Below are positions 1 through 64,000 of a stretch of 64,000 bases of DNA, piece after piece. The stretch's first letter is position 1; every line of letters starts with the position of its first letter. Position numbers and translations under genes: made by a program. The DNA is from Flavobacterium stagni. Lineage in GTDB: Bacteria > Bacteroidota > Bacteroidia > Flavobacteriales > Flavobacteriaceae. Under the pieces are notes generated by a model. It had not been told where the DNA came from, ran no database searches, and was given only the letters and a program-made list of their open reading frames with translations. Location: NCBI RefSeq assembly GCF_004122105.1, contig NZ_SBKN01000002.1:310001-374000 (forward strand). Reading direction: 5' to 3'.

Positions 1-262
1 CGAGTCCGCGCACATCCATGTCTCTTTGTACAAATTGGGTACAATGCACCACCGTTCCTTTTGGGAAATGGGTACTGCCCACGGTTCCCAAATTGATAAT
101 GAGCTTCGGTCGTTGGGTCGCCAAGGCTTTGGTCAGCGCATACGCCGCTTGCACCTTACCGATTCCCGTAAACAAAACGTTCTGACCCTCAAAGACATCC
201 GCCGCTTCAGATTCTAACGCAAAACAAAAAAGGATTTCCTGGGGGGAGAGGGAGCGAATCAT
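1..262 (-). CDS. Nucleosidase/phosphorylase family protein, N-terminal part
   Basis: The gene reads leftward and runs off the window, so only the first 87 residues are present. They match the start of the PNP/UDP phosphorylase superfamily as found in 5'-methylthioadenosine/S-adenosylhomocysteine nucleosidases: a glycine-rich segment TGIGKVQAA at 32-40, the core strand INLGTVGS at 56-63 and FVQRDMDV at 77-84. Family members remove the base from nucleosides for salvage or for recycling of methylation by-products. The start is the ATG at 260-262, followed by an unbroken frame. Exact substrate cannot be settled without the C-terminal catalytic region. A conflicting short frame on the other strand is a shadow. 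Confidence 0.75.
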   Translation of the reverse strand, partial: MIRSLSPQEILFCFALESEAADVFEGQNVLFTGIGKVQAAYALTKALATQRPKLIINLGTVGSTHFPKGTVVHCTQFVQRDMDVRGL

Positions 263-503
263 TGTGGTTATTGTAAATTTTGAATTTTAAATGTTAAATG
301 GTCCCTTAAAATAGCAAATTTCCTTTTTAAACGGTATTAACCTGAAACATTAAACTTGAAACTTGAAACTTTTATATAGCTGCTGAGATTCTGAGCTGCT
401 AAGCTTCTGAGAAATTCCTAACATGTGTTTTTAAGAATCCAACCCGATCTATAAATTTCTTTTTTAAACGGTTCTAACCTGAAACATTAAACATTAAACG
501 TTA
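263..503. repeat. Spacer with a 40-bp direct repeat and short-phrase repeats
   Basis: A 40-bp segment at 316-355 recurs at 453-492 with only a few mismatches; both copies end in the phrase CCTGAAACATTAAAC. Between them lie runs of CTTGAAA and a stretch at about 381-410 reading CTGAGATTCTGAGCTGCTAA. Both phrase types recur in other spacers of this window. No gene is seen. Confidence 0.7.
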
Positions 504-1319
504 TTACACCGCTACATCATACTCGCGCAACGCATCATTCAACGACGTTTTTAAGTCGGTTGAAGGTTTGCGCTTGCCGATGATTAAAGCACAAGGGACT
601 TGGTAACTTCCCGCACCGAATTCTTTGGTATAGCTGCCGGGAATAACTACCGAGCGCGCTGGAACTACACCTTTGTATTCTACAGGTTCGGTTCCCGTAA
701 CGTCAATAATTTTTGTAGAAGCGGTCAAACAAACATTGGCACCCAAAACAGCTTCTTTTTCTACACGTACGCCTTCAACTACGATGCAACGCGAACCGAT
801 AAAGGCACCGTCTTCGATGATAACAGGAGCGGCTTGCAAGGGTTCTAATACACCACCGATACCCACGCCACCACTCAAGTGAACGTCTTTACCGATTTGT
901 GCACAACTCCCTACAGTCGCCCACGTATCGACCATCGTACCTTCATCCACGTAGGCACCGATGTTGACATAACTCGGCATTAAAATCACACCTTTTGAAA
1001 TATAAGCTCCGTGACGGGCTACGGCATGCGGTACCACACGAATTCCTTTTTCAGCATAACCACGTTTCAACGGCATTTTGTCGTGGTATTCAAATATACC
1101 CACTTCAAAGGTTTCCATCTTTTGAATCGGGAAGTACAACACTACGGCTTTTTTCACCCATTCGTTCACTTGCCAACCGCCATCAACGGGTTGCGCTACA
1201 CGTAAGGTACCAGCATCCACTAAGTTGATTACTTCGCGAATGGCGTTTTGCGTTGCTTCTTCTTTTAATAATTCGCGGTTTTCCCACGCGTTTTCTATGG
1301 TTTGTTGTAATGCTGTCAT
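504..1319 (-). CDS. dapD: 2,3,4,5-tetrahydropyridine-2,6-dicarboxylate N-succinyltransferase
   Basis: DapD transfers succinyl from succinyl-CoA to tetrahydrodipicolinate in the succinylase branch of lysine and meso-diaminopimelate synthesis in the cytoplasm. The 271-residue length is the family norm. The N-terminal helical domain is followed by a left-handed beta-helix of hexapeptide repeats, visible as strings such as MPSYVNIGAYVDEGTMVDTW and VGIGGVLEPLQAAPVIIEDG, then a C-terminal cap containing GKRKPSTDLKTSLND. The frame extends seven codons further upstream, but the ATG at 1317-1319 (MTALQQTIENAW) fits the family and leaves room for the -7 element at 1338-1345. It appears monocistronic. 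Confidence 0.96.
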   Translation of the reverse strand: MTALQQTIENAWENRELLKEEATQNAIREVINLVDAGTLRVAQPVDGGWQVNEWVKKAVVLYFPIQKMETFEVGIFEYHDKMPLKRGYAEKGIRVVPHAVARHGAYISKGVILMPSYVNIGAYVDEGTMVDTWATVGSCAQIGKDVHLSGGVGIGGVLEPLQAAPVIIEDGAFIGSRCIVVEGVRVEKEAVLGANVCLTASTKIIDVTGTEPVEYKGVVPARSVVIPGSYTKEFGAGSYQVPCALIIGKRKPSTDLKTSLNDALREYDVAV

Positions 1320-1337
1320 GTCTATAAAATTGAATCG

Positions 1338-1345
1338 CAAAGATA
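1338..1345 (-). promoter_or_regulatory. Bacteroidota -7 element of dapD
   Basis: Read on the minus strand this is TATCTTTG, an exact match to TAnnTTTG. It ends 18 bp before the dapD ATG. No clear -33 TTTG is seen. Confidence 0.6.
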
Positions 1346-1361
1346 ACGGTTTGTTTGTTTT

Positions 1362-2246
1362 TTAAGGAAGGAAGACCGGATTTTTCCAACGGTATCCGTA
1401 CCGAATTTTTTGGTAGGTCCGACCCCAAAACCCTTTTAGTTTGTACTGTCGTTTGCCGACCGACAATTCCCACGGATCCCAGGAATGCAGATGCTGCAAA
1501 CGGGCTTCCCAAGTAGGATAATGTTTTAAAAAATCGCGAATTACCGGACGAAACTCCTTGAAGTACCAGTAATGGTGCAAATACGATTTCGTTTCATGTA
1601 GTCCGCTGGATTGCAAAGCTTCGGTTACGGCAATTTGTTCCATACTAAACAACGGATAGGCCGCATAAAGCACGTCCATCAACGCCTCAGCCTTTTGCAA
1701 TTGGGGTAATTGCCGGTTGGTGAGTCCGATGCAACCCGAATTCCACACTTCAAATTGGGTATCCAAATGCACGATTTCGCCATTAGGTAATCGAAACTGC
1801 TGTTGGTTGCGCAGTAGTTTTTTCATTTTACGGGCAATGCCGCCTTTGTTGGCGTGGAGCGGCCCCTCATTGGCATCCATAAAAACGCTGCCTTGAGCAA
1901 TGGAAGCAAACAAGGGGGAAAGCGATTGCCGCACAATAACATCGGTGTCGAGGTACAGAAAATTTCCTGTATGGGTTTCCAGCATTTGTTGGAGTACCTT
2001 AATCTTGACACGGTAGGGATAATTTTGCGGACCTTTCCACCAATGAATTTGGTCGGGAGTGAGTTCGTGAAACACCACCGAATGCGGCAACTGCGCTTTC
2101 ATCTCCGAAACGACATCGGTAAAAATATGGATATTGAAATCGGGTTCGGGATGCTGCAGGTAAAGCGAAAGCAGCGACCACACAACTTCGTTGCGATAGT
2201 CACTACCGCCAAAAGCGACATAAATCAGGTGATTTTGGTGCGTCAT
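1362..2246 (-). CDS. Putative glycosyltransferase with DxD motif (GT8-like)
   Basis: This 294-residue cytoplasmic protein resembles the GT-A nucleotide-sugar transferases. Its N-terminus IYVAFGGSDYRNEVVWSLLS is a typical GT8-like start, and FLYLDTDVIV carries the metal-binding DTD near residue 100. Further conserved-looking parts are FMDANEG and the VWNSGCIGL segment after residue 160, which in such enzymes contributes to the acceptor site. No signal peptide or membrane segment is present. It stands alone between dapD and a divergent lipoprotein gene, so the acceptor is unknown. The -7 element at 2251-2258 ends only 4 bp before the ATG, which suggests a nearly leaderless message. Confidence 0.75.
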   Translation of the reverse strand: MTHQNHLIYVAFGGSDYRNEVVWSLLSLYLQHPEPDFNIHIFTDVVSEMKAQLPHSVVFHELTPDQIHWWKGPQNYPYRVKIKVLQQMLETHTGNFLYLDTDVIVRQSLSPLFASIAQGSVFMDANEGPLHANKGGIARKMKKLLRNQQQFRLPNGEIVHLDTQFEVWNSGCIGLTNRQLPQLQKAEALMDVLYAAYPLFSMEQIAVTEALQSSGLHETKSYLHHYWYFKEFRPVIRDFLKHYPTWEARLQHLHSWDPWELSVGKRQYKLKGFWGRTYQKIRYGYRWKNPVFLP

Positions 2247-2250
2247 GTCA

Positions 2251-2258
2251 CAAAGATA
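2251..2258 (-). promoter_or_regulatory. -7 element of the GT8-like gene
   Basis: Minus-strand TATCTTTG matches TAnnTTTG and ends 4 bp upstream of the ATG at 2246, leaving almost no leader. Confidence 0.5.
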
Positions 2259-2329
2259 GGATTTCGATCCCGGAAAACAATTGTTAAATTTTTAGTCTTT
2301 CGTTAAGGAATATTTTAGAGAGTTCCGTG

Positions 2330-2337
2330 TATTTTTG
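2330..2337 (+). promoter_or_regulatory. -7 element of the NlpE/META lipoprotein gene
   Basis: TATTTTTG matches TAnnTTTG and ends 16 bp before the ATG at 2354. This spacing supports that ATG over an upstream non-ATG start in the same frame. Confidence 0.55.
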
Positions 2338-2353
2338 GAACAAAATCAACCGT

Positions 2354-3208
2354 ATGAAAACCACCCTTGTTTCAATTGTCTTGTCTGGATTACTGCTTGT
2401 TTCTTGTGGTCATAAAGAAGAACATCCTGCTGCTGAAGCGGCGAAAAATACTCCAGATGTCTCCCATTCACCCAAACGAACGTTGGATTACCAAGGCTAT
2501 TACAAAGGCGTTTTGCCCTGTGCCGATTGCGAAGGCATTGAAACCGAACTGGCGTTGAACGATACGGTGCACTATGTGTTGACCACCCGGTATTTAGGTA
2601 AGTCAGATGCGCCTTTTGTCACGAAAGGAACTTATGTATGGAATGCAGACGAATCGCACATTCGCCTTAACAATAATGGCGACGGACCCAATGAATATGT
2701 GGTTTCTGAAAATCAGCTGACCCAGTTGGATGTTGAGGGAAAACCCATTACGGGGCAATTGGCGACGCGTTATATTTTACAAAAAATGAAAGTCGATCAA
2801 GCCACGGGTGAAAAGTTGGTGCAATCCACTTCCCACGTGATTGCATCGGAAGCCCCCGTAAAAGCAGTTACTTATAGCTTGGCGGGTACCACTTGGGTAT
2901 TGGAATCTTTACAAGGCAAAGCAATTGGGAAAACCGCCAAGCCATATACTTTACAACTCAATTCAAAAGACGGTCGTTTCAGTGCCTATGTGGGTTGCAA
3001 CCGAATTGGGGGCAATTATGTTATGCCCTCAGCGACGGGATTGGCTTTTGTGAATGTAATGGCGACCAAAATGGCGTGTCCGAATAGGAATTTGGAGCAG
3101 CAATTTCTTGAACTGTTAGAAACCGTGGATGCCTATGAAATTAAGCAAAACAAGCTGTTGGTAGTCAATAAAACAAAAACTACTGTAGCGGTCTTTTACG
3201 GACAATAA
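2354..3208 (+). CDS. Lipoprotein with NlpE-like and META (HslJ-like) domains
   Basis: The 284-residue protein begins with a lipoprotein signal, a hydrophobic stretch ending LLLVSCG, so Cys would be lipidated. An NlpE N-terminal-like domain follows (YYKGVLPCADCEGIETEL, with the CADC pair seen in copper-resistance/envelope-stress NlpE). The C-terminal third is a META domain (LAGTTWVLESLQGK, then YVGCNRIGGNY and KMACPN). Both domains are linked in other bacteria to envelope stress or resistance, but no function can be assigned here. The start at 2354 was chosen over a longer frame because it gives a clean signal peptide and follows the -7 element. ruvX follows after 16 bp. Confidence 0.85.
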   Translation: MKTTLVSIVLSGLLLVSCGHKEEHPAAEAAKNTPDVSHSPKRTLDYQGYYKGVLPCADCEGIETELALNDTVHYVLTTRYLGKSDAPFVTKGTYVWNADESHIRLNNNGDGPNEYVVSENQLTQLDVEGKPITGQLATRYILQKMKVDQATGEKLVQSTSHVIASEAPVKAVTYSLAGTTWVLESLQGKAIGKTAKPYTLQLNSKDGRFSAYVGCNRIGGNYVMPSATGLAFVNVMATKMACPNRNLEQQFLELLETVDAYEIKQNKLLVVNKTKTTVAVFYGQ

Positions 3209-3224
3209 TTCGTACTTTTGGCCC

Positions 3225-3641
3225 ATGCCACGACTTTTAGCTATCGATTACGGAATAAAACGCACGGGAATTGCCGTGACGGACGAACTGCAAATTATCG
3301 CTTCAGGATTAACCACAGTGGATTCGAAAGAATTGCTCGTGTTTCTCAAGAATTATTTTGCAAAAGAACAGGTAGCAAAAGTGTTGGTGGGCGAACCCAA
3401 GCAAATGAATGGGCAACCTTCAGAGAGTGCTCCTTTGGTGGATGCTTTTGTGGCCGCCTTTCAGCAGCAGTTTCCTGAAATTCCTGTTGAGCGGGTTGAC
3501 GAACGCTTTACGTCCAAAATGGCCTTTCAAACCATGATTGATAGCGGATTAAAAAAGAAACAACGGCAGAACAAACGCTTGATTGACGAGATCGCCGCTA
3601 CGATATTGTTGCAGGATTACCTTTCCCGCAAAATGATATAA
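3225..3641 (+). CDS. ruvX: Putative pre-16S rRNA nuclease / Holliday junction resolvase-like YqgF
   Basis: The 138-residue length and RNase H fold signature are those of YqgF/RuvX. The first catalytic strand reads LLAIDYGIKRTGIAVTD (residues 4-20), VGEPKQMNG marks the second conserved region, and VERVDERFTS plus a C-terminal DEIAATILLQDYL supply the remaining acidic residues. In E. coli the protein processes the 5' end of 16S rRNA; the resolvase role is less certain. A TACTTTTG element at 3213-3220 ends only 4 bp before the ATG, so the gene may be nearly leaderless or be read from the upstream lipoprotein gene. Confidence 0.93.
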   Translation: MPRLLAIDYGIKRTGIAVTDELQIIASGLTTVDSKELLVFLKNYFAKEQVAKVLVGEPKQMNGQPSESAPLVDAFVAAFQQQFPEIPVERVDERFTSKMAFQTMIDSGLKKKQRQNKRLIDEIAATILLQDYLSRKMI

Positions 3642-3668
3642 ATCCTTCCAAAAAGGAGAAAAAAGTGC

Positions 3669-3676
3669 TACTTTTG
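3669..3676 (+). promoter_or_regulatory. -7 element of def
   Basis: TACTTTTG is an exact TAnnTTTG match and ends 23 bp before the def ATG. Confidence 0.6.
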
Positions 3677-3699
3677 CCCCGTAAATAAAAAACAAACGC

Positions 3700-4287
3700 A
3701 TGATTTTACCCATTGTAGGTTACGGCGATCCGGTATTGCGCAAAGTAGGTGAGGACATCACCCCGGAGTATCCCCAGTTAAAGGAATTGATTGACAACAT
3801 GTACGATACCATGTACAATGCGTACGGAGTCGGATTGGCGGCGCCACAAATTGGCTTGGCGATTCGCTTGTTTGTGATTGATACCGAACCGTTTTCGGAT
3901 GGTGATGACATCAGCGCGGAGGAAAAGGCGCAATTGAAAGTGTTCAAGAAAACCTTTATCAATGCGAAGATTTTGAAAGAAGAGGGTGAAGAATGGGGTT
4001 TTAACGAAGGCTGTTTGAGTATCCCGGATGTGCGTGAAGACGTGTACCGTAACGAACGCGTTACCATTGAATATTGCGACGAAAACTTTGTGAAGCATAC
4101 GGAAGTGTACGACGGATTGATTGCCCGTGTGATTCAGCACGAGTACGATCATATCGAAGGGATTTTGTTTACAGACAAGATTTCTACCTTAAAACGTACC
4201 CTCATCAAGAAAAAGCTACAGAACATCATGGATGGCAAAGCCCGTCCGGATTATCGTATGAGATTTTATAACAAAAAAGGTCGTTAA
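3700..4287 (+). CDS. def: Peptide deformylase
   Basis: Def removes the formyl group from the initiator methionine of new proteins, using a metal ion. All three family motifs are present in the 195-residue product: GVGLAAPQIG (about 45-54), EGCLSIP (about 104-110) with the metal-binding Cys, and QHEYDHIEG (about 146-154) with both metal-binding His residues and the catalytic Glu. An insertion rich in acidic residues between motifs 1 and 2 is common in Bacteroidota enzymes. It lies between ruvX and a DUF5606 gene on the same strand, each with its own -7 element. Confidence 0.97.
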   Translation: MILPIVGYGDPVLRKVGEDITPEYPQLKELIDNMYDTMYNAYGVGLAAPQIGLAIRLFVIDTEPFSDGDDISAEEKAQLKVFKKTFINAKILKEEGEEWGFNEGCLSIPDVREDVYRNERVTIEYCDENFVKHTEVYDGLIARVIQHEYDHIEGILFTDKISTLKRTLIKKKLQNIMDGKARPDYRMRFYNKKGR

Positions 4288-4301
4288 TTCGAACAAATAA
4301 A

Positions 4302-4309
4302 TATATTTG
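4302..4309 (+). promoter_or_regulatory. -7 element of the DUF5606 gene
   Basis: TATATTTG matches TAnnTTTG exactly and ends 22 bp before the ATG at 4332. Confidence 0.6.
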
Positions 4310-4331
4310 CGACCGAAAAATACAATTCCAA

Positions 4332-4805
4332 ATGAAAATTGACAGAATATTAGCCATTTCGGGAAAACCCGGATTGTTTGAATTGAAAATGCAAACCCGT
4401 ACAGGCTTTGTAGCAGAATCCTTGTTAGATGGTAAAAAAATTACGGTAGGATTGCGCAGTAACGTAAGTTTATTGTCGGAAATCTCCATGTACACCTACA
4501 CTGAGGAAAAACCGTTGGTCGAAGTAATGCGTGCTATCGCTGTAAAAGAAAACGAAGGTCCTGCATTATCCCACAAAGAAGACAATGCAAAATTGGTGGC
4601 GTATTTTGAAGAGGTTTTACCGGATTACGATCAAGACCGTGTGTATGCTTCAGACATCAAAAAAGTATTGAATTGGTACAATATTTTGCAAGCAAAAGGC
4701 ATGGTTTCTAAAGAAGAGCCAACTGTTGAAAACGCAGAAGAAATCAAAGAACAAGTGGTAGAAGAGGTGAAAGCCAAAAAGAAAACCACTAAGAAAAGCG
4801 AATAA
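4332..4805 (+). CDS. DUF5606 family protein
   Basis: The 157-residue protein has the layout of a Bacteroidota-specific family known as DUF5606: an N-terminal small beta-rich domain (ILAISGKPGLFELKMQTRTG, then GLRSNVSLLSEISMYT) and a short helical domain (YFEEVLPDYDQDRVYASDIK). The tail is lysine- and glutamate-rich and probably disordered (KAKKKTTKKSE). No enzymatic motif, signal peptide or membrane segment is visible. Its constant position next to def in related genomes is my recollection, not something shown here. Function unknown. Confidence 0.85.
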   Translation: MKIDRILAISGKPGLFELKMQTRTGFVAESLLDGKKITVGLRSNVSLLSEISMYTYTEEKPLVEVMRAIAVKENEGPALSHKEDNAKLVAYFEEVLPDYDQDRVYASDIKKVLNWYNILQAKGMVSKEEPTVENAEEIKEQVVEEVKAKKKTTKKSE

Positions 4806-4835
4806 AAATTCACTAAACTAACCAAATATCTGGAG

Positions 4836-4871
4836 TCCCGATCGTATTTACGGTCGGGATTTCTTATTTTT
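4836..4871 (+). terminator. Terminator after the DUF5606 gene
   Basis: An 8-bp stem (CCCGATCG with CGGTCGGG, one G-T pair) closes a 6-nt loop and is followed by a T-rich stretch. It separates this gene from mazG. Confidence 0.7.
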
Positions 4872-4887
4872 ACCCAAAACGATTACG

Positions 4888-5661
4888 ATGAATACCCGCG
4901 AAGCACAACTGCAAGCCTTCAACCGATTGCTCGATATTATGGACGATTTACGGGAAAAATGCCCGTGGGATAAAAAGCAAACGCTGCAATCCCTGCGGCA
5001 TTTGACTATTGAAGAGACCTACGAACTCGGTGATGCCATTTTAGATAACAACCTCGAAGAAGTAAAGAAAGAGTTGGGCGACCTACTCTTGCATATAGTT
5101 TTTTATGCGAAAATTGGCAGCGAAACCCAATCGTTTGATATAGCGGATGTGGCTAACGAAATCTGTGACAAGCTCATCCACCGTCATCCGCATATTTACG
5201 GCGATGTGGAAGTAGCCGATGAAGAGGAAGTCAAACGCAACTGGGAAAAGTTGAAGTTGAAAGAAGGCAAGAAATCCGTCTTGGAAGGTGTGCCCAAAGG
5301 ATTGCCTGCGATGGTAAAAGCGAGCAGGGTACAGGACAAAGCCAAAGGTGTAGGCTTCGATTGGGAACAACCCGAACAAGTTTGGGAGAAAGTCCAAGAG
5401 GAATTGCAAGAATTGCAAGAGGAAGTCGCAACAGGCGACCAGGACCGTATCGAATCGGAGTTTGGGGACGTACTCTTCTCCATGATTAATTACGCCCGCT
5501 TTTTAAATGTAAATCCCGAAGACGCCTTGGAGCGCACGAATAAAAAATTCATTCACCGTTTTCAATACCTCGAGTCCAAAGTCAACGCCATGGGAAAATC
5601 CCTTGCCGATATGACCTTAGCGGAAATGGATGTGTATTGGAATGAGGCGAAGAAGATTTGA
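4888..5661 (+). CDS. mazG: Nucleoside triphosphate pyrophosphohydrolase MazG
   Basis: MazG hydrolyses (d)NTPs to monophosphate and pyrophosphate, cleaning the nucleotide pool. The 257 residues contain two MazG all-alpha domains. The N-terminal one shows CPWDKKQT, IEETYELGDAI and KKELGDLLLHIVFYA, whose EExxE/ExxD residues bind magnesium; the C-terminal one shows EELQELQEEV and ESEFGDVLFSMINYARF. The protein is the length of the two-domain E. coli form. A TATTTTTA sequence at 4865-4872 may be its -7 element, one base off consensus. It is followed by a spacer of simple repeats. Confidence 0.95.
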   Translation: MNTREAQLQAFNRLLDIMDDLREKCPWDKKQTLQSLRHLTIEETYELGDAILDNNLEEVKKELGDLLLHIVFYAKIGSETQSFDIADVANEICDKLIHRHPHIYGDVEVADEEEVKRNWEKLKLKEGKKSVLEGVPKGLPAMVKASRVQDKAKGVGFDWEQPEQVWEKVQEELQELQEEVATGDQDRIESEFGDVLFSMINYARFLNVNPEDALERTNKKFIHRFQYLESKVNAMGKSLADMTLAEMDVYWNEAKKI

Positions 5662-5783
5662 TGATTTGATGATTTGAAAATTTGAAAATTTGAAAATTTG
5701 AAGATTTGATAATGTAGTTAAAGCTCGATTTTACTGCTAAAATCTAAAATCTAAACTCTAAATTCTAAATTCTAAACTCTATA
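5662..5783. repeat. Simple short-phrase repeats between mazG and the permease
   Basis: The spacer begins with repeated TGATTTGA/AAAATTTG units (5659-5710) and ends with repeated AAATCTAAA/AAATTCTAAA units (about 5735-5778). Neither codes for protein. The two families are distinct from each other, and no hairpin or promoter is obvious. Confidence 0.6.
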
Positions 5784-7220
5784 ATGGAAAAACACGAATT
5801 AAAACGTTCTCTCGGACTCATTGACGCGACCAGTTTGGTGGCGGGATCGATGATTGGTTCGGGTATCTTTTTGGTAACTTCAGCCATGGCCCGGGATGTG
5901 GGTTCGGCAGCTTGGATATTGGTGTTGTGGTTCATCACCGGACTCCTCACAATGTCGGCAGCGTTGAGTTATGGCGAGTTGGCCGGAATGATGCCGAATG
6001 CCGGTGGGCAGTTTGTGTATATCCAACGAGCGTATGGTAAATTGGTGTCGTTTCTCTACGGATGGACGGTTTTTACGGTCATTCAAACGGGCGTGATTGC
6101 GGCGGTTGCCGTGGCGTTTGCCAATTACACGGCGGTTTTCTTTCCTGTGTTGGAACAAAAGATTTTTACCTATGAAAGTTTTGTGTTTACCAATAAACAA
6201 ATCTTAGCGATACTCAGTATTTTTTTACTGACCTATATCAATACCCGCGGCGTGCAAAACGGGAAAATCATTCAGTTGGTGTTTACCTCGGCCAAGTTGA
6301 TTGCTTTGTTTGCGCTCATCATTTTGGGCTTGTACGTCGGATTGCAGTCGGATGTGCTGTCACAAAACTTCGCCAACCTTTGGGAAGCCAAGAAAACGGT
6401 GAATCATGAGGGGACGTTGGAAATCTCATTCCTAAGTGGCGTGGCGTTATTGGGTGTCATGGGGGCAACCATTATCAATCCATTGTTTTCGAGCGATGCA
6501 TGGAATAATGTGACCTTTATTGCGGGGGAAATCAAAGACCCGAAACGCAACATTCCTCGCAGTTTGTTTTTAGGAACTTTAATCGTGACCATCATTTATT
6601 TGTTGGCGAATGTGGCGTACTTGTCACTATTACCGCTCAACGGTTCGCCCGACGGTGCAACGGTTATGGAGCGCGGTATCATGTTTGCGTCCGAAGATCG
6701 GGTAGGTGCGGCAGCAGCCAGTGTGATTATGGGAAATGTGGGGGTGTTGGTCATGGCCGGATTAATTATGGTGTCGACGTTTGGATGCAACAGCGGACTC
6801 ATCTTGAGTGGCGGACGTTTATTTTATGCGATGGCTCAAGACGGTTTGTTCTTTAAAAAGGCGGGCGAACTCAACGATAAAGAAGTGCCCGCACGCGCTT
6901 TGTGGGTACAAGGCATTTGGGCGTCGTTGTTGTGTGTCACTGGGAAATACGGTGATTTATTGACCTATGCGACTTTTGCGTCGTTGTTGTTTTATATGCT
7001 CACGATTGGCGGACTCTTTATTTTACGCAAACGCGAACCCGATGCGGAACGTCCGTATAAGGCTTTGGGTTATCCTTTTATTCCGTTGTTGTATATTTTG
7101 ATTACGGCTTCGATTTGTACCGCTCTATTGATCTACGACACCCGCAACACGGGATTGGGCTTGGGTATTGTGGCTTTGGGCGTTCCGGTGTATTATTTGT
7201 TTTTGAAAAAAAAGTCGTAA
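5784..7220 (+). CDS. APC-family amino acid permease
   Basis: This 478-residue inner-membrane protein has about 12 hydrophobic segments and the amino acid/polyamine/organocation signature in the first one (SLVAGSMIGSGIFLV, residues 13-27), where the GSGIF kink binds the amino and carboxyl groups of the substrate. TM6 carries the usual break (FSSDAWNNVTFIAGEIKDPKRNIPRS), with the conserved EIKDPKRNIP loop of LAT/YfnA-type transporters. Substrate cannot be predicted beyond an amino acid. The gene stands alone, bounded by repeat-filled spacers and convergent to the fnr-like gene. Confidence 0.92.
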   Translation: MEKHELKRSLGLIDATSLVAGSMIGSGIFLVTSAMARDVGSAAWILVLWFITGLLTMSAALSYGELAGMMPNAGGQFVYIQRAYGKLVSFLYGWTVFTVIQTGVIAAVAVAFANYTAVFFPVLEQKIFTYESFVFTNKQILAILSIFLLTYINTRGVQNGKIIQLVFTSAKLIALFALIILGLYVGLQSDVLSQNFANLWEAKKTVNHEGTLEISFLSGVALLGVMGATIINPLFSSDAWNNVTFIAGEIKDPKRNIPRSLFLGTLIVTIIYLLANVAYLSLLPLNGSPDGATVMERGIMFASEDRVGAAAASVIMGNVGVLVMAGLIMVSTFGCNSGLILSGGRLFYAMAQDGLFFKKAGELNDKEVPARALWVQGIWASLLCVTGKYGDLLTYATFASLLFYMLTIGGLFILRKREPDAERPYKALGYPFIPLLYILITASICTALLIYDTRNTGLGLGIVALGVPVYYLFLKKKS

Positions 7221-7398
7221 GTCAAAGAGTCGTAAGTCGTAAGTCGAAAAGTCGTAAGTTATAAGTCGAAAAGTCATAAGTCGTAAGTCGGCAGTTATAA
7301 TTCATAACTCAAAACTTATATTCAAAAGTTGAAATTTGAACTTATGATTATTCATGAACTTCATTTAAAATTTATAATTCAAAATTATTAATAACCAT
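7221..7398. repeat. GTCGTAAGTC phrase repeats
   Basis: From about 7215 to 7300 the phrase AGTCGTAAGTC is repeated with variable 2-8 nt joints, and is followed by TTATAATTCATAACTC-like phrases. The same family fills the spacer at 17285-17405. No gene is seen. Confidence 0.65.
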
Positions 7399-7422
7399 AA
7401 ACCCCGCATTGCTGCAGGGTTT
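7399..7422. terminator. Hairpin between convergent permease and fnr-like genes
   Basis: AAACCCCGCA and TGCAGGGTTT form a 9-bp stem with one mismatch around a 4-nt loop. It lies between convergent genes and could end both, but no strong T tract follows on either side. Confidence 0.4.
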
Positions 7423-7456
7423 AGGTCGTTAATTCACATTATATACGCACGCCCGA

Positions 7457-8137
7457 TTACTCGGCCATTCGTTTTAATTTCTGCCTTTCTTTCAAGGCTA
7501 TTTTCTTTCCTATCAATTCGATATATCCGCTTTTGTTGAGCTCAGAGAGCAGGCGGATGCAACTTTCGGTAGCGGTTCCAATCATACCGGCGAGTTCTTC
7601 GCGGGAGAGTTGGATGTGCAACGTGCCGTCTTCGTTTTTACCGAAATTATCTTCCAAATATAATAAAGTTTCTGCTAATCTTTCCTTTACTGTTTTTTGT
7701 GCCATGTTTACCATGTGATCGTCGGCTTCGCGAAGGTCGCCACAAATCGTGCGCATCATATTCATCGAAAAATTGTTGTTCTTGTTGAAGAAACTCATGA
7801 TTTCCGACTTGGGAATGAAGCATACTTGCATGTCTTCAAGGGCCACTGCACTTAAGTTGGTCGGTTCTTCACTAATCAACGAACGCTGTCCCAATAGCTC
7901 GCCAGGCTTGACCAGCTTGACGATTTGGTCTTTGCCATTCGAACTTAATTTCGACAATTTACACACGCCGTCTTTCACACAAAAGACCCCATTAATACTT
8001 TCGCCTTCCTCAAAAATAGGTTCGCCCTTTTTGATGGTATAGGAGGTTTTGCATTCGGCCATGTGGAGCAGTTCGTCCTTAGTTAGTGCCTTCAGGGAAC
8101 TAAATTCCCGTACAATACACTGTTCACATTTGCTCAT
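7457..8137 (-). CDS. Crp/Fnr family transcriptional regulator (FNR-like)
   Basis: The 226-residue protein has a cyclic-nucleotide-binding-type beta-roll (residues about 20-115), a dimerisation helix and a C-terminal winged helix-turn-helix (LSREELAGMIGTATESCIRLLSELNKSGYIEL). In the recognition helix, E and R occupy the places of FNR Glu209 and Arg213, the residues that read TGA/TCA half-sites; FNR Ser212 is replaced by Ile. Cysteines at 4, 7 and 29, with more at 53 and 59, would allow an iron-sulphur oxygen sensor, but the spacing differs from E. coli FNR, so this is inference. Divergent ccoI and the shared palindrome at 8181-8194 point to control of low-oxygen respiration and perhaps of itself. 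Confidence 0.9.
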   Translation of the reverse strand: MSKCEQCIVREFSSLKALTKDELLHMAECKTSYTIKKGEPIFEEGESINGVFCVKDGVCKLSKLSSNGKDQIVKLVKPGELLGQRSLISEEPTNLSAVALEDMQVCFIPKSEIMSFFNKNNNFSMNMMRTICGDLREADDHMVNMAQKTVKERLAETLLYLEDNFGKNEDGTLHIQLSREELAGMIGTATESCIRLLSELNKSGYIELIGKKIALKERQKLKRMAE

Positions 8138-8159
8138 GGAAGTAAGATTTTTGTTACAC

Positions 8160-8167
8160 CAAAGTTA
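8160..8167 (-). promoter_or_regulatory. -7 element of the fnr-like gene
   Basis: Minus-strand TAACTTTG matches TAnnTTTG exactly and ends 22 bp before the ATG at 8137. The palindrome at 8181-8194 is centred 27.5 bp from its last G, so it would cover the -33 region. That arrangement suits autorepression. Confidence 0.6.
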
Positions 8168-8180
8168 GGTAATTATTCGC

Positions 8181-8194
8181 ATGACAAATATCAT
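8181..8194. promoter_or_regulatory. FNR-type operator, site 1 (fnr/ccoI intergenic)
   Basis: ATGACAAATATCAT is a near-perfect palindrome; its complement reads ATGATATTTGTCAT, the same pattern as the sites before ccoS and hemN. It is centred 36.5 bp upstream of the last base of the ccoI -7 element. This spacing is that of a class II activator overlapping the -35/-33 region. Confidence 0.75.
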
Positions 8195-8216
8195 ATTTTA
8201 AAAAAAGTAGGTGTGT

Positions 8217-8224
8217 GACCTTTG
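8217..8224 (+). promoter_or_regulatory. -7 element of ccoI
   Basis: GACCTTTG differs from TAnnTTTG at one base. A weak -7 box is expected at an activator-dependent promoter. It ends 23 bp before the ATG at 8248 and supports that start over the ATG at 8236. Confidence 0.55.
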
Positions 8225-8247
8225 TTACAGGTAAAATGAGCAAAATT

Positions 8248-10629
8248 ATGGACACATCAACATGTTTCCATTGTGGTACGGAAGTAAGTCGGCAAGACGT
8301 CATCCGCTTTGATGAAAAAGATTTTTGTTGCACGGGATGTAAAACCGTGTACGAGATTTTCAGTCAGAACGATTTGACGTGTTATTACGACTTTCAAAGT
8401 GCCCCCGGAGCAACGCCTTCGGACATCAATGGAAAATACGACTTTTTAACCGACGACAAGATCGTCACAAAATTATTGGAATTTGAAGAAGCTTCCACAC
8501 ATATTGTTTCACTGTACATACCGCATATTCACTGTAGCTCGTGTATTTGGATTTTGGAAAATCTACACAAGTTGCAACCGGGTATTGGCAGCTCGCAAGT
8601 AAACTTCCCCGCGAAAACCGTTCGCATCACCTTTAATCCCGATCAGATTTCCCTCAAAACCATCGTGGAATTGTTGAGTTCGATAGGGTATGAACCATAC
8701 ATTAGTCTAGAAAATTACGAAGGCGACAAACACAAAATCGACCGTTCGCTCATTTACAAGATTGGAGTAGCGTTCTTTTCCTTTGGGAACATCATGTTAT
8801 TATCTTTTCCCGAATACTTTGAAGTCGAAGAATTTTGGATCAATCAATACCGCGGATTCTTCCGTTGGTTGATTTTCTTTTTGTCACTACCGCCCTTGGT
8901 GTATTCCGCCAGTGGGTATTATGTGTCGGCATGGAAAAGCATTCGGGCCAAAATGTTGAATATCGAAATTCCGATTGCCCTAGGTATCATCATCATGTTT
9001 GTACGTTCAACCGTCGACATTGTGATGGACTACGGACAGGGATTCTTCGACAGCATGTGCGGGTTGATATTCTTTATGTTGTTGGGGAAATTATTCCAGC
9101 AAAAAACCTACAACTTCCTATCGTTTGAGCGGGATTATAAATCCTATTTCCCGATTGCGATTACCAAAATCTTACCGAATGGGGAAGAAGAACCGGTGCA
9201 AGTATACGACATTGTAAAAGGCGATCGCTTATTGATTCGCAACCAAGAACTCATTCCTGTTGACGGCATATTAATTTCGGAAAAAGCTTCGATCGACTAC
9301 AGTTTTGTGACCGGAGAAGCCGTAGCCATTGAGAAAAAGTCGGGCGACAAAATCTACGCTGGTGGAAAACAAATCGGGAAAGTAATCGAAATGGAAGTCT
9401 TGTTTTCAGTTTCCCAAAGTTATTTGACGCAACTGTGGAGCAATGATGTGTTCCAAAAGAAACTGGAGTCCCAACACAAAAACATCACCGACCGCATTAG
9501 CCATTATTTTACACCGGCATTGCTGCTGTTGGCATTTGTCTCTTTTGCCTTTTGGATTTTCATCAATGTCGATACCGCCTTTAATGTCTTTACAGCGATT
9601 CTAATTGTGGCCTGTCCATGTGCGTTGGCGTTAACCGCTCCTTTTACGTTAGGAAATGTGTTGCGCATTATGGGGAATCGCAAATTGTATTTGAAAAATG
9701 CTTTGGTGATCGAACAAATGGCCAAAGTAGATACGATTGTTTTTGATAAAACGGGTACGATTACCACCAATAAAAAAACGGCCATTACGTATGAAGGCAA
9801 CGAACTCAATAGCGAGGAATTGTATTTGTTGAAAAATACACTTCGGGGTTCGAACCACCCTTTAAGTCGCCGCTTGTACGATTATTTGCCACCCCAAAAA
9901 AAAGCGACCGTCACTCATTTTGAGGAAATCACGGGGAAAGGTGTTTTTGCCACGGTGGAAGGTCATGACATAAAATTAGGTTCGTCCCAATTTTTAAAAC
10001 ACCTCAGTGAAAACACGCACAAGAAAACCAAAGTTCACGTAGAGATTGACGGCGTGTACAAGGGCAGTTATGTGTTCAATAATCAGTACCGCGAAGGCTT
10101 GGAGCAGTTGTTTGACCAACTCAGCACACAGTACCAATTGGTTGTTTTGTCGGGGGATAATGATGGGGAGCGCAAGATATTAGAAAAAATGTTGCCCACA
10201 GGAACCACATTGGTCTTCAATCAAAAACCAGAGGAGAAATTGGCCTACATCGAGACACTCCAAAACCAAGGTAAAAATGTGATGATGGTAGGCGATGGTT
10301 TGAACGATGCAGGAGCCTTGGCGCAGAGTAATATTGGGATTTCGATTTCAGAGAATGTGAATGTGTTTTCGCCCGCCTGTGATGGGATATTGGATGCGAC
10401 CCAGTTTTCAAAAATTGCCTTTTTCATGCAGTATTCCCGCAACGCGATGAAAACGATCTACATGAGTTTTGGCGTGTCGTTGTTGTACAATGTGGTCGGA
10501 CTCAGTTTTGCCGTTACGGGTAATCTTTTACCAATTGTTGCGGCGATTATTATGCCGTTGAGTACGATTACCATTGTGAGTTTCGTGACGCTCATGAGCA
10601 ATTGGTATGCACGTCGGAACTACCGTTAG
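8248..10629 (+). CDS. ccoI: Copper-translocating P-type ATPase for cbb3 oxidase assembly
   Basis: CcoI/FixI moves copper across the inner membrane for insertion into cytochrome cbb3. The 793-residue product has an N-terminal Cys-rich segment (CFHCG, then CCTGC) typical of FixI-type pumps, a heavy-metal-associated domain with HCSSC at 95-99, the intramembrane metal site CPC at 456-458, the phosphorylation site DKTGT from D500, and the hinge GDGLND at 682-687. Eight membrane helices are expected. The longer frame was shortened to MDTSTCFHCG because it follows the -7 element. It sits next to the fnr-like gene and upstream of ccoS, each unit under its own FNR-type site. Confidence 0.95.
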   Translation: MDTSTCFHCGTEVSRQDVIRFDEKDFCCTGCKTVYEIFSQNDLTCYYDFQSAPGATPSDINGKYDFLTDDKIVTKLLEFEEASTHIVSLYIPHIHCSSCIWILENLHKLQPGIGSSQVNFPAKTVRITFNPDQISLKTIVELLSSIGYEPYISLENYEGDKHKIDRSLIYKIGVAFFSFGNIMLLSFPEYFEVEEFWINQYRGFFRWLIFFLSLPPLVYSASGYYVSAWKSIRAKMLNIEIPIALGIIIMFVRSTVDIVMDYGQGFFDSMCGLIFFMLLGKLFQQKTYNFLSFERDYKSYFPIAITKILPNGEEEPVQVYDIVKGDRLLIRNQELIPVDGILISEKASIDYSFVTGEAVAIEKKSGDKIYAGGKQIGKVIEMEVLFSVSQSYLTQLWSNDVFQKKLESQHKNITDRISHYFTPALLLLAFVSFAFWIFINVDTAFNVFTAILIVACPCALALTAPFTLGNVLRIMGNRKLYLKNALVIEQMAKVDTIVFDKTGTITTNKKTAITYEGNELNSEELYLLKNTLRGSNHPLSRRLYDYLPPQKKATVTHFEEITGKGVFATVEGHDIKLGSSQFLKHLSENTHKKTKVHVEIDGVYKGSYVFNNQYREGLEQLFDQLSTQYQLVVLSGDNDGERKILEKMLPTGTTLVFNQKPEEKLAYIETLQNQGKNVMMVGDGLNDAGALAQSNIGISISENVNVFSPACDGILDATQFSKIAFFMQYSRNAMKTIYMSFGVSLLYNVVGLSFAVTGNLLPIVAAIIMPLSTITIVSFVTLMSNWYARRNYR

Positions 10630-10657
10630 TACACGGATTTTAAGATTTTTTTAGGGA

Positions 10658-10671
10658 ATGATAAATGTCAT
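10658..10671. promoter_or_regulatory. FNR-type operator, site 2 (cco operon)
   Basis: ATGATAAATGTCAT is palindromic in its 5-bp arms except one base and matches sites 1 and 3. Its centre lies 36.5 bp upstream of the last G of the ccoS -7 element. Confidence 0.78.
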
Positions 10672-10693
10672 GTTTTATCCCGTAGTGTGGGGG

Positions 10694-10701
10694 TAACTTT
10701 G
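10694..10701 (+). promoter_or_regulatory. -7 element of the ccoS-ccoNO operon
   Basis: TAACTTTG matches TAnnTTTG exactly and ends 17 bp before the ccoS ATG. Confidence 0.7.
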
Positions 10702-10718
10702 TTTCAAATTAATAGGGT

Positions 10719-10913
10719 ATGAGCGTAATCTATTTTTTAATCAGCATCAGTATCGTTGTGGCTGTTTTCTTCCTGGTAGCCTTTATCAAGGCCGTAAAAT
10801 CAGGTCAGTATGACGATGACTATACTCCGTCAGTACGCATGTTATTTGACGATGAGTTAATCAAAAAAACAAAAAACAACAATCAAATTAGTATAACCGA
10901 AGAAAAACAATAA
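10719..10913 (+). CDS. ccoS: Cytochrome cbb3 oxidase maturation protein CcoS
   Basis: This 64-residue protein has one N-terminal membrane helix (SVIYFLISISIVVAVFFLVA) followed by the conserved short cytoplasmic tail with SGQYDDDYTPSVRMLFDDE. CcoS is needed for insertion of redox cofactors into the oxidase. Its size and motif are those of the FixS/CcoS family. It is the first gene of the operon and its stop is 2 bp from the ccoNO ATG. Confidence 0.93.
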   Translation: MSVIYFLISISIVVAVFFLVAFIKAVKSGQYDDDYTPSVRMLFDDELIKKTKNNNQISITEEKQ

Positions 10914-10915
10914 TT

Positions 10916-13093
10916 ATGGAAATGCAACAATTTCATTACGACAACAAAGTTGTTCGAAATTTCATCTACGCCAGTATCGTTTTCGGGGTTGTAGGGATGT
11001 TAGTCGGCTTGCTTCTGGCTTTCATGTTCTTGTTCCCCAACGTGACGAGTGGAATTTCGTTCTTAAGTTTTGGTAGACTTCGCCCTTTGCATACCAATGC
11101 GGTGATTTTTGCCTTCGTGGGTAACGCCATGTTTGCCGGAGTATATTACTCCATGCAACGTTTGCTAAAAGCCCGCATGTTCAGTGATTTATTGAGTAAA
11201 ATCCACTTTTGGGGATGGCAATTAATCATCGTAGCAGCGGCAATTACGTTACCTTTAGGATACACCACATCAAAAGAATATGCCGAATTAGAATGGCCTA
11301 TTGATATTGCGATTGCTTTGATTTGGGTGGTATTTGGGATCAACATGATTGGTACCATTATCAAACGTAGAGAGCGTCACATTTATGTAGCCATTTGGTT
11401 TTACATTGCGACCTTCGTTACGGTTGCGGTATTGCATATTTTCAACAGTTTAGAATTACCTGTAGCAGGATTAAAATCCTATTCTGTATATGCTGGGGTT
11501 CAAGATGCCTTGGTACAATGGTGGTACGGACACAATGCAGTAGCCTTCTTCTTAACGACTCCGTTCTTGGGGATGATGTACTACTTCGTACCGAAAGCTG
11601 CCAATCGTCCAGTGTATTCCTACCGTTTATCTATCATCCACTTCTGGTCATTGATTTTCATCTATATCTGGGCTGGACCTCACCACTTGTTGTACTCTGC
11701 CTTACCGGACTGGGCACAAAATCTTGGTGTAGTATTCTCAGTGATGTTAATTGCACCATCTTGGGGAGGTATGATCAACGGTTTATTAACGCTTCGTGGC
11801 GTTTGGGATAAAGTACGTACGGATTCTGTATTGAAATTCTTCGTTGTAGCGATTACCGGTTATGGTATGGCCACCTTCGAAGGTCCGATGCTTTCCTTGA
11901 AAAACGTAAATGCCATTGCCCACTTTACCGATTGGATTATTGCCCACGTACACGTTGGAGCTTTAGCATGGAACGGTTTCTTATCGTTTGGTATGTTCTA
12001 TTGGTTGGTTCCTCGTTTGACCAAAACCAAATTATACTCTGAAAAATTAGCCAACTTCCACTTTTGGATTGGTACCTTAGGGATTGTGTTCTACGCCTTA
12101 CCGATGTACGTTTCTGGATTTACCCAAGCGTCATTATGGAAACAATTCAAACCCGATGGAAGTGCGTTACAATACGGTAACTTCTTAGAAACCGTTACCC
12201 AAATTATTCCGATGTACTGGATTCGTGCCATCGGTGGTACCTTATACTTAGTTGGGGTATTGGTATTGGTTTACAACATCATCATGACCGTACGTCAAGG
12301 TGCGGCTGTAGAAGATGATTTCGCGGAAGCACCTGCTTTAGCCCCAATCAGTGAAAACCGTTTGAAAGGTGAAACATGGCATGCTTGGTTAGAGCGTAAA
12401 CCGGTGAAATTTGCTTTGTACACTACATTGGCTATTCTAGTAGGTGGTGTGGTACAAATCTTACCGACGATTTTTGTGAAATCGAATATTCCTACAATCG
12501 CCGCTGTGAAACCGTATACACCACTTGAATTACAAGGTCGTGATATTTACATCCGCGAAGGTTGTGTGAGCTGTCACTCGCAATTAATTCGTCCGTTCCG
12601 TTCAGAAGTAGAACGTTATGGAGATTACTCCAAATCTGGGGAATATGTATACGATCACCCATTCTTATGGGGTTCTAAACGTACAGGTCCCGACTTACAC
12701 CGTGAAGGGGTAACCGGAAAACCATTTAACGGTGGACGTCCTGATGTATGGCATTTCAACCACATGTATGACCCACAAAGTATTTCTGCAGGTTCGTTGA
12801 TGCCACGTTACCAATGGTTAATCCACGACAAATTGGATAACTCGTTGTTACAGAAAAAAATGCAAGCGATGGTGACCTTGGGTGTACCCTATACTCCTGA
12901 AGAAATTGCAAATGCACCACAAACCTTGGAGGCACAAGCGAAAAAGATTGAAGCGAGTTTGATGAAAGACAGCGACATTCAAAAATCGTTTGGTACTGAA
13001 ACGGCCAATCCGTTGAAAGACCGTGAGATCATCGCGTTGATCGCTTACTTACAACGTCTAGGAACCGATACTGCTGCAAAACCTAAACAATAA
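10916..13093 (+). CDS. ccoNO: Cytochrome c oxidase cbb3-type, fused subunits I and II
   Basis: The 725-residue protein joins CcoN, the heme-copper catalytic subunit that reduces oxygen, with CcoO, the membrane-anchored cytochrome c. Residues 1 to about 475 are 12-14 membrane helices with the His ligands of the low-spin heme and the heme/CuB centre (for example HTNAVIFAFVGNAMFAGVYY and WYGHNAVAFFLT). A linker helix follows, then CcoO with the heme c site CVSCH at 550-554 and the distal SLMPRYQWL methionine. The fusion is typical of Bacteroidota, whereas Proteobacteria have separate genes. It lies between ccoS and ccoQ in a tight operon. Confidence 0.97.
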   Translation: MEMQQFHYDNKVVRNFIYASIVFGVVGMLVGLLLAFMFLFPNVTSGISFLSFGRLRPLHTNAVIFAFVGNAMFAGVYYSMQRLLKARMFSDLLSKIHFWGWQLIIVAAAITLPLGYTTSKEYAELEWPIDIAIALIWVVFGINMIGTIIKRRERHIYVAIWFYIATFVTVAVLHIFNSLELPVAGLKSYSVYAGVQDALVQWWYGHNAVAFFLTTPFLGMMYYFVPKAANRPVYSYRLSIIHFWSLIFIYIWAGPHHLLYSALPDWAQNLGVVFSVMLIAPSWGGMINGLLTLRGVWDKVRTDSVLKFFVVAITGYGMATFEGPMLSLKNVNAIAHFTDWIIAHVHVGALAWNGFLSFGMFYWLVPRLTKTKLYSEKLANFHFWIGTLGIVFYALPMYVSGFTQASLWKQFKPDGSALQYGNFLETVTQIIPMYWIRAIGGTLYLVGVLVLVYNIIMTVRQGAAVEDDFAEAPALAPISENRLKGETWHAWLERKPVKFALYTTLAILVGGVVQILPTIFVKSNIPTIAAVKPYTPLELQGRDIYIREGCVSCHSQLIRPFRSEVERYGDYSKSGEYVYDHPFLWGSKRTGPDLHREGVTGKPFNGGRPDVWHFNHMYDPQSISAGSLMPRYQWLIHDKLDNSLLQKKMQAMVTLGVPYTPEEIANAPQTLEAQAKKIEASLMKDSDIQKSFGTETANPLKDREIIALIAYLQRLGTDTAAKPKQ

Positions 13094-13098
13094 GTATC

Positions 13099-13272
13099 AT
13101 GTTGAAGTTTGTAAAACATAATTTGGAAACCATTGCTGGGGTTGAAATATACCCCATCATTTCCTTGACCATCTTCTTTGCCGCCTTTGTGTTGTTTACC
13201 GTTTGGGCAATGACCTACAGCAAAGAGACCTTGAAGGAAATCAGTGATCTCCCTTTAAACGACGAAGAATAA
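13099..13272 (+). CDS. ccoQ: CcoQ-like small cbb3 oxidase subunit
   Basis: A 57-residue frame begins at the ATG 5 bp after the ccoNO stop. It has one membrane helix (IYPIISLTIFFAAFVLFTVW) and an acidic tail ending LPLNDEE, matching CcoQ/FixQ in size, topology and position. FixQ stabilises the interaction of CcoP with the CcoNO core. The assignment rests mostly on position between ccoNO and ccoP and on the YSKE segment just after the helix. Confidence 0.88.
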   Translation: MLKFVKHNLETIAGVEIYPIISLTIFFAAFVLFTVWAMTYSKETLKEISDLPLNDEE

Positions 13273-13293
13273 TTAACCGTAAAACAAGTAACA

Positions 13294-14229
13294 ATGAAAA
13301 AATTATTTCCATCATATGTTCGTGTCCCTGTAATCTTCGCCTTTGTGTTGGTTGCATTAGAATACTTTATCGATTCTGGGGATAAACCGGCATTCGTGAA
13401 ATACCCAATGGTAGCGTTGTTTTTAGGAGTGTTTCTGTTCCTATTGGTCGCTATCGAAATTGTGGTAAGCGCTGTGGATAAAGTGACCTATCACTTATTA
13501 ACAGACGAACAAAAACAAAAATTAGAAGAAGCCCAATCGGTTTCATTCACAGAAAGTAAGTTCTACCAAACCTGGATGAGCAAATTGACCCGCTCTAAAG
13601 CCATCGAGCAAGAAGCCGATGTAATGCTTGACCATGATTATGACGGCATCCGTGAGTTGGATAACGTATTGCCACCATGGTGGGTGAACTTGTTCTATTT
13701 GACCATCATCTTTGGGGTGATTTACTTGGTACGCTTCCACATGTTTGGCGGCGACAACCAAGAACAAGAGTTCAAACATGAGGTTGAATTGGCAGAAGCT
13801 GAATTATTAAACAGCAAATCCGCTTCACCAAAAGAAGTGATTACGGCTGATCAAGTGACTTTACTTACCGATAAAGAAAGTTTGGCCAAAGGACAAGAAA
13901 TCTTCAAAAACGTTTGTGTGGCCTGTCACGGTCCACAAGGAGGTGGAGTTGTAGGTCCGAATCTTACCGACGAGTTCTGGTTGAACGGTGGCGGTATTAA
14001 AAATGTATTTAAAGTCATCCACGACGGTAGTCCACGTAACCCAACGATGGCCGCATGGGGTAAAACCTTAGATTCTAAAGATGTTCAAAAAGTAGCCAGT
14101 TATGTACTTAGTTTACAAGGTACCAAACCTGCCGGTGGTAAACCTGCCGAAGGAGATAAATGGACAGAAGAAGCTGCTCCCACAGCCGATGCTGCAAAAC
14201 CTGCCGACTCTACAGCAACTGCAAAATAA
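13294..14229 (+). CDS. ccoP: Cytochrome c oxidase cbb3-type, subunit III
   Basis: CcoP carries electrons to the catalytic core. The 311-residue protein has two N-terminal membrane helices, an HDYDGIRELDNVLPPWWVNLFY segment typical of the FixP N-terminal domain, a third helix, and one C-terminal cytochrome c domain with CVACH at 208-212 and a likely distal methionine in NPTMAAWG. Proteobacterial CcoP has two heme c groups, so this is the one-heme form. The tail is low-complexity, rich in Ala, Lys, Pro and Thr. ccoQ precedes it by 21 bp and a strong hairpin follows. Confidence 0.95.
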   Translation: MKKLFPSYVRVPVIFAFVLVALEYFIDSGDKPAFVKYPMVALFLGVFLFLLVAIEIVVSAVDKVTYHLLTDEQKQKLEEAQSVSFTESKFYQTWMSKLTRSKAIEQEADVMLDHDYDGIRELDNVLPPWWVNLFYLTIIFGVIYLVRFHMFGGDNQEQEFKHEVELAEAELLNSKSASPKEVITADQVTLLTDKESLAKGQEIFKNVCVACHGPQGGGVVGPNLTDEFWLNGGGIKNVFKVIHDGSPRNPTMAAWGKTLDSKDVQKVASYVLSLQGTKPAGGKPAEGDKWTEEAAPTADAAKPADSTATAK

Positions 14230-14237
14230 CAGTTAAC

Positions 14238-14260
14238 GGGTCCCGATACCCTCGGGACCC
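14238..14260 (+). terminator. Strong hairpin between ccoP and ccoG
   Basis: GGGTCCCGA and TCGGGACCC form a perfect 9-bp stem with a 5-nt loop. No T tract follows, so it may protect the oxidase mRNA from 3' decay or reduce read-through into the assembly genes, instead of ending transcription fully. Confidence 0.65.
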
Positions 14261-14290
14261 TATTACTAAACCCAAAAAAATAAAAAAACC

Positions 14291-15715
14291 ATGGCCAGTC
14301 AGTTACATGACGACAGTTTCCGCGATACGATAGCCACTATCGATCAAAAAGGAAAACGTGCCTTCATTTTCCCCAAAAAACCTTCGGGACCGATGTACGA
14401 CCGAAGAAAAATTGTTAGTTATTTCTTGTTGGTGTTTCTCTTCGGAGCGCCGTTTGTGAAAATCAACGGCCACCAATTTTTGCTCTTTAACGTTCTTGAA
14501 CGTCGCTTTAATATCTTCGGATTTCCATTTTGGCCCCAAGATTTCCACCTCTTTGTAATCTCCATGATTATTGGAGTCGTAGGGTTGGCACTCTTTACCG
14601 TAGCCTTCGGACGTATTTTCTGCGGGTGGTTTTGTCCGCAAACCATTTTTATGGAAATGGTGTTTCGCCGCATCGAATACTGGATTGAAGGCGACCGCAA
14701 CCAACAAATTCGTCTCGAAAAACAAGAATGGGACGCCGAGAAAATTCGCAAACGCGTCACCAAATGGATTGTATTTTATGTGATTTCTTTTGTAATTGCC
14801 AACGTATTCTTAGCCTATTTAAAAGGCAGTGATACAGTGATCGAATTTGTAAAAGAAGGACCAACGCACAATACCTCTACGCTCATTGCCGTATTGATTT
14901 TTTCTGCAGTATTCTACTTTATCTATGCCTGGTTCCGCGAGCAAGTGTGTATCATCGCTTGTCCTTACGGTCGTTTACAAGGCGTGTTGTTGGACAACAA
15001 AACCATCAACGTTTCTTATGACCATGTGCGCGGCGAAGGCGAAAACGGTCGTGCCAAAATTACCAAAGGCGAAGACCGCGTTGCCGCTGGAAAAGGCGAT
15101 TGTATCGATTGCAAAGCCTGTATTCATGTGTGCCCAACCGGAATTGATATCCGTAACGGGGTGCAATTGGAATGTGTGAACTGTACGGCATGTATCGACG
15201 AGTGCGATACCATCATGGACAAAGTGGGATTCCCCAAAGGCTTGATTCGCTATGCGAGTGAAGACGAAATTGTCAAAAAAGAAAAGTTCAAATTCACCAA
15301 CCGCATGAAAGGCTATTCGGCCGTGTTGTTGATTTTGACCGGCATCTTTGTAGGCATGTTGTTCTTACGCAGTCAGGTGGAAGCCACGATATTAAAAGTC
15401 CCTGGACAAATGTTCTTGAAAGAAGGCAACCGCATTGTGAATGTGTACAATTTCAAAGTCGTTAACAAAACCAACGAAGCGTTTCAACACGTGACATTTA
15501 AATTGGTCGATGCCGAAGGCGGTGAAATTAAATTAGTAGGCGCCAATGCCATTACGGTCCCCGGCGATAGTCTAGGCGAAGGAACGCTTTTCATCAAATT
15601 GCCCGAATCCTTACTCAACGATGAGAAAAAGGTCTTGCATATTGAAGTGTACGACGGTAACCGTAGAATTGAATCGACCACGACGAATTTCAACGGACCG
15701 AGGAGGTTTAATTAG
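14291..15715 (+). CDS. ccoG: Cytochrome c oxidase accessory protein CcoG
   Basis: CcoG/FixG is a membrane polyferredoxin that reduces copper during cbb3 assembly. The 474 residues contain about five membrane helices, the CGWFCPQT loop typical of the NapH/FixG group, the pair of 4Fe-4S motifs CIDCKACIHVCP and CVNCTACIDECD near residues 274-310, and a C-terminal immunoglobulin-like FixG domain from about 385. The start MASQLHDDSFRD fits the family. It is followed after a repeat-containing spacer by ccoH. Confidence 0.95.
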   Translation: MASQLHDDSFRDTIATIDQKGKRAFIFPKKPSGPMYDRRKIVSYFLLVFLFGAPFVKINGHQFLLFNVLERRFNIFGFPFWPQDFHLFVISMIIGVVGLALFTVAFGRIFCGWFCPQTIFMEMVFRRIEYWIEGDRNQQIRLEKQEWDAEKIRKRVTKWIVFYVISFVIANVFLAYLKGSDTVIEFVKEGPTHNTSTLIAVLIFSAVFYFIYAWFREQVCIIACPYGRLQGVLLDNKTINVSYDHVRGEGENGRAKITKGEDRVAAGKGDCIDCKACIHVCPTGIDIRNGVQLECVNCTACIDECDTIMDKVGFPKGLIRYASEDEIVKKEKFKFTNRMKGYSAVLLILTGIFVGMLFLRSQVEATILKVPGQMFLKEGNRIVNVYNFKVVNKTNEAFQHVTFKLVDAEGGEIKLVGANAITVPGDSLGEGTLFIKLPESLLNDEKKVLHIEVYDGNRRIESTTTNFNGPRRFN

Positions 15716-15803
15716 TAGGCAGTCGCAGTTGCAGTAAACAGTGTTCAGTATACAGTCACTAGTCACTAATCACTAGTCACTAATCACTAAAAAAAAAAAC
15801 ACC
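15716..15803. repeat. CACTAGTCACTAAT phrase repeats
   Basis: Between ccoG and ccoH the phrase AGTCACTAATCACT is repeated several times (about 15755-15790), preceded by CAGTATACAGT-like phrases. It lies inside an operon, so it would be transcribed. No hairpin with a T tract is seen. Confidence 0.6.
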
Positions 15804-16250
15804 ATGAAAATAAATTGGGGAACAGGGATTGTAATCGCATTTGCACTGTTCATGAGCTTTATACTCTTCTTTGTGTTTCGGGTACAATCCAACTCGAAAT
15901 ACGACAACGAATTGGTCGTTGAAAAATATTATTTAAAAGAACAAACCTTTGAACGGGATTTGGAACAACAAAACAATGCCTTGAATCTGAAAGAGAAAGT
16001 GCAGTTTACCCAAACCCGTGAAGGCGTAACGATAACTTTTCCGAAGTCGTTTGACTTTGCGAAAATAAACGGTAAAGTGTCCCTTTACAGACCGTCTAGT
16101 CAGCAGCTTGATTTCGAAATTCCGATTTCGTTATCCAGTCCACATTTGCTCATACCTAAAAGCTCTCTGGCAGACGGTCGCTGGGACATTATCATCAACT
16201 GGAATTGCGACGGCGTAGGCTATATTTCAAAAGAAACCATCATCTATTAA
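15804..16250 (+). CDS. ccoH: FixH/CcoH-like cbb3 oxidase assembly protein
   Basis: The 148-residue protein has one N-terminal membrane helix (GTGIVIAFALFMSFILFFVF) and a periplasmic FixH-type beta domain with the conserved YYLKEQTFERDLEQQNNA helix and a C-terminal WDIIINWNCDGVGY strand. FixH/CcoH joins the oxidase during assembly. Placement directly after ccoG and 3 bp before the next membrane gene supports the call. Confidence 0.9.
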   Translation: MKINWGTGIVIAFALFMSFILFFVFRVQSNSKYDNELVVEKYYLKEQTFERDLEQQNNALNLKEKVQFTQTREGVTITFPKSFDFAKINGKVSLYRPSSQQLDFEIPISLSSPHLLIPKSSLADGRWDIIINWNCDGVGYISKETIIY

Positions 16251-16253
16251 ACC

Positions 16254-16955
16254 ATGTTGTACACGGCATTACTTCTCGGAATCATCAGCAGTCTGCATTG
16301 CGTAGGCATGTGCGGTCCGATTGCGATGATGCTCCCTGTAGACCGAACCAATCCAAGTCGTAAAGCGTTGCAAATCCTGGTCTATCACTTGGGTCGGTTA
16401 ACGGCCTACGGATTGCTAGGTTTGGTGTTCGGACTCCTAGGTCGGGGATTTTACCTTGCCGGAATGCAGCAACACTTGTCCATTACGGTGGGCGTGTTGA
16501 TGATTGTGGTGGCGGTAGTTCCCGAAAAAGTCTTGGCCCGGTACAACTTTTCCAAACCCGTGTATAAAGTCATTGCCGCGATCAAAAGTCACTTGGGACA
16601 GCAGTTCAAAAGAAAGTCGGTCGATGCCTTGTTCACAATCGGACTCCTCAACGGGTTCTTACCCTGTGGAATGGTGTATGCCGCCTTGTTTGGCGCGCTG
16701 GCCATGCCCAATTTGATGAGCAGTATGAGCTATATGTTCTTGTACGGTTTAGGAACCGTGCCGTTGCTAAGTGCGGTGGTCTATGCGAGTCAGTGGATCA
16801 GTATGCCGGTGCGACAACGCATTCAAAAATTAATTCCCGTGGTGGCCGTGTGTATCGGACTCCTCTTTATCGTTCGGGGGTTGGGATTGGGAATCCCGTA
16901 TGTATCACCTTCGACCATGAATCTGTATGTACAGGCGCAAGCCAATTGTCATTAA
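16254..16955 (+). CDS. TauE/SafE-like membrane protein of the cco cluster
   Basis: A 233-residue inner-membrane protein with six to seven hydrophobic segments. LHCVGMCGPIAMM near the N-terminus and LLNGFLPCGMVYAALFGAL in the middle are the paired cysteine motifs of the heavy-metal/sulphite exporter (TauE/SafE, formerly DUF2) family. Relatives next to cbb3 genes are thought to import or handle copper for the oxidase (CcoA-like role by position only). The ATG is 3 bp past the ccoH stop, so it belongs to the same transcript. Confidence 0.85.
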   Translation: MLYTALLLGIISSLHCVGMCGPIAMMLPVDRTNPSRKALQILVYHLGRLTAYGLLGLVFGLLGRGFYLAGMQQHLSITVGVLMIVVAVVPEKVLARYNFSKPVYKVIAAIKSHLGQQFKRKSVDALFTIGLLNGFLPCGMVYAALFGALAMPNLMSSMSYMFLYGLGTVPLLSAVVYASQWISMPVRQRIQKLIPVVAVCIGLLFIVRGLGLGIPYVSPSTMNLYVQAQANCH

Positions 16956-16980
16956 TTAAGTAACCAAAAAACAAACGAAT

Positions 16981-17211
16981 ATGGAACGTCACGATTTATT
17001 ACACGAGTTTCCTGAATTGACTGATAAAATTCACGAATTAAAAACACAAGATGCGCATTTCAAAAAACTCTTTGACAGCTACCACGAGTTGGAGCACCAA
17101 ATCCACCGCATCAATACCGAAGAAGAAGTGGTTATTGATGAGTATGCGCATGAGTTGAAAGCAAAATTACTGCACTTGAAAGACGAGATTTATACCCGTC
17201 TCCAAGAGTAA
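16981..17211 (+). CDS. DUF465 (YdcH-like) small coiled-coil protein
   Basis: A 76-residue, highly charged helical protein with LLHEFPELTDKIHELKTQDAHFKKLFDSYHELEHQIHRI-type heptads, split by residues near 40 into two helices. This is the DUF465/YdcH family, whose function is unknown. It ends the cco region, 25 bp after the TauE/SafE-like gene and just before a terminator, so it is probably co-transcribed. Confidence 0.85.
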   Translation: MERHDLLHEFPELTDKIHELKTQDAHFKKLFDSYHELEHQIHRINTEEEVVIDEYAHELKAKLLHLKDEIYTRLQE

Positions 17212-17230
17212 TTTTTTTGGGTTTAGAAGA

Positions 17231-17256
17231 AAAGCACGCTGGGAGGCGTGCTTTTT
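17231..17256 (+). terminator. Terminator of the cco region
   Basis: AAAGCACGC and GCGTGCTTT make a 9-bp stem with a 6-nt loop followed by T residues. It is a good intrinsic terminator after the DUF465 gene. Confidence 0.8.
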
Positions 17257-17553
17257 TAATTATGAATTATTGGTTATGAATTATGAGTTGGAAGTCGTAA
17301 GTCAGAAAGTCGTAAGTCGTAAGTCGGGAAGTCGTAAGTCGGGAAGTCGTAAGTCGGGAAGTCGTAAGTTGGGAAGTCGTAAGTCGAAGAGTCATCAGTC
17401 ATCAGACGTGAGCTGTAAACCAATTTATAATTTATAATTTACTATTTAAAATTTCATATCAAGTTACTATACGTAAAATACCTTCCCAAAATAGGAAAAA
17501 CCCTAGTGGGAATTGTAGAATAATTTTTATTTTGCGGGGGATTTGTGAGGAGG
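17257..17553. repeat. GTCGTAAGTCGGGAA repeats at the island border
   Basis: From about 17285 to 17405 the unit GTCGTAAGTCGGGAA is repeated about five times in tandem with small changes, the most regular copy of the family also found at 7215-7300. After 17420 the sequence becomes AT-rich with TTTATAATTTATAATTTACT-like phrases and no gene until the small frame at 17554. The array marks the left border of the AT-rich island. Confidence 0.65.
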
Positions 17554-17661
17554 ATGATTCTTAGGGGAACTAATATAGAAATAAAAAAGAACCTATATTA
17601 CATCTACAACTTTTACAGTAAGCAGAGTAGAATGTTAAAAAATGATTTAATATATTTATGA
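17554..17661 (+). CDS. Possible 35-residue ORF upstream of the ATPase-nuclease gene
   Basis: An ATG preceded directly by GAGGAGG opens a 35-codon frame (MILRGTNIEIKKNLYYIYNF...) that stops 13 bp before the ATPase-nuclease ATG. It has no recognisable motif. Bacteroidota do not rely on Shine-Dalgarno sites, and the purine run is too close to the ATG to be a good one, so the frame may be a leader, a relic or chance. Confidence 0.2.
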   Translation: MILRGTNIEIKKNLYYIYNFYSKQSRMLKNDLIYL

Positions 17662-17674
17662 AAATTATTACAAT

Positions 17675-19057
17675 ATGAAATTACCGTCAAGATACGAAGA
17701 TTTAGATGAAGCATACAAAGGAAGACTTATTCCTAACAAGGATTTAATAAGATCAATAAAAAGTGCATATAGTTCAATTTTAATTTCTGGTGGAATTAAA
17801 TTTTTACCTATCTTCGGTCAAAGTGGTTCAGGGAAAAGTAGTGGTACAATTGAGTTAAGTACTCACCTTCCTAACACTCATACTTTTTTGTTAACTCCAT
17901 TAGAAATTGAGTCTAAGGATGATTTACTTAGCAGAATAAAGAATGAACATAAAAATCGACCTGAAAAAATTTTAGTTCCTATTGTTGATCAATTTGAAGA
18001 AAACGTTTCAGGAAAAGAGAGTATTCCTAGTCAGTTTATTGAATTTATAAGTCTATTTGATAGAAACGAATTAAAATCTATTCCAACAATTTTTATTTGG
18101 CTTACAACAAGTATTGAATTTCAAAAAGCTTTAGCTGATGCCACTTCTAGAAATTCAAGAATTTTGATTTCAAAAAATTTTGAAATTACAGGACCAGAAA
18201 AATCTCAGTGGACGGAAATTATCAAAGATACTTTTACTATACACAATAGTGGAAAATCTCTAGCAGATTTCGGTATTATTGATAGTGATATTGAAACTGT
18301 TGTCTTTAATTCAGACACTATTGGAGAATCTATACAAAATGTAGGAAATAAATTAGCAGAACATTTAGTTGACTTACAAGACTTTTCAGAATATCAAATA
18401 ATATTATTGTGGCCAGTTGCAGACTCAATAAGGAATCAAAGAGTAATGCAATTCACACTTCCAAGAGATGGATATAAGCTTAATTGGGATGCGTTTTATA
18501 GAGAACTTACGACAGATGAGAAAAAACAGTTACCATTAGCAGTCTATAATAGAACTAGATTGTACTTTGATTTCAGAATTGTTCCTGTAAGAGTTGCAGA
18601 TTTACATCGGTTGTGTGTAAACTTGAATGATGACCAAATAAAATTGGGGAGAACATATTTAAAACGATTTGAACAAACTCATCTTTTTCATATTATTAAT
18701 AACACTTGGAATGAATACGATTATGCACCTGTAAGAGAAAGAGAATCTAAGAGAGGTGATGAAGGAAAGGAATGGTACAAAACGGTAACTACTTCTCCTG
18801 TTTTATTAGGAAAACGTATTGCAAGAATTTTAACTGAATTAGGTTTAAAAGCTAGCTTTGAAAAAGAGCAAAAATCTGAATTTAGTACTGTTAAGGCAGA
18901 TGTTTTTGTAGAACGTACTAATTCTGAAAAGAAAAAAGTTATAATTGAAATGAAAGTTTATTCGTCAGAAAATACTTTCCCATCATCAATAAAAGATCAA
19001 ATAAAAGTTACTTTGAAACGTCATGCAATATTTGCGGGATTTATGCCAAAAAATTAG
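17675..19057 (+). CDS. P-loop ATPase fused to a PD-(D/E)XK-like nuclease domain (candidate defence gene)
   Basis: I do not recognise a named family. The 460-residue cytoplasmic protein has a Walker A motif GQSGSGKSS at 48-56, a Walker B-like LVPIVDQFEE at 100-109 and a sensor-like IFIWLTTS at 139-146, as in STAND/AAA-type NTPases. After a helical middle region, residues 375-455 look like a restriction-endonuclease fold: KADVFV with D409, then KKVIIEMKVYS with E425 and K427, giving the D...ExK arrangement. An NTP-driven switch tied to a nuclease is a common layout for anti-phage effectors, but that role is inferred. The gene is much more AT-rich than its neighbours and lies at the head of an accessory island, pointing to horizontal transfer. 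Confidence 0.6.
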   Translation: MKLPSRYEDLDEAYKGRLIPNKDLIRSIKSAYSSILISGGIKFLPIFGQSGSGKSSGTIELSTHLPNTHTFLLTPLEIESKDDLLSRIKNEHKNRPEKILVPIVDQFEENVSGKESIPSQFIEFISLFDRNELKSIPTIFIWLTTSIEFQKALADATSRNSRILISKNFEITGPEKSQWTEIIKDTFTIHNSGKSLADFGIIDSDIETVVFNSDTIGESIQNVGNKLAEHLVDLQDFSEYQIILLWPVADSIRNQRVMQFTLPRDGYKLNWDAFYRELTTDEKKQLPLAVYNRTRLYFDFRIVPVRVADLHRLCVNLNDDQIKLGRTYLKRFEQTHLFHIINNTWNEYDYAPVRERESKRGDEGKEWYKTVTTSPVLLGKRIARILTELGLKASFEKEQKSEFSTVKADVFVERTNSEKKKVIIEMKVYSSENTFPSSIKDQIKVTLKRHAIFAGFMPKN

Positions 19058-19233
19058 CTCCTACCAATAGCTGTATCCACTATCACTTGTATGGACTAAG
19101 TTGTCGATTTGTTTACACAAAATACTTTTTATTTTGACAAAATAGAGTATGTAATGTTGAATCAGATGGCTAATTAAACTCTTCTAGATCGATGTAATAG
19201 CCAAAAGAACATATTAATATTAATTATAAATTT
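19058..19233. other. AT-rich spacer
   Basis: No gene, hairpin with T tract or convincing promoter is seen in this 176-bp spacer. Near 19131 there is a TATTTTGA sequence that is a poor match to the -7 consensus. Confidence 0.4.
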
Positions 19234-19770
19234 ATGAAGTTAAGAGTTTTATTTACAGGATTATTTTTGACAATACTTATTGCAGGATGTAATCAAAAAG
19301 AAAAGTCAGTTGATAATATCAATAATTATTCGGATAGCTTGGAAAGACAGATAAAAGCAGAAAAAATGACTGATAGTTTGATTAAGTCAAATGTGAAATC
19401 AAAATATACAAAAACAGATTCGACGATAAAATTTCCAGTAATAATTGTATCCTCCAAACTTGTTAAAAAAGAATATTCAAATAGACGTGATATAAAATTA
19501 GTTTATAAAAATGTATCTGGAAAAAGAGTAGAAGCTATCAGGTTTGAATGGTATGGTGAAAATGCTTTCGGAGAACCTGCTGAAATGGGTGATAGTTTTT
19601 TAGTTGGTTCAGGAAGAGGTGAAACAGATGAAGCTCTTAATCCCGGAAAGATAGGTTCTGGAACTTGGGAAATAAACTCATCTAATGCCAAAAAAATAAT
19701 CAACGCTAGAGCAAGAGAAGTGGTTTTTTCAGATGGATCCAAATGGTTATTAGATGAACATACAAAATAA
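19234..19770 (+). CDS. Hypothetical lipoprotein
   Basis: The 178-residue protein starts with a lipoprotein signal peptide, LFLTILIAGCNQKEKS, so Cys at about 19 would be lipidated. After a charged, Ser/Lys-rich linker comes a compact beta-rich domain (IIVSSKLVKKEYSNRRDIKLVYKN, then VEAIRFEWYGENAFGEP) that recalls small immunoglobulin-like or DUF-type lipoprotein domains; I cannot name it. It is AT-rich like the gene before it. No link to the ATPase-nuclease gene is shown beyond position. Confidence 0.7.
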   Translation: MKLRVLFTGLFLTILIAGCNQKEKSVDNINNYSDSLERQIKAEKMTDSLIKSNVKSKYTKTDSTIKFPVIIVSSKLVKKEYSNRRDIKLVYKNVSGKRVEAIRFEWYGENAFGEPAEMGDSFLVGSGRGETDEALNPGKIGSGTWEINSSNAKKIINARAREVVFSDGSKWLLDEHTK

Positions 19771-19904
19771 TACAATCGCTTTGATTTTAAATTGCAAAAA
19801 AGCAGTTTTTGATGCTGGAAAATAGTTTTTTATAATTTATTCTAATTTTCAATGTTTGACTAATTTTATTTGGAATAGAATTTCACTTGAAATAAAATAC
19901 TTGA

Positions 19905-20375
19905 ATGACTATATTTTTATATCAAATAGGAATTTTCATATTGATATTATTTGCCTCATTTTTTGGTAAAAATGTTAGAAATACTTATGTGGTATTGGCC
20001 TCAATATTTACATTCTTACTAGTTTTTACGTCTTGGCTTTTAATATTACAATTCATTACAATTTTTATCTCTTATTTTATTTCAAATGAAATATTTTTTG
20101 TTACTGATAAGGTAATAGAAACAAAAACAGATAATATAAATGAAAATGGTGTTCATAAAATTATAAATAGTACAATAAGAGCTACAAAAAAAACTAAAAG
20201 AGGTTTTGAAATTGGTTGCGGATTTATACTTATGATTTTTTCTTTATTTTTTTGTATTTCTGCAATTATAAAATTGATTTTTTGGAAAAGTGAATTGGGA
20301 AATACTGTAACTATAATTTTAATTTTAATTTTTCTTTTGTCTGGCTTTGTTGGTTGGGGGTTGACTAGAAAATAA
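19905..20375 (+). CDS. Small membrane protein of unknown function
   Basis: The 156-residue frame encodes four hydrophobic segments, two close together at the N-terminus (residues about 3-20 and 24-55) and two near the C-terminus (about 102-122 and 133-153), separated by a polar loop rich in Lys, Asn and Thr (TDKVIETKTDNINENGVHK). The stop is followed directly by a hairpin repeat. I do not recognise a family. Strong AT bias and Ile/Phe/Leu-rich composition match the rest of the island. Confidence 0.55.
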   Translation: MTIFLYQIGIFILILFASFFGKNVRNTYVVLASIFTFLLVFTSWLLILQFITIFISYFISNEIFFVTDKVIETKTDNINENGVHKIINSTIRATKKTKRGFEIGCGFILMIFSLFFCISAIIKLIFWKSELGNTVTIILILIFLLSGFVGWGLTRK

Positions 20376-20397
20376 ACTTGCAATACTTCGCAACCCA

Positions 20398-20425
20398 GCT
20401 CCGCAACAGTCTCCCGACTTTGCGG
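20398..20425. repeat. Hairpin direct repeat, copy 1
   Basis: The 26-nt unit from 20398 recurs at 21132 with two mismatches. Inside it, CCGCAA pairs with TTGCGG and AGTC with GACT, with a single unpaired C in the 5' arm and a 4-nt loop. One unpaired base in an otherwise paired arm recalls the folded attC sites of integron cassettes, but the classic attC core bases are not clear. Confidence 0.6.
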
Positions 20426-20576
20426 TTTAAGCTTCCACTTGGCTGACAAGTGCAAAGTTGGCATTTTGTTTTCACGACACGCGCAAAGCGAATGGTGCGT
20501 AGCAAAAAAGGTTTATTTTTGTTGGATACTAATCGTTTCGTTTCGTTCTTCATAGTCGGCTATTGACAAATCGTTA
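20426..20576. other. Spacer after hairpin repeat
   Basis: This stretch is less AT-rich than the genes beside it and reads like the same GC-richer intergenic material as the hairpin repeats (AAGTGCAAAGTTGGCATTTT and CACGACACGCGCAAAGCG). No gene is seen. Confidence 0.4.
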
Positions 20577-21098
20577 ATGGCAATTTTTTCAATACACATG
20601 GTTTCAAAATTTAAATTTAAGGGAATTTTTATAACATTATATATCAATGCATCAATTGGATTTTTAATTTGGATGGTATTTAAAAAATCAAAAATTAGTC
20701 CTTTGGATCATGAATTTTGGGTTGATAAAAGTCGAATGTTAATTGGAATTTTATTCCTTTTCTTGGAATTCATAACCTTGTATTTTTTAGTAAAAGTTAA
20801 ACGAATTGTAATTGAAAAGGATAAAATAATTTTTACGTCAGTATTCTTTCCATTTTTAAAAAAAGAAAGGCTTTTTTCATATTATGATTATTCCAAATTT
20901 GTTGAAGAATATACTAAACAGGGAAGTTATGAAGCTTTATGGCTTATTAAAAATGGAAAACTAGCAGACGATATTTCTAGCTTTTATTACTCAAATTATA
21001 CAAAACTAAAATTTGAAATTAAGATAAAGAATAAAGGAAAATTAAACATTGGTAGTTTTGCACAATTATTTTGTCGACTGGGATTGAGAAGAATATAA
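20577..21098 (+). CDS. Membrane protein with possible PH-like domain
   Basis: The 173-residue frame has two N-terminal hydrophobic segments (FITLYINASIGFLIWMVF and MLIGILFLFLEFITLYFLV), then a soluble part in which IVIEKDKIIFTSVFFPFLKKERLFSYYDYSKF resembles the first strands of bacterial PH-like (bPH2) domains. This resemblance is weak and based on pattern only. An internal ATG at 20598 (MVSKFKFKG) could be the true start. The gene sits between two near-identical hairpin repeats, as a mobile cassette would. Confidence 0.55.
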   Translation: MAIFSIHMVSKFKFKGIFITLYINASIGFLIWMVFKKSKISPLDHEFWVDKSRMLIGILFLFLEFITLYFLVKVKRIVIEKDKIIFTSVFFPFLKKERLFSYYDYSKFVEEYTKQGSYEALWLIKNGKLADDISSFYYSNYTKLKFEIKIKNKGKLNIGSFAQLFCRLGLRRI

Positions 21099-21131
21099 CC
21101 CAGTTCCGCAAAGTGTTTTTAGTAGCACACG

Positions 21132-21159
21132 GCTCCGCAACAATCTCCGGACTTTGCTG
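21132..21159. repeat. Hairpin direct repeat, copy 2
   Basis: Second copy of the unit at 20398, with CCGCAA and TTGCTG arms, one mismatch in each half-stem and the same unpaired C. A shorter partial copy, CCCAGTTCCGCAA, lies at about 21099-21111, directly behind the membrane-protein stop codon. Confidence 0.6.
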
Positions 21160-21231
21160 CCCGAACGAATGGATTTTCATTTCGAATAACTTGAAACCTG
21201 AAACTTGAAACCTGAAACCCTCATTCTTCCC

Positions 21232-21819
21232 ATGAAACCCGTATTCTCCCTCTGTTGTTTGATTCTTCTTTTCGCCTGTTCCCAAAAAGAAGCCCAACCC
21301 AAACCAATTGCGACACCTACCACCACGGAAACCGATATTTATTTCGCGATAAATTTGGTGTTTGAAACCTTACAAGAAGCCGAAGCCTTAGAAGGCAATC
21401 AAACACCGTATCTTGCTGACCGATTGGTTTTGCCTTCCTATTGTGAGGAAAATTCACATTTGAAGAAAAAGATAGACGCTTATTTCCCTGGCGATTCGGT
21501 CTTCCTTACTGCCCAATGTAAGCAGTGGCGTAATTTGAAATTGGACCCCCAACAAATTCAATACAAAAAGTTACTTTCAGCCGATGAATTAGCCAAAATG
21601 AGGGATGCCAAAGCCACTGACCGACAAGCCCACTTTTTGGACAACTACCAAAAGAAATACGGTAAGCTGCTTTTCTATCAGGTGAGTATTCCGGTTTTCG
21701 CCCACGACAAGAAAACATTTTACATTGATGTGAATACAATTGGGAGTGGCCAATCGTTCTTGTTTACCCAAAAAAAGGGAAAATGGTCGGGTAGGGTGGT
21801 TTCCAACTGGATTTCGTAG
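21232..21819 (+). CDS. Hypothetical lipoprotein
   Basis: The 195-residue protein has a lipoprotein signal (SLCCLILLFACSQKEAQ), so it should be anchored to a membrane. The mature part has two conserved-looking pieces, LADRLVLPSYCEENSHLKKK and YYQVSIPVFAHDKKTFYIDV-like strands, but I cannot name a domain. Start: a longer frame begins at 21205, but the ATG at 21232 gives the clean signal peptide. Base composition returns to the chromosomal norm here, marking the right edge of the AT-rich island. Confidence 0.75.
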   Translation: MKPVFSLCCLILLFACSQKEAQPKPIATPTTTETDIYFAINLVFETLQEAEALEGNQTPYLADRLVLPSYCEENSHLKKKIDAYFPGDSVFLTAQCKQWRNLKLDPQQIQYKKLLSADELAKMRDAKATDRQAHFLDNYQKKYGKLLFYQVSIPVFAHDKKTFYIDVNTIGSGQSFLFTQKKGKWSGRVVSNWIS

Positions 21820-22056
21820 TCCCAGAAATAGGTATTTTGTTTTTTTTTTCCAGAAAACCCAGTATCATGCTGGGTGTTACTAAGCCGCTAAGCTCCTGAG
21901 CAAACGTTGCGTGAAGAATGGGATGGGATTTCTCCTTGCGTCGAAATGACAAGATCGTGTTTAAAGCTACTGAGATTCTGAGACGCTAAGCCCCTGAGCA
22001 AACGTAAACTTCAATTTTCCCCGAATAACCTGAAACCTGAAACTTGAAACTTCACC
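21820..22056. repeat. Repeat-rich spacer between lipoprotein gene and hemN
   Basis: ACCCAG and CTGGGT at 21857-21875 form a small hairpin. Then come two copies of the phrase CTAAGC(T/C)CCTGAGCAAACG (near 21887 and 21983), a copy of a Flavobacteriaceae-type intergenic repeat whose minus strand reads GTCATTTCGACGCAAGGAGA (21931-21950), and CTGAAACCTGAAACTTGAAA near 22030. No gene is present. Confidence 0.6.
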
Positions 22057-23421
22057 TCACACTGTCATTGAGAACAACTGCGTCTGTGGCGCAGTGCGTT
22101 GCAAATGCAGGTCAAATGCCATACAAATGTTGCGCACATAAGGTTTACCTTTTTCGGTGATTTGGAGTCCGTTGAGGTGGAACTCCAACAAGCCATCGTG
22201 TTCCATTTCTTGCAAATGGGCAATGACTTCGGGAATTTCATTAAAATACAAGGCGTCGTCTTCCCATTGCGTTTGGAAAGTACACATTAAATTTAAGATA
22301 TGGCGACGGATCACTAAGTCTTCTTCCGTCAAGAGATGACCGCGAAGTATAGGAATTTCATTTTGTTCCAAACGGTCGTAGTAGTCTTCTAAATTCTTTT
22401 CATTTTGGGCAAAACTGTACCAACTGTCCCCAATCGAGGAAACGCCCAAGCCAATCATGACTTTGGTTTTGGTTACCGTATAGCCCATAAAATTGCGGTG
22501 GAGTGTTCCGTTTTGAAACGCCTCATACATGGAGTCGGAGGACAGTGCGAAATGGTCCATCCCAATTTCGTGGTAATGGTGGGTAGCGAGACGTTTTTTA
22601 CCTTCTTCATACAATTGGCGTTTCACGTCGTCTTGTGGCAAATCCTCGTCTTTAAATCCGCGTTGGCCGTTGCCTTTGATCCAAGGCACGTGCGCATAGC
22701 TATAAAATGCCAAGCGGTCGGGGAGGAGCGACTTGGTTTTGTCGATCGTGTCCATCACATCTTCCAGGGTTTGGAACGGGAGTCCGAACACCAAATCATG
22801 GCCAATCGAAGTGTACCCAATTTCGCGCGCCCAAAAGGTTACTTTGGCTACATTATGAAAGGGTTGGATGCGGTGAATAGCGGTTTGAACGGTAGTTGAA
22901 TAATCTTGTACGCCAAAACTCACCCGACGAAAGCCCAAATCATACAGCGTTTGTAAATGCTCGCGTGTGGTATTGTTGGGATGTCCCTCAAAACTAAATT
23001 CGTGATCACGGGCCACATTCGCTTCTTTCAAGATTCCGGTAATCAACCGACGGAGGTTGTCTGGAGAAAAGAAGGTAGGTGTACCGCCACCCAAGTGGAT
23101 TTCGCGGATATTTGGTTTTTTAGGTAATAATTCGCAGTATAAATTCCATTCCTTCAACACCGCAGTAATATAGGGATGTTCGACCTCATGCCGTTTGGTA
23201 ATCCGTTTGTTGCAACCGCAGAAGGTACATAAACTTTCACAAAAAGGGAGGTGAATATAGAGGCTGATGCCCTCCGAACTATTCGTTTCCTTGAAGGCTT
23301 GGATCAAGGTTTTTTCCCATGCAGGTAGCGTGAAATCCGTTTCATTCCAGTAGGGAACGGTGGGATAACTCGTGTACCGTGGACCGGGTACATTGTATTT
23401 CTGGATGAGTGAAGGAGTCAT
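22057..23421 (-). CDS. hemN: Oxygen-independent coproporphyrinogen III oxidase
   Basis: HemN converts coproporphyrinogen III to protoporphyrinogen IX without oxygen, a heme-synthesis step needed at low oxygen. The 454-residue radical SAM enzyme has CESLCTFC at 61-68, giving the CxxxCxxC cluster ligands at 61, 65 and 68, close to E. coli HemN numbering. The opening SLIQKYNVPGPRYTSYPTVP and the EIHLGGGTPTFF SAM-binding stretch are family hallmarks, and the C-terminal HemN domain is complete. The second ATG (23421) was chosen because the first lies only 8 bp from the -7 element. An FNR-type site lies upstream. Confidence 0.97.
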   Translation of the reverse strand: MTPSLIQKYNVPGPRYTSYPTVPYWNETDFTLPAWEKTLIQAFKETNSSEGISLYIHLPFCESLCTFCGCNKRITKRHEVEHPYITAVLKEWNLYCELLPKKPNIREIHLGGGTPTFFSPDNLRRLITGILKEANVARDHEFSFEGHPNNTTREHLQTLYDLGFRRVSFGVQDYSTTVQTAIHRIQPFHNVAKVTFWAREIGYTSIGHDLVFGLPFQTLEDVMDTIDKTKSLLPDRLAFYSYAHVPWIKGNGQRGFKDEDLPQDDVKRQLYEEGKKRLATHHYHEIGMDHFALSSDSMYEAFQNGTLHRNFMGYTVTKTKVMIGLGVSSIGDSWYSFAQNEKNLEDYYDRLEQNEIPILRGHLLTEEDLVIRRHILNLMCTFQTQWEDDALYFNEIPEVIAHLQEMEHDGLLEFHLNGLQITEKGKPYVRNICMAFDLHLQRTAPQTQLFSMTV

Positions 23422-23441
23422 GGGTTTATGCAATTTTGTAC

Positions 23442-23449
23442 CAAAGGTA
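23442..23449 (-). promoter_or_regulatory. -7 element of hemN
   Basis: Minus-strand TACCTTTG matches TAnnTTTG exactly and ends 20 bp before the chosen hemN ATG. Confidence 0.7.
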
Positions 23450-23471
23450 GGCGCAAACCATTCCTTATAAA

Positions 23472-23485
23472 ATGATAATTGTCAT
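23472..23485. promoter_or_regulatory. FNR-type operator, site 3 (hemN)
   Basis: ATGATAATTGTCAT matches sites 1 and 2. Its centre lies exactly 36.5 bp upstream of the last G of the hemN -7 element, the same as for ccoI and ccoS. Confidence 0.78.
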
Positions 23486-23489
23486 GCAT

Positions 23490-23515
23490 AAAAAAAGTCC
23501 GCTATTCTGCGGACT
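23490..23515 (-). terminator. Terminator of the DUF349 gene
   Basis: AGTCCGC and GCGGACT form a 7-bp stem with a 6-nt loop. On the minus strand it overlaps the stop codon of the DUF349 gene and is followed by six T residues, then by the hemN operator. Confidence 0.75.
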
Positions 23516-25634
23516 CTTTATTTTGCTTGATTAAAGCATTGATATGTTTCAATTTGTCTTTCCAGGTGAGCAATTCCTCTTTGTGTCGTTCGATGCTTTT
23601 CTTCACCTCATTTACAATCGGGTTGTTTTTGCTGTTTTGGAAGAACTGAATGTTGTTTTCCAATTGGAAGATTTCATGTTGTACTTCGTCAATTTTGCGC
23701 ATGATGAATAATTTTTCGTTATCCAACTTACGGCTGTCATCCCCAGCGAAAGCATCCAATTTGCTCGTGAAACGATTCATTTCACCTTCTTTTTTGCTGG
23801 CGCTTAATTTTTCGAATAAGGCATCCAAAATCTTGTTGAATTTCCCTTCGATATGACGACGGTTGAACGGTACTTTCCCCAGTCCTTTCCACGCTTCAAT
23901 ATGCACTTTGATCGCATCTAAGTCGGTTTTGTGGTCACCTACCAACTCGAAACTACGCAATTGTTCCAAATAGGCTTTCTTCTTGTTGAAGGCTTCCATT
24001 TCTACCGCATTTTCTTCTTTTTTGCTGTCTTTTAAACGCTCAAAGTACGAATTACAAGCTTCTTTGAATTCTTTCCACAATGCATCCGAGAATTTACGTG
24101 GCACATGACCAATGGTTTTCCATTCGTCTTGAATTTGTTTCATCACGGCCGTTGTGCCTTCAAAATCTTCCGAGTCTTTTAAGGCTTTGGCTTTTTCAAC
24201 CAAGGCTTGCTTACGACTTAAATTATCGCTTTGATCACGTTTGATTTCTTTATAGAACGAATTTTTAAGCGAATTAAAATTGCGAACTGCATTTTTAAAA
24301 GCAGCCCAAGTCGCTTCATTCACTTCGGCAGGTACCTTGCCAGTGGCAAAGAACGCATTGCGTAAGGCTTCTACTTTGGCAATTTGATTCACCCACAATT
24401 GGTGCGCGTCTACTTTTTCCGTAGCCAACTGCTCCAATTGGGCGATGATTTCTTGTTTTTTCTGTAAGTTTTCCGTTTCACGGTGACGGAAGCTTTCGGC
24501 AAGCGATTCGCGTTTGTCGTGCATTTTTTTGGTCAACTCACTAAATTTCTCCCACAATTCCTCACGAACGTCTTTGGAAACGGGTCCGATATCCTCTTTC
24601 CAAATGCGGTGTAAATCTTGCAATTCACGGAAAGCTTTATTGATGTCGGCTTCGTCTAACAATTCTTCAACACGTGCAATGATGCGTTGTTTCTGTTCGA
24701 GATTGTGTTTGAATTCCAAATCACGGGCTTCACGGTCCAAGTGCAACACATCGTAGAAGTTTTCTAGATGGAAGTGGTAGTTGTTCCACACGTGATTGTA
24801 TTTATCTTTTGGTATCGGTCCCGCATTTTTCCAGCGTTCGCGAATATCGTTCAATTGTTTTAAGGCTTGCGCAATGTTGCCTGTCGAGTTTGCGACAACA
24901 TTTTTCAATTCCTCTACTAACGCCTCGCGTTTTTCAAGGTTGGATTTAAGCGCATTTTGAAGTGATTTGAAATGGTTGTTTTTCAAATCACGGTATTTAG
25001 TATATAAAGAATCGAATCGTTTTTTTAACGGGAAATCGTAATGGAAATCTTCTGTAGTATCGGGGTTTTCCGCATGGAATTCGTCGCGTTTCTCATCGAT
25101 GAAATGGTGGAATTTCAACATAAACGATTTGCGCAATTCTTCCACATGTTCGCGAACCGACATCACATGGTCAACATTGACCAATTCTTCCAAGGCGTTC
25201 ACCAATTGCTCCATCGACAAGGTGTCGTAATCCTGCATCGGAATGTCGTGACGGCCTTTCAAGGTTTCGTCTTCGCTTTCCTCTGCATTGACATCAGCGA
25301 TGGCATTCACAGCAGCTTCTTGTTCGGTAATTGCCGCAGCAGGTATATCGGCTTCTTCACCCGAAAGCACTTCCGTTTCCACCGGAGTTTCTTCGGCTAA
25401 GGGCGCTTCGACTTCGGTATCGGGTACCGGACTTTCAGCTACCGCTTCTTCAACTGTTTCGGCAACAACTTCTTCAACAGTCTCTTCAACTGTTTCAGCA
25501 ACCGTTTCTTCTACCGTTTCGGCAACACTTTCCTCCTGAACTACAGGTGTTTCTGTAGCAGCGGTTTCTTGATTTTCCATTCCATCTGATCCGTTTTGCT
25601 CCGGAATCAGGTTATCATTCAATTCTTCTGACAT
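23502..25634 (-). CDS. DUF349 repeat protein
   Basis: The 710-residue cytoplasmic protein has an acidic N-terminal region (about 1-130) made of repeats such as VEETVAETVEETVEEVVAE, then at least five DUF349 repeats, each a charged three-helix unit with a W-x3-G-P/V core (ERWKNAGPIPKDKYNHVW, RIWKEDIGPVSKDVREELWEKF, EWKTIGHVPRKFSDALWKEF, AWKGLGKVPFNRRHIEGKF). The C-terminus is coiled coil. The function of DUF349 is unknown. The ATG at 25634 (MSEELNDNLIPEQNG) was preferred to the longer frame because the upstream part looks like spacer. Confidence 0.9.
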   Translation of the reverse strand: MSEELNDNLIPEQNGSDGMENQETAATETPVVQEESVAETVEETVAETVEETVEEVVAETVEEAVAESPVPDTEVEAPLAEETPVETEVLSGEEADIPAAAITEQEAAVNAIADVNAEESEDETLKGRHDIPMQDYDTLSMEQLVNALEELVNVDHVMSVREHVEELRKSFMLKFHHFIDEKRDEFHAENPDTTEDFHYDFPLKKRFDSLYTKYRDLKNNHFKSLQNALKSNLEKREALVEELKNVVANSTGNIAQALKQLNDIRERWKNAGPIPKDKYNHVWNNYHFHLENFYDVLHLDREARDLEFKHNLEQKQRIIARVEELLDEADINKAFRELQDLHRIWKEDIGPVSKDVREELWEKFSELTKKMHDKRESLAESFRHRETENLQKKQEIIAQLEQLATEKVDAHQLWVNQIAKVEALRNAFFATGKVPAEVNEATWAAFKNAVRNFNSLKNSFYKEIKRDQSDNLSRKQALVEKAKALKDSEDFEGTTAVMKQIQDEWKTIGHVPRKFSDALWKEFKEACNSYFERLKDSKKEENAVEMEAFNKKKAYLEQLRSFELVGDHKTDLDAIKVHIEAWKGLGKVPFNRRHIEGKFNKILDALFEKLSASKKEGEMNRFTSKLDAFAGDDSRKLDNEKLFIMRKIDEVQHEIFQLENNIQFFQNSKNNPIVNEVKKSIERHKEELLTWKDKLKHINALIKQNKESAE

Positions 25635-25761
25635 TCGATTAAGTTGTGGGGTTATACACTTATTTAGGGCGAAAGATAGTAAAGAAGTGCCAAAATACAA
25701 AGAAAATCAGCGGTTTCTGACGTTATTATTCGTTTAAAAAAAGAATGATTGTGAGGAGTGC

Positions 25762-26514
25762 CTAGGAACGGTTCCAAATTTTCCAAGCTTTTTCGGCTTG
25801 AAAAACCAACATGGGATAGCCGTTTTCAATCAAAGCACCTTGGGCTTCAGCCTGTTGGAGGAAAAGTGTTTTTTCGGGATTATAAATCAAATCAAAAGCG
25901 ATATGGCGGGAAGTAAAATAGGTATAGGGAATGGGCGGACATTGGTCTATGTTGGGAAAAGTCCCCAGGGGAGTGCAATTAATGATGATGGAGTAGGTGT
26001 CGAAAATCGTTTCGTTCAAATGTTCGTACCGAATCGCATTGGGGTAATCATTTCGAGAAACGAAGGCATACAAAATTCCCATTTTTTCGAGGGCAAAGGC
26101 CACCGCTTTGGCAGCGCCACCCGTACCTAGAATTAGGGCTTTTTTATGGTGGGGAAGGAGAAGCGGCGTCAAGGCTTTTTTGAACCCAAACCAATCCGAA
26201 TTATAGCCTTTAATTTTTCCATTTTTTTTGAATCGAATGACGTTGACAGCGCCAATCTTTTTAGCATTTTCCGAAAGTTCGTCCAAATACGTAAGTATCG
26301 CTTCTTTATAGGGAATGGTCACATTCAATCCCTTGATATCGGGATGATTGGCTCTTACTTCAGGGAAATCGGAAATCGATGGGAGATCAAAATTCTCATA
26401 GGTATATTCTTGATAATGTTCTGCACTGAATTTCTTGCCAAAATACGTTCGGGAAAAAGAATAGTCGATGTTGCGGCCTATTAATCCGTAGCGTTTTTTG
26501 GGGGAATCGGACAT
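25762..26514 (-). CDS. aroE: Shikimate dehydrogenase
   Basis: AroE reduces 3-dehydroshikimate to shikimate with NADPH in aromatic amino acid synthesis. The 250-residue product shows the substrate-binding start YGLIGRNIDYSFSRTYF, GLNVTIPYKEAIL with the catalytic Lys (about 63-75), the nucleotide loop LILGTGGAAKAVAFAL near 120-135, and NCTPLGTFPN. The ATG shares its A with the last base of the TPR gene stop (TAATG), so translation is coupled and this start is firm. Confidence 0.95.
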   Translation of the reverse strand: MSDSPKKRYGLIGRNIDYSFSRTYFGKKFSAEHYQEYTYENFDLPSISDFPEVRANHPDIKGLNVTIPYKEAILTYLDELSENAKKIGAVNVIRFKKNGKIKGYNSDWFGFKKALTPLLLPHHKKALILGTGGAAKAVAFALEKMGILYAFVSRNDYPNAIRYEHLNETIFDTYSIIINCTPLGTFPNIDQCPPIPYTYFTSRHIAFDLIYNPEKTLFLQQAEAQGALIENGYPMLVFQAEKAWKIWNRS

Positions 26515-27908
26515 TATTTTTGGAATTTTGCGATGTAATGTTGTACCGTTGGACGTTCCCAAATCGAGGGGAATAATTCTTCAATGAGTGTATGGTGTGC
26601 GTAATTTTGACGCAAGCCATTCGCTAAATGGTACAATCCTTTTTCATCCAAATGTTGCATAAAATACAAGCCAGCCAAGCGGTATTCAATTTCGAATTCT
26701 TCGGGATAATATTCAGAGGCTTGCAATAAAGTAAGCACCGCATTATCGTATTCGCCCAAATAATTCAAAATGTCTACCCAAAACAACCAAGTGTCCAATT
26801 CGAAATCTCCGAATTCTACCGCTTTACGATACCCGTACTCGGCTTCTTCGTAAAAATTCATGGCTTTGTTAATGGTGGCATAGCGCTTCCAATAGCCGCG
26901 GTTTTGATCGTCAATCGCCAAGGCTTTATTCACGTAGAACAAGGCTTTTTGGAAGTTTTTTTCTCGAATATAAAAATCGGTGATGGCAATCCAACCTTTG
27001 TCTAAAAGCGGATCTTCGTGCACCGTTTGGTTGAAAAATTTCATCGCTTCGGCGCGATTGCCTAATTTTTCATGGCATTTTCCGATACGCAATAGGGCGT
27101 AGGAGGTAGGATCATCAAGGTTGATGGTTTGTTCGTAACATTCAATCGCTTCTTCATAGCGCATCAATCGTTCCAAGGCCTTACCTTTTTCCATATAAGC
27201 TCCCACAAACGTATCATCGATGTAGGTGGCGTATTCAAAAGCACGAACGGCATTTTCGTAATCTTTCAATCCGTAATACAAACGACCAGATTGGTGCCAA
27301 GCGATTTCACTGTAAGGATTACGATCGATATACGTTTTTAGGTACTCAACCGCTTCTTTATTTTGGTCTAAAAACTCAAAACAATACACCACATTATATA
27401 AAGCCGATTGATCCATGATGTCTTCTTCTAAACATTTGATGAAGCTTTCTTTAGCCGCTTCCAAATTGTCCATAAAAAGGTATTCCATGCCCATTAAGTT
27501 ATAGACATCGGCATAATCATCGGTAAATTCTAAGGCTTGTTGTAAGCATTCCACCGCTTTTTCGTGGTTGTCGCGTTTGGAATAAATACTGGCGCGCTGA
27601 ATGAAGATTTCTTCGTTGTGCGGTTCAATCGCATAGAGCTCGTTTAACAACCGCTCAGCAGCATCTAGTTTGTCTTCGTAGACCAACATTTCGACTTGAA
27701 CCAATTTAAGCCCTGTCGATTTCGGATGTTGTTCTAATCCTAATTTCAGTGCTTTCTTGGCTAAGTTGGTTTTCCCCATGTCGAGGTAGTGCAAAATGAT
27801 CTCCTCAAACTCTTCCGAATCGAAGAAGAATACTTTGTTCGTTTTCAGCATCGACTCAAAACGGTTGAGCGATAAGTTGTAGTCGTCTTCTTCGTGATCC
27901 AGATACAT
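26514..27908 (-). CDS. Tetratricopeptide repeat protein
   Basis: The 464-residue cytoplasmic protein consists of about eleven TPR units, for example AVECLQQALEFTDDYADVYNLMGMEY, AVRAFEYATYIDDTFVGAYMEKG and ALFYVNKALAIDDQNRGYWKRYA (each cited here in part), with no signal peptide or catalytic motif. Such proteins act as scaffolds. Coupling by TAATG to aroE is common among Flavobacteria as far as I recall, but no shared function is established. A minus-strand TACCTTTA at 27936-27943 is a possible -7 element. Confidence 0.88.
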   Translation of the reverse strand: MYLDHEEDDYNLSLNRFESMLKTNKVFFFDSEEFEEIILHYLDMGKTNLAKKALKLGLEQHPKSTGLKLVQVEMLVYEDKLDAAERLLNELYAIEPHNEEIFIQRASIYSKRDNHEKAVECLQQALEFTDDYADVYNLMGMEYLFMDNLEAAKESFIKCLEEDIMDQSALYNVVYCFEFLDQNKEAVEYLKTYIDRNPYSEIAWHQSGRLYYGLKDYENAVRAFEYATYIDDTFVGAYMEKGKALERLMRYEEAIECYEQTINLDDPTSYALLRIGKCHEKLGNRAEAMKFFNQTVHEDPLLDKGWIAITDFYIREKNFQKALFYVNKALAIDDQNRGYWKRYATINKAMNFYEEAEYGYRKAVEFGDFELDTWLFWVDILNYLGEYDNAVLTLLQASEYYPEEFEIEYRLAGLYFMQHLDEKGLYHLANGLRQNYAHHTLIEELFPSIWERPTVQHYIAKFQK

Positions 27909-28005
27909 AGCAATTGGGGTTAACGTTATGCATACTAAAGGTACACAACCCTTTTCGGAAAACGTAAATTTTAACGAATTGTTTTAAACAATTTAATTAA
28001 CAGGT

Positions 28006-29214
28006 TTAGCGGTTAACTGCTTTATCCTCAGCTAAAATCTCATCCAATACAGCCAACAGGATGGCACAACCTTCCCGAATTTCGTCTTCAGAAACCGTAA
28101 GTGGTGGTGTAATTCGGATGGCTTTTCCTTCAAATAATAACCAAAAAAGAATGAGTCCGCGGTCTTGGGCTTTCAAAATCGCGCGGTTGGTTATTTCCGG
28201 ATCGGCCGTCATCGCAGCCAACATGAGTCCGCGGCCCCGAACTTCCTCAATCAGTGGATGAACCAATAAAGAACGGAACAAAGCTTCTTTTTCCAATGAT
28301 TGTCGGGCATAATCTTGGTCCAACACTTCTTGTAAGGTGGCCAAACTCGCCGCCGCAATCACCGGATGACCGCCAAACGTAGTAATATGTCCCAATTTGG
28401 GATCGTGACTCAACAAGTCCATGTATTTTTCGTTGGCTATGAAGCCGCCTACAGGCATACCGCCTGCCATTCCTTTGCCAATAATCACTACGTCGGGCAC
28501 CACATTGTAATTTTCGTAGCCAAAAAGTTTACCTGTGCGTCCAAATCCGGGTTGGATTTCGTCAACTATCATCAGAGCGCCTACTTCTTCACAGCGTTGT
28601 TTGACTTTAGTCAAGAATCCGTTCTGAGGTTCGATAAAACCCGCGCCACCTTGGATACTCTCCAAAATAATCCCCGCTGTTTTGGTCGTGATTTTTTCTA
28701 AATCGGCTTCGTTATTAAAGGTGATAAAATCCACATCGGGAACGAGGGGACGGAAGATTTGCTTGCGTTCTTCAAAGCCCATAACACTCATCGAACCCAT
28801 CGTATTGCCATGATAGGCATTGTGGCAGGAAATCAATTGTGAGCGACCCGTAACGCGGCGCACCAACTTCAACGCGCCTTCTGTGGCTTCGGTACCTGAA
28901 TTGACCAAATAGACTTTATTCAGGGACGGATGCATGTGTTGTACCAATAACTTACAGTACTCCGTAGCGGGATGTTGGGCATATTCCCCATACACCATGA
29001 CGTGGGAATATTTATGGAGTTGGTCAATAATTGCTTGATTCACGCGTGGATGTTGGTGTCCCAACGAACAGGCTGAAACGCCCGCTACAAAATCCAAGTA
29101 TTTTTTATTTTGGGTATCGTAAATATAACTTCCCTTGGCATGAGAAACTTCCATTGCTAGGGGATAGGGCGAAGTTTGCGCCTGGTATTTAAAAAAGTCC
29201 GCTTTACTACTCAT
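28006..29214 (-). CDS. Class III aminotransferase (ornithine/acetylornithine type)
   Basis: This 402-residue PLP enzyme belongs to the class III (ArgD/RocD/GABA) aminotransferases. It shows VNSGTEATEGALKLVRRVTG near 107-126, the coenzyme-binding Asp in LMIVDEIQPGFGRTGKLF, and the PLP lysine in VVIIGKGMAGGMPVGGF near residue 245. The substrate cannot be fixed; arginine-cluster genes are absent, and related Flavobacteria proteins are usually just named aspartate aminotransferase family. The gene starts 12 bp after ostA, so the two are probably co-transcribed. Confidence 0.88.
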   Translation of the reverse strand: MSSKADFFKYQAQTSPYPLAMEVSHAKGSYIYDTQNKKYLDFVAGVSACSLGHQHPRVNQAIIDQLHKYSHVMVYGEYAQHPATEYCKLLVQHMHPSLNKVYLVNSGTEATEGALKLVRRVTGRSQLISCHNAYHGNTMGSMSVMGFEERKQIFRPLVPDVDFITFNNEADLEKITTKTAGIILESIQGGAGFIEPQNGFLTKVKQRCEEVGALMIVDEIQPGFGRTGKLFGYENYNVVPDVVIIGKGMAGGMPVGGFIANEKYMDLLSHDPKLGHITTFGGHPVIAAASLATLQEVLDQDYARQSLEKEALFRSLLVHPLIEEVRGRGLMLAAMTADPEITNRAILKAQDRGLILFWLLFEGKAIRITPPLTVSEDEIREGCAILLAVLDEILAEDKAVNR

Positions 29215-29226
29215 GGTAACTCGGTA

Positions 29227-30864
29227 TTATTTTTTGGGTTTGGGGGTATTCTTTTTGCCGTAATTCAAGGTTTCCTTCCGAATGGGCATCGGCAGGTTGG
29301 GTTTGGCGTTGTCTTTGGCGGTTGCTGCCTGGATTTTTGCCTCGTCTTCGTTTTCTTCAGGCGGGAAAATATCTTCTTTGGACTTTATTTTTTCGTCAAT
29401 GCGCCACACAAAACCTCTCAGTTTTCGGGCGTTTTCTGGGAAATCTTCTTCGGGGTAAATGGTGCCGCTGACTTTGTCAAAAAAAGTAATCGTTTCAATT
29501 TTTCCTTCGTTCATGAGCATGTTGATCCGACTGCACACATTCTTATTGATTCCGATTAACTCGTTTTCGTCGTTGCGCATGAAGTACACCACTTCGTTGT
29601 TTTTCACCACATCGACTTCATACAATTTGTTGTCCCGAAATTTCCCGTACAAATTGATGCCCTTGACCTGATTAAATCCGGCGTCGAGCGTATCTTTCGA
29701 AATGATAAAAGCATTGTTGAGTACTTTGAGCGAGTCGAGCTTTTCGGTATTATTATTTCCTATCAAATGCATGACATCGCCCGTCAGCTGTTTTTCGTTA
29801 TTCCATAAAATTGGTTTCCCAATTAATTTCGTCAGGGCATTTTTTTGATCCGAATGAATGGAATCGCATTTTCCACTCATGTCGGTTTTGAAGAAACGAA
29901 CATTTTTTTGCCCGCGAATGATGCGTTCCCCTGCTTTACCCGTCATGTAAATTTTCTTCGCATGCACAAACATGGAGTCTTTTTCAACTTGATAGCGCAC
30001 ACTAGCCCGTTTGGTGATGTAAACCGAATCTTGTTTTTTATACACTTCGGCATAATGACCGCGAACAATCGCTTTGTTGATGGAATCGGTGATTTTGACA
30101 TTGCGGGTACCCGAAGAAAATTCTTTGGTACGGTCAAAATACAAACTGTCTCCTTCAATCAAGCGGTCTTTGTATTTGATGTAGGATTTTTTTAGAAAAT
30201 GACCCACATTCTTTTTGGTGTTGTAAAAACCATTTTCGGTATAAATAAAATTGTCCTTACCGGTGATGGTAGAAGGTCCAAACAAATAGGAATGCCCCGA
30301 ATTGGTGTAATAATCCAAATGGTTGGATTTGATGGTGTATTGTGGATTTTTGAGTTCGACCTCCGTCAAAAAGCGGTATTTCTTTTCTTTGACATAATAA
30401 GTCCCCGAATTACTTTTTAACGTATTCTCCCGATTCGTGATTACGCCTTTCGTTTTATAAAAAGCTTCTTGTTGCACGCGGTCAAAATGGATCGTGTCGG
30501 TCACCAAGCTCGATTCAGGGGAACGCATGACGACATCTCCGGTAGCATAGGCTTTTTTGACATTTCCGTTGTATTCGGCATATTTACTATTCAAATACAA
30601 AGTGTCACCTTGTACCATTTGTACTTCGCCAAAGGCTTTGATGTAATTTTCTTTTTGAAAAAAATAGGCTTTATTACAGGTCAGGACCACACCTTCGTGG
30701 CGCACCCGAACATTACCCGTTAATAAAACGGCATCCGGAATTTCGAATTGGTTGATGTCTTGAAAGTCGGCATTCTCCACCATAATTCTACCCGGTTGGC
30801 GTTGGGCAAAAGCGGGTGAAATCAAACTGATTAGACTAATAAGGAGAAAACAAAAGTGTTTCAA
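29227..30864 (-). CDS. OstA-like (LptA/LptD N-terminal type) protein
   Basis: The 545-residue exported protein has an N-terminal signal peptide (KHFCFLLISLISLISPAFAQ) and repeated OstA/LptA beta-jellyroll units (ILLTGNVRVRHEGVVLTCNKAYF-type, AFGEVQMVQGDTLYLNSKYAEY-type). LptA-fold proteins ferry lipopolysaccharide to the outer membrane, so a role in LPS export or in an outer-membrane complex is likely. The frame extends to a GTG at 30903, but an exact -7 element (30883-30890) lies inside that extension, so translation probably begins at the TTG at 30862-30864. The tail is Lys/Pro-rich. Confidence 0.85.
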   Translation of the reverse strand: MKHFCFLLISLISLISPAFAQRQPGRIMVENADFQDINQFEIPDAVLLTGNVRVRHEGVVLTCNKAYFFQKENYIKAFGEVQMVQGDTLYLNSKYAEYNGNVKKAYATGDVVMRSPESSLVTDTIHFDRVQQEAFYKTKGVITNRENTLKSNSGTYYVKEKKYRFLTEVELKNPQYTIKSNHLDYYTNSGHSYLFGPSTITGKDNFIYTENGFYNTKKNVGHFLKKSYIKYKDRLIEGDSLYFDRTKEFSSGTRNVKITDSINKAIVRGHYAEVYKKQDSVYITKRASVRYQVEKDSMFVHAKKIYMTGKAGERIIRGQKNVRFFKTDMSGKCDSIHSDQKNALTKLIGKPILWNNEKQLTGDVMHLIGNNNTEKLDSLKVLNNAFIISKDTLDAGFNQVKGINLYGKFRDNKLYEVDVVKNNEVVYFMRNDENELIGINKNVCSRINMLMNEGKIETITFFDKVSGTIYPEEDFPENARKLRGFVWRIDEKIKSKEDIFPPEENEDEAKIQAATAKDNAKPNLPMPIRKETLNYGKKNTPKPKK

Positions 30865-30882
30865 GGAAATTAAATTTTGAGG

Positions 30883-30890
30883 CAAATTTA
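30883..30890 (-). promoter_or_regulatory. -7 element of ostA
   Basis: Minus-strand TAAATTTG matches TAnnTTTG and ends 18 bp before the TTG at 30864. It decides that start over the upstream GTG. Confidence 0.5.
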
Positions 30891-30959
30891 TGAAAATCAG
30901 CACAAGGTATTTCGGTATTAAGTTTTTTTTATCAGGTTCAGTATTCGAATTCTAATTTC

Positions 30960-30967
30960 TATATTTG
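30960..30967 (+). promoter_or_regulatory. -7 element of the GH13 gene
   Basis: TATATTTG matches TAnnTTTG and ends 26 bp before the ATG at 30994. Confidence 0.6.
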
Positions 30968-30993
30968 CTCTTGGTCATTAAAACACCAAAGTC

Positions 30994-32856
30994 ATGAAAA
31001 AAATACTGCTCTTTGCGGCCTTGGGGATTGCGCTTCAAGCCACTGCCCAAGCAAAGAAATCCGACGTACAATTCAAAAAGAAAACAACCAACGTGGAACA
31101 TAAAAAAGTCGTTTATCAAGTTTTTACACGCCTTTTCGGCAATACCAATACTACCAACAAACCGTGGGGAACCAAAGAAGAAAACGGGGTTGGGAAGTTT
31201 AATGATTTTACCGATAAAGCCTTGCAAGAAATTAAAGATTTAGGCGTGACCCACATTTGGTTTACGGGTGTGCCGCACCATGCGTTGGTAGCTGATTATA
31301 CTAAATATGGCATTTCAAATGACGATCCGGATGTCGTGAAAGGTCGCGCGGGTTCGCCCTATGCCGTTAAAGATTATTACAATGTGAATCCTGATTTGGC
31401 GGTTAATCCAGCCAATCGTTTAGCGGAATTTCAAGCCTTGATTGATCGGGCGCACAAACACGGATTGAAGGTAATTATTGACATTGTGCCCAATCATATT
31501 GCGCGTAAATATGTAAGTACCTCCAAACCCGATTATGTAAAAGATTTTGGAACAGACGACGATGTGACGCAAGAATACAACCGCAACAACAATTTCTATT
31601 ACATTCCGGGGCAAGCTTTTGAAGTGCCCACCTCACCCGATTATAAACCCTTAAATGGGGAAGCCCATCCGATGATCGATGGAAAGTTTGATGAAAATCC
31701 GGCCAAATGGACCGGTAACGGTTCGCGATTGGCCAAACCCGATATCAACGATTGGTACGAAACGGTCAAAGTGAACTACGGTATTCGTCCCGACGGCACC
31801 AAGGATTTTGCCGAATTGCCTGAGGGTTTCGAAAAGAAATCCTATGCCGAGCATTATGATTTTTGGAAAACTCAAGATGTACCCAATTCATGGTGGAAGT
31901 TCCGTGAAATCGCCGAATATTGGTTGGCGAAAGGTGTTGACGGTTTCCGTTATGATATGGCGGAAATGGTGCCGTATGAATTTTGGAGCTTTATGAATTC
32001 GGCCATAAAAATGAAAAATCCGAAAGCCTTTTTATTGGCAGAAGTATATAATCCCAACGAATACCGCAATTATATCCACAAAGGAAAAATGGATTATTTA
32101 TATGATAAAGTAGAAACCTACGATCATTTAAAAGCGGTGATTCAAGGGCGCACCACGACAGATGGTTTAACCGACATTCGCCAACGCAATAAAGATATCG
32201 AGCACCACATGTTACATTTCTTGGACAACCACGACGAACAGCGTTTGGCAAGTCCTGAGTTTGCCGGTTCGGGTGAACGGGGCAAACCCTTGATGGTGGT
32301 TTCAACTACCTTGAGTACGGCGCCAACAATGGTGTATTTTGGACAGGAAGTGGGCGAACCTGGGAATGAGGATGCCGGATTTGGAAAGCGTTCCCGCACC
32401 AGTATTTTTGATTACATCGGTGTACCCAACCACCAACGTTGGATGAACCAAGGCAAGTTTGATGGAGGGCAATTGACCGAAAAAGAAAAGGCACTTCGTG
32501 ATTTCTACAAACGCTTATTGAATTTTAGTATCAAGAGTTCGGCCCTAATGGGGAACTATTTGGATTTGCATGCGGTCAATGCACAAACGACAGGATACGA
32601 CGGTCAGCAATACGCTTTTGCCCGTTGGTCCGATACAGAAAAATTGATTGTAGTTTCCAATTTTGATTCAGAACATGCCCACCAATACAAATTGAAAATC
32701 TCCAATGAATTGATCAACCTTTGGCATTTAAAAGACGGTTCTTATCCCGTGAAAGATGTGTTGTTTGGGAAAACGTTTACGCTACAAGTGAAACAAGGTC
32801 TAGGATTCATCGACCTGCAGTTGGCCGGTAGTGAATCGTTTATTTTAAAATTATAA
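30994..32856 (+). CDS. Exported GH13 alpha-amylase family glycoside hydrolase
   Basis: The 620-residue protein has a signal peptide (KILLFAALGIALQATAQA) and a full GH13 (beta/alpha)8 barrel. The four conserved regions are visible: IIDIVPNHIA, GFRYDMAEMV with the nucleophile Asp, FLLAEVYNP with the acid/base Glu, and FLDNHDEQR with the third Asp. A C-terminal beta domain follows. It should act on alpha-glucans in the periplasm or at the cell surface. No SusC/D pair or other polysaccharide-utilisation gene is nearby. A shared terminator lies 6 bp downstream. Confidence 0.93.
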   Translation: MKKILLFAALGIALQATAQAKKSDVQFKKKTTNVEHKKVVYQVFTRLFGNTNTTNKPWGTKEENGVGKFNDFTDKALQEIKDLGVTHIWFTGVPHHALVADYTKYGISNDDPDVVKGRAGSPYAVKDYYNVNPDLAVNPANRLAEFQALIDRAHKHGLKVIIDIVPNHIARKYVSTSKPDYVKDFGTDDDVTQEYNRNNNFYYIPGQAFEVPTSPDYKPLNGEAHPMIDGKFDENPAKWTGNGSRLAKPDINDWYETVKVNYGIRPDGTKDFAELPEGFEKKSYAEHYDFWKTQDVPNSWWKFREIAEYWLAKGVDGFRYDMAEMVPYEFWSFMNSAIKMKNPKAFLLAEVYNPNEYRNYIHKGKMDYLYDKVETYDHLKAVIQGRTTTDGLTDIRQRNKDIEHHMLHFLDNHDEQRLASPEFAGSGERGKPLMVVSTTLSTAPTMVYFGQEVGEPGNEDAGFGKRSRTSIFDYIGVPNHQRWMNQGKFDGGQLTEKEKALRDFYKRLLNFSIKSSALMGNYLDLHAVNAQTTGYDGQQYAFARWSDTEKLIVVSNFDSEHAHQYKLKISNELINLWHLKDGSYPVKDVLFGKTFTLQVKQGLGFIDLQLAGSESFILKL

Positions 32857-32861
32857 AAAAG

Positions 32862-32889
32862 AAAACCCGCTCGTTTAAAGCGGGTTTTT
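32862..32889. terminator. Bidirectional terminator, copy 1
   Basis: AAAACCCGC and GCGGGTTTT flank a TCGTTTAAA loop, with T on one side and A on the other, so it can end the GH13 gene on the plus strand and the 32890-33639 gene on the minus strand. Confidence 0.8.
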
Positions 32890-33639
32890 TTATTTTTTTG
32901 CCGACTTTTTGGTATCCAATTTTTGATATTTTCCTTCTGTAAAAATCCAAATTTCTTTTTGATAAGGTGATCTTAATTCTTCCTCGATGCATGGATCTTC
33001 TTCATTTTTGGGTTGACGTGAAGTGCGAATTATCGTTTGTGATTTTACTATTAAATCCGCATATCCATTGTTTTGCGTAGGCGCCATAAGTAGTAAACGT
33101 TTGATTTCTTTTCCATCGTATTTACACTGCATATCCCAATCACCTTGGCTTTCGCTGGTTTGTAGTTGGGGCAAAATACAAGTCGGTTGGTTATTTTTTA
33201 AAATAAATAAGGCGATATAACTTTCGCCATACGGACTCACCCGCGAACTGCTACTGTAACTCCATCGCACCCCAAAAGCACGCGTTTTGGAATTCAATTG
33301 ATAGGGAGCAAAATCCAATTGGAACGTACTTAATTCAATTGCATCAGAAGTAAAAGTGTTGGGGAAAACATATTGCCCTACAATTTTTTTTGTAGTTGTA
33401 TCAACAGTATAAACGGTGACTTTACAATCAAAGCCATCTTCTTCATAAGGAGTGCTAAATTTTGCCACCACAGCCACAGCACGATTAGGTAGATCCTTTA
33501 CAATTTTCATGTCAAAGGAATAAAACGTTGTGTCGGTATATTGAATCTTATGTTTTAAATCCCGTTCTAATGTTTCTAAATCTTGTGCTTGAGCCATTAG
33601 GCCCATGAAGAAGATGAATGTGCTTATATATTTTATCAT
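32890..33639 (-). CDS. Hypothetical exported protein
   Basis: The 249-residue protein starts with a signal peptide (YISTFIFFMGLMAQAQ) and continues as a beta-rich domain with no motif I recognise. A repeating pattern of aromatic and basic residues (FDCKVTVYTVDTTTKKIVGQ, FGVRWSYSSSSRV) suggests a beta-sandwich. It stands alone between two copies of one terminator hairpin. Its TPT-Q-NNGYADLIVKSQTIIRTSR stretch (given in parts) is the most conserved-looking. Function unknown. Confidence 0.7.
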   Translation of the reverse strand: MIKYISTFIFFMGLMAQAQDLETLERDLKHKIQYTDTTFYSFDMKIVKDLPNRAVAVVAKFSTPYEEDGFDCKVTVYTVDTTTKKIVGQYVFPNTFTSDAIELSTFQLDFAPYQLNSKTRAFGVRWSYSSSSRVSPYGESYIALFILKNNQPTCILPQLQTSESQGDWDMQCKYDGKEIKRLLLMAPTQNNGYADLIVKSQTIIRTSRQPKNEEDPCIEEELRSPYQKEIWIFTEGKYQKLDTKKSAKK

Positions 33640-33653
33640 GAAATAAAAGTAAT

Positions 33654-33684
33654 AAAAAACCCGCTCGTTTAAAGCGGGTTTTTT
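33654..33684. terminator. Bidirectional terminator, copy 2
   Basis: The same stem and the same TCGTTTAAA loop as copy 1 at 32862, with A and T tracts on the two sides. It follows purA on the minus strand. Confidence 0.8.
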
Positions 33685-33685
33685 A

Positions 33686-34957
33686 TTATCTCAAAATCGT
33701 TTGTTTTCGATCGGGTCCGACAGAAATAACCTTAATCGGCACTTCCACTTCTTGCTCGATAAAAGCGATGTAGTCTTTTAATTCTTGCGGTAAACTGTCA
33801 TAGGTAGTTAAGCCCGTTAAATCGGCGTTCCAACCCTTAAATTCTGTATATACCGGCGTCACATTTTCCTCTTCAATATTGTACGGTAAATGGTGAATGG
33901 TTTTCCCTTTGTATTGGTAGGCCGTACACACTTTCAAAGTTTCAAAGCCCGAAAGTACGTCCCCTTTCATCATCATCAATTGCGTCACACCATTGATTTG
34001 AATGGCGTATTTTAAAGCGACTAAGTCCAACCAACCACAACGGCGTTGGCGGCCCGTTACCGAACCAAATTCGTTGCCCACTTTGGCCATGGTAGCACCC
34101 ACTTCGTCAAACAATTCAGTAGGGAAAGGTCCGCTACCTACACGCGTTGTATAGGCTTTGAAAATTCCGAAAACGTCTTTGATTTTATTGGGGGCAATGC
34201 CCAATCCTGTACAAGCTCCCGCAGCTGTGGTATTTGATGACGTCACAAAAGGATAGGTTCCAAAGTCGACATCAAGCAGCGAACCTTGTGCGCCTTCACA
34301 TAAAATGGATTTTCCGGCTTTTTGTGCTTGCGCCAAATATTCTTCACTGTCAATAAAGGTCAATTTTTTCAATTCTTCGATGGAGGCAAAAAACTCAGCT
34401 TCCATTTCGGCCAAATTGTATTGGATGGAAACGTCGTAAAATTTGATCATCTCCTCGTGTTTGTTGGCTAAATTTCGGTAACGTTCCTGGAAGTCGGCCA
34501 ACTCGATATCACCTACACGAATTCCGTTGCGTCCCGTTTTGTCCATATAGGTCGGACCGATTCCTTTGAGGGTTGAACCGATTTTAGCTTTTCCTTTGGC
34601 GGTTTCCGAAGCGGCATCCAACAAACGGTGAGTCGGTAAAATAAGATGCGCTTTACGCGAAATGAACAGCTTAGCAGTCACATCCATATTGAATTGTGCC
34701 AAACCTTCAATTTCTTTTTGGAACACCACCGGGTCAATTACGACGCCATTTCCGATGATGTTGATGGAATTAGCATGAAAAATTCCGGAAGGGATGGTAC
34801 GTAAAACGTGTTTGATACCATCAAATTCTAGAGTATGTCCCGCATTGGGTCCGCCCTGAAAACGGGCAATAATGTCATACTTTGAGGTGAGTACGTCGAC
34901 AATTTTTCCTTTGCCTTCGTCGCCCCATTGTAATCCTAACAGTAAGTCTACAGTCAT
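33686..34957 (-). CDS. purA: Adenylosuccinate synthase
   Basis: PurA joins IMP and aspartate with GTP, the first committed step to AMP. The 423-residue length is normal, and the GTP loop GLQWGDEGKGKIVD (8-21), NAGHTLEFDG near 38, and KGIGPTYMDKTGRNGIRVGD are all present. The C-terminal base-specific NKxD-like region and LWLDLVALKYA-type helix complete the fold. It ends at the second bidirectional terminator, and fur lies 26 bp upstream on the same strand, so both may share a transcript. Confidence 0.97.
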   Translation of the reverse strand: MTVDLLLGLQWGDEGKGKIVDVLTSKYDIIARFQGGPNAGHTLEFDGIKHVLRTIPSGIFHANSINIIGNGVVIDPVVFQKEIEGLAQFNMDVTAKLFISRKAHLILPTHRLLDAASETAKGKAKIGSTLKGIGPTYMDKTGRNGIRVGDIELADFQERYRNLANKHEEMIKFYDVSIQYNLAEMEAEFFASIEELKKLTFIDSEEYLAQAQKAGKSILCEGAQGSLLDVDFGTYPFVTSSNTTAAGACTGLGIAPNKIKDVFGIFKAYTTRVGSGPFPTELFDEVGATMAKVGNEFGSVTGRQRRCGWLDLVALKYAIQINGVTQLMMMKGDVLSGFETLKVCTAYQYKGKTIHHLPYNIEEENVTPVYTEFKGWNADLTGLTTYDSLPQELKDYIAFIEQEVEVPIKVISVGPDRKQTILR

Positions 34958-34983
34958 TGTTGTGTTGTTTGTGTTGTGTAGTA

Positions 34984-35436
34984 TTATGATTTTTTACTGG
35001 CGTAGAAATAGAGGGAATGGTTGTGAATTTCAATTCCGAAAATTTCTTCCATGGTTTTTTTAATGGTTTGGATGCGCGGATCACAAAACTCAATCACTTC
35101 ACCCGTATCGGTCATGATGATGTGATCGTGTTGTTTGTCGAAATAGGATTTTTCGTAGTGCGCCTGATTTTGACCAAATTGGTGTTTGCGCACCAATCCG
35201 CAGTCGAGTAGGAGTTCGATGGTATTGTATAACGTCGCCCGACTCACCCGATAGTTTTTGTTTTTCATTTTGATGTACAAATTTTCGATATCAAAATGTT
35301 CTTCACTATCGTAAATCTCCTGAAGAATCGCATAGCGTTCAGGGGTTTTACGGTGTCCGTTCGATTCAAGATAGGCCGTAAAAACGTTTTTCACGGTCTC
35401 TTGATTTTTAGCGTTATCCGTAGCGATTTGTGTCAT
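34984..35436 (-). CDS. Fur family transcriptional regulator
   Basis: The 150-residue protein has the Fur winged helix ([26 protein letters not shown], then [21 protein letters not shown]; given in part) and a C-terminal dimer domain with the metal ligands [15 protein letters not shown]. The CxxC structural zinc pair of E. coli Fur is absent; the only nearby Cys is in EFCDPRI. It may sense iron (Fur) or peroxide (PerR-like); sequence alone does not decide. The -7 element ends 6 bp before its ATG. purA follows at 26 bp. Confidence 0.9.
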
Positions 35437-35442
35437 AGGCTA

Positions 35443-35450
35443 CAAAGATA
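35443..35450 (-). promoter_or_regulatory. -7 element of the fur-like gene
   Basis: Minus-strand TATCTTTG matches TAnnTTTG and ends 6 bp before the ATG, so the leader is very short or absent. Confidence 0.55.
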
Positions 35451-35582
35451 CTTTTTTGTTTAAAGGAGGCAAAACTTGTGGTTGTTTTTTTAATGGGGCA
35501 ATGTGTCAATGAGGTGAATTGAAAATGGATTTCAAATAAACTGTTAAACCCCATCCACATTTAAATTTAGAATTTAGAATGA

Positions 35583-37799
35583 TTAACTATAGACTCGCGT
35601 GACTTTTTCAATGCCGTCAATTTTCTTGATGCTTTCGATCATGCGTTTTAGGATTTGGTTGTTTTGCACAACTACTGTGACCTGACCGTTGAAAATTCCT
35701 GCTTCACCACTCAGGGAAATGCTTTGGATATTCACATGCATTTGATTGGAGATGACTTTCGTGAGTTCGTTGGTCAATCCTAAAGTGTCCATTCCTGTGA
35801 TGTTCAAGATCACTTTGAACTCTTGTTTGGTCGAGTCGATCCAGCGCGCTTGCATGATGCGGTAGGCATAATTGGATTGTAAGCTTATGGCATTTGGACA
35901 ATCTTTTTTGTGGACTTTAATTCCTTCATTAATAGTCACAAAGCCAAATACATCATCACCCGGAATGGGATTACAACACGACGCCAATTTATAATCCAAG
36001 CGGTCTTGTTCTTTTCCAAATACCAAAAGATCATAGTTGCTTGTCAGTTCTTGACGGTTGATTTCATCCGGGTTGGACGAATGCGATCGTTTGATTTTAT
36101 TTTTGAAGAAATTAATCAGCGTATTGCTTTTCTGTGCCGCATAATCTTTCAATTGTTGATTTTCGATGGCGCCAATTCCCACACGATAAAACAAATCCAA
36201 ACTGGTTTTTAGTTTGAAGTAGTTCACCAATTCATTGACCACCCCTTCATTCAGGGTGATTTTGAGGTGTTTTAATTTACGTGTCAGTAATTCTTTTCCT
36301 TCTTCGGCAATTTTCTTAGTGTCTTCGTTAAGTACACTTCGAATTTTATTTTTCGCGCGAGAAGTTGTCACATAATCCAACCAGTTAATCGTTGGTTTTT
36401 GGTGGGAAGAAGTGATAATTTCAACCTGATCCCCGCTTTTCAATTCGTGATTCAAGGGAACCAAACGTCCATTAACTCTTGTCCCTCGCGTTTTAATTCC
36501 GATTTCGGAGTGAATACTAAAGGCAAAGTCCAACGAAGTCGCGCCTTTGGGTAAGGATTTGATTTCTCCTTTGGGTGTAAAGACGAAGATTTCCTTGGCA
36601 TACAAATTCATTTTGAAATCTTCGACAAAGTCGACCGCATTGGATTCTGAGTTTTCCAACGCTTCTTTCAACAAGTTTAGCCATTTCTCAAGTCCGGATT
36701 CTTCCGTAGCACCTTGTTTGTATTTGTAATGCGCCGCGTATCCTTTTTCCGCGATTTCGTCCATGCGTTCGCTTCGAACTTGTATTTCGACCCAACGGCC
36801 TTTCGGACCCATGACGGTGATGTGCAAGGCTTCATACCCTGTCGATTTGGGCGATGAAATCCAGTCGCGTAAACGACTCGGACTCGGACGATAGTGGTCG
36901 GTTACGACAGAATAAATTTTCCACGCTAGGAATTTTTCGTCGTGGGTATTGGATTTATAAATAATACGTAATGCAAATTTGTCGTACACTTCATCAAAGG
37001 TCACGCGCTGCACCATCATTTTACGACGAATCGAATAAATGGATTTGGGTCGGCCCTTGATGATATACTCAATCCCTTCTTCGTCCAAAGATTTTCGCAA
37101 CACATCCGACACCATTTTGATGTAAGCATCTTGTTCTTCTTTGGTTTCTTTGATTTTACTGACAATGTCGTTGTAAATAGTCGGTTCGGTATATTTCAAC
37201 CCCAAATCTTCCAATTGGGTTTTGATGTTGTACAATCCCAAACGGTGGGCGAGAGGCGCATAGATGTATAAGGTTTCCGAAGCAATTTTCTCTTGCTTGT
37301 ATTGCGGCATCGAATCCATCGTTTGCATGTTGTGCAAGCGGTCGGCGATTTTGATGAGAATTACCCGAACATCATCGTTTAACGTAAGCAGCATTTTTCG
37401 GAAATTCTCCGCCTGCATTGAGATGTTCATGTCTTTTTTTACCTGCGCAATTTTGGTCAATCCACCTACTAATTGGGCAATTTTCGGATTGAATTGCTTT
37501 TCGATGTCTTCAACAGTGATTGGCGTATCTTCTACCACATCGTGCAATAGTGCTGCCGCGATACCCGTGGCACCCAAACCAATTTCAGAAGCCACGATTT
37601 TAGCCACTCCAATAGGGTGAAAAATATAGGCTTCACCGGATTTACGGCGTTGGTCTTTGTGCGCATCTACGGCCACATCAAACGCTTTGCGAATCAGTTT
37701 TTTATCGTCCACACTTAAGGTTTGGTAACTGATGCGCAAAAGTTCTTTGTATTCTCTAGCGAGTGCTTTTTTCTCTTCTTCTAAATCTATCTCGTGCAT
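35583..37799 (-). CDS. spoT: Bifunctional (p)ppGpp synthetase/hydrolase
   Basis: The 738-residue RelA/SpoT homologue makes and degrades the stringent alarmone. The N-terminal HD hydrolase domain is intact (ALLHDVVEDT near 85-94 and KIADRLHNM near 147-155), followed by the synthetase domain (RPKSIYSIRRKMM near 252-264 and KSTGYEALHI), a TGS domain (VFTPKGEIKSLPKGATSLDF), the CC/zinc-finger region and a C-terminal ACT domain. An intact HD site suggests Rel-type dual activity. The ATG at 37799 follows a TATATTTA element (37819-37826) one base from consensus. Confidence 0.95.
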   Translation of the reverse strand: MHEIDLEEEKKALAREYKELLRISYQTLSVDDKKLIRKAFDVAVDAHKDQRRKSGEAYIFHPIGVAKIVASEIGLGATGIAAALLHDVVEDTPITVEDIEKQFNPKIAQLVGGLTKIAQVKKDMNISMQAENFRKMLLTLNDDVRVILIKIADRLHNMQTMDSMPQYKQEKIASETLYIYAPLAHRLGLYNIKTQLEDLGLKYTEPTIYNDIVSKIKETKEEQDAYIKMVSDVLRKSLDEEGIEYIIKGRPKSIYSIRRKMMVQRVTFDEVYDKFALRIIYKSNTHDEKFLAWKIYSVVTDHYRPSPSRLRDWISSPKSTGYEALHITVMGPKGRWVEIQVRSERMDEIAEKGYAAHYKYKQGATEESGLEKWLNLLKEALENSESNAVDFVEDFKMNLYAKEIFVFTPKGEIKSLPKGATSLDFAFSIHSEIGIKTRGTRVNGRLVPLNHELKSGDQVEIITSSHQKPTINWLDYVTTSRAKNKIRSVLNEDTKKIAEEGKELLTRKLKHLKITLNEGVVNELVNYFKLKTSLDLFYRVGIGAIENQQLKDYAAQKSNTLINFFKNKIKRSHSSNPDEINRQELTSNYDLLVFGKEQDRLDYKLASCCNPIPGDDVFGFVTINEGIKVHKKDCPNAISLQSNYAYRIMQARWIDSTKQEFKVILNITGMDTLGLTNELTKVISNQMHVNIQSISLSGEAGIFNGQVTVVVQNNQILKRMIESIKKIDGIEKVTRVYS

Positions 37800-37870
37800 A
37801 AGAAATCGTTGGGTTGGCTAAATATACAACATTTTCAGCCAATCCTGCAAGATGGAAAGATAGGTTTTGT

Positions 37871-39421
37871 CTATTCGACCTTCGAAAAATTCAAATCTTG
37901 AAAATCGTAACTGAAATCGGTCAACGGCGAAATCGCTTCCATTGTAAAACCGATGATTTTCCCGCTGGAATCGCGTTTAAAGTATACGTGGGCATCGGCC
38001 AACAAACTGCGGTTGTACCATTTCACAGCATAATGATCACCTTCCACCCAATGTAAGGTTCCCGTGAGTCGGGGCGAACGGTGGGAAGTGAAAATGGTTT
38101 TGCCTTTTGTCGAACTAATCGTAACTTCCCCAAACCACGGGTCTTTGAATTCGCCAGCCACTTTTGAATAATCTACTTTTATTTTATTCGTTTCGTTTTG
38201 TGTGACTTGCGCCCATATTTTATCAGTGATTTCATCGGCATTGTTTTCTTTCGCTTTGCGCTCTGTACTCAAAGCCGTAACGTGATCGGGATAGTTGAAT
38301 CCCAAATAGGCATCTTTAATAGAGTTTGAAATCGCATTGAAAGCCGAACCGCTTTGTTGGTTAGTGAACACAATAATTCCCAATTGATCTTCGGGAAATA
38401 GGATAGTTTGTGTTACAATTCCGTCCAAACCGCCGGTATGAGAAACCTGTAGATGGCCGTTAATATCGGTCAATTGCCATCCCAATCCATAGGTTTTGAA
38501 ATGGCAGTTATAAGGCGCCACATTCGTAATCGGCATGATGGTTTGTGGGGTCCACATTTCATTATGTGTAGTTAAACTGAATAATTGCTTTTCAAGATTC
38601 GAACCGTATTTACCGCGATTCAATTGGGCAATTACCCATTTGCTCCAATCATTCACCGAGGTTTGAACGCCTGCCGCTGCATCAAAAATGGGGTTTTTGT
38701 ACCGTTTGATGACTTCCAATTTGCCATTAGTGGGTACATGCGGCACGATGGCATTGGTGGTGTCTTTGAGTCGGTTCCATGAAGTCGCACTGCGCTTCAT
38801 TTCCAACGGTTCCATCAGGTTTTTCTCTACAAATTCATTCCAAGACATTCCAGATACTTTGGCCACGACCTCACCCGCTATGATGTACAATAAATTGTCG
38901 TAATCGTATTCCGTACGAAAGCCGGAAACGGGTTTTAAATATTGAATGTTTTGGATAATGTCTTTGGGGGTAAAATTATGTCCGTCGGGCCAAATCATCA
39001 AATCTCCAGCGCCCAATCCCAGTCCGCTCTTATGAATCAACAAATCCCGAATGGTGAATTCTTTCGTGACATAGTCGTTATACATTTTAAACTCGGGTAA
39101 ATATTGAATGACTTTATCGTCCCATTGTATTTTCTTTTGATCGACCAAAATTCCTAACGCGGCTGCAGTCATCGCTTTGCTGTTGGAAGCTACCGCAAAT
39201 AAAGTGTTGGCATCGACCTTTTCTTGCGTTTTAATATTGGTAACCCCATAGCCTTTGGCCATTACTAATTTTCCGTCTTTGATAATTCCTACTGCTATTC
39301 CGGGAACATTAAAGGCTTTACGCGTACGTTCTACCACATCGTCCAATTGGGCTTCGGTCATTTGGGCGAATGTCGTTAGTGAAAAGATGAGGAACAGGGT
39401 AGCTACAAGTGTTTTTTTCAT
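37871..39421 (-). CDS. Exported serine hydrolase (class C beta-lactamase/PBP4* family)
   Basis: The 516-residue protein has a signal peptide (KKTLVATLFLIFSLTTFA) and the serine penicillin-binding fold: SNSK in the SxxK position near residue 80, YDYDN with the YxN triad near 175, and HTGG replacing KTG near 345. A C-terminal DUF3471-like domain follows. Such enzymes act on D-amino peptides or esters; true beta-lactamase action is unlikely but not excluded. The start at 39421 gives the signal peptide; a longer frame upstream overlaps the neighbouring methyltransferase. Confidence 0.9.
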   Translation of the reverse strand: MKKTLVATLFLIFSLTTFAQMTEAQLDDVVERTRKAFNVPGIAVGIIKDGKLVMAKGYGVTNIKTQEKVDANTLFAVASNSKAMTAAALGILVDQKKIQWDDKVIQYLPEFKMYNDYVTKEFTIRDLLIHKSGLGLGAGDLMIWPDGHNFTPKDIIQNIQYLKPVSGFRTEYDYDNLLYIIAGEVVAKVSGMSWNEFVEKNLMEPLEMKRSATSWNRLKDTTNAIVPHVPTNGKLEVIKRYKNPIFDAAAGVQTSVNDWSKWVIAQLNRGKYGSNLEKQLFSLTTHNEMWTPQTIMPITNVAPYNCHFKTYGLGWQLTDINGHLQVSHTGGLDGIVTQTILFPEDQLGIIVFTNQQSGSAFNAISNSIKDAYLGFNYPDHVTALSTERKAKENNADEITDKIWAQVTQNETNKIKVDYSKVAGEFKDPWFGEVTISSTKGKTIFTSHRSPRLTGTLHWVEGDHYAVKWYNRSLLADAHVYFKRDSSGKIIGFTMEAISPLTDFSYDFQDLNFSKVE

Positions 39422-39437
39422 GGGAAGAATAATTAAA

Positions 39438-40226
39438 TTAAAAACCACGTTGACGTTTGGCTTCAAAAAGTAAGATCGCTGCCGCCACGGATACATTCAT
39501 GGAATCAATGGTGCCCGACATGGGTATGATGATATTTTGGGTGGCCGCTTCCCGCCACGCAGCCGTGAGTCCGGTGGCTTCAGTGCCTACTACAAGGGCG
39601 GTCGGACCCGTATAATCGTTTTCGTGATAGGCGTTTGAATTTTGTAAAGTGGCGCTATAAATGGCGATATTTTTTTGTAGTAAAAAGGTAATGACTTCTT
39701 CAGAGCTTCCTGTGGCAATGGGATTGGTAAATAAACAACCCACACTGGAGCGCACGATATTGGGATTGTAAAGATCCGTTTTGGGGTTGGCAATCAAAAC
39801 GGCATCGGCACCTACCGCATCGGCTGTGCGTAACAAAGCACCCAGATTCCCGGGTTTTTCAATCGCTTCAGCTACTAAAACCAATGGGTTTTTGGGTAAA
39901 TCTAAACGAGCAATTTCGTGATTTTTCATTTTTGCTACCGCAATTATACCTTCTGTGGTATCGCGATAGGCCAGTTTTTGATAGACTTCTTTATGAATTT
40001 CTATCCATTCGCAAGAAACGGGTAATTGTTTTTGTAGTTCAGAATAATCAACAAGTTCAGGAACAAACAATACGGTTTCCAATTCGTATCCGCCTTTCAA
40101 GGCCAGTTCAATTTCCCGTTGGCCTTCAATCAAAAATGTGCCGGATTGTTTTCGGGCTTTGGCTTTTTCTTGCAAAAGGACAAGGGATTTGATGAACGGA
40201 TTTTGGGTCGAACTGATTTGTTTCAA
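39438..40226 (-). CDS. SpoU/TrmH family RNA 2'-O-methyltransferase
   Basis: The 262-residue protein has the SPOUT knot motifs: VAEAIEKPGNLGALLRTADA (motif 1, about 113-132), LVVGTEATGL (motif 2) and NVSVAAAILLFEAKRQ (motif 3). The N-terminal substrate-binding domain starts ISSTQNPFIKSLVLLQEKAK. It modifies tRNA or rRNA ribose with SAM; the exact target is not visible. It is followed after 16 bp by the serine hydrolase gene on the same strand. Confidence 0.93.
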   Translation of the reverse strand: MKQISSTQNPFIKSLVLLQEKAKARKQSGTFLIEGQREIELALKGGYELETVLFVPELVDYSELQKQLPVSCEWIEIHKEVYQKLAYRDTTEGIIAVAKMKNHEIARLDLPKNPLVLVAEAIEKPGNLGALLRTADAVGADAVLIANPKTDLYNPNIVRSSVGCLFTNPIATGSSEEVITFLLQKNIAIYSATLQNSNAYHENDYTGPTALVVGTEATGLTAAWREAATQNIIIPMSGTIDSMNVSVAAAILLFEAKRQRGF

Positions 40227-40270
40227 AACAATAAATTTAGAAGGCTAAAATACGAGAAATCGGCGAAACC

Positions 40271-42082
40271 TTAAAATGTGAAATAGAGCCAACCCACATA
40301 GGGTTCGGGATAGCCATCGTCGTTTAATTTCAGTACGTAATAATAGGTTCCTTTGGGCGAAATATAATTACTAATGGTGTTTTTATCGATCGAAAATCCG
40401 TCCCATTCTGGTAAGTTGTTATTACCTGTCCATACCAAATGCCCCCAACGGTTGTAGATTTCGAGGGTGAAGTGGGTGAAAATATTATACAATCCATCAA
40501 TATGAAAAGTGTCATTCGCTCCATCTCCATTGCCTGAAACATAGTTGTAAATCGTAGGCGGACAGTTTTTGGTTTGCAATTCAAACGAACCAATGGTATA
40601 ACAATGGGTATTATCAATGCGGAAATAAATGGTTTTGGGTGTGGCATTCGCCCAGTAATTTTCGGGAGTAAGGATGGCATTGACCTGATTGGTCGCATCA
40701 CTCACAGATTCATAGTAGCCTGAAAATTGCGCTGAGGACGCATCAAATGCGGTATTCGCATAGTCGAAAAAGTCAAATTGACCGGAAGTAAACCCTTGGT
40801 TACAACTCACCAATGGCGCTAAAGTTTGGACCACCGGACTCGTCCATAACGAAATGGAAAACGATGCCGCGTTATTGTTTTCAATGAGTTCGATCACCGT
40901 ACTCTGTCCCAATCCGTTGTCGTCCACTTGTGCATCCAACGTAAAAGTATCCGGAACGGTTGTAGGGATAGTAAGGGTAACTTGTCCCGTTTCACTTCCA
41001 TTAACAGGAATGATGGTTTGGGTTTGGGCTTGCCCCACAAGCGTTCCTCCAATATAAAATGCAATCGGTGTTTGTGCGGGTAGTGGGTCGGTGGCATTCG
41101 GGTTGGAAACCGTATAATGCACTGTAATATCTCGTGAATCGCAACTTTGGTCGACCGAATCGATTTGAATGACAGCATCAGGGAGCTGACTGTTAAATGT
41201 CGTAACTATGACATTCATTAAAACCATATCCTGTCCCGAGGTGAGTTGGATCAAAGCTGAGGTATCCCCAATTTGGATGTTGTTTTGGATGGAGTAAATG
41301 TCCAAATCCATGTTGTACATTGTCGAACTGCCTGTAATGGAATTGGTACCGTTAAAGGCATTCGTGGCCGGATTTAAAGGCGGATTGCTCAATAAATTTC
41401 CGTTGATGCGCAGACTTTCATTTACGGCTAAATTGGAGTCACCTTCCCATGCCACAAATCCAATTTTGGCCCCAACATTATCCACTACATTCAAGTTGGT
41501 TAAATTGATATTTATTGACGAAGGAATACTTTGCAGACCATCATAAATATTCACTTGATTGATGGGTAATGTAGGGTCGGAATACACAATCACCAAGGCC
41601 CAACCCGCAAAATTGGTTCGGTTTAAGCAGTAGCCGGGCTGAGTTATAAGTTCATTACTAATGTCTAAGTCAGCTAAAGTATAGATTCCGTTGCCTGTGG
41701 TTTGGAGTAGAGCAGTTACATCAGCGAAAGCACTGAAATAGGGAAGTCCGGAGGAGCTGTTAATGTTTGAAAATAATCGAGTTGCGGTTACAGTTTGGTT
41801 GTTTAATGAAACCGAAGTGTCGCCGGTACCCGAGCCTGCCCAATACAAAAAGGCTTGGTGCAATTGTTGTGTCCCGGCAAGTGTTAGTGTGGCTGAAGAA
41901 GCGGCTGCAATCAAATTTTCACAACCAGCGGTGGTGTTATTTTCTCCCAAATTCAGGGTGTTGCCCACAAAAGTAAAGTCGTAACGACCATTATATTGTT
42001 GGTACAAGCCTACATTTTGCCCATACATTTTCCCCATTAGGAAAAAAATCAACAATAATCTTGTGTAACAGACGTTTGGCAT
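40271..42082 (-). CDS. T9SS type B sorting-signal protein (gliding motility-associated C-terminal domain)
   Basis: The 603-residue exported protein starts with a signal peptide (LLLIFFLMGKMYG), has a large domain related to DUF3344-like surface modules (YDGLQSIPSSINI, FVAWEGDSNLAVNESLRING), a CARDB-like immunoglobulin domain (SCDSRDITVHYTVSNPN), and ends in the CHU_C/T9SS type B signal: YNYVSGNGDGANDTFHI, IYNRWGHLVW and KGTYYYVLKLNDDG. The tail directs type IX secretion, found only in Bacteroidota, and fixes the organism group. It is probably on the cell surface. Confidence 0.92.
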   Translation of the reverse strand: MPNVCYTRLLLIFFLMGKMYGQNVGLYQQYNGRYDFTFVGNTLNLGENNTTAGCENLIAAASSATLTLAGTQQLHQAFLYWAGSGTGDTSVSLNNQTVTATRLFSNINSSSGLPYFSAFADVTALLQTTGNGIYTLADLDISNELITQPGYCLNRTNFAGWALVIVYSDPTLPINQVNIYDGLQSIPSSININLTNLNVVDNVGAKIGFVAWEGDSNLAVNESLRINGNLLSNPPLNPATNAFNGTNSITGSSTMYNMDLDIYSIQNNIQIGDTSALIQLTSGQDMVLMNVIVTTFNSQLPDAVIQIDSVDQSCDSRDITVHYTVSNPNATDPLPAQTPIAFYIGGTLVGQAQTQTIIPVNGSETGQVTLTIPTTVPDTFTLDAQVDDNGLGQSTVIELIENNNAASFSISLWTSPVVQTLAPLVSCNQGFTSGQFDFFDYANTAFDASSAQFSGYYESVSDATNQVNAILTPENYWANATPKTIYFRIDNTHCYTIGSFELQTKNCPPTIYNYVSGNGDGANDTFHIDGLYNIFTHFTLEIYNRWGHLVWTGNNNLPEWDGFSIDKNTISNYISPKGTYYYVLKLNDDGYPEPYVGWLYFTF

Positions 42083-42133
42083 TGAAATTATTTTATTGCA
42101 TCTAAAAATAGTAATTTATTTTTTAATTATCGT

Positions 42134-42141
42134 TAAATTTG
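42134..42141 (+). promoter_or_regulatory. -7 element of the FemAB-FdtB-Wzx unit
   Basis: TAAATTTG matches TAnnTTTG. It is 50 bp from the TTG start at 42192, the only visible candidate for this unit. Confidence 0.4.
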
Positions 42142-42191
42142 AATTGGTCTAACTAAAACGGACCAATCGAAATCACAGAGAATCAACAGAT

Positions 42192-43163
42192 TTGTACCAA
42201 GTAATCCCATACCAACCTTCCGATTATGAGCGCTGGAATGCCTTTGTAGCGCAATCCCGTAACGGTACTTTTCTATTTCATCGCGATTTTATGGAATACC
42301 ACCAAGATCGATTTCATGATTTTTCAATGTTGGTGGTAAAAGAGGAAAAAGTTGTTGCCCTTTTGCCCGCCCATCGTGTTGACAATGCGGTGTTTTCTCA
42401 TTGGGGGCTCACGTATGGCGGCTTGGTATTGCCCGTTTATACCCATATTTCCGAAGTTATAGGCATAGTGCAATCCATTTTAAACTATTTGCTTCAAAGT
42501 GGTATTGAAACCTTGCACCTCAAAGAAATTCCTTCTTTTTATTGCCAAGGTTACAATGGAGATTTAGCGTATATACTGCACCAATGTCAGGCACAAATTA
42601 CCCGAGCTGATTTGCTGTCTACCCTCGATTTAACACTTCCATTGGCGATTTCAAAATCCCGAAAAGAAAGCATTCGTCGGGGTCAAAAGAACGGTTTGAT
42701 TGTGCGGGAAGAAACGGATTTAACCGCTTTTTGGAACGAATTGTTGATTCCGAATCTCGCCCAACGGCATGCTGCGAAGCCGGTGCATACGCTGGAAGAA
42801 ATGACACTTTTACAAAGCCGTTTTCCTCAAAACATTCGCCATTTTAATGTCTATGAAGGCGAAAATTTAATTGCGGGAACCACCGTTTTCTGTACAGGTC
42901 GGGTGGCGCATCCACAATATATTGCGGGCGATGATCGTCGTTCTGAAACGGGTGCGTTGGATTTTTTATACCATTTTTTAATTACAGAAGTGTACTCCAA
43001 TTGTCTGGTTTTCGATTTTGGAATTTCGAATGAAAACCAAGGGAAAAATATCAACAGTGGCTTGCAGTTTTGGAAAGAATCCTATGGTGCTCAACCCGTA
43101 GTTCAACATTTTTATCGAGTGGCCACCGCCTCTTATGTTCAACTAGATTCCATTCTCCTATGA
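42192..43163 (+). CDS. FemAB-like GNAT acyltransferase
   Basis: The 323-residue protein resembles FemAB-type acyltransferases of polysaccharide clusters: NGTFLFHRDFMEYHQDRF near 28, GLTYGGLVLP near 77, and the second GNAT half with ENLIAGTTVFCTGRVAHPQY and FDFGISNENQGKNINSGLQF. The substrate is probably an amino sugar or nucleotide sugar, as the next gene is an FdtB-like aminotransferase overlapping by 4 bp (ATGA). The frame has no ATG before residue 38 and no ATG between the stop and 42192; TTG is the likely start. It opens a three-gene unit. Confidence 0.8.
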   Translation: MYQVIPYQPSDYERWNAFVAQSRNGTFLFHRDFMEYHQDRFHDFSMLVVKEEKVVALLPAHRVDNAVFSHWGLTYGGLVLPVYTHISEVIGIVQSILNYLLQSGIETLHLKEIPSFYCQGYNGDLAYILHQCQAQITRADLLSTLDLTLPLAISKSRKESIRRGQKNGLIVREETDLTAFWNELLIPNLAQRHAAKPVHTLEEMTLLQSRFPQNIRHFNVYEGENLIAGTTVFCTGRVAHPQYIAGDDRRSETGALDFLYHFLITEVYSNCLVFDFGISNENQGKNINSGLQFWKESYGAQPVVQHFYRVATASYVQLDSILL

Positions 43164-44239
43164 TTCCATTTTTAAACTTACAAGCGCTCCATGCTCCGCA
43201 TCACGAAGCCTATCATTTGCGTTTGCAACATATCTTGGATCAGGGACAATTTATATTGGGGGAGGAGGTAACCCGTTTTGAAAAATCCTTTGCCGAGTTT
43301 TGCGGTGCTCCTTATGCCATCGGTGTTGGAAATGGTTTGGATGCAATAACTCTCACGTTACGTGGGTATCAACTGTTAGGGAAGTTACAACCTGGGGATC
43401 ATGTTTTGGTGCCCGCCAATACATTTATCGCTTCGATAATTGGAATTCGAGAGGCAGGAATGGTACCTGTTTTGGTCGAACCCGATCCGGAAACCTATAA
43501 TCTCTCCACAAAAGATTTAGAAAAGTATTTGAATTCCAAAGTCAGAGCAATCATGGTCGTTCATTTGTACGGTCAATTGGCTCCCATGGAGGAATTGATC
43601 GCCTTTGCCGAGAAACTCCAATTGCTACTCCTTGAAGATGCGGCACAAGGTCACGGTTTGCCCAAAGTGGGGAATCATACCCAAACTTACAGTTTTTATC
43701 CTGGGAAAAATTTAGGCGCACTTGGTGATGCAGGGGCGGTAGTTACACATGAAGTCGAACTTTATCAGGTCATTAAGCAGCTCCGAAATTACGGTTCTGA
43801 CCAAAAATACCACAATGAATTGCCCGGTGTGAATTCGCGACTTGATCCCTTGCAAGCGGCTTTTTTGTCGGTGCGACTCCCATTTGTTAACCCAGAAAAT
43901 GAACAGCGTCGCGCCATTGCCAAACGTTATACTGCCGAAATTAATCATCCTTTGATTCAAACACCAAGCATTGCGGATTACAACCGTCATGTGTTTCATT
44001 TGTATGTTGTTCGTTGTGCACAACGCGATGCTTTGCAACAATATTTATTTGAAAAAGGGATTGAAACGTTAATTCATTATCCCATTCCGCCCCACAAGCA
44101 AGGTGCGTTTCCCGAGTTACATCATTTGCCATTGTCTTTTACCGAACAACTGCACCGCGAAGTGTTGAGTTTGCCTATGAGTCCGCTCCTCACCGATGAA
44201 GAAGTATCGTACATCATCCAAACTTTAAACGCGTTTTAA
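43160..44239 (+). CDS. DegT/DnrJ/EryC1 sugar aminotransferase, FdtB/QdtB-like
   Basis: The 359-residue PLP enzyme aminates nucleotide-linked ketosugars. IPFLNLQALHAPHHEAYH opens the protein, GVGNGLDAITLTLRGYQLLG lies near 52, VLVPANTFIASIIGIREAGM near 85, LLLEDAAQGHG holds the PLP-contact Asp near 160, and the PLP lysine is in FYPGKNLGALGDAG near 182. The G(V/I)GNGLDAL and VPANT motifs are typical of the C3-aminating FdtB/QdtB group, consistent with the FdtA-like cupin gene at 50770. Start: the ATG at 43160 overlaps the previous stop by 4 bp. Confidence 0.88.
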   Translation: MIPFLNLQALHAPHHEAYHLRLQHILDQGQFILGEEVTRFEKSFAEFCGAPYAIGVGNGLDAITLTLRGYQLLGKLQPGDHVLVPANTFIASIIGIREAGMVPVLVEPDPETYNLSTKDLEKYLNSKVRAIMVVHLYGQLAPMEELIAFAEKLQLLLLEDAAQGHGLPKVGNHTQTYSFYPGKNLGALGDAGAVVTHEVELYQVIKQLRNYGSDQKYHNELPGVNSRLDPLQAAFLSVRLPFVNPENEQRRAIAKRYTAEINHPLIQTPSIADYNRHVFHLYVVRCAQRDALQQYLFEKGIETLIHYPIPPHKQGAFPELHHLPLSFTEQLHREVLSLPMSPLLTDEEVSYIIQTLNAF

Positions 44240-45510
44240 TGGCCGGACTACGTTCAATATGGAAAGAAGATTTATGGAAAATTGCATCCCTGAACAGTCT
44301 TTCCATTGGATTAAAGTTGGTCACCGGATTTATCACGTCCAAGCTATTGGCGGTTTACATCGGACCTGCCGGATTGGCTTTGGTGGGAAATTTGCGTAAT
44401 TTTCTCACTTCTGTAGAGAATATCGCAACTTTCGGATTCACCAACGGCATTGTGAAGTATACCGCTTCGTACCAAGACCAACCGGAACGGCAACAAGAGT
44501 TTATCAATTCGGTGCTTACGTTTCTGCCTATCATGGCGCTGCTGTGTTCACTCGGAATAGGCGGCTTCGCTTCGTATTGGAATGCATGGCTTTTAGAAGG
44601 TGATTCCGCTTATAACTCGGTGTTTTTTTATGTAGCGTTAGCATTGCCATGGTATTTGGTAAGTGTGGTGTTAACGTCCATTCTCAACGGTTTAGAAGCC
44701 TACAAAAAAGTGGTGTACACCCAAATTTTTGGAATGTTGGCAGGTTTGGTACTTACAGTCGGATTGGTACTAACCACGCAAACCTACGGCGCATTAATAG
44801 CAGTAGTGGCCGCTCCAGCACTTCAATTTTTTGCGGTTGTCTTTTATTTAAAAAAACAAATACAAGGTTTCCGTTTCCAAATTCATAACAGCGATTTGCA
44901 AAATTTATCCCATTATTCATTGATGGCCATTGCTTCCTCAGTGATTGGTCCGTTGGTATTTATTGCCATTCGAAACCGACTTATCCTTTCGTCGGGGATG
45001 GATGCTGCTGGGTATTGGGAAGCGTTGAGTCGGATCTCTAGTTATTATTTTTTGTTTTTATCCACGTTAATCAGCTTGTATTTTTTACCGCGATTGGCTA
45101 AAGTCACTACAATAGCTGAAGAAAAGTCCATTTTGAAATCGTATTTTTTTCAACTCATGCCCGTATTTACCGTAGGCTTAATTGGAATTTATCTATTCAG
45201 AGTATGGGTAGTGCGTTTGTTTTTTACCAGTGCGTTCGAACCCGTAAGTGACCTATTAATTTGGCAGTTGGTTGGTGATTTTGGAAAAGGAATGGCGTTG
45301 ATTTTAGGCTATCGTTTTTTTGCTTATCGCCAAACCCAATTGTTCCTTTTTACCGAATTGTTTTCGTTGGCCAGCTTGTATTTTTTAGCCCAATATGGCA
45401 TACAAACCGAAGGTCTTGTCGGACTTATGAAAGCCTATGCGCTGAATTACGGAATTTATTTCGTCTTACTCGTCTTGCTGTACCGTTTTGGCAAGCCCGT
45501 GCATAGGTAG
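44239..45510 (+). CDS. wzx: O-antigen/polysaccharide flippase (Wzx-type)
   Basis: The 423-residue inner-membrane protein has about 12 hydrophobic segments and the MATE-like layout of PST transporters (WzxE/RfbX). SLSIGLKLVTGFITSKLLAV opens it, and GPAGLALVGNLRNF lies in the first loop. It would flip lipid-linked sugar units across the membrane. Its ATG overlaps the upstream stop by one base (TAATG). The last 45 bp overlap, tail to tail, the end of the HAD gene on the other strand. Confidence 0.88.
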   Translation: MAGLRSIWKEDLWKIASLNSLSIGLKLVTGFITSKLLAVYIGPAGLALVGNLRNFLTSVENIATFGFTNGIVKYTASYQDQPERQQEFINSVLTFLPIMALLCSLGIGGFASYWNAWLLEGDSAYNSVFFYVALALPWYLVSVVLTSILNGLEAYKKVVYTQIFGMLAGLVLTVGLVLTTQTYGALIAVVAAPALQFFAVVFYLKKQIQGFRFQIHNSDLQNLSHYSLMAIASSVIGPLVFIAIRNRLILSSGMDAAGYWEALSRISSYYFLFLSTLISLYFLPRLAKVTTIAEEKSILKSYFFQLMPVFTVGLIGIYLFRVWVVRLFFTSAFEPVSDLLIWQLVGDFGKGMALILGYRFFAYRQTQLFLFTELFSLASLYFLAQYGIQTEGLVGLMKAYALNYGIYFVLLVLLYRFGKPVHR

Positions 45511-46047
45511 ATCGCCGCGGCCATAGCCGTGCACTTCGATGCAATCGTATTGAGCTAAATCATATACGGCTTGAATTCGTCTGACTTTCTCTTCAGCATT
45601 GCAATTTTTTCCGTGTAAATTTCCGGTAAGTTTGTTGTTTTTGTATTCCAAATGAGTCGCAATAAGGTCGAATTGTTGTTGTTCTGTCCAAGCTTCTAGC
45701 CATTCTTTCGCGGAAGCGGTCACAATACAAATCGTGGCATATTCTTGTTCTTTTTTTAAAGAATCAAAAAGCGAACGATTCAACGCTTTATCAATTTCAT
45801 GCAAAGCAAACTGCCGACCGATGGATGCTAATTTATCTTTTGGCATGCCCCCAAAAAAGAAGCGCAACCAAGTGGTTTTGGCCTTAGTAGGTGAAACTAA
45901 TCGAAGTAAATAGCCGAGTAGAATCGGACTCAATATTACCATTCCGAAGAAATACCGACCCTTTCCAAAGTAGGTTCGGGTAAAAACAAGCATACTGTCA
46001 TGGGTATACAAGGTTTCGTCAAAATCTACAAATACGATTTTTTTCAT
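45466..46047 (-). CDS. HAD-superfamily phosphatase
   Basis: The 193-residue protein has the HAD motif I VDFDETLYTHDS at 6-17 with the nucleophile and acid Asp, motif II in CIVTASAKEW, and a motif IV-like GYGRGDLPM near 172-180 close to the C-terminus. The ATG at 46047 overlaps the UbiA stop by 4 bp, so the two are coupled. UbiA-type prenyltransferase plus HAD phosphatase pairs make decaprenyl-phosphoryl ribose in other bacteria, which is the likely role. The C-terminal end (HGLAKTVQQDE) is shorter than usual and overlaps the wzx 3' end on the other strand. Type I subfamily IB is likely. Confidence 0.82.
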   Translation of the reverse strand: MKKIVFVDFDETLYTHDSMLVFTRTYFGKGRYFFGMVILSPILLGYLLRLVSPTKAKTTWLRFFFGGMPKDKLASIGRQFALHEIDKALNRSLFDSLKKEQEYATICIVTASAKEWLEAWTEQQQFDLIATHLEYKNNKLTGNLHGKNCNAEEKVRRIQAVYDLAQYDCIEVHGYGRGDLPMHGLAKTVQQDE

Positions 46048-46910
46048 GCTTGTCCGTATAAAAGTAAGCCCATAAAAAGTAGCCAACCCAAAAGGGTACA
46101 TTGTAAATAACGGTCTTTTAAAACCAAGGTATTCGGAGCCAATGGTGTTTGATCGACTATGGCCAATTTCAAATACCGCAGTAATCCGTTCAAAACAAAA
46201 AAGGCAGAGATATAAATGTAATCGGATTGGTATTGGTTTTGGATGTCCGGACTCATGCAATACATCAAATACGCCACCGTGATTAATGCACTTAGTATTC
46301 CTAAACAAGTATCGATGAAGGCCAAATTATAGTGTTCGATGTTTTTCCGAGTGGTCACGCCTTCCAAATGTAAGATGAAATCGGTTCGGCGTTTCGCTAA
46401 AGCCAGAAATAAAGCTAATAGATAGGTTTCCAGAATAATCCAAATCGAAAGATGGGTCGATGAGGCTATACTTCCCACCCATAACCGCAACAAAAATCCG
46501 ATCGCGATAATCGACACATCCACCAAGGCAATTTGTTTGAGTCGGATACTATAAAGAATATTAATAAAAAGGTAAAGTGCTAAAACCCCCACGATTTTGG
46601 GATGGCAATAATAGGCAAGGGCGAATCCAATTCCGAGTAATATGCCGGCCAATCGATAGGCTGCAGTTAGTGATACATCACCAGCGGCCAACGGTCGGTT
46701 TTTCTTGACGGGATGCGCTTGATCTTCTACGATGTCCCGACTGTCATTAAATATATAAACACTACTGGCAATCGCACAAAAAGCAAAAAAGGCTAAAAAG
46801 GTGTTGCCCATTTGTACCCATGTGATTCCACCCGAAAAGAACAACGGCGCCGCAATAAAAGCGTTCTTAATGTACTGTTCCGGTCTTAGAAGTTTGAGGT
46901 AAGGGTGCAT
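46044..46910 (-). CDS. UbiA family prenyltransferase (decaprenyl-phosphate phosphoribosyltransferase-like)
   Basis: The 288-residue membrane protein has eight or nine hydrophobic segments. NDSRDIVEDQAHPVKKNRPL near residue 68-87 is the first Asp-rich motif of UbiA enzymes; HPVKKNRPLAAG is typical of the DPPR synthase (Rv3806c) group. The opening LKLLRPEQYIKNAFI also fits. In Mycobacterium this enzyme loads phosphoribose onto decaprenyl phosphate. Start at 46910: a longer frame exists but overlaps the preceding gene deeply; even so, the two share 44 bp. Confidence 0.88.
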   Translation of the reverse strand: MHPYLKLLRPEQYIKNAFIAAPLFFSGGITWVQMGNTFLAFFAFCAIASSVYIFNDSRDIVEDQAHPVKKNRPLAAGDVSLTAAYRLAGILLGIGFALAYYCHPKIVGVLALYLFINILYSIRLKQIALVDVSIIAIGFLLRLWVGSIASSTHLSIWIILETYLLALFLALAKRRTDFILHLEGVTTRKNIEHYNLAFIDTCLGILSALITVAYLMYCMSPDIQNQYQSDYIYISAFFVLNGLLRYLKLAIVDQTPLAPNTLVLKDRYLQCTLLGWLLFMGLLLYGQA

Positions 46911-48519
46911 TGAGCGATGATCCGTTATAAACAATGAAATGTTGCGTTTCCTTGATGGGGTGAAAATGGCGAACGATATAATCGGTGACCACACTGAAAT
47001 CCGCTCGGTCTTTGGGCATGAATAATTCGTTCCCTTTGATGAAGGATTTCTCTACGAAAATAAGGTTTTCTTTTTGACTAGCAATTTTTAGTAGTGTTTT
47101 CGGGTCGCGGTGAATTTCCCAATTCAATAACCAGTCGGCAGGCAATGGATTACGTAGGGAAAATGCATAATAACCAATGGGAATATTGGGAGCGAAAATG
47201 TATTTTTTATGGGGATAGGCAACTTGAAGTGTTTTGAGTTCTTTCATTTTTTCAAAATGCCCTTTGCTGGTTTGTATCCCTTCCAATTTTGCACTGACCA
47301 CACCGAGATTGTAATGCAATTCAGATAACGGACGTTCAGCATAGGGTTGGTAGTGATAAACGGTACCTGTAATGAGAAAGCAAGCGGTGATCCATTGGAA
47401 CAAAGGCATATAATTTTTGGGCATCCCTTCGAAAACAAAAAAATAGAATACGAGTAAGAGTCCGAGCCCCATAAAAACAGGAAAAGGATAGCCCAAACTA
47501 ATGCTCGAACACCAAGCGATTCCGAGAATAATCCATAAAGGTGTTGACTTGATCCAATCCTTTTTTTGGAGGGATATAAAGGATACCATGCCGATTAATA
47601 ACATACACCATAGCAAACGAGCACCTTCTTGAAAAGTGGTGAGTAATCCGTAGACCAAAGCCCATAAGCTACCGGCAATGGCGATTTGAAGCAGCATTTG
47701 ACCGAAGGTTAGTTTTTGATAAAGCGCATAAATAATAATGAGTAAGGCTATTACTCCCACAGGAATCCATGCTAAGCCCAGGTTTTTATATCCTAAAATA
47801 TAATTCTGAACTCCGGAAAGCCACAAGTCGGATAAAGTTGTTTCTCCCGTGGTATGTGCTATAAAAGCAGGGAGTAAATGATTGAGGTACAGGGCTAAAA
47901 TGCCAATTCCAAGAAAGAAAAGTTGCCACAAAAACAACCAAAGTCCTTTTTTACTATCAAAATACAACACCGTTGCAACTAGAAATAATAGAGGAACGGG
48001 ATAAAAAGATTGTTTGGTTAAGGCCGATAGAACCGTCATTAAAGCGATGATGGGCCATAGAAAAGCATTTTTTTTATGGGCATACGAACCCAATAAATAA
48101 AATGCTATGGATGCGAATAAGAGTCCGTCCGTAGTTGGCCAAGGATACATGGGGAAAAATTGAACGGAAAAACAAATTCCGCCCAAGGCAAGCACGCTTA
48201 ACGTTGTTTTTTCCCAACGGTAAAAGTATTTAAATCCTTTAACCCAGAAGCGAATTTGCAAAAAGAAGAGGCACCAATTGATCAATTTTAAAATATAAAA
48301 TTGCCCGACTAAAGGTGTGATTTTCATCAAGCCAGCCCAAAGGTACAGGGTGGCGGGCGGACCTTTGAAAAAAAAGTCGCGATAAGGAATTTCGCCGTTT
48401 AGGATGCGCCAACTGTACCCTACGATATAACCACTGTCCCAAAGGTCCATTCCTTGGGTGGCGAGAAAGGCTGCCGCAGCAACACAGAGTAGCGGTACTA
48501 TTAATTTACGGAATTCCAT
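46867..48519 (-). CDS. GT-C membrane glycosyltransferase (ArnT/PMT-like)
   Basis: The 550-residue protein has about 11 to 13 membrane helices and a first periplasmic loop LWDSGYIVGYSWRILNGEIP followed by YRDFFFKGPP, in which Asp and Glu form the catalytic/metal site of lipid-phosphate-dependent GT39/GT83-type enzymes. Such enzymes use polyprenyl-phosphate sugars, which fits the UbiA product made by the next gene. The C-terminal soluble part (LLKIASQKENLIFVEKSFIK) is usual. It starts 19 bp inside the preceding glycosyltransferase gene. Confidence 0.8.
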   Translation of the reverse strand: MEFRKLIVPLLCVAAAAFLATQGMDLWDSGYIVGYSWRILNGEIPYRDFFFKGPPATLYLWAGLMKITPLVGQFYILKLINWCLFFLQIRFWVKGFKYFYRWEKTTLSVLALGGICFSVQFFPMYPWPTTDGLLFASIAFYLLGSYAHKKNAFLWPIIALMTVLSALTKQSFYPVPLLFLVATVLYFDSKKGLWLFLWQLFFLGIGILALYLNHLLPAFIAHTTGETTLSDLWLSGVQNYILGYKNLGLAWIPVGVIALLIIIYALYQKLTFGQMLLQIAIAGSLWALVYGLLTTFQEGARLLWCMLLIGMVSFISLQKKDWIKSTPLWIILGIAWCSSISLGYPFPVFMGLGLLLVFYFFVFEGMPKNYMPLFQWITACFLITGTVYHYQPYAERPLSELHYNLGVVSAKLEGIQTSKGHFEKMKELKTLQVAYPHKKYIFAPNIPIGYYAFSLRNPLPADWLLNWEIHRDPKTLLKIASQKENLIFVEKSFIKGNELFMPKDRADFSVVTDYIVRHFHPIKETQHFIVYNGSSLNAPLPQTSKTGTVH

Positions 48520-49649
48520 GTTTGTAAATACTGTTGTGCTACAGCAATGTAATCATGGTGTTGGCGAATAAAAGCTTGTGCATTCGCACTTATTTGTGCA
48601 ATCTTTTCGGGATGTTGAATAAGGTCACCCAGTTGTTGCGCTAAATAGTCAGAATCGGGAAGGGCATTGATGGCCACTTCATTTTCTTGTAATCCGTATT
48701 GATTCAAAAATTCAGTTTCAGCTCCCGTGAAAACCACTTTGCCTTGGGCCATTGCTTCCAAGGCATTATACCCTTGGTCAAAAGCAAAAACTTGATCTAA
48801 GAGGATATGTGCTTTTTCAAAATAGGTATGGTATTCGCAATAGGGGATATCAGTAGTCGTAATTATTTCGGCACGATCTCCCCAACGTTCTTTTACAATA
48901 GTGAGGGCCTCTTCAAAAAAACGAATTCCTTTGGTGTGGTAATTTCCAGAATTGATACCTAAAAAAATAACCACTTTATCGTGAACAGGATTGGGTTGGA
49001 AGGTATTCTTTTCGGTATTGACAGGATTCGGAATGAGTCCCATGAATTTCGGATGATTGCGTAAAGGCGCCACATAATCCAAGTCAGAGGCGATGATACC
49101 TTTACAATGTTCCATTAAAAACGCATGAATTTTTTGATGTTCCGGCGTTTGGTATTCCCACATGAAAAGGTATTCTGACGCCGTGGTTTGTTGGTTTTCA
49201 AAATACGGATCCATGATTGAGTACCGTTCTTTTTTGGCCAACATATGTTTGAGGTTAAGCGTATCCACGCCACAACTCAATAGATAACAATTCGCGTTTT
49301 GTGCGACAATTGTTTGAATTAAATTAAATTCCCAGTTGGGTGTTGTTTGTATCGGCTTTTCATTGATGAATTGCACAACATCAAAATCTTTCAATTGTGG
49401 CAAGTGTTTCCAAAAGCGAAAGCCGTGTTCGTAGACCACCAAGTCTTTTTTGAAGAGTCGGAACCAAATACGACGAATAAACGATCCGGGAACGGATTTA
49501 AAAAAGCGACCTCTAATGGAAATGTCTGCGGGATAATTTTTAAAGCCGTCGCCGTTATTCACTAACACAACCTCATGGCCCAAAGCCTGAAGTCCTTCTT
49601 TTAAGGTGTTGTGCAGCCGACTAAATTCGCCCAGCAGTAGTATTCTCAC
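48501..49649 (-). CDS. GT4-like glycosyltransferase
   Basis: The 382-residue protein has a GT-B fold: an N-terminal Rossmann start RILLLGEFSRLHNTLKEGLQ, a donor domain with VVIFLGINSGNYHTKG and a late EALTIVKERWG helix, and AFDQGYNALEAMAQGKVVFT as the E-x7-E-like donor motif. The likely start is the GTG at 49647-49649 (V/MRILLLGEF); a longer frame reading further upstream would run across the divergent promoter. It is the first gene of a four-gene minus-strand unit whose members overlap by 19, 44 and 4 bp. Confidence 0.8.
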   Translation of the reverse strand: MRILLLGEFSRLHNTLKEGLQALGHEVVLVNNGDGFKNYPADISIRGRFFKSVPGSFIRRIWFRLFKKDLVVYEHGFRFWKHLPQLKDFDVVQFINEKPIQTTPNWEFNLIQTIVAQNANCYLLSCGVDTLNLKHMLAKKERYSIMDPYFENQQTTASEYLFMWEYQTPEHQKIHAFLMEHCKGIIASDLDYVAPLRNHPKFMGLIPNPVNTEKNTFQPNPVHDKVVIFLGINSGNYHTKGIRFFEEALTIVKERWGDRAEIITTTDIPYCEYHTYFEKAHILLDQVFAFDQGYNALEAMAQGKVVFTGAETEFLNQYGLQENEVAINALPDSDYLAQQLGDLIQHPEKIAQISANAQAFIRQHHDYIAVAQQYLQTWNSVN

Positions 49650-49655
49650 TTTCGT

Positions 49656-49663
49656 TATATTTG
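49656..49663 (+). promoter_or_regulatory. -7 element of the GT4-FdtA-GT4 unit
   Basis: TATATTTG matches TAnnTTTG and ends 21 bp before the TTG at 49685. It lies in the 35-bp gap between divergent glycan genes. On the other strand a TATTTTAG (49670-49677), one base off, could serve the divergent unit. Confidence 0.55.
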
Positions 49664-49684
49664 TTGTGGCTAAAATAGGAAATT

Positions 49685-50773
49685 TTGAACGTACCCTCAA
49701 AAAACTTAACAGTATGTTTGGTGTCAGATCAATTAGCAGGCGGTGGCGCTGAGCGTTTTTCGGCACAACTTTCTATTTTTTTAAACCAACATCAAGTCGA
49801 TGTGCATCATGTCTTGGTGTTGGATGCTATTGAATACGACTATGCGGGAACGATTTTTAATTTAGGCCTTATAAAAAACAAGCATACCGGTTTTTGGGGT
49901 AGAATACAACGATTCAAAGCCCTGTGGTCGTATTTTAGGACCCATCGTTTTGACGTGATTATTGACACCCGTGTGAAAAAGAAATTTTGGCAAGAAGGGT
50001 TGATTCATCGTTGGGTGTACAACGCTCCGTATGTATTAATGGTGCATAGTGCACGAACCGAATGGTACCTTCCCAAAGGGAACTGGGGTGCGCGTTGGAT
50101 TTATCAAAAAGCCGCTGCTGTTGTGGCTGTTTCCCAAGGAATTTCGACCCAACTCCGAGAGGTTTACCAACTCCAAAATGTTCAGACGATTCCGGTAGCG
50201 GTGACCACATTTCCCCAGGAACCCCAGCATTTTTTACCTCCTTTTATTTTAGCCGTGGGTCGGATGAACGATGCTATTAAACAATACGATCGTTTGCTTG
50301 CAATGTACGCCCAATCCACCTTGCCTTCCCAAGGTATTCGATTGGTGATATTGGGAGAAGGAGGCAAGTTGGTTGAATACAAAGCCTTAGCATCAGCATT
50401 AAATATTGAAAATACCGTGCATTTTCCGGGTCGAGTTTCCAATCCGGGATTGTATTACGAAAAAGCCCTATTTACCGTACTGACGAGTAAGAATGAAGGA
50501 TTTCCTTCTGTACTTTTGGAATCACTGGCTTGTGGAACCCCTGTTATTGCTTATGATTGTCCTACAGGTCCGTCAGAAATTATTCAACACGAAATCAATG
50601 GCTTACTGGTTCCTGACCAAGATGAAACTGCATTTATTGCGGCGATGGAACGCATGATTTCCGAGAAAGCCTTATATTTACAATGTAAAGACCAAGCTCC
50701 CGCTTCAATCGCCTCCTTTACTTGGGACGTAATTGGCGCACAATGGTTAGAAATGCTAGCGAAAATCCGATGA
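49685..50773 (+). CDS. GT4 family glycosyltransferase
   Basis: The 362-residue cytoplasmic enzyme has the GT-B layout of GT4: LVSDQLAGGGAERFSAQL near 12-29 in the acceptor domain, FILAVGRMNDAIKQYDRLL near 182 and RLVILGEGG in the donor domain, and the E-x7-E motif KNEGFPSVLLESLACGTPVI near 276. It adds one sugar to a growing glycan. There is no ATG before residue 75 or so that fits; the frame begins with TTG 21 bp after a good -7 element. The stop overlaps the next ATG by 4 bp. Confidence 0.86.
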   Translation: MNVPSKNLTVCLVSDQLAGGGAERFSAQLSIFLNQHQVDVHHVLVLDAIEYDYAGTIFNLGLIKNKHTGFWGRIQRFKALWSYFRTHRFDVIIDTRVKKKFWQEGLIHRWVYNAPYVLMVHSARTEWYLPKGNWGARWIYQKAAAVVAVSQGISTQLREVYQLQNVQTIPVAVTTFPQEPQHFLPPFILAVGRMNDAIKQYDRLLAMYAQSTLPSQGIRLVILGEGGKLVEYKALASALNIENTVHFPGRVSNPGLYYEKALFTVLTSKNEGFPSVLLESLACGTPVIAYDCPTGPSEIIQHEINGLLVPDQDETAFIAAMERMISEKALYLQCKDQAPASIASFTWDVIGAQWLEMLAKIR

Positions 50774-51162
50774 ATTTAGAATTTATTGATATCCCCAAAA
50801 TTAAAAACCCCAAAGGCAATATTGCTGTACTTGAGGGAGAAGTTGTTCCCTTTGAAATCAAAAGAGTTTACTATTTGTTTGACGTTCCCTCGGGAGCGCG
50901 ACGTGGTGGACATGCACATAAGAATTTGATGCAAATATTAATTGCCGTTTCTGGTAGTTTTGATGTGATTTTAAAAGACGGTCGGACGACACATAAAGTG
51001 ACATTGAACCGTCCCGATCGGGGTCTCTTGATACGGAACAACATTTGGCGGGAAATGGAAAGTTTCTCTGCGGGTGCCGTAGGTTTAGTTTTGGCTTCGG
51101 ATGTCTATGAGGAATCCGATTATATTCGCACCTTTAAGGAATATCTGGCTCATGTAAAATGA
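50770..51162 (+). CDS. FdtA/WxcM-like cupin, putative dTDP-4-keto-6-deoxyhexose 3,4-ketoisomerase
   Basis: The 130-residue cupin shows the WxcM/FdtA signature: RRGGHAHKNLMQILIAVSG near 45-63 with the two His residues of the active site, then NIWREMESFSAGAVGLVLAS and YIRTFKEYL. FdtA isomerises dTDP-4-keto-6-deoxyglucose, giving a 3-keto sugar that FdtB aminates. The FdtB-like gene is at 43160, about 6.5 kb away in another unit. Start: ATG at 50770 overlaps the upstream stop by 4 bp; the longer frame is inside the upstream gene. Confidence 0.87.
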   Translation: MNLEFIDIPKIKNPKGNIAVLEGEVVPFEIKRVYYLFDVPSGARRGGHAHKNLMQILIAVSGSFDVILKDGRTTHKVTLNRPDRGLLIRNNIWREMESFSAGAVGLVLASDVYEESDYIRTFKEYLAHVK

Positions 51163-52244
51163 GAATCGTCTATGTCATACCCCGCATGTCGGGCGAAGGT
51201 GGTGTTCAACGTGTGATCGCGATGAAAGCCAACTATTGGGTACAACAGCATCAGGCTGAAGTGCATTTGGTGACACACGATCCCACTCCATCTTTTTATA
51301 CCTTACATTCTCAAGTGCGATTGCATTATATGAAACTTAAAGGCAATCGGTTGGGATATTTTATCCAATACATCACACAAGTCAAAGCGTTAATCCAACA
51401 AATTCAGCCCGACGTGGTCATGGTTTGTGACGGATTCAAAGGTTTTTTTCTACCCTATTTTATTCGCAAAATCCCTTGTGTTTTTGAATCTCATGGTTCC
51501 TATTATAACCGCGTTTTTCAACCCAATCAATCTTGGGTGAAAGATATGCAGTACCGCATAGAATTGGCCGTAAAGCGCCATTTAGCCAAACGATTTTCCC
51601 GATTTGTGGTTTTGTCTGAAGCGAGTGCCTCCGAATGGAATTTGCCCAATTCTACGGTTATTCCCAATCCCAATTGGGTGACTAAAGAAGCGGTTCAATT
51701 CTATCAACCCACTCCCATTGCGCTTGTGGTGGCCCGTCACAGTTATGAAAAAGGAATCGATCGTGTTTTAGCGATTTGGAAACAATTTACCGGGCAACAT
51801 CCCGATTGGCAATTGCATATTTATGGATCAGGTGATGCTACAGACCACCAATTATTGGCATCGAAATTTGGGATTACCCACTCGGTCCGATTTTTTGAAC
51901 CGGTTCATCAAATGGAAGCGGTATACCAAAAAGCCGGAATGTTTTTAATGACTTCCCGATTTGAAGGGCTGCCCATGTCCATGATTGAGGCGTTAGCATT
52001 CGGAATTCCCTGTGTGGCCTACGATTGTCCTGTGGGCCCCCGTTCGTTATTACAGGGCAAAAATGGATTTCTTGTTCAAGAGCAAGACGAAGCTACTTTT
52101 TTAACGAGAATGAATGCTATTGCTTCGGACAACTATGCAAAAGAGGAGATGTCGAATGCCGCTCGAGAATCGGTGCAGCAGTTTGAAATATCCATTGTGA
52201 TGCGACGTTGGTTCGAATTGTTAACCGAACTTGGAGTTCGTTAA
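51159..52244 (+). CDS. GT4 family glycosyltransferase
   Basis: The 361-residue GT-B enzyme opens with VYVIPRMSGEGGVQRVIAMK and carries VARHSYEKGIDRVLAIWKQF near 186 and the donor E-x7-E motif SRFEGLPMSMIEALAFGIPC near 267. GPVGPRSLLQGKNGFLV-like text after it is typical of GT4 (PimB/WcaL group). It starts inside the FdtA-like gene stop (ATGA, 4 bp). Its last 4 bp overlap the end of the convergent GT2 gene. Confidence 0.88.
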   Translation: MRIVYVIPRMSGEGGVQRVIAMKANYWVQQHQAEVHLVTHDPTPSFYTLHSQVRLHYMKLKGNRLGYFIQYITQVKALIQQIQPDVVMVCDGFKGFFLPYFIRKIPCVFESHGSYYNRVFQPNQSWVKDMQYRIELAVKRHLAKRFSRFVVLSEASASEWNLPNSTVIPNPNWVTKEAVQFYQPTPIALVVARHSYEKGIDRVLAIWKQFTGQHPDWQLHIYGSGDATDHQLLASKFGITHSVRFFEPVHQMEAVYQKAGMFLMTSRFEGLPMSMIEALAFGIPCVAYDCPVGPRSLLQGKNGFLVQEQDEATFLTRMNAIASDNYAKEEMSNAARESVQQFEISIVMRRWFELLTELGVR

Positions 52245-53119
52245 TTGCGCATCAAATAATACAATTTATACAAGTCGAAAATCCGAATATTGGGTTTGCT
52301 GGAGCGTAAATTGCGTTTCATTTGTGGGGCAAGTAGTAGTAGAATAGGGTAGAGTATCGGTTTAAGTCGCCATTGCAAAATGCGTTTATGCCATTTCAAG
52401 GCCTTAATGTCTTTAGAAGTTATCCATCCTTTTTGTACCATTTTTTTGGCATTTTCCAAGGCTTGTTTTGTTTTTTCTAAAAACACTTCGTTCTCTTCCA
52501 GTCCGAGGTGAATAGCCGGATTATCAATGTGTGTAATGGTTTGCCCCGTGTTTGCAATTCCTTTGACAAAGAGCAAATCTTCGTACCCATAAGAGGCAAT
52601 CGTCGGATTGAATTGCACGGCTTCAAACACTTTCCGCTCGATGCATAAGTTGGAGGTAAGGCAAGTAGCATATGGATTGATTTGACGTTTTTCAACCGGA
52701 ATTTCTTCCCTTTTTTTGCCATAAATCCAACGCAGACGTAAGTTAGCCGTCGGTTTTTCGGTTTGGTAAGCAATGCCGCCAAATACAATGTGATGTTCTT
52801 GAATCGCCTTCAAATACCGTAGTATAAAATCAGCGTGTTGCGGCATCATATCGCCATCCAAAAACAAAAAGTGGGTTCCTTTTGCCGCTTTTGCCAAAGC
52901 ATTTCGATTGGCTGCACGACCTTTGTTTTCCGTATGGGAAATAAATTGACAATGGGGCCAACTGTTGATTTTTTCATTGGATGGGTTCCAATGGGAATGC
53001 GATGCATCATCAAAAACCAATATTTCAAAGGGATAGGCTGCTTCGATACACTGTTGGTGTAGTACTTCCACGAGCGGAAGCATATCCCTATCGTATGTTG
53101 GCAGCAGGATGGAAAGCAT
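52241..53119 (-). CDS. GT2 family glycosyltransferase
   Basis: The 292-residue GT-A enzyme starts LSILLPTYDRDMLPLVEVLH, has the first Asp motif in EILVFDDASHS near 36, and HFLFLDGDMMPQHADF near 88 with the DxD metal site. A C-terminal stretch of Lys-rich helices (KMVQKGWITSKDIKALKWHK) is followed by one likely membrane-associated helix (LKPILYPILLLLAP). Its ATG shares one base with the ftsE stop (TAATG), so it is translated with ftsE despite belonging by type to the glycan cluster. Confidence 0.87.
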   Translation of the reverse strand: MLSILLPTYDRDMLPLVEVLHQQCIEAAYPFEILVFDDASHSHWNPSNEKINSWPHCQFISHTENKGRAANRNALAKAAKGTHFLFLDGDMMPQHADFILRYLKAIQEHHIVFGGIAYQTEKPTANLRLRWIYGKKREEIPVEKRQINPYATCLTSNLCIERKVFEAVQFNPTIASYGYEDLLFVKGIANTGQTITHIDNPAIHLGLEENEVFLEKTKQALENAKKMVQKGWITSKDIKALKWHKRILQWRLKPILYPILLLLAPQMKRNLRSSKPNIRIFDLYKLYYLMRN

Positions 53120-53802
53120 TATACGGTTTTCTGAACCACTTCAAAAATGGCTCCGTCTTCACATTTTAAGGTTTTGGAAGGGTATTTTAACAACAAGGCA
53201 TAATCGTGTGTTGCCATGATGATGGTTTTTCCGTTGGCATTAATTTTCTTCAACAATTCCAATACTTCAGCACTGGTTTGCGGGTCAAGATTACCTGTGG
53301 GTTCGTCGGCCAAAATTAATTCGGGGTCGTTTAATAACGCACGAGCAATGGCCACTCGTTGTTGTTCACCACCCGACAATTGGTGTGGCATTTTGGAAGC
53401 AAATCCTTTCATACCAACGTGATCCAACACTTCGTCAATTTTGTCTTGCATTTCCCCTTTGTCGGTCCAACCTGTAGCTTTTAAAACAAACAACATGTTC
53501 TCGTTCACCGAACGATCGGGAAGCAATTTAAAATCTTGGAAAACGACGCCTAATTTACGGCGTAAAAACGGAATGTCTTTTTCCTTCAATGTTGGTAAAT
53601 CATAGTCCACCACATATCCTTCACCCACCGTAAGTGATAAATCACCATACAAAGTTTTCATCAAACTACTTTTTCCTGTACCACTTTTTCCAATGATGTA
53701 AAGGAAATCACCAGGATTCACTTCGAGATTCACTTGGGATAAAATGACACGGTTTTCTTGATAAATCGTTGCATTTTGTAACGATACGACGGGTTGCGAC
53801 AT
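53119..53802 (-). CDS. ftsE: Cell-division ATP-binding protein FtsE-like
   Basis: The 227-residue ABC ATPase has Walker A GKSGTGKSSL at 38-47, the Q-loop LGVVFQDFKLLPDRSV near 83, signature LSGGEQQRVAIARAL near 142 and Walker B LILADEPTGNLD near 162. FtsE pairs with the membrane protein FtsX to control peptidoglycan hydrolases at division, but no ftsX lies next to it here; in Bacteroidota the two are often apart. A LolD-type ATPase is the main alternative. A GT2 gene is coupled at its 3' end. Confidence 0.87.
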   Translation of the reverse strand: MSQPVVSLQNATIYQENRVILSQVNLEVNPGDFLYIIGKSGTGKSSLMKTLYGDLSLTVGEGYVVDYDLPTLKEKDIPFLRRKLGVVFQDFKLLPDRSVNENMLFVLKATGWTDKGEMQDKIDEVLDHVGMKGFASKMPHQLSGGEQQRVAIARALLNDPELILADEPTGNLDPQTSAEVLELLKKINANGKTIIMATHDYALLLKYPSKTLKCEDGAIFEVVQKTV

Positions 53803-54525
53803 AAGAGTATTTTGTTAGTGGGGTAAAAGTACTAAAGTTAACGTAGGTTTTCAAAATAAATTTTAGGGAATAGGTGATAGTCATTAGACGGTGGACTTTA
53901 GACGTTAGTTGTTGGAGGAAGTAAGTTTTTGGAAGGGGTGTAGAAGTGTATGGGGTGAAAAAGTGTATGGGTGTAAATGCGGAAGGGGTTTAAAAGTGTA
54001 AATAGGAATAAAAGGTAATAACCATAGTAGCCTCGGCTCAATGAAGGCTTAGAAGCTTAGCTTCTCAGAATCTCAGGAGCTTTCATGCACTTTCCTTCGT
54101 GTTTTGTTCGATTTTGAAGCAACGCGAGTTATTTTTCCCCAATCGATTAGGGGCGCAACTATGGCACAACTGTGGCACAACCCTGAAGGAAACTAGAAGG
54201 AAACTAGAAGAAAAGTAAACAGTGTACAGTATTCAGTTTTCAGATTAACTTAACATGTCATGTAGGTTGGAAGTACAGTTTAGTTAAATTAAAAATTAGG
54301 ATACCTTGTGTTAGCTGATGTGGGTTAAAATGAAGTTGTTTTTATTTTGAATAAAGTATAATTCAGTTTGATAAGTCAGCGCTTAAAAAGCATCGGAATT
54401 CCCTACTCGGTCTATCAAAAGGCTGCGACGGGTTGGGTTTAAATGAACGAATTGCTGTATAACTTTTGTTAAGAAAAATGTTTATAATAAAACCCGTTAA
54501 CCTCCCGTTATACTAGGGATACACG
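53803..54525. repeat. Long non-coding spacer with several phrase repeats
   Basis: This 720-bp stretch holds no supported gene. It contains GTGTATGGGG/GTGTAAAT phrases (53940-54010), a segment whose complement is CTGAGATTCTGAGAAGCTAA (54050-54080; same family as at 381 and 21967 but in reverse orientation), and the tandem GAAGGAAACTAGAAGGAAAC near 54185. The stretch 54270-54480 is AT-rich and featureless apart from the approach to the promoter at 54526. Confidence 0.55.
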
Positions 54526-54533
54526 TATTTTTG
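54526..54533 (+). promoter_or_regulatory. -7 element of the TPR/OMP operon
   Basis: TATTTTTG matches TAnnTTTG and ends 24 bp before the ATG at 54558, which it supports over the in-frame TTG at 54531. Confidence 0.6.
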
Positions 54534-54557
54534 AATACGTACCAAAATTGGATAAAC

Positions 54558-57500
54558 ATGCGAAAATTAGAATTGTTTTTAGTGCTTAACGGCTTGGCAA
54601 TCACCTCCGTGGCTACGGCGCAACAAACCGCGGTATACACTCATCAATTGAGTGATTTTGACCGTGCTGTAGCCTTGTATAAAGACCAGCAATATTTGGC
54701 AGCTCAGTTACTTTTTGATAAAGTGAGTCAGCAAAATAAAGAAGTAGAAGTACAAGCCGATTGTGCTTTTTACATGGCCAGTTGTGCGGTACATTTAAAC
54801 CAACCCAATGCGGCGACCATGGTACAGGATTTTGCTGCGCAGTATCCCACAAGTACGAAGTTAAACCAGACTTACATTGAAGTCGCCCATTATTACTTCG
54901 AGCAAGGCGATTATCCCCACGCGTTGGAGTATTTTGACAAAGTGGATGAAAGTGCGCTCACCTATGAAGAATTGGACCAATTCAATTTCCAAAAAGGCTA
55001 CGCGTATTTCAGTGCAAAAAAAGCCAAAGAAGCTACGGCCTACTTCAATAAGGTTGCCAATTCCAAAAAATACGGTTCACAAGCCCGCTATTATTTGGGG
55101 GTAATGGCCTACGATAATGATAATTTTAAAGATGCCTCCAAGTATTTTGATCAGGTGGCTGGCGATGAAAAGTTCAAAGAAAAACTGTCTTACTTTCAAG
55201 CCGACATGAGTTTCCGTCAGGGGAATTTTGATAAAGCCATCGAACAAGGGAAGACGGCCATGGCGAAGTCCTCTGCGGCAGAAAAATCAGAATTGAATAA
55301 GATCATAGGCGAAAGTTATTTTAACCAAAAAAAATACGCCGAAGCCTTGCCGTATTTGAAAGAATACCGCGGTAAAAAAGGCAAATGGAGCAATACCGAT
55401 TACTACCAATTGGGGTACACCTATTACCAACAAAAAGATTACGAAAACGCCATTTTGCAATTCAATAAAATTATTGATGGGAACGACCATGTTGCGCAAA
55501 ACGCCTACTATCACTTGGGTGAAAGTTATATGCGTACCGATCGTAAACCCCAAGCGTTAACGGCGTTTAAGAGTGCATCCGATATGAATTTTGAGGTAAA
55601 AATTCAGGAAGATGCGGCTTATAATTATGCGAAGTTGAGTTATGATATTGGGAATTCCTACCAAAGTGTGCCTGATATATTATCCGGATTTATAAAAAAA
55701 TACCCCAACAATCCCAACAAAAAAGAAATCGAAGGCTTGTTGATCAATTCTTATATTACTTCCAAAAATTACAAAGAAGCCTTGTATTTGTTGGAGATGA
55801 ACAAATCACCTGAAAACCGTGGTGCTTATCAAAAAGTGGCTTTTTACCGCGGTTTGGAATTGTATACCGACGGCGATTACAAAGAAGCACAAGTACTGTT
55901 TAAAGCGTCGTTGCGCGAACCCAAAGACGCGCGATTTACAGCCCGTGCTACGTTTTGGAAAGGCGAAACCGAATACCTGTTTGATAATTTTCAAGAAGCC
56001 TTGCTCAGTTTCAAACAGTTTGAAGGCATGGCAGAAGCCAAGGGTACTCCCGAGTACAAAAACATCAATTACAACATTGCCTATTGTTATTTCAAACAAA
56101 AAGAATACGATCAGGCAGGGAATTATTTCCAAAAACAAATCGATGCAGTTAAAGACGACCGAATTCGTTTAAACGATTCCTATTTGCGTTTGGGGGATAG
56201 CCGATTTGTAACCTCCAAATACTGGCCGGCTATGGATGCCTATAACAAGGCGATTGACATGAAAGTGGTGGATGCCGATTATGCCGCCTACCAAAAAGCC
56301 ATCAGTTATGGTTTTGTAGCAAAAAATGACCGAAAGATTGAAGATTTCGTGAAGTTTTTACAAACCTTCAAATCTTCGCAATACCGCGATGATGCTTTGT
56401 TCGAATTGGCGAATACGTATGTGGCTGAGCGAAAAATTGATCAGGCGATTAAAACCTATGATGATTTATTAAAAGAGTTTCCGGGCGGAACCTATGCTGC
56501 CAAAGCGGTTTTACGCCAAGGATTGGTATATTACAACGACAACAAGGATGAATTGGCTTTAACCAAATTTAAAAAGGTGGCCGCCGATTTTCCAGGAACA
56601 CCCGAATCCATTGAAGCGGTGACAACTGCCCGATTGATTTATGTGGAAAATGGTCGTGTAGATGAATATGCTACTTGGGTGCGCTCATTGAGTTTTGTCG
56701 AAGTTTCAGATAAAGAACTCGATGACGATACGTATGAAGCAGCAGAAAAACAATATTTGCAAAACAATGTGAAGTTGGCCATCTCTTCTTTAAGCGGCTA
56801 CATCGCAAAATTCCCACACGGATTGCATGCATTGAAAGCGAATTTCTATTTGGCGCAATCCTATTACGCGGATGGATTAGAACAAAATGCAGTTCCCAAA
56901 TACGATTATGTAATTGACCAACCTAAGAATGAGTTTACGGAACAATCACTGGCGCGTTTGTGCGAAATTCATTTGAAGAAAAACGATTATGCCAAAGCCA
57001 CTCCGGTATTGCAACGTTTGGAAGCCGAAGCGGATTTCCCACAAAATAAAACTTTTGCCCAAGCCAATTTGATGCGAGCGTATTACGAAACCAAAGATTA
57101 CCCGAATGCAGTAGTTTATGCGGAAAAAGTGTTGAACAATCCCAAGACGGATAATAAGGTAAAAAGTGATGCACAAATTATCATCGCCCGTTCGGCCATC
57201 AAAGCCAATGATGAAGCCAAAGCCCGCGTGGCGTATGCGAATTTGTTGAAAATTGCCAAAGGCGAGCTCGCTGCAGAAGCATTGTATTATGACGCCTATT
57301 TTAAAAACAAAGACGGCAAATATGCTGATTCGAATAAAATCGTTCAAAAATTAGCTAAAGACTATTCCGGGTACAAATATTTTGGTGCCAAAGGATTGGT
57401 CGTAATGGCTAAAAATTATTATGGAATGAAAGATAGTTTCCAAGCCACCGCCATTTTAGGTAGTGTGATTGACAACTTCGCCGAATACCAAGATGTGGTC

Positions 57501-57581
57501 GATGAAGCCAAAGCGGAATTGGACCGCATCAAAGCAGAAGAGTCGAAAACCAATTCTTCCATTGAAAACAACGGCAAATAA
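54558..57581 (+). CDS. Exported tetratricopeptide repeat protein
   Basis: The 1007-residue protein has a signal peptide (LELFLVLNGLAITSVATA) and more than twenty TPR/Sel1-type helix pairs throughout, such as ALEYFDKVDESALTYEELDQ, ALPYLKEYRGKKGKWSNTDY and AIKTYDDLLKEFPGGTYAAK, the latter resembling the CpoB/YbgF and BamD type. It is probably periplasmic or outer-membrane attached and acts as a scaffold. The next gene, a beta-barrel protein, starts 11 bp after its stop, so the two form an operon and probably a complex. Confidence 0.9.
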   Translation: MRKLELFLVLNGLAITSVATAQQTAVYTHQLSDFDRAVALYKDQQYLAAQLLFDKVSQQNKEVEVQADCAFYMASCAVHLNQPNAATMVQDFAAQYPTSTKLNQTYIEVAHYYFEQGDYPHALEYFDKVDESALTYEELDQFNFQKGYAYFSAKKAKEATAYFNKVANSKKYGSQARYYLGVMAYDNDNFKDASKYFDQVAGDEKFKEKLSYFQADMSFRQGNFDKAIEQGKTAMAKSSAAEKSELNKIIGESYFNQKKYAEALPYLKEYRGKKGKWSNTDYYQLGYTYYQQKDYENAILQFNKIIDGNDHVAQNAYYHLGESYMRTDRKPQALTAFKSASDMNFEVKIQEDAAYNYAKLSYDIGNSYQSVPDILSGFIKKYPNNPNKKEIEGLLINSYITSKNYKEALYLLEMNKSPENRGAYQKVAFYRGLELYTDGDYKEAQVLFKASLREPKDARFTARATFWKGETEYLFDNFQEALLSFKQFEGMAEAKGTPEYKNINYNIAYCYFKQKEYDQAGNYFQKQIDAVKDDRIRLNDSYLRLGDSRFVTSKYWPAMDAYNKAIDMKVVDADYAAYQKAISYGFVAKNDRKIEDFVKFLQTFKSSQYRDDALFELANTYVAERKIDQAIKTYDDLLKEFPGGTYAAKAVLRQGLVYYNDNKDELALTKFKKVAADFPGTPESIEAVTTARLIYVENGRVDEYATWVRSLSFVEVSDKELDDDTYEAAEKQYLQNNVKLAISSLSGYIAKFPHGLHALKANFYLAQSYYADGLEQNAVPKYDYVIDQPKNEFTEQSLARLCEIHLKKNDYAKATPVLQRLEAEADFPQNKTFAQANLMRAYYETKDYPNAVVYAEKVLNNPKTDNKVKSDAQIIIARSAIKANDEAKARVAYANLLKIAKGELAAEALYYDAYFKNKDGKYADSNKIVQKLAKDYSGYKYFGAKGLVVMAKNYYGMKDSFQATAILGSVIDNFAEYQDVVDEAKAELDRIKAEESKTNSSIENNGK

Positions 57582-57592
57582 TTAGGGACAAC

Positions 57593-59362
57593 ATGAGAAA
57601 GCAAAATCTATATATCGCAGTTACGTTAGGGGTACTTTTTGGAAGTTCGACCCTAAGGGCACAAAAACAAGATGAAAACATCGGAACCGAAGTGGTGAAT
57701 GTGGTCAAGCCGTATACGCCAACGATTTCAGATGCTTTTAAAGTAAAAGAAACACCCTCTTTGGAAGATGAAGAAACAACCAAAAGGGAAACTATTCAAT
57801 ACAATATTTTTTCTTTTCCCGTGGCCTCCACATTTACCCCAGCCAAAGGAAAAGCAGCTGGAGTAGAACAAGAGCCGAAAGCGAAATTGTATAATAATTA
57901 TGCCACTTTAGCGGCAGGGAATTACGGCAATATTAACGGCGAATTGTTTCTAACGCATACCTTAGAAAATAGTGATTATGTGGGCGTCATGTTGCGTCAC
58001 TTATCTTCGCAAGGCGGGATTAAAGATGTAAAGTTGGATGATAATTTTTCCAATACCGGGTTGGACCTAACCTACGGCAGTAAATCCCAAAAAATGGCTT
58101 GGAATGCCGATTTGGGTTATCAGCGCCAAGTGTACAATTGGTATGGATTGGATTCAAATTTGTATTCGGGAATGACTCCTGAAGCACAAGATGCTTTTTT
58201 CAATTCCTTGGAAACCAAAAATGCTTACCAAACCATTTATGCCTGTGGCCGCTTGCAATTGAGTGAAAGTGCATTCAAAGAAGCCAGTTTGCGATTTACC
58301 CATTTTTCGGATAGTTATTCCTCTGCAGAAAACCGTTTTGTTGCCAAACCTTCCTTCGAATTTCGTGTGATGGACGAGAAAGTGAAATTGGATATGGTGT
58401 TGGATTATTTGGGGGGTTCATTTGATAAAGATTATTTCAATACTACCGGAATTAAATACGGGTTTGCCAACTTTGGGGCGCAGCCTTCGTTCCAAATCAA
58501 TCGCGATGATTTTACGGTGAATTTTGGAGCGGCGTTTTTCTACAGTTCGGCCACAGAGGGCGGCGAAAGTAAGTTTTTTGTGTATCCAAAAATTACAGCG
58601 AGTTATAAAGTTGTGGGCGATATTATGGTGGCCTATGCTGGGGCAGAAGGAAATTTGAAACAAAACTCGTATCGCGATTTTGTGCAAGAGAATTTCTTTT
58701 TGTCGCCAACACAAATGGTGGCTCCCACCGATCAAAAATACGATATCTATTTTGGGTTAAAAGGTAAGTTAGCCAACGCGATTGGGTATAATGTTCGCGC
58801 TTCTTATTTGACTGAAGATAACCGTGCCTTGTTCCGTAACAATGTATATGATGCCGGAGTTGTAGATCCTAAAGATTATGCTTTAGGCAATACATTTGGA
58901 GTGGTGTATGATAAGTTGAATACATTAAGTCTCTTTGGGGAATTGAAAGCCGATTTATCGAAAAATGTACAGTTTGGCGCCAATGCCACGATCAACAGTT
59001 ACAAAACTTCTGCCGAGCAAGAAGCCTGGAATTTACCGAGTATCCGCGTTGCCTCTACGTTAGATATTGCCATCACTCAAAAATGGTATACAGGAGGTTC
59101 GGTATTTTTTGTAGGCGATCGTAAAGAATACAAGTTCCAATACAATTCAGCGGTATTGCCTATAGTTCCTTACACCCCAGAAATCATCACGTTAAAGAGT
59201 TATTTTGACTTAAACGCTCATTTGGGGTACAAGCATAACGAGCGCATGACCTTTTTCTTAAAAGGCAATAATTTAGCCAATCAGAATTACCAAAAATGGT
59301 TGAATTATCCCGTGCAAGGTGTTCAGGTGTTGTTGGGGGCCAATATCAAATTTGATTTCTAA
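57593..59362 (+). CDS. Outer-membrane beta-barrel (TonB-dependent receptor-like) protein
   Basis: The 589-residue protein has a signal peptide (LYIAVTLGVLFGSSTLRA) and alternating beta strands with an aromatic C-terminal end (QVLLGANIKFDF), as expected for an outer-membrane barrel. An N-terminal segment, EVVNVVKPYTPTISDAFKVK, recurs in Flavobacteria next to such TPR proteins. No clear plug domain or TonB box is seen, so it may be only the barrel. It is co-transcribed with the TPR gene and ends at a terminator. Ligand unknown. Confidence 0.8.
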   Translation: MRKQNLYIAVTLGVLFGSSTLRAQKQDENIGTEVVNVVKPYTPTISDAFKVKETPSLEDEETTKRETIQYNIFSFPVASTFTPAKGKAAGVEQEPKAKLYNNYATLAAGNYGNINGELFLTHTLENSDYVGVMLRHLSSQGGIKDVKLDDNFSNTGLDLTYGSKSQKMAWNADLGYQRQVYNWYGLDSNLYSGMTPEAQDAFFNSLETKNAYQTIYACGRLQLSESAFKEASLRFTHFSDSYSSAENRFVAKPSFEFRVMDEKVKLDMVLDYLGGSFDKDYFNTTGIKYGFANFGAQPSFQINRDDFTVNFGAAFFYSSATEGGESKFFVYPKITASYKVVGDIMVAYAGAEGNLKQNSYRDFVQENFFLSPTQMVAPTDQKYDIYFGLKGKLANAIGYNVRASYLTEDNRALFRNNVYDAGVVDPKDYALGNTFGVVYDKLNTLSLFGELKADLSKNVQFGANATINSYKTSAEQEAWNLPSIRVASTLDIAITQKWYTGGSVFFVGDRKEYKFQYNSAVLPIVPYTPEIITLKSYFDLNAHLGYKHNERMTFFLKGNNLANQNYQKWLNYPVQGVQVLLGANIKFDF

Positions 59363-59383
59363 TTCAAGAAAATTATATTTACC

Positions 59384-59415
59384 AACCTGTAAGCGTAGGT
59401 TTACAGGTTTTTTTT
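59384..59415 (+). terminator. Terminator before the Gre-like gene
   Basis: AACCTGTAA and TTTACAGGTT pair over 9 bp and are followed by eight T residues directly against the ATG at 59416. It ends the barrel gene but lies downstream of a -7-like TATATTTA at 59374-59381, so it may also act as a leader hairpin for the next gene. Confidence 0.75.
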
Positions 59416-59865
59416 ATGCGTATGAAAGACCAGATAAAAGTTCGCTACCAACAATTGTTACAAGACCGCATTGACGTCTTTAAAGACATGATTGCGCAGT
59501 TAACCGAAGGGGCACAAAACGATGCTAAAGGTTCGGCAGGCGATAAACACGAAACAGCCTTATCCATGATGCATTTGGAACAGGAAAAACTGAACAGTAA
59601 GTTGAAAGAAGTCCTCGACCAAAAAGCCATCATTGACCGCATGGATCCCAATCTAGTAACTACTAAAGTTGCCTTAGGGAGTTTGGTAGCAGTGAATGGA
59701 ATGTGGTTATTTATTGCTGCCGCCTTACCCAAAATCACCTTCGACGGAAAAACCATCATTGCTGTGTCTCCCCAAGCGCCATTAGGAAGTGCTTTGATGG
59801 GGCAGGAGGTGGGGTTTACCACACAAATTAATGGAAATCAATATACTATTGCGGCGATTTTTTAG
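59416..59865 (+). CDS. GreA/GreB-like small protein
   Basis: The 149-residue protein resembles transcript-cleavage factors: an N-terminal coiled coil (VRYQQLLQDRIDVFKDMIAQ and KGSAGDKHETALSMMHLEQE) and a C-terminal beta domain with the FKBP-like Gre pattern SPQAPLGSALMGQEVG. The two acidic tip residues of GreA's coiled coil cannot be located with certainty. Related Flavobacteria proteins are often misnamed 3-oxoacyl-ACP synthase. Start is either the ATG at 59416 or the one at 59422 (MKDQIKVRYQQL); the latter fits better after the terminator. asnB region genes follow. Confidence 0.65.
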   Translation: MRMKDQIKVRYQQLLQDRIDVFKDMIAQLTEGAQNDAKGSAGDKHETALSMMHLEQEKLNSKLKEVLDQKAIIDRMDPNLVTTKVALGSLVAVNGMWLFIAAALPKITFDGKTIIAVSPQAPLGSALMGQEVGFTTQINGNQYTIAAIF

Positions 59866-59888
59866 TTATCTACTAAAGATCAACCGCC

Positions 59889-61625
59889 ATGAAGTATTAC
59901 GTAACCCTTATTGCCTTGTGCATCGCACCTTTTGTTTGTTCACAGTCTTACGGTGAATTTAAAGTACATGATAACGGCCTTATTTATTCCGAAACAGCCG
60001 TTGGAAAATTGATACATATTGTTGACTCCTTGAATCTCAAATTTAAAGTCTGCGATCTTTCAAAAAATTTTCAAAGTTTGCCCCAAGCTCAAGGATATTA
60101 TGTTGAATTAGAAGGACCTCGCTGTAAAGAAGCTGTGGCTGATTTAAAGTCAGGGATGTCTGCTGATGTTTTTATTCAAAAGTATCAACCCGAACACAGT
60201 TCACTTTTGTCAATTCTTCAACAAGAATACATCAATTACGAAAAACGGCCAATGATTACTTGGCGGATGTTGGATGTTTTGCAACAAAAGGACTATGAAG
60301 TAGAACTTCCTAAAGACGAATACAAAACCCAGTTTTCGGGTCCCTTAAAGCAAAAATGGGTATATCATTACAAGGTATATGAATATGATAAAAGTGAGCA
60401 TTTATCGGCGATGTATTTCTTGTCTTCACCCGAGTCGAAATCCATTCCGTCCCATTATTCTCGAGCCATTCAATATGCTTTGTGCATGATTGATACTACG
60501 CAAACGGTGATGTTAACCGAGAAAGTTAATTATGAACGATTTGATCGCAAGCACACCAAAGCTTTTTTAAAGTTTTGGAATTATTTGGAAAAAAAGTATC
60601 CCCGTGTAAAACCGCGGCCTTACGATTACGAGTTAGGATTTACCTTATCTCAGTTGAATGACTATGAGATGCCAGATAGTACAGCGACTTTCCCCTATGA
60701 TACTATCGCGGATATCGATTTTGTCACGGTAGATTCCACAGCTGTCGATACTGCAATCGTCGATACTACAGTTGTTGATACCACTGCGGCCGCATTTCCT
60801 TATGTACCCCCCAAACCTTCCCGATTATATCGGCGTTTACAACGAATGACTAAAGAAGAGCGACAACAATTAAGGGCTCAAAATGATGCGAATTATCGAT
60901 ATAATTATGAGCAGGATAGTATTTGGGATTCCCATTTAGCAGAGCAGGTTCAAAAGCTCTATACATCCGACAAAAAATTTAGCAGTCTATTACTCGCTGC
61001 CTATGAAGATGCGATACGTAACTCGCATTCTGACGCTAACTTAGAAAGGGTGGTTGCATGGACACTTGGTAGACGAGAAGCTTTAGAAATGAAACGTCGA
61101 CGTCGGGTGATTGGCGGTTGCAGTATGGACCAAGGACCACGCATTCATGCTCAAGAAATTGCTGTTTTAGCTGCAGAAACGACCAAATGGGAAATTTTCC
61201 TTAGAAGTCATTTGGATATTATGAACGATCGCTTTGAACGTGTTAGTGATGGAAGTTATGCCTATGCGGGACGTAAAACCTATATCCGTGAATTGGAGGT
61301 GCTTGATATTAATCTGATTGATTTGATTGTCGGCATTACTTTACGAATCGATAATCCTTCACCAAACCATTATTACAGTTCGATCAGTCGCATGGGGCGA
61401 GCTTTGGCGGAATCCCAAGATCGGGAGCGTATAGAACGAACAATCTTAGAAGCCGTTTCGGCAACCGACTTAGATGTGTACAACCGACAATTGTTTTACT
61501 ATTTATATATGAATTACGTATACAATTTACCCGATAAGACACAACGAGAGGTTGCTGGAATGCGACTCAATGCACTACTACCTACTTTACCTTTCTCTGC
61601 AAAAGGGTATGTAGAGGAAAAGTAA
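59889..61625 (+). CDS. Hypothetical exported protein
   Basis: The 578-residue protein has a signal peptide (YYVTLIALCIAPFVCSQ). The N-terminal half has a compact alpha/beta part; residues 281-302 form a VDTT-type linker (VDSTAVDTAIVDTTVVDTTA), and the C-terminal part is helical and charged, with EAALEMKRRRRVIGGCSMDQ-like text near 400. No known domain is recognised. It has a promoter-poor start 23 bp after the Gre-like gene and its own terminator, so co-transcription with that gene is likely. Confidence 0.7.
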   Translation: MKYYVTLIALCIAPFVCSQSYGEFKVHDNGLIYSETAVGKLIHIVDSLNLKFKVCDLSKNFQSLPQAQGYYVELEGPRCKEAVADLKSGMSADVFIQKYQPEHSSLLSILQQEYINYEKRPMITWRMLDVLQQKDYEVELPKDEYKTQFSGPLKQKWVYHYKVYEYDKSEHLSAMYFLSSPESKSIPSHYSRAIQYALCMIDTTQTVMLTEKVNYERFDRKHTKAFLKFWNYLEKKYPRVKPRPYDYELGFTLSQLNDYEMPDSTATFPYDTIADIDFVTVDSTAVDTAIVDTTVVDTTAAAFPYVPPKPSRLYRRLQRMTKEERQQLRAQNDANYRYNYEQDSIWDSHLAEQVQKLYTSDKKFSSLLLAAYEDAIRNSHSDANLERVVAWTLGRREALEMKRRRRVIGGCSMDQGPRIHAQEIAVLAAETTKWEIFLRSHLDIMNDRFERVSDGSYAYAGRKTYIRELEVLDINLIDLIVGITLRIDNPSPNHYYSSISRMGRALAESQDRERIERTILEAVSATDLDVYNRQLFYYLYMNYVYNLPDKTQREVAGMRLNALLPTLPFSAKGYVEEK

Positions 61626-61647
61626 GCAACTTTCAAATTCTAAAAAG

Positions 61648-61676
61648 AACCGTTCAGAAATGAGCGGTTTTCTTTT
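61648..61676 (+). terminator. Terminator after the hypothetical exported protein gene
   Basis: AACCGTTCA and TGAGCGGTT pair over 9 bp (one G-U) around GAAA, followed by TTTCTTTT. Confidence 0.75.
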
Positions 61677-61721
61677 ATATTGTATAGTATTCTTCAATTA
61701 TTGTTTTAATAATAAACTAAA

Positions 61722-61754
61722 TTTAGATTTATAGTTTTAAAAATATAATCTAAA
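61722..61754. promoter_or_regulatory. Inverted repeat upstream of asnB
   Basis: TTTAGATTTATA and TATAATCTAAA are inverted copies with one extra base in the left arm and a 10-nt spacer. It lies about 50 bp before the asnB ATG and could be an operator. An imperfect -7 sequence, CAATTTTG, lies just downstream. Confidence 0.4.
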
Positions 61755-61800
61755 CTACAATTTTGCTTTCACAATAAAACAATAATAAAAGAATACGAGT

Positions 61801-63417
61801 ATGTGTGGATTTTTAGCCATTATAGGAAAAGGAAAAGACGAGCAATTGGTGAAAGCACTTTCAAATCGTATGGCCCATCGCGGACCCGATGAAAGTGATA
61901 TCCATGTTACTGAAAATGGACATATCTTAAGCCATGAACGTTTATCAATTATCGATTTACATTCGGGCAAACAACCCATTCAAGGTTCGAAGTCGGCTTG
62001 GATGGTACATAATGGCGAAATCTACAACCATCAAGCATTGCGTGAAGGCGTATTGAAAGAACATTCGTTCCGCACCAAATCCGATTCGGAAGTGATTGTG
62101 CATTTGTATGAAGAATTTGGATACGACTTCGTCGACCAATTGGATGGTGACTTCGCTTTTGTGGTGGTTGATGGCGATGATTACATTGCAGGTCGCGATC
62201 CACTTGGGGTGAAACCTTTATATTACGGAATGGACGAACGTGGACGTATGTATTTTGCGTCAGAGATGAAACCGTTGGCGGATCAATGCAAAACGTTTTC
62301 CACTTTTCCTCCCGGACATTATTACACACCCGAAACCGGTTTTGTGAAATACTACAAACCCCAATACGAAGATTATACCGCTTGTGTGGAAGAAGCCGAC
62401 TTGGCGCTGCTTCGCGAAAAATTGACCGAAGCTACCCGTAAACGTTTGATGAGTGATGTACCAATTGGCGTATTGTTGTCTGGCGGTTTGGATTCTTCAT
62501 TAACGTCTTCCATCGCTTCGCGTTTGTTGAAAGAACAAGGCAAATCCTTGCATTCGTTTTCGATTGGGTTGGATCCTAACGCGCCCGATGCGGTAGCGGC
62601 TCGTAAAGTAGCTGAATTTTTGGGTACTGAACACCATGAGATTCACTTTACTATCGAACAAGGTATTGAAATTTTAGAAAAACTAGTGTGGCATTTGGAG
62701 ACCTATGATGTGACGTCCATTCGGGCGAGTACACCGATGTATTTCTTGGCCAAAGCCATTACCGAAAAAGGCATTAAGGTGGTGTTGTCAGGTGAAGGTG
62801 CCGATGAGGTGTTTGGCGGGTATTTGTATTTCAGAAATGCGCCCAGCACGGTTGATTTTACCAAAGAAACCATCGAACGCGTTCAGAAGTTATTTACCGC
62901 TGATTTGTTACGTGCTGATAAGTCAACCATGGCGCACGGATTGGAGGCTCGCGTACCGTTTTTGGACAAAGCCTTTTTGGACTATGCGATGTTGATCAAA
63001 GGCGAAGAAAAATTGCCCAAAACCTATGGTGGGGTAGAAAAATACATTTTGCGTAAAGCCTTTGATACTCCTGAGCAACCCTATTTGCCTCAAGAAGTTT
63101 TGTGGCGTCAGAAAGAACAGTTCTCGGATGGCGTTGGCTACAACTGGATTGACACGTTAATCGACTACTGTTCGGCGCAAGTTACCGATGCACAAATGGA
63201 GCAAGCGGCGGAGTTGTTCCCGTACAACACGCCGGCGACGAAAGAAGCCTATTTCTACCGTACCTTATTCCATAAGCATTTCCCACAAATGAGTGCGGCA
63301 CAAACCGTACGCAAGTGGATACCGAAATGGCAAGAAAACCAGGATCCGAGCGGACGTGCCAATGCCGCTCACGTGCAGGCCGATACCGAAATTGCAAAAA
63401 ATCCGATCTCCGCATAA
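61801..63417 (+). CDS. asnB: Asparagine synthase (glutamine-hydrolysing) B
   Basis: AsnB makes asparagine from aspartate with ATP and glutamine. The 538-residue enzyme starts MCGFLA, so Cys2 becomes the N-terminal nucleophile of the class II glutaminase domain. RPDES-type RMAHRGPDESD near 25-35 and the PP-loop VLLSGGLDSSL near 224-234 in the synthase domain are intact, as are GEGADEVFGGY near 331 and the C-terminal ADKSTMAHGLEARVPFLD. It is monocistronic, with an inverted repeat in front and a terminator behind. Confidence 0.96.
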   Translation: MCGFLAIIGKGKDEQLVKALSNRMAHRGPDESDIHVTENGHILSHERLSIIDLHSGKQPIQGSKSAWMVHNGEIYNHQALREGVLKEHSFRTKSDSEVIVHLYEEFGYDFVDQLDGDFAFVVVDGDDYIAGRDPLGVKPLYYGMDERGRMYFASEMKPLADQCKTFSTFPPGHYYTPETGFVKYYKPQYEDYTACVEEADLALLREKLTEATRKRLMSDVPIGVLLSGGLDSSLTSSIASRLLKEQGKSLHSFSIGLDPNAPDAVAARKVAEFLGTEHHEIHFTIEQGIEILEKLVWHLETYDVTSIRASTPMYFLAKAITEKGIKVVLSGEGADEVFGGYLYFRNAPSTVDFTKETIERVQKLFTADLLRADKSTMAHGLEARVPFLDKAFLDYAMLIKGEEKLPKTYGGVEKYILRKAFDTPEQPYLPQEVLWRQKEQFSDGVGYNWIDTLIDYCSAQVTDAQMEQAAELFPYNTPATKEAYFYRTLFHKHFPQMSAAQTVRKWIPKWQENQDPSGRANAAHVQADTEIAKNPISA

Positions 63418-63462
63418 TCGTCAGATTATATATTGAAGTTTAGTTTGTTTGTTTGAAAAATG

Positions 63463-63492
63463 CCCGTAATGCAAGTTGCGGGTGTTTTCTTT
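63463..63492 (+). terminator. Terminator of asnB
   Basis: CCCGTAA and TTGCGGG pair over 7 bp (one G-T) with a 6-nt loop followed by a T-rich stretch. Confidence 0.65.
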
Positions 63493-63733
63493 TTTAATCC
63501 AAAAGGTAAGGAGTAAAAACATCCTTAGGAAATGTTTAAAACCCGGTTTGAAAATGAGGTAAAGAATTGTTGAAATTAGTCCCTTAAAAATCAATAGTTT
63601 AGAAAAGGGATTGAAAATAGGTGTTTTTACAGCTTTATTTTGGATTTAAAAAGCAAAAAGGATATTAAACATAAATGTTGATAACTTACCCCATAAAATG
63701 CCTTAAATCACTTTAAAATCGTCTTTGATTTTT
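63493..63733. other. AT-rich upstream region of gyrB
   Basis: No gene is seen. The sequence is AT-rich with several TTAAAA-type runs and a TTTG at 63724-63727 that is too close to the -7 element to be its -33 box. Confidence 0.4.
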
Positions 63734-63741
63734 TATATTTG
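63734..63741 (+). promoter_or_regulatory. -7 element of gyrB
   Basis: TATATTTG matches TAnnTTTG and ends 29 bp before the gyrB ATG at 63771. Confidence 0.6.
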
Positions 63742-63770
63742 CGTGTTATACAAAATTCCGAGATTTTTTT

Positions 63771-64000
63771 ATGAGCGAAGAAGTAAAAAAGAACGCGTAT
63801 TCCGCCGATAGTATTCAGGCGTTAGAAGGAATGGAGCACGTACGGATGCGTCCGTCCATGTACATCGGAGATACCGGAGTGCGAGGTTTACACCATTTAG
63901 TTTACGAAGTTGTCGATAATTCCATTGATGAGGCGTTGGCGGGTCACTGTGACACCATCAGCGTAACCATCAACACTGATAATTCCATTACTGTTGAAGA
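63771..64000 (+). CDS. gyrB: DNA gyrase subunit B, N-terminal part
   Basis: The gene runs off the right end; 76 residues are visible. They match the N-terminal ATPase region of Gyr[21 protein letters not shown] (opening of the GHKL domain), [20 protein letters not shown] with the catalytic Glu and magnesium-binding Asn, and CDTISVTI. The enzyme introduces negative supercoils. Type II subunit B of topoisomerase IV (ParE) is the alternative, but the [13 protein letters not shown] and [15 protein letters not shown] wording is GyrB-like. Confidence 0.93.

Follow-up and report, generated by a model that had tools for sequence, protein, structure and literature searches.

A shared operator between an fnr-like gene and ccoI in Flavobacterium: probable class II activation of ccoI and likely, lineage-dependent autorepression of the regulator

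Results and discussion

One operator at two distances from two divergent promoters

In Flavobacterium stagni a single palindromic site lies between two divergent genes, an fnr-like regulator and ccoI, and we are fairly confident that the FNR-like protein uses it both to activate ccoI from a class II position and to limit itself by covering the fnr core promoter. The best explanation of the sequence, and a very likely one, is that at low oxygen the adjacent FNR-like protein activates ccoI in class II fashion. That it also represses fnr directly in this genome is likely, and polymerase interference may contribute. The geometry across the genus indicates that repression of fnr is likely to depend on the lineage.

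Coordinates refer to the window, the whole stretch of 64,000 nucleotides that was analysed. The fnr-like gene (7457-8137, minus strand, start at 8137) encodes a Crp/Fnr-family regulator of 226 aa with the Pfam domains PF00027 and PF13545, and across a gap of 110 bp lies ccoI (8248-10629, plus strand, start at 8248), which encodes a copper P-type ATPase for cbb3 oxidase assembly (PF12156, PF00403, PF00122 and PF00702) and adjoins ccoS-ccoNO; an NCBIfam profile search gave no equivalog above cut-off for its product. The shared operator, ATGACAAATATCAT, spans 8181-8194 with its centre at 8187.5. The -7 box of fnr, TAACTTTG, reads from 8167 to 8160 on the minus strand and matches TAnnTTTG in full; that of ccoI, GACCTTTG (8217-8224, plus strand), is weak, as the T at the first position of TAnnTTTG is missing. 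The sequence-only reading had put the site 36.5 bp from the ccoI element and 27.5 bp from that of fnr, and both distances are exact when taken from the operator centre to the last base of each box.

We placed the start points by the rule that TAnnTTTG stands at -12 to -5, as in the start-site data for F. psychrophilum (PMC9723704, available text). The predicted start points are 8155 for fnr (minus strand) and 8229 for ccoI (plus strand), with leaders of 18 and 19 bases respectively, and the ccoI start falls on an A, the base found at the equivalent place in 86% of 192 promoters. By the same rule the operator is centred at -41.5 for ccoI, a class II position (site near -41.5), and at -32.5 for fnr, so that the regulator's own site would lie over its own core promoter. 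The further claim that the operator covers the -33 region of fnr holds as well, because the operator core read on the fnr strand is TTTG (8188-8185), a candidate -33 element at -33 to -30 of the predicted start. For ccoI, the start codon at 8248 is preferred over 8215 (GTG) and 8236 (ATG), and an ATG within 25 bases upstream of the start is absent in 74, out of frame in 67, and in frame and open in 53 of 194 distinct fnr/ccoI intergenics. In this genome 8236 is an in-frame ATG and may be an alternative start codon.

The arrangement is seldom produced by chance. When the 110-bp intergenic was shuffled 20,000 times with its dinucleotides kept, the palindrome ATGAYN4RTCAT arose once, TGAYN4RTCA with TTTG at 35.5-37.5 bp twice, and the 14-bp palindrome with TTTG at the right place never. 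The exact 14-mer (up to 3 mismatches) is not enriched across the window (11 matches, 12.9 expected), so the evidence for the operator is its position and its conservation. The E. coli-type FNR consensus TTGATN4ATCAA, built on the half-site TTGAT of E. coli FNR, was tried and rejected: it occurs at 28 places in the genome (control 4), and the half-site of the present operator differs. A sigma-70 promoter scan, which is not informative for Bacteroidota, gave 2 matches with 1.4 expected, and no terminator was found in the same scan.

We propose that at low oxygen an active dimer of the FNR-like protein would occupy 8181-8194. On the ccoI side, the dimer at -41.5 would activate, in class II fashion, a promoter whose -7 box is weak and which lacks TTG at -33. 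On the fnr side it would lie over the core promoter from -39 to -26, a stretch that contains the -33-like TTTG, and would keep RNA polymerase off, so that the regulator would limit its own level when active. RNA polymerase has a footprint of about -55 to +20, and with the predicted start points only 74 bp apart two such footprints would overlap; the activated ccoI transcription complex, and not FNR alone, might thus be what excludes polymerase from fnr. The sequence does not separate this promoter interference from direct blocking, but an FNR dimer at -32.5 should block alone, and we regard interference as rather unlikely to be the explanation.

Spacing is rigid towards ccoI and loose towards fnr

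To place this arrangement in context we used 225 loci at genus level, among them repeats of one place or species. The set is not random, since 80 loci come from the relatives nearest in protein sequence; a separate draw of 149 genus genomes was even. Among named species F. fontis has the nearest regulator, at 95% identity. The divergent fnr-ccoI pair is present in 220 loci, the other 5 having no ccoI upstream, and these 220 collapse to the 194 distinct intergenics, the present one included.

The TGAYN4RTCA site is kept in all 194, with a second match in four of them, all with the fnr box close to the site. On the ccoI side TTTG stands at 35.5-37.5 bp in 192 (36.5 bp in 168, 37.5 in 15 and 35.5 in 9), is missing at 34-39 bp in two (L205 and L234), and belongs to a box with the initial T in just 12 of the 192. 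On the fnr side, TAnnTTTG at 21.5-31.5 bp makes the site overlap the promoter in 151 of 194, its centre falling at about -26 to -37; the spacings here are 23.5 bp (74), 22.5 (47), 24.5 (14), 21.5 (7), 27.5 (6), and 25.5, 26.5 and 31.5 (1 each). A split layout is found in 33 others, where the gap is at least 160 bp, the TAnnTTTG boxes of fnr are 83.5-143.5 bp off, the site stays with ccoI and no second TGAYN4RTCA is present in the intergenic. Most species with this layout have large genomes, and F. johnsoniae may be among them. The layout count leaves out 10 further intergenics with no TAnnTTTG within 18-32 bp of the site, namely 8 without an exact TAnnTTTG and 2 with a box at 42.5 and 59.5 bp.

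Counted on a tree of the regulator (FastTree only), the fewest spacing changes over all rows are 13 on the ccoI side versus 40 on the fnr side, and over the same 151 overlap rows at least 7 versus 37. It seems, then, that on the two sides of one site activation holds the spacing nearly to the base and repression does not. Because the spacing to ccoI and ccoNO is rigid while the fnr side drifts or splits, activation of ccoI is very likely. The TTTG that the operator supplies at -33 to -30 of fnr is a local detail, since the commoner spacings do not put TTTG at -33; of the six distinct intergenics spaced at 27.5 bp, five have it, namely this one and four from the F. fontis group, the exception being L108.

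This asymmetry could also mean that the site serves ccoI only. Its overlap with the fnr promoter would then be a consequence of the short intergenic, with no meaningful regulation of fnr. The rigid spacing on one side and not on the other agrees with that, as do the 33 intergenics in which the fnr box is distant and the site stays with ccoI, and one genome (G091) that has the site with ccoI though the divergent gene is not fnr. We nevertheless judge a site for ccoI alone improbable: the overlap cases fall in a narrow band on the fnr side (150 of 151 at 21.5-27.5 bp), the tree needs no more than 3 changes between overlap and split layout, and a dimer sitting on a core promoter would hardly be neutral. 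A reading in which the regulator activates its own gene from this operator has nothing in its favour beyond the presence of the site, and we reject such positive autoregulation on geometry as having next to no chance of being right, since a centre at -26 to -37 suits neither class II (-41.5) nor class I. In E. coli the start is known for 23 FNR-activated promoters, and the site lies at -41.5 ± 4 in 19 of them and at -60.5 in one (PMC3688515, available text).

Direct autorepression of fnr, which we favour for this genome, does not follow as a general rule of the genus, because the 33 split-layout intergenics combine a far fnr box with no second site; in such species no autorepression is predicted. 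These 33, together with the 10 more that have no TAnnTTTG within 18-32 bp, suggest that the repression is dispensable. A natural experiment on the cost and benefit of autorepression is thus offered by the genus, where the regulator's promoter lies under its own operator in some relatives and not in others.

Outside the genus the spacing rule weakens. Among 14 distinct loci in which ccoI is divergent (L300-L304, L318, L134, L135, L138-L142 and L144, L317 being the same place as L144), TGAYN4RTCA is present in 12, of which 7 have TTTG at 35.5-36.5 bp (L300-L304, L140 and L142), and no such site lies between the divergent genes in L139 and L141.

Regulator, site and target occur together

The regulator was found at E 1e-60 in 139 of the 149 genus genomes. 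The other 10 and G021 make up the 11 genomes without a full match (E 1e-60, or 1e-40 in a second search), and 10 of these 11 also lack a ccoI orthologue, three of the 10 having only ATPases of 28-29% identity. Site counts follow the same division, with 150 matches of ATGAYAWWTRTCAT in 33 genus genomes that carry the regulator (reversed control 38) and 7 in the 11 that do not (control 4). Parts of the regulator gene remain in three genomes: in G121 it is in two pieces with a stop, with an operator about 240 bp from the broken copy, and G135 and G021, the latter only 86% complete, have short 3' parts of it, which contig ends may also have cut. Conversely, G016 has the regulator and no site by the ATGAYAWWTRTCAT pattern, which misses it because its site (L091) begins CTGAC.

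The exception is G091, which keeps ccoI (63%) beside a gene like those of universal stress proteins. Its site, ATGATTTCAGTCAT, is centred 36.5 bp from TTTG, and the genome has only distant Crp/Fnr matches (25% and 21%) and no orthologue of this regulator, so that another protein can use such a site. A different Crp/Fnr paralogue could in principle act on the site in F. stagni too, as its genome contains two more Crp/Fnr-type HTH matches above the cut-off, plus a third that falls below it, and as G091 keeps the site without the orthologue. Against it stand the adjacency of fnr and ccoI in 220 of 225 loci, the co-occurrence of the regulator with ccoI and the site counts that track the gene, and we hold such a paralogue to be very unlikely. 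The adjacent FNR-like protein thereby remains our preferred occupant of the operator.

A probable low-oxygen regulon

Two more sites in the window repeat the ccoI arrangement. The first, ATGATAAATGTCAT (10658-10671, plus strand), lies upstream of ccoS-ccoNO, with its centre 36.5 bp from a -7 box identical to that of fnr (10694-10701, plus strand). The second, ATGACAATTATCAT in its minus-strand reading (23472-23485), is centred 36.5 bp from the -7 box TACCTTTG (23442-23449, minus strand) of a hemN-like gene (about 22057-23421, minus strand; named from its translation and not by family search). The ccoNO site was found in 73 of 75 relatives' regions, with TTTG at 36.5 bp in 73 of 73, and there was none in L056 and L083. 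From these single class II sites ccoS-ccoNO and the hemN-like gene are probably activated by the same FNR-like protein, and in F. psychrophilum under oxygen limitation cbb3 oxidase and haem synthesis genes are up (PMC9723704, available text).

Genome-wide, TGAYN4RTCA with TTTG at 36.5 bp gives 14 class II arrangements versus 1 for a reversed control pattern. Judged by reading the downstream translations, and not by family searches, the apparent targets are ccoI, ccoS-ccoNO, the hemN-like gene, HMA copper chaperone-like and ferredoxin/thioredoxin-reductase-like genes, PEP carboxykinase, a metallo-beta-lactamase/rhodanese, an EF-G-like gene and an outer-membrane protein. Not all of the 14 need be real targets, and the remaining five arrangements (L150, L153, L158, L159 and L160) have no convincing target downstream. 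In 17 genomes chosen by hand from the 33 with the regulator gene, 58 of 107 site-plus-TTTG matches fall at 36.5 bp (31-bp range, both strands), and the reversed control pattern gives 3 matches. Site plus TTTG at 36.5 bp could therefore serve as a sequence definition of a probable low-oxygen Flavobacterium regulon, scannable in any genome. The earlier prediction that ccoI is activated thus has strong support in the class II position, in the spacing kept in 192 of 194 intergenics and at ccoNO in 73 of 73, and in the same spacing at other genes of the genome.

The regulator as a putative sensor

Both PF00027 (76.1 bits) and PF13545 (60.3 bits) score over their cut-offs, which places the protein in the Crp/Fnr superfamily; the NCBIfam Fnr model PRK11161 reaches 83.9 bits with a cut-off of 228, hence our term FNR-like. 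Aligned to E. coli K-12 FNR, C4, C7 and C106 correspond to C20, C23 and C122, and C29 is replaced by S13, so that three of the four cysteines of FNR proper (20, 23, 29 and 122) are present. A further cysteine, C53, which falls at E. coli position 70, is conserved in all 199 distinct proteins of the genus. Two others were rejected as FeS ligands: C29 (own numbering) is Cys in only 157 of the 199, and C132 varies outside the genus.

Beyond the genus, 39 of 158 phylum genomes had a match at E 1e-25, and loci were taken from at most the best 30 matches; many of the weaker ones start beyond the N-terminal cysteines. The rows compared from outside the genus number 33, of which 32 are distinct (L144 and L317 are one place), and they are best-scoring matches and not a full survey of the phylum. 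C4 and C7 are present in 29 of the 32, all 29 also have C53 and C106, and none of the 29 has Cys at position 13. L317 and L318 lack all four cysteines, and L319 has C7 and C106 only. What may be newer here is this pattern in the Bacteroidota proteins examined, in which the third N-terminal cysteine is absent and C53 is conserved with the other three. By the topology of the cyclic-nucleotide-binding fold, the strands bearing C53 and C106 would be neighbours. The pattern is a correlation, and C53 a candidate replacement ligand. Tentatively, and at somewhat less than even chances, Bacteroidota could have their own class of FNR oxygen sensor, with the cluster on C4, C7, C106 and, in place of the third N-terminal Cys, C53 of the sensor domain, joined in Flavobacterium to a feedback toggled between lineages according to whether the ccoI operator reaches the fnr promoter. 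The FNR of A. ferrooxidans is similar in that C20, C23 and C122 are kept with Ser at 29; as fourth ligand, Ser29 or a Cys at 40 has been discussed for it (PMC6659574, available text), the candidate here being C53.

Comparison with known systems

In the open-licence literature, among top-listed titles and the beginnings of abstracts, we found no description of this operator or of a Flavobacterium FNR regulon. The low-oxygen regulator FixK2 of B. diazoefficiens, of the FNR/FixK group, activates cbb3 oxidase genes. Like the protein proposed here it lowers its own expression, by a mechanism reported as unknown and possibly indirect (PMC9104804, available text), whereas in Flavobacterium a direct candidate site is evident. 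The class II promoters of E. coli FNR (narG, dmsA, nirB) likewise carry a palindrome at -41.5 that activates low-oxygen genes (PMC3688515, available text); they differ from the present case, where the half-site is ATGAY, the -7 box is of the Bacteroidota type and the site extends over the promoter of the regulator too. The contrast between the two sides of the operator has its counterpart there as well, as the activating position of E. coli FNR is largely fixed and the sites of 16 repressed promoters are scattered with no fixed position (PMC3688515, available text). The kind of system is thus already known and the type of circuit ordinary; what is remarkable is its conservation across one genus.

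Variation of the fnr/ccoI region across the genus

In 33 of the 194 distinct fnr/ccoI intergenic regions found in the genus, we observed a split layout, in which the operator (the palindrome at 8181-8194 in the window) remains on the ccoI side and the fnr box lies 83.5-143.5 bp away from it (loci L110-L113, L221, L229, L237-L262 and L077). For these loci, the layout predicts that fnr is free of autorepression. The ccoI leader (8229-8248, AGGTAAAATGAGCAAATT) is well conserved genus-wide and may act as a signal for translation initiation in these bacteria, which lack Shine-Dalgarno sites.

Genome G091 (L281/L276) carries a class II site upstream of ccoI, yet the regulator orthologue is absent and the gene divergent from ccoI resembles a universal stress protein. 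In G121, G135 and G021, the fnr copies are broken or partial (L282, L283, L287, L288) and the ccoI orthologue is absent; the sensor and oxidase system may have been lost jointly, and contig ends may be another source of these incomplete fnr copies. In the source genome itself, a class II-type site (L161, C34:160041) was detected upstream of a metallo-beta-lactamase/rhodanese gene. Since another Crp/Fnr-type HTH match lies about 1.5 kb from this gene, the site may belong to that regulator.

Cysteines of the FNR-like regulator

C4, C7, C53 and C106 of the regulator (7457-8137, minus strand) are conserved as a joint set in the Bacteroidota FNR-like proteins examined. At the position of E. coli C29 these same proteins have no cysteine, and from sequence C53 is a candidate new fourth FeS ligand of the Bacteroidota proteins.
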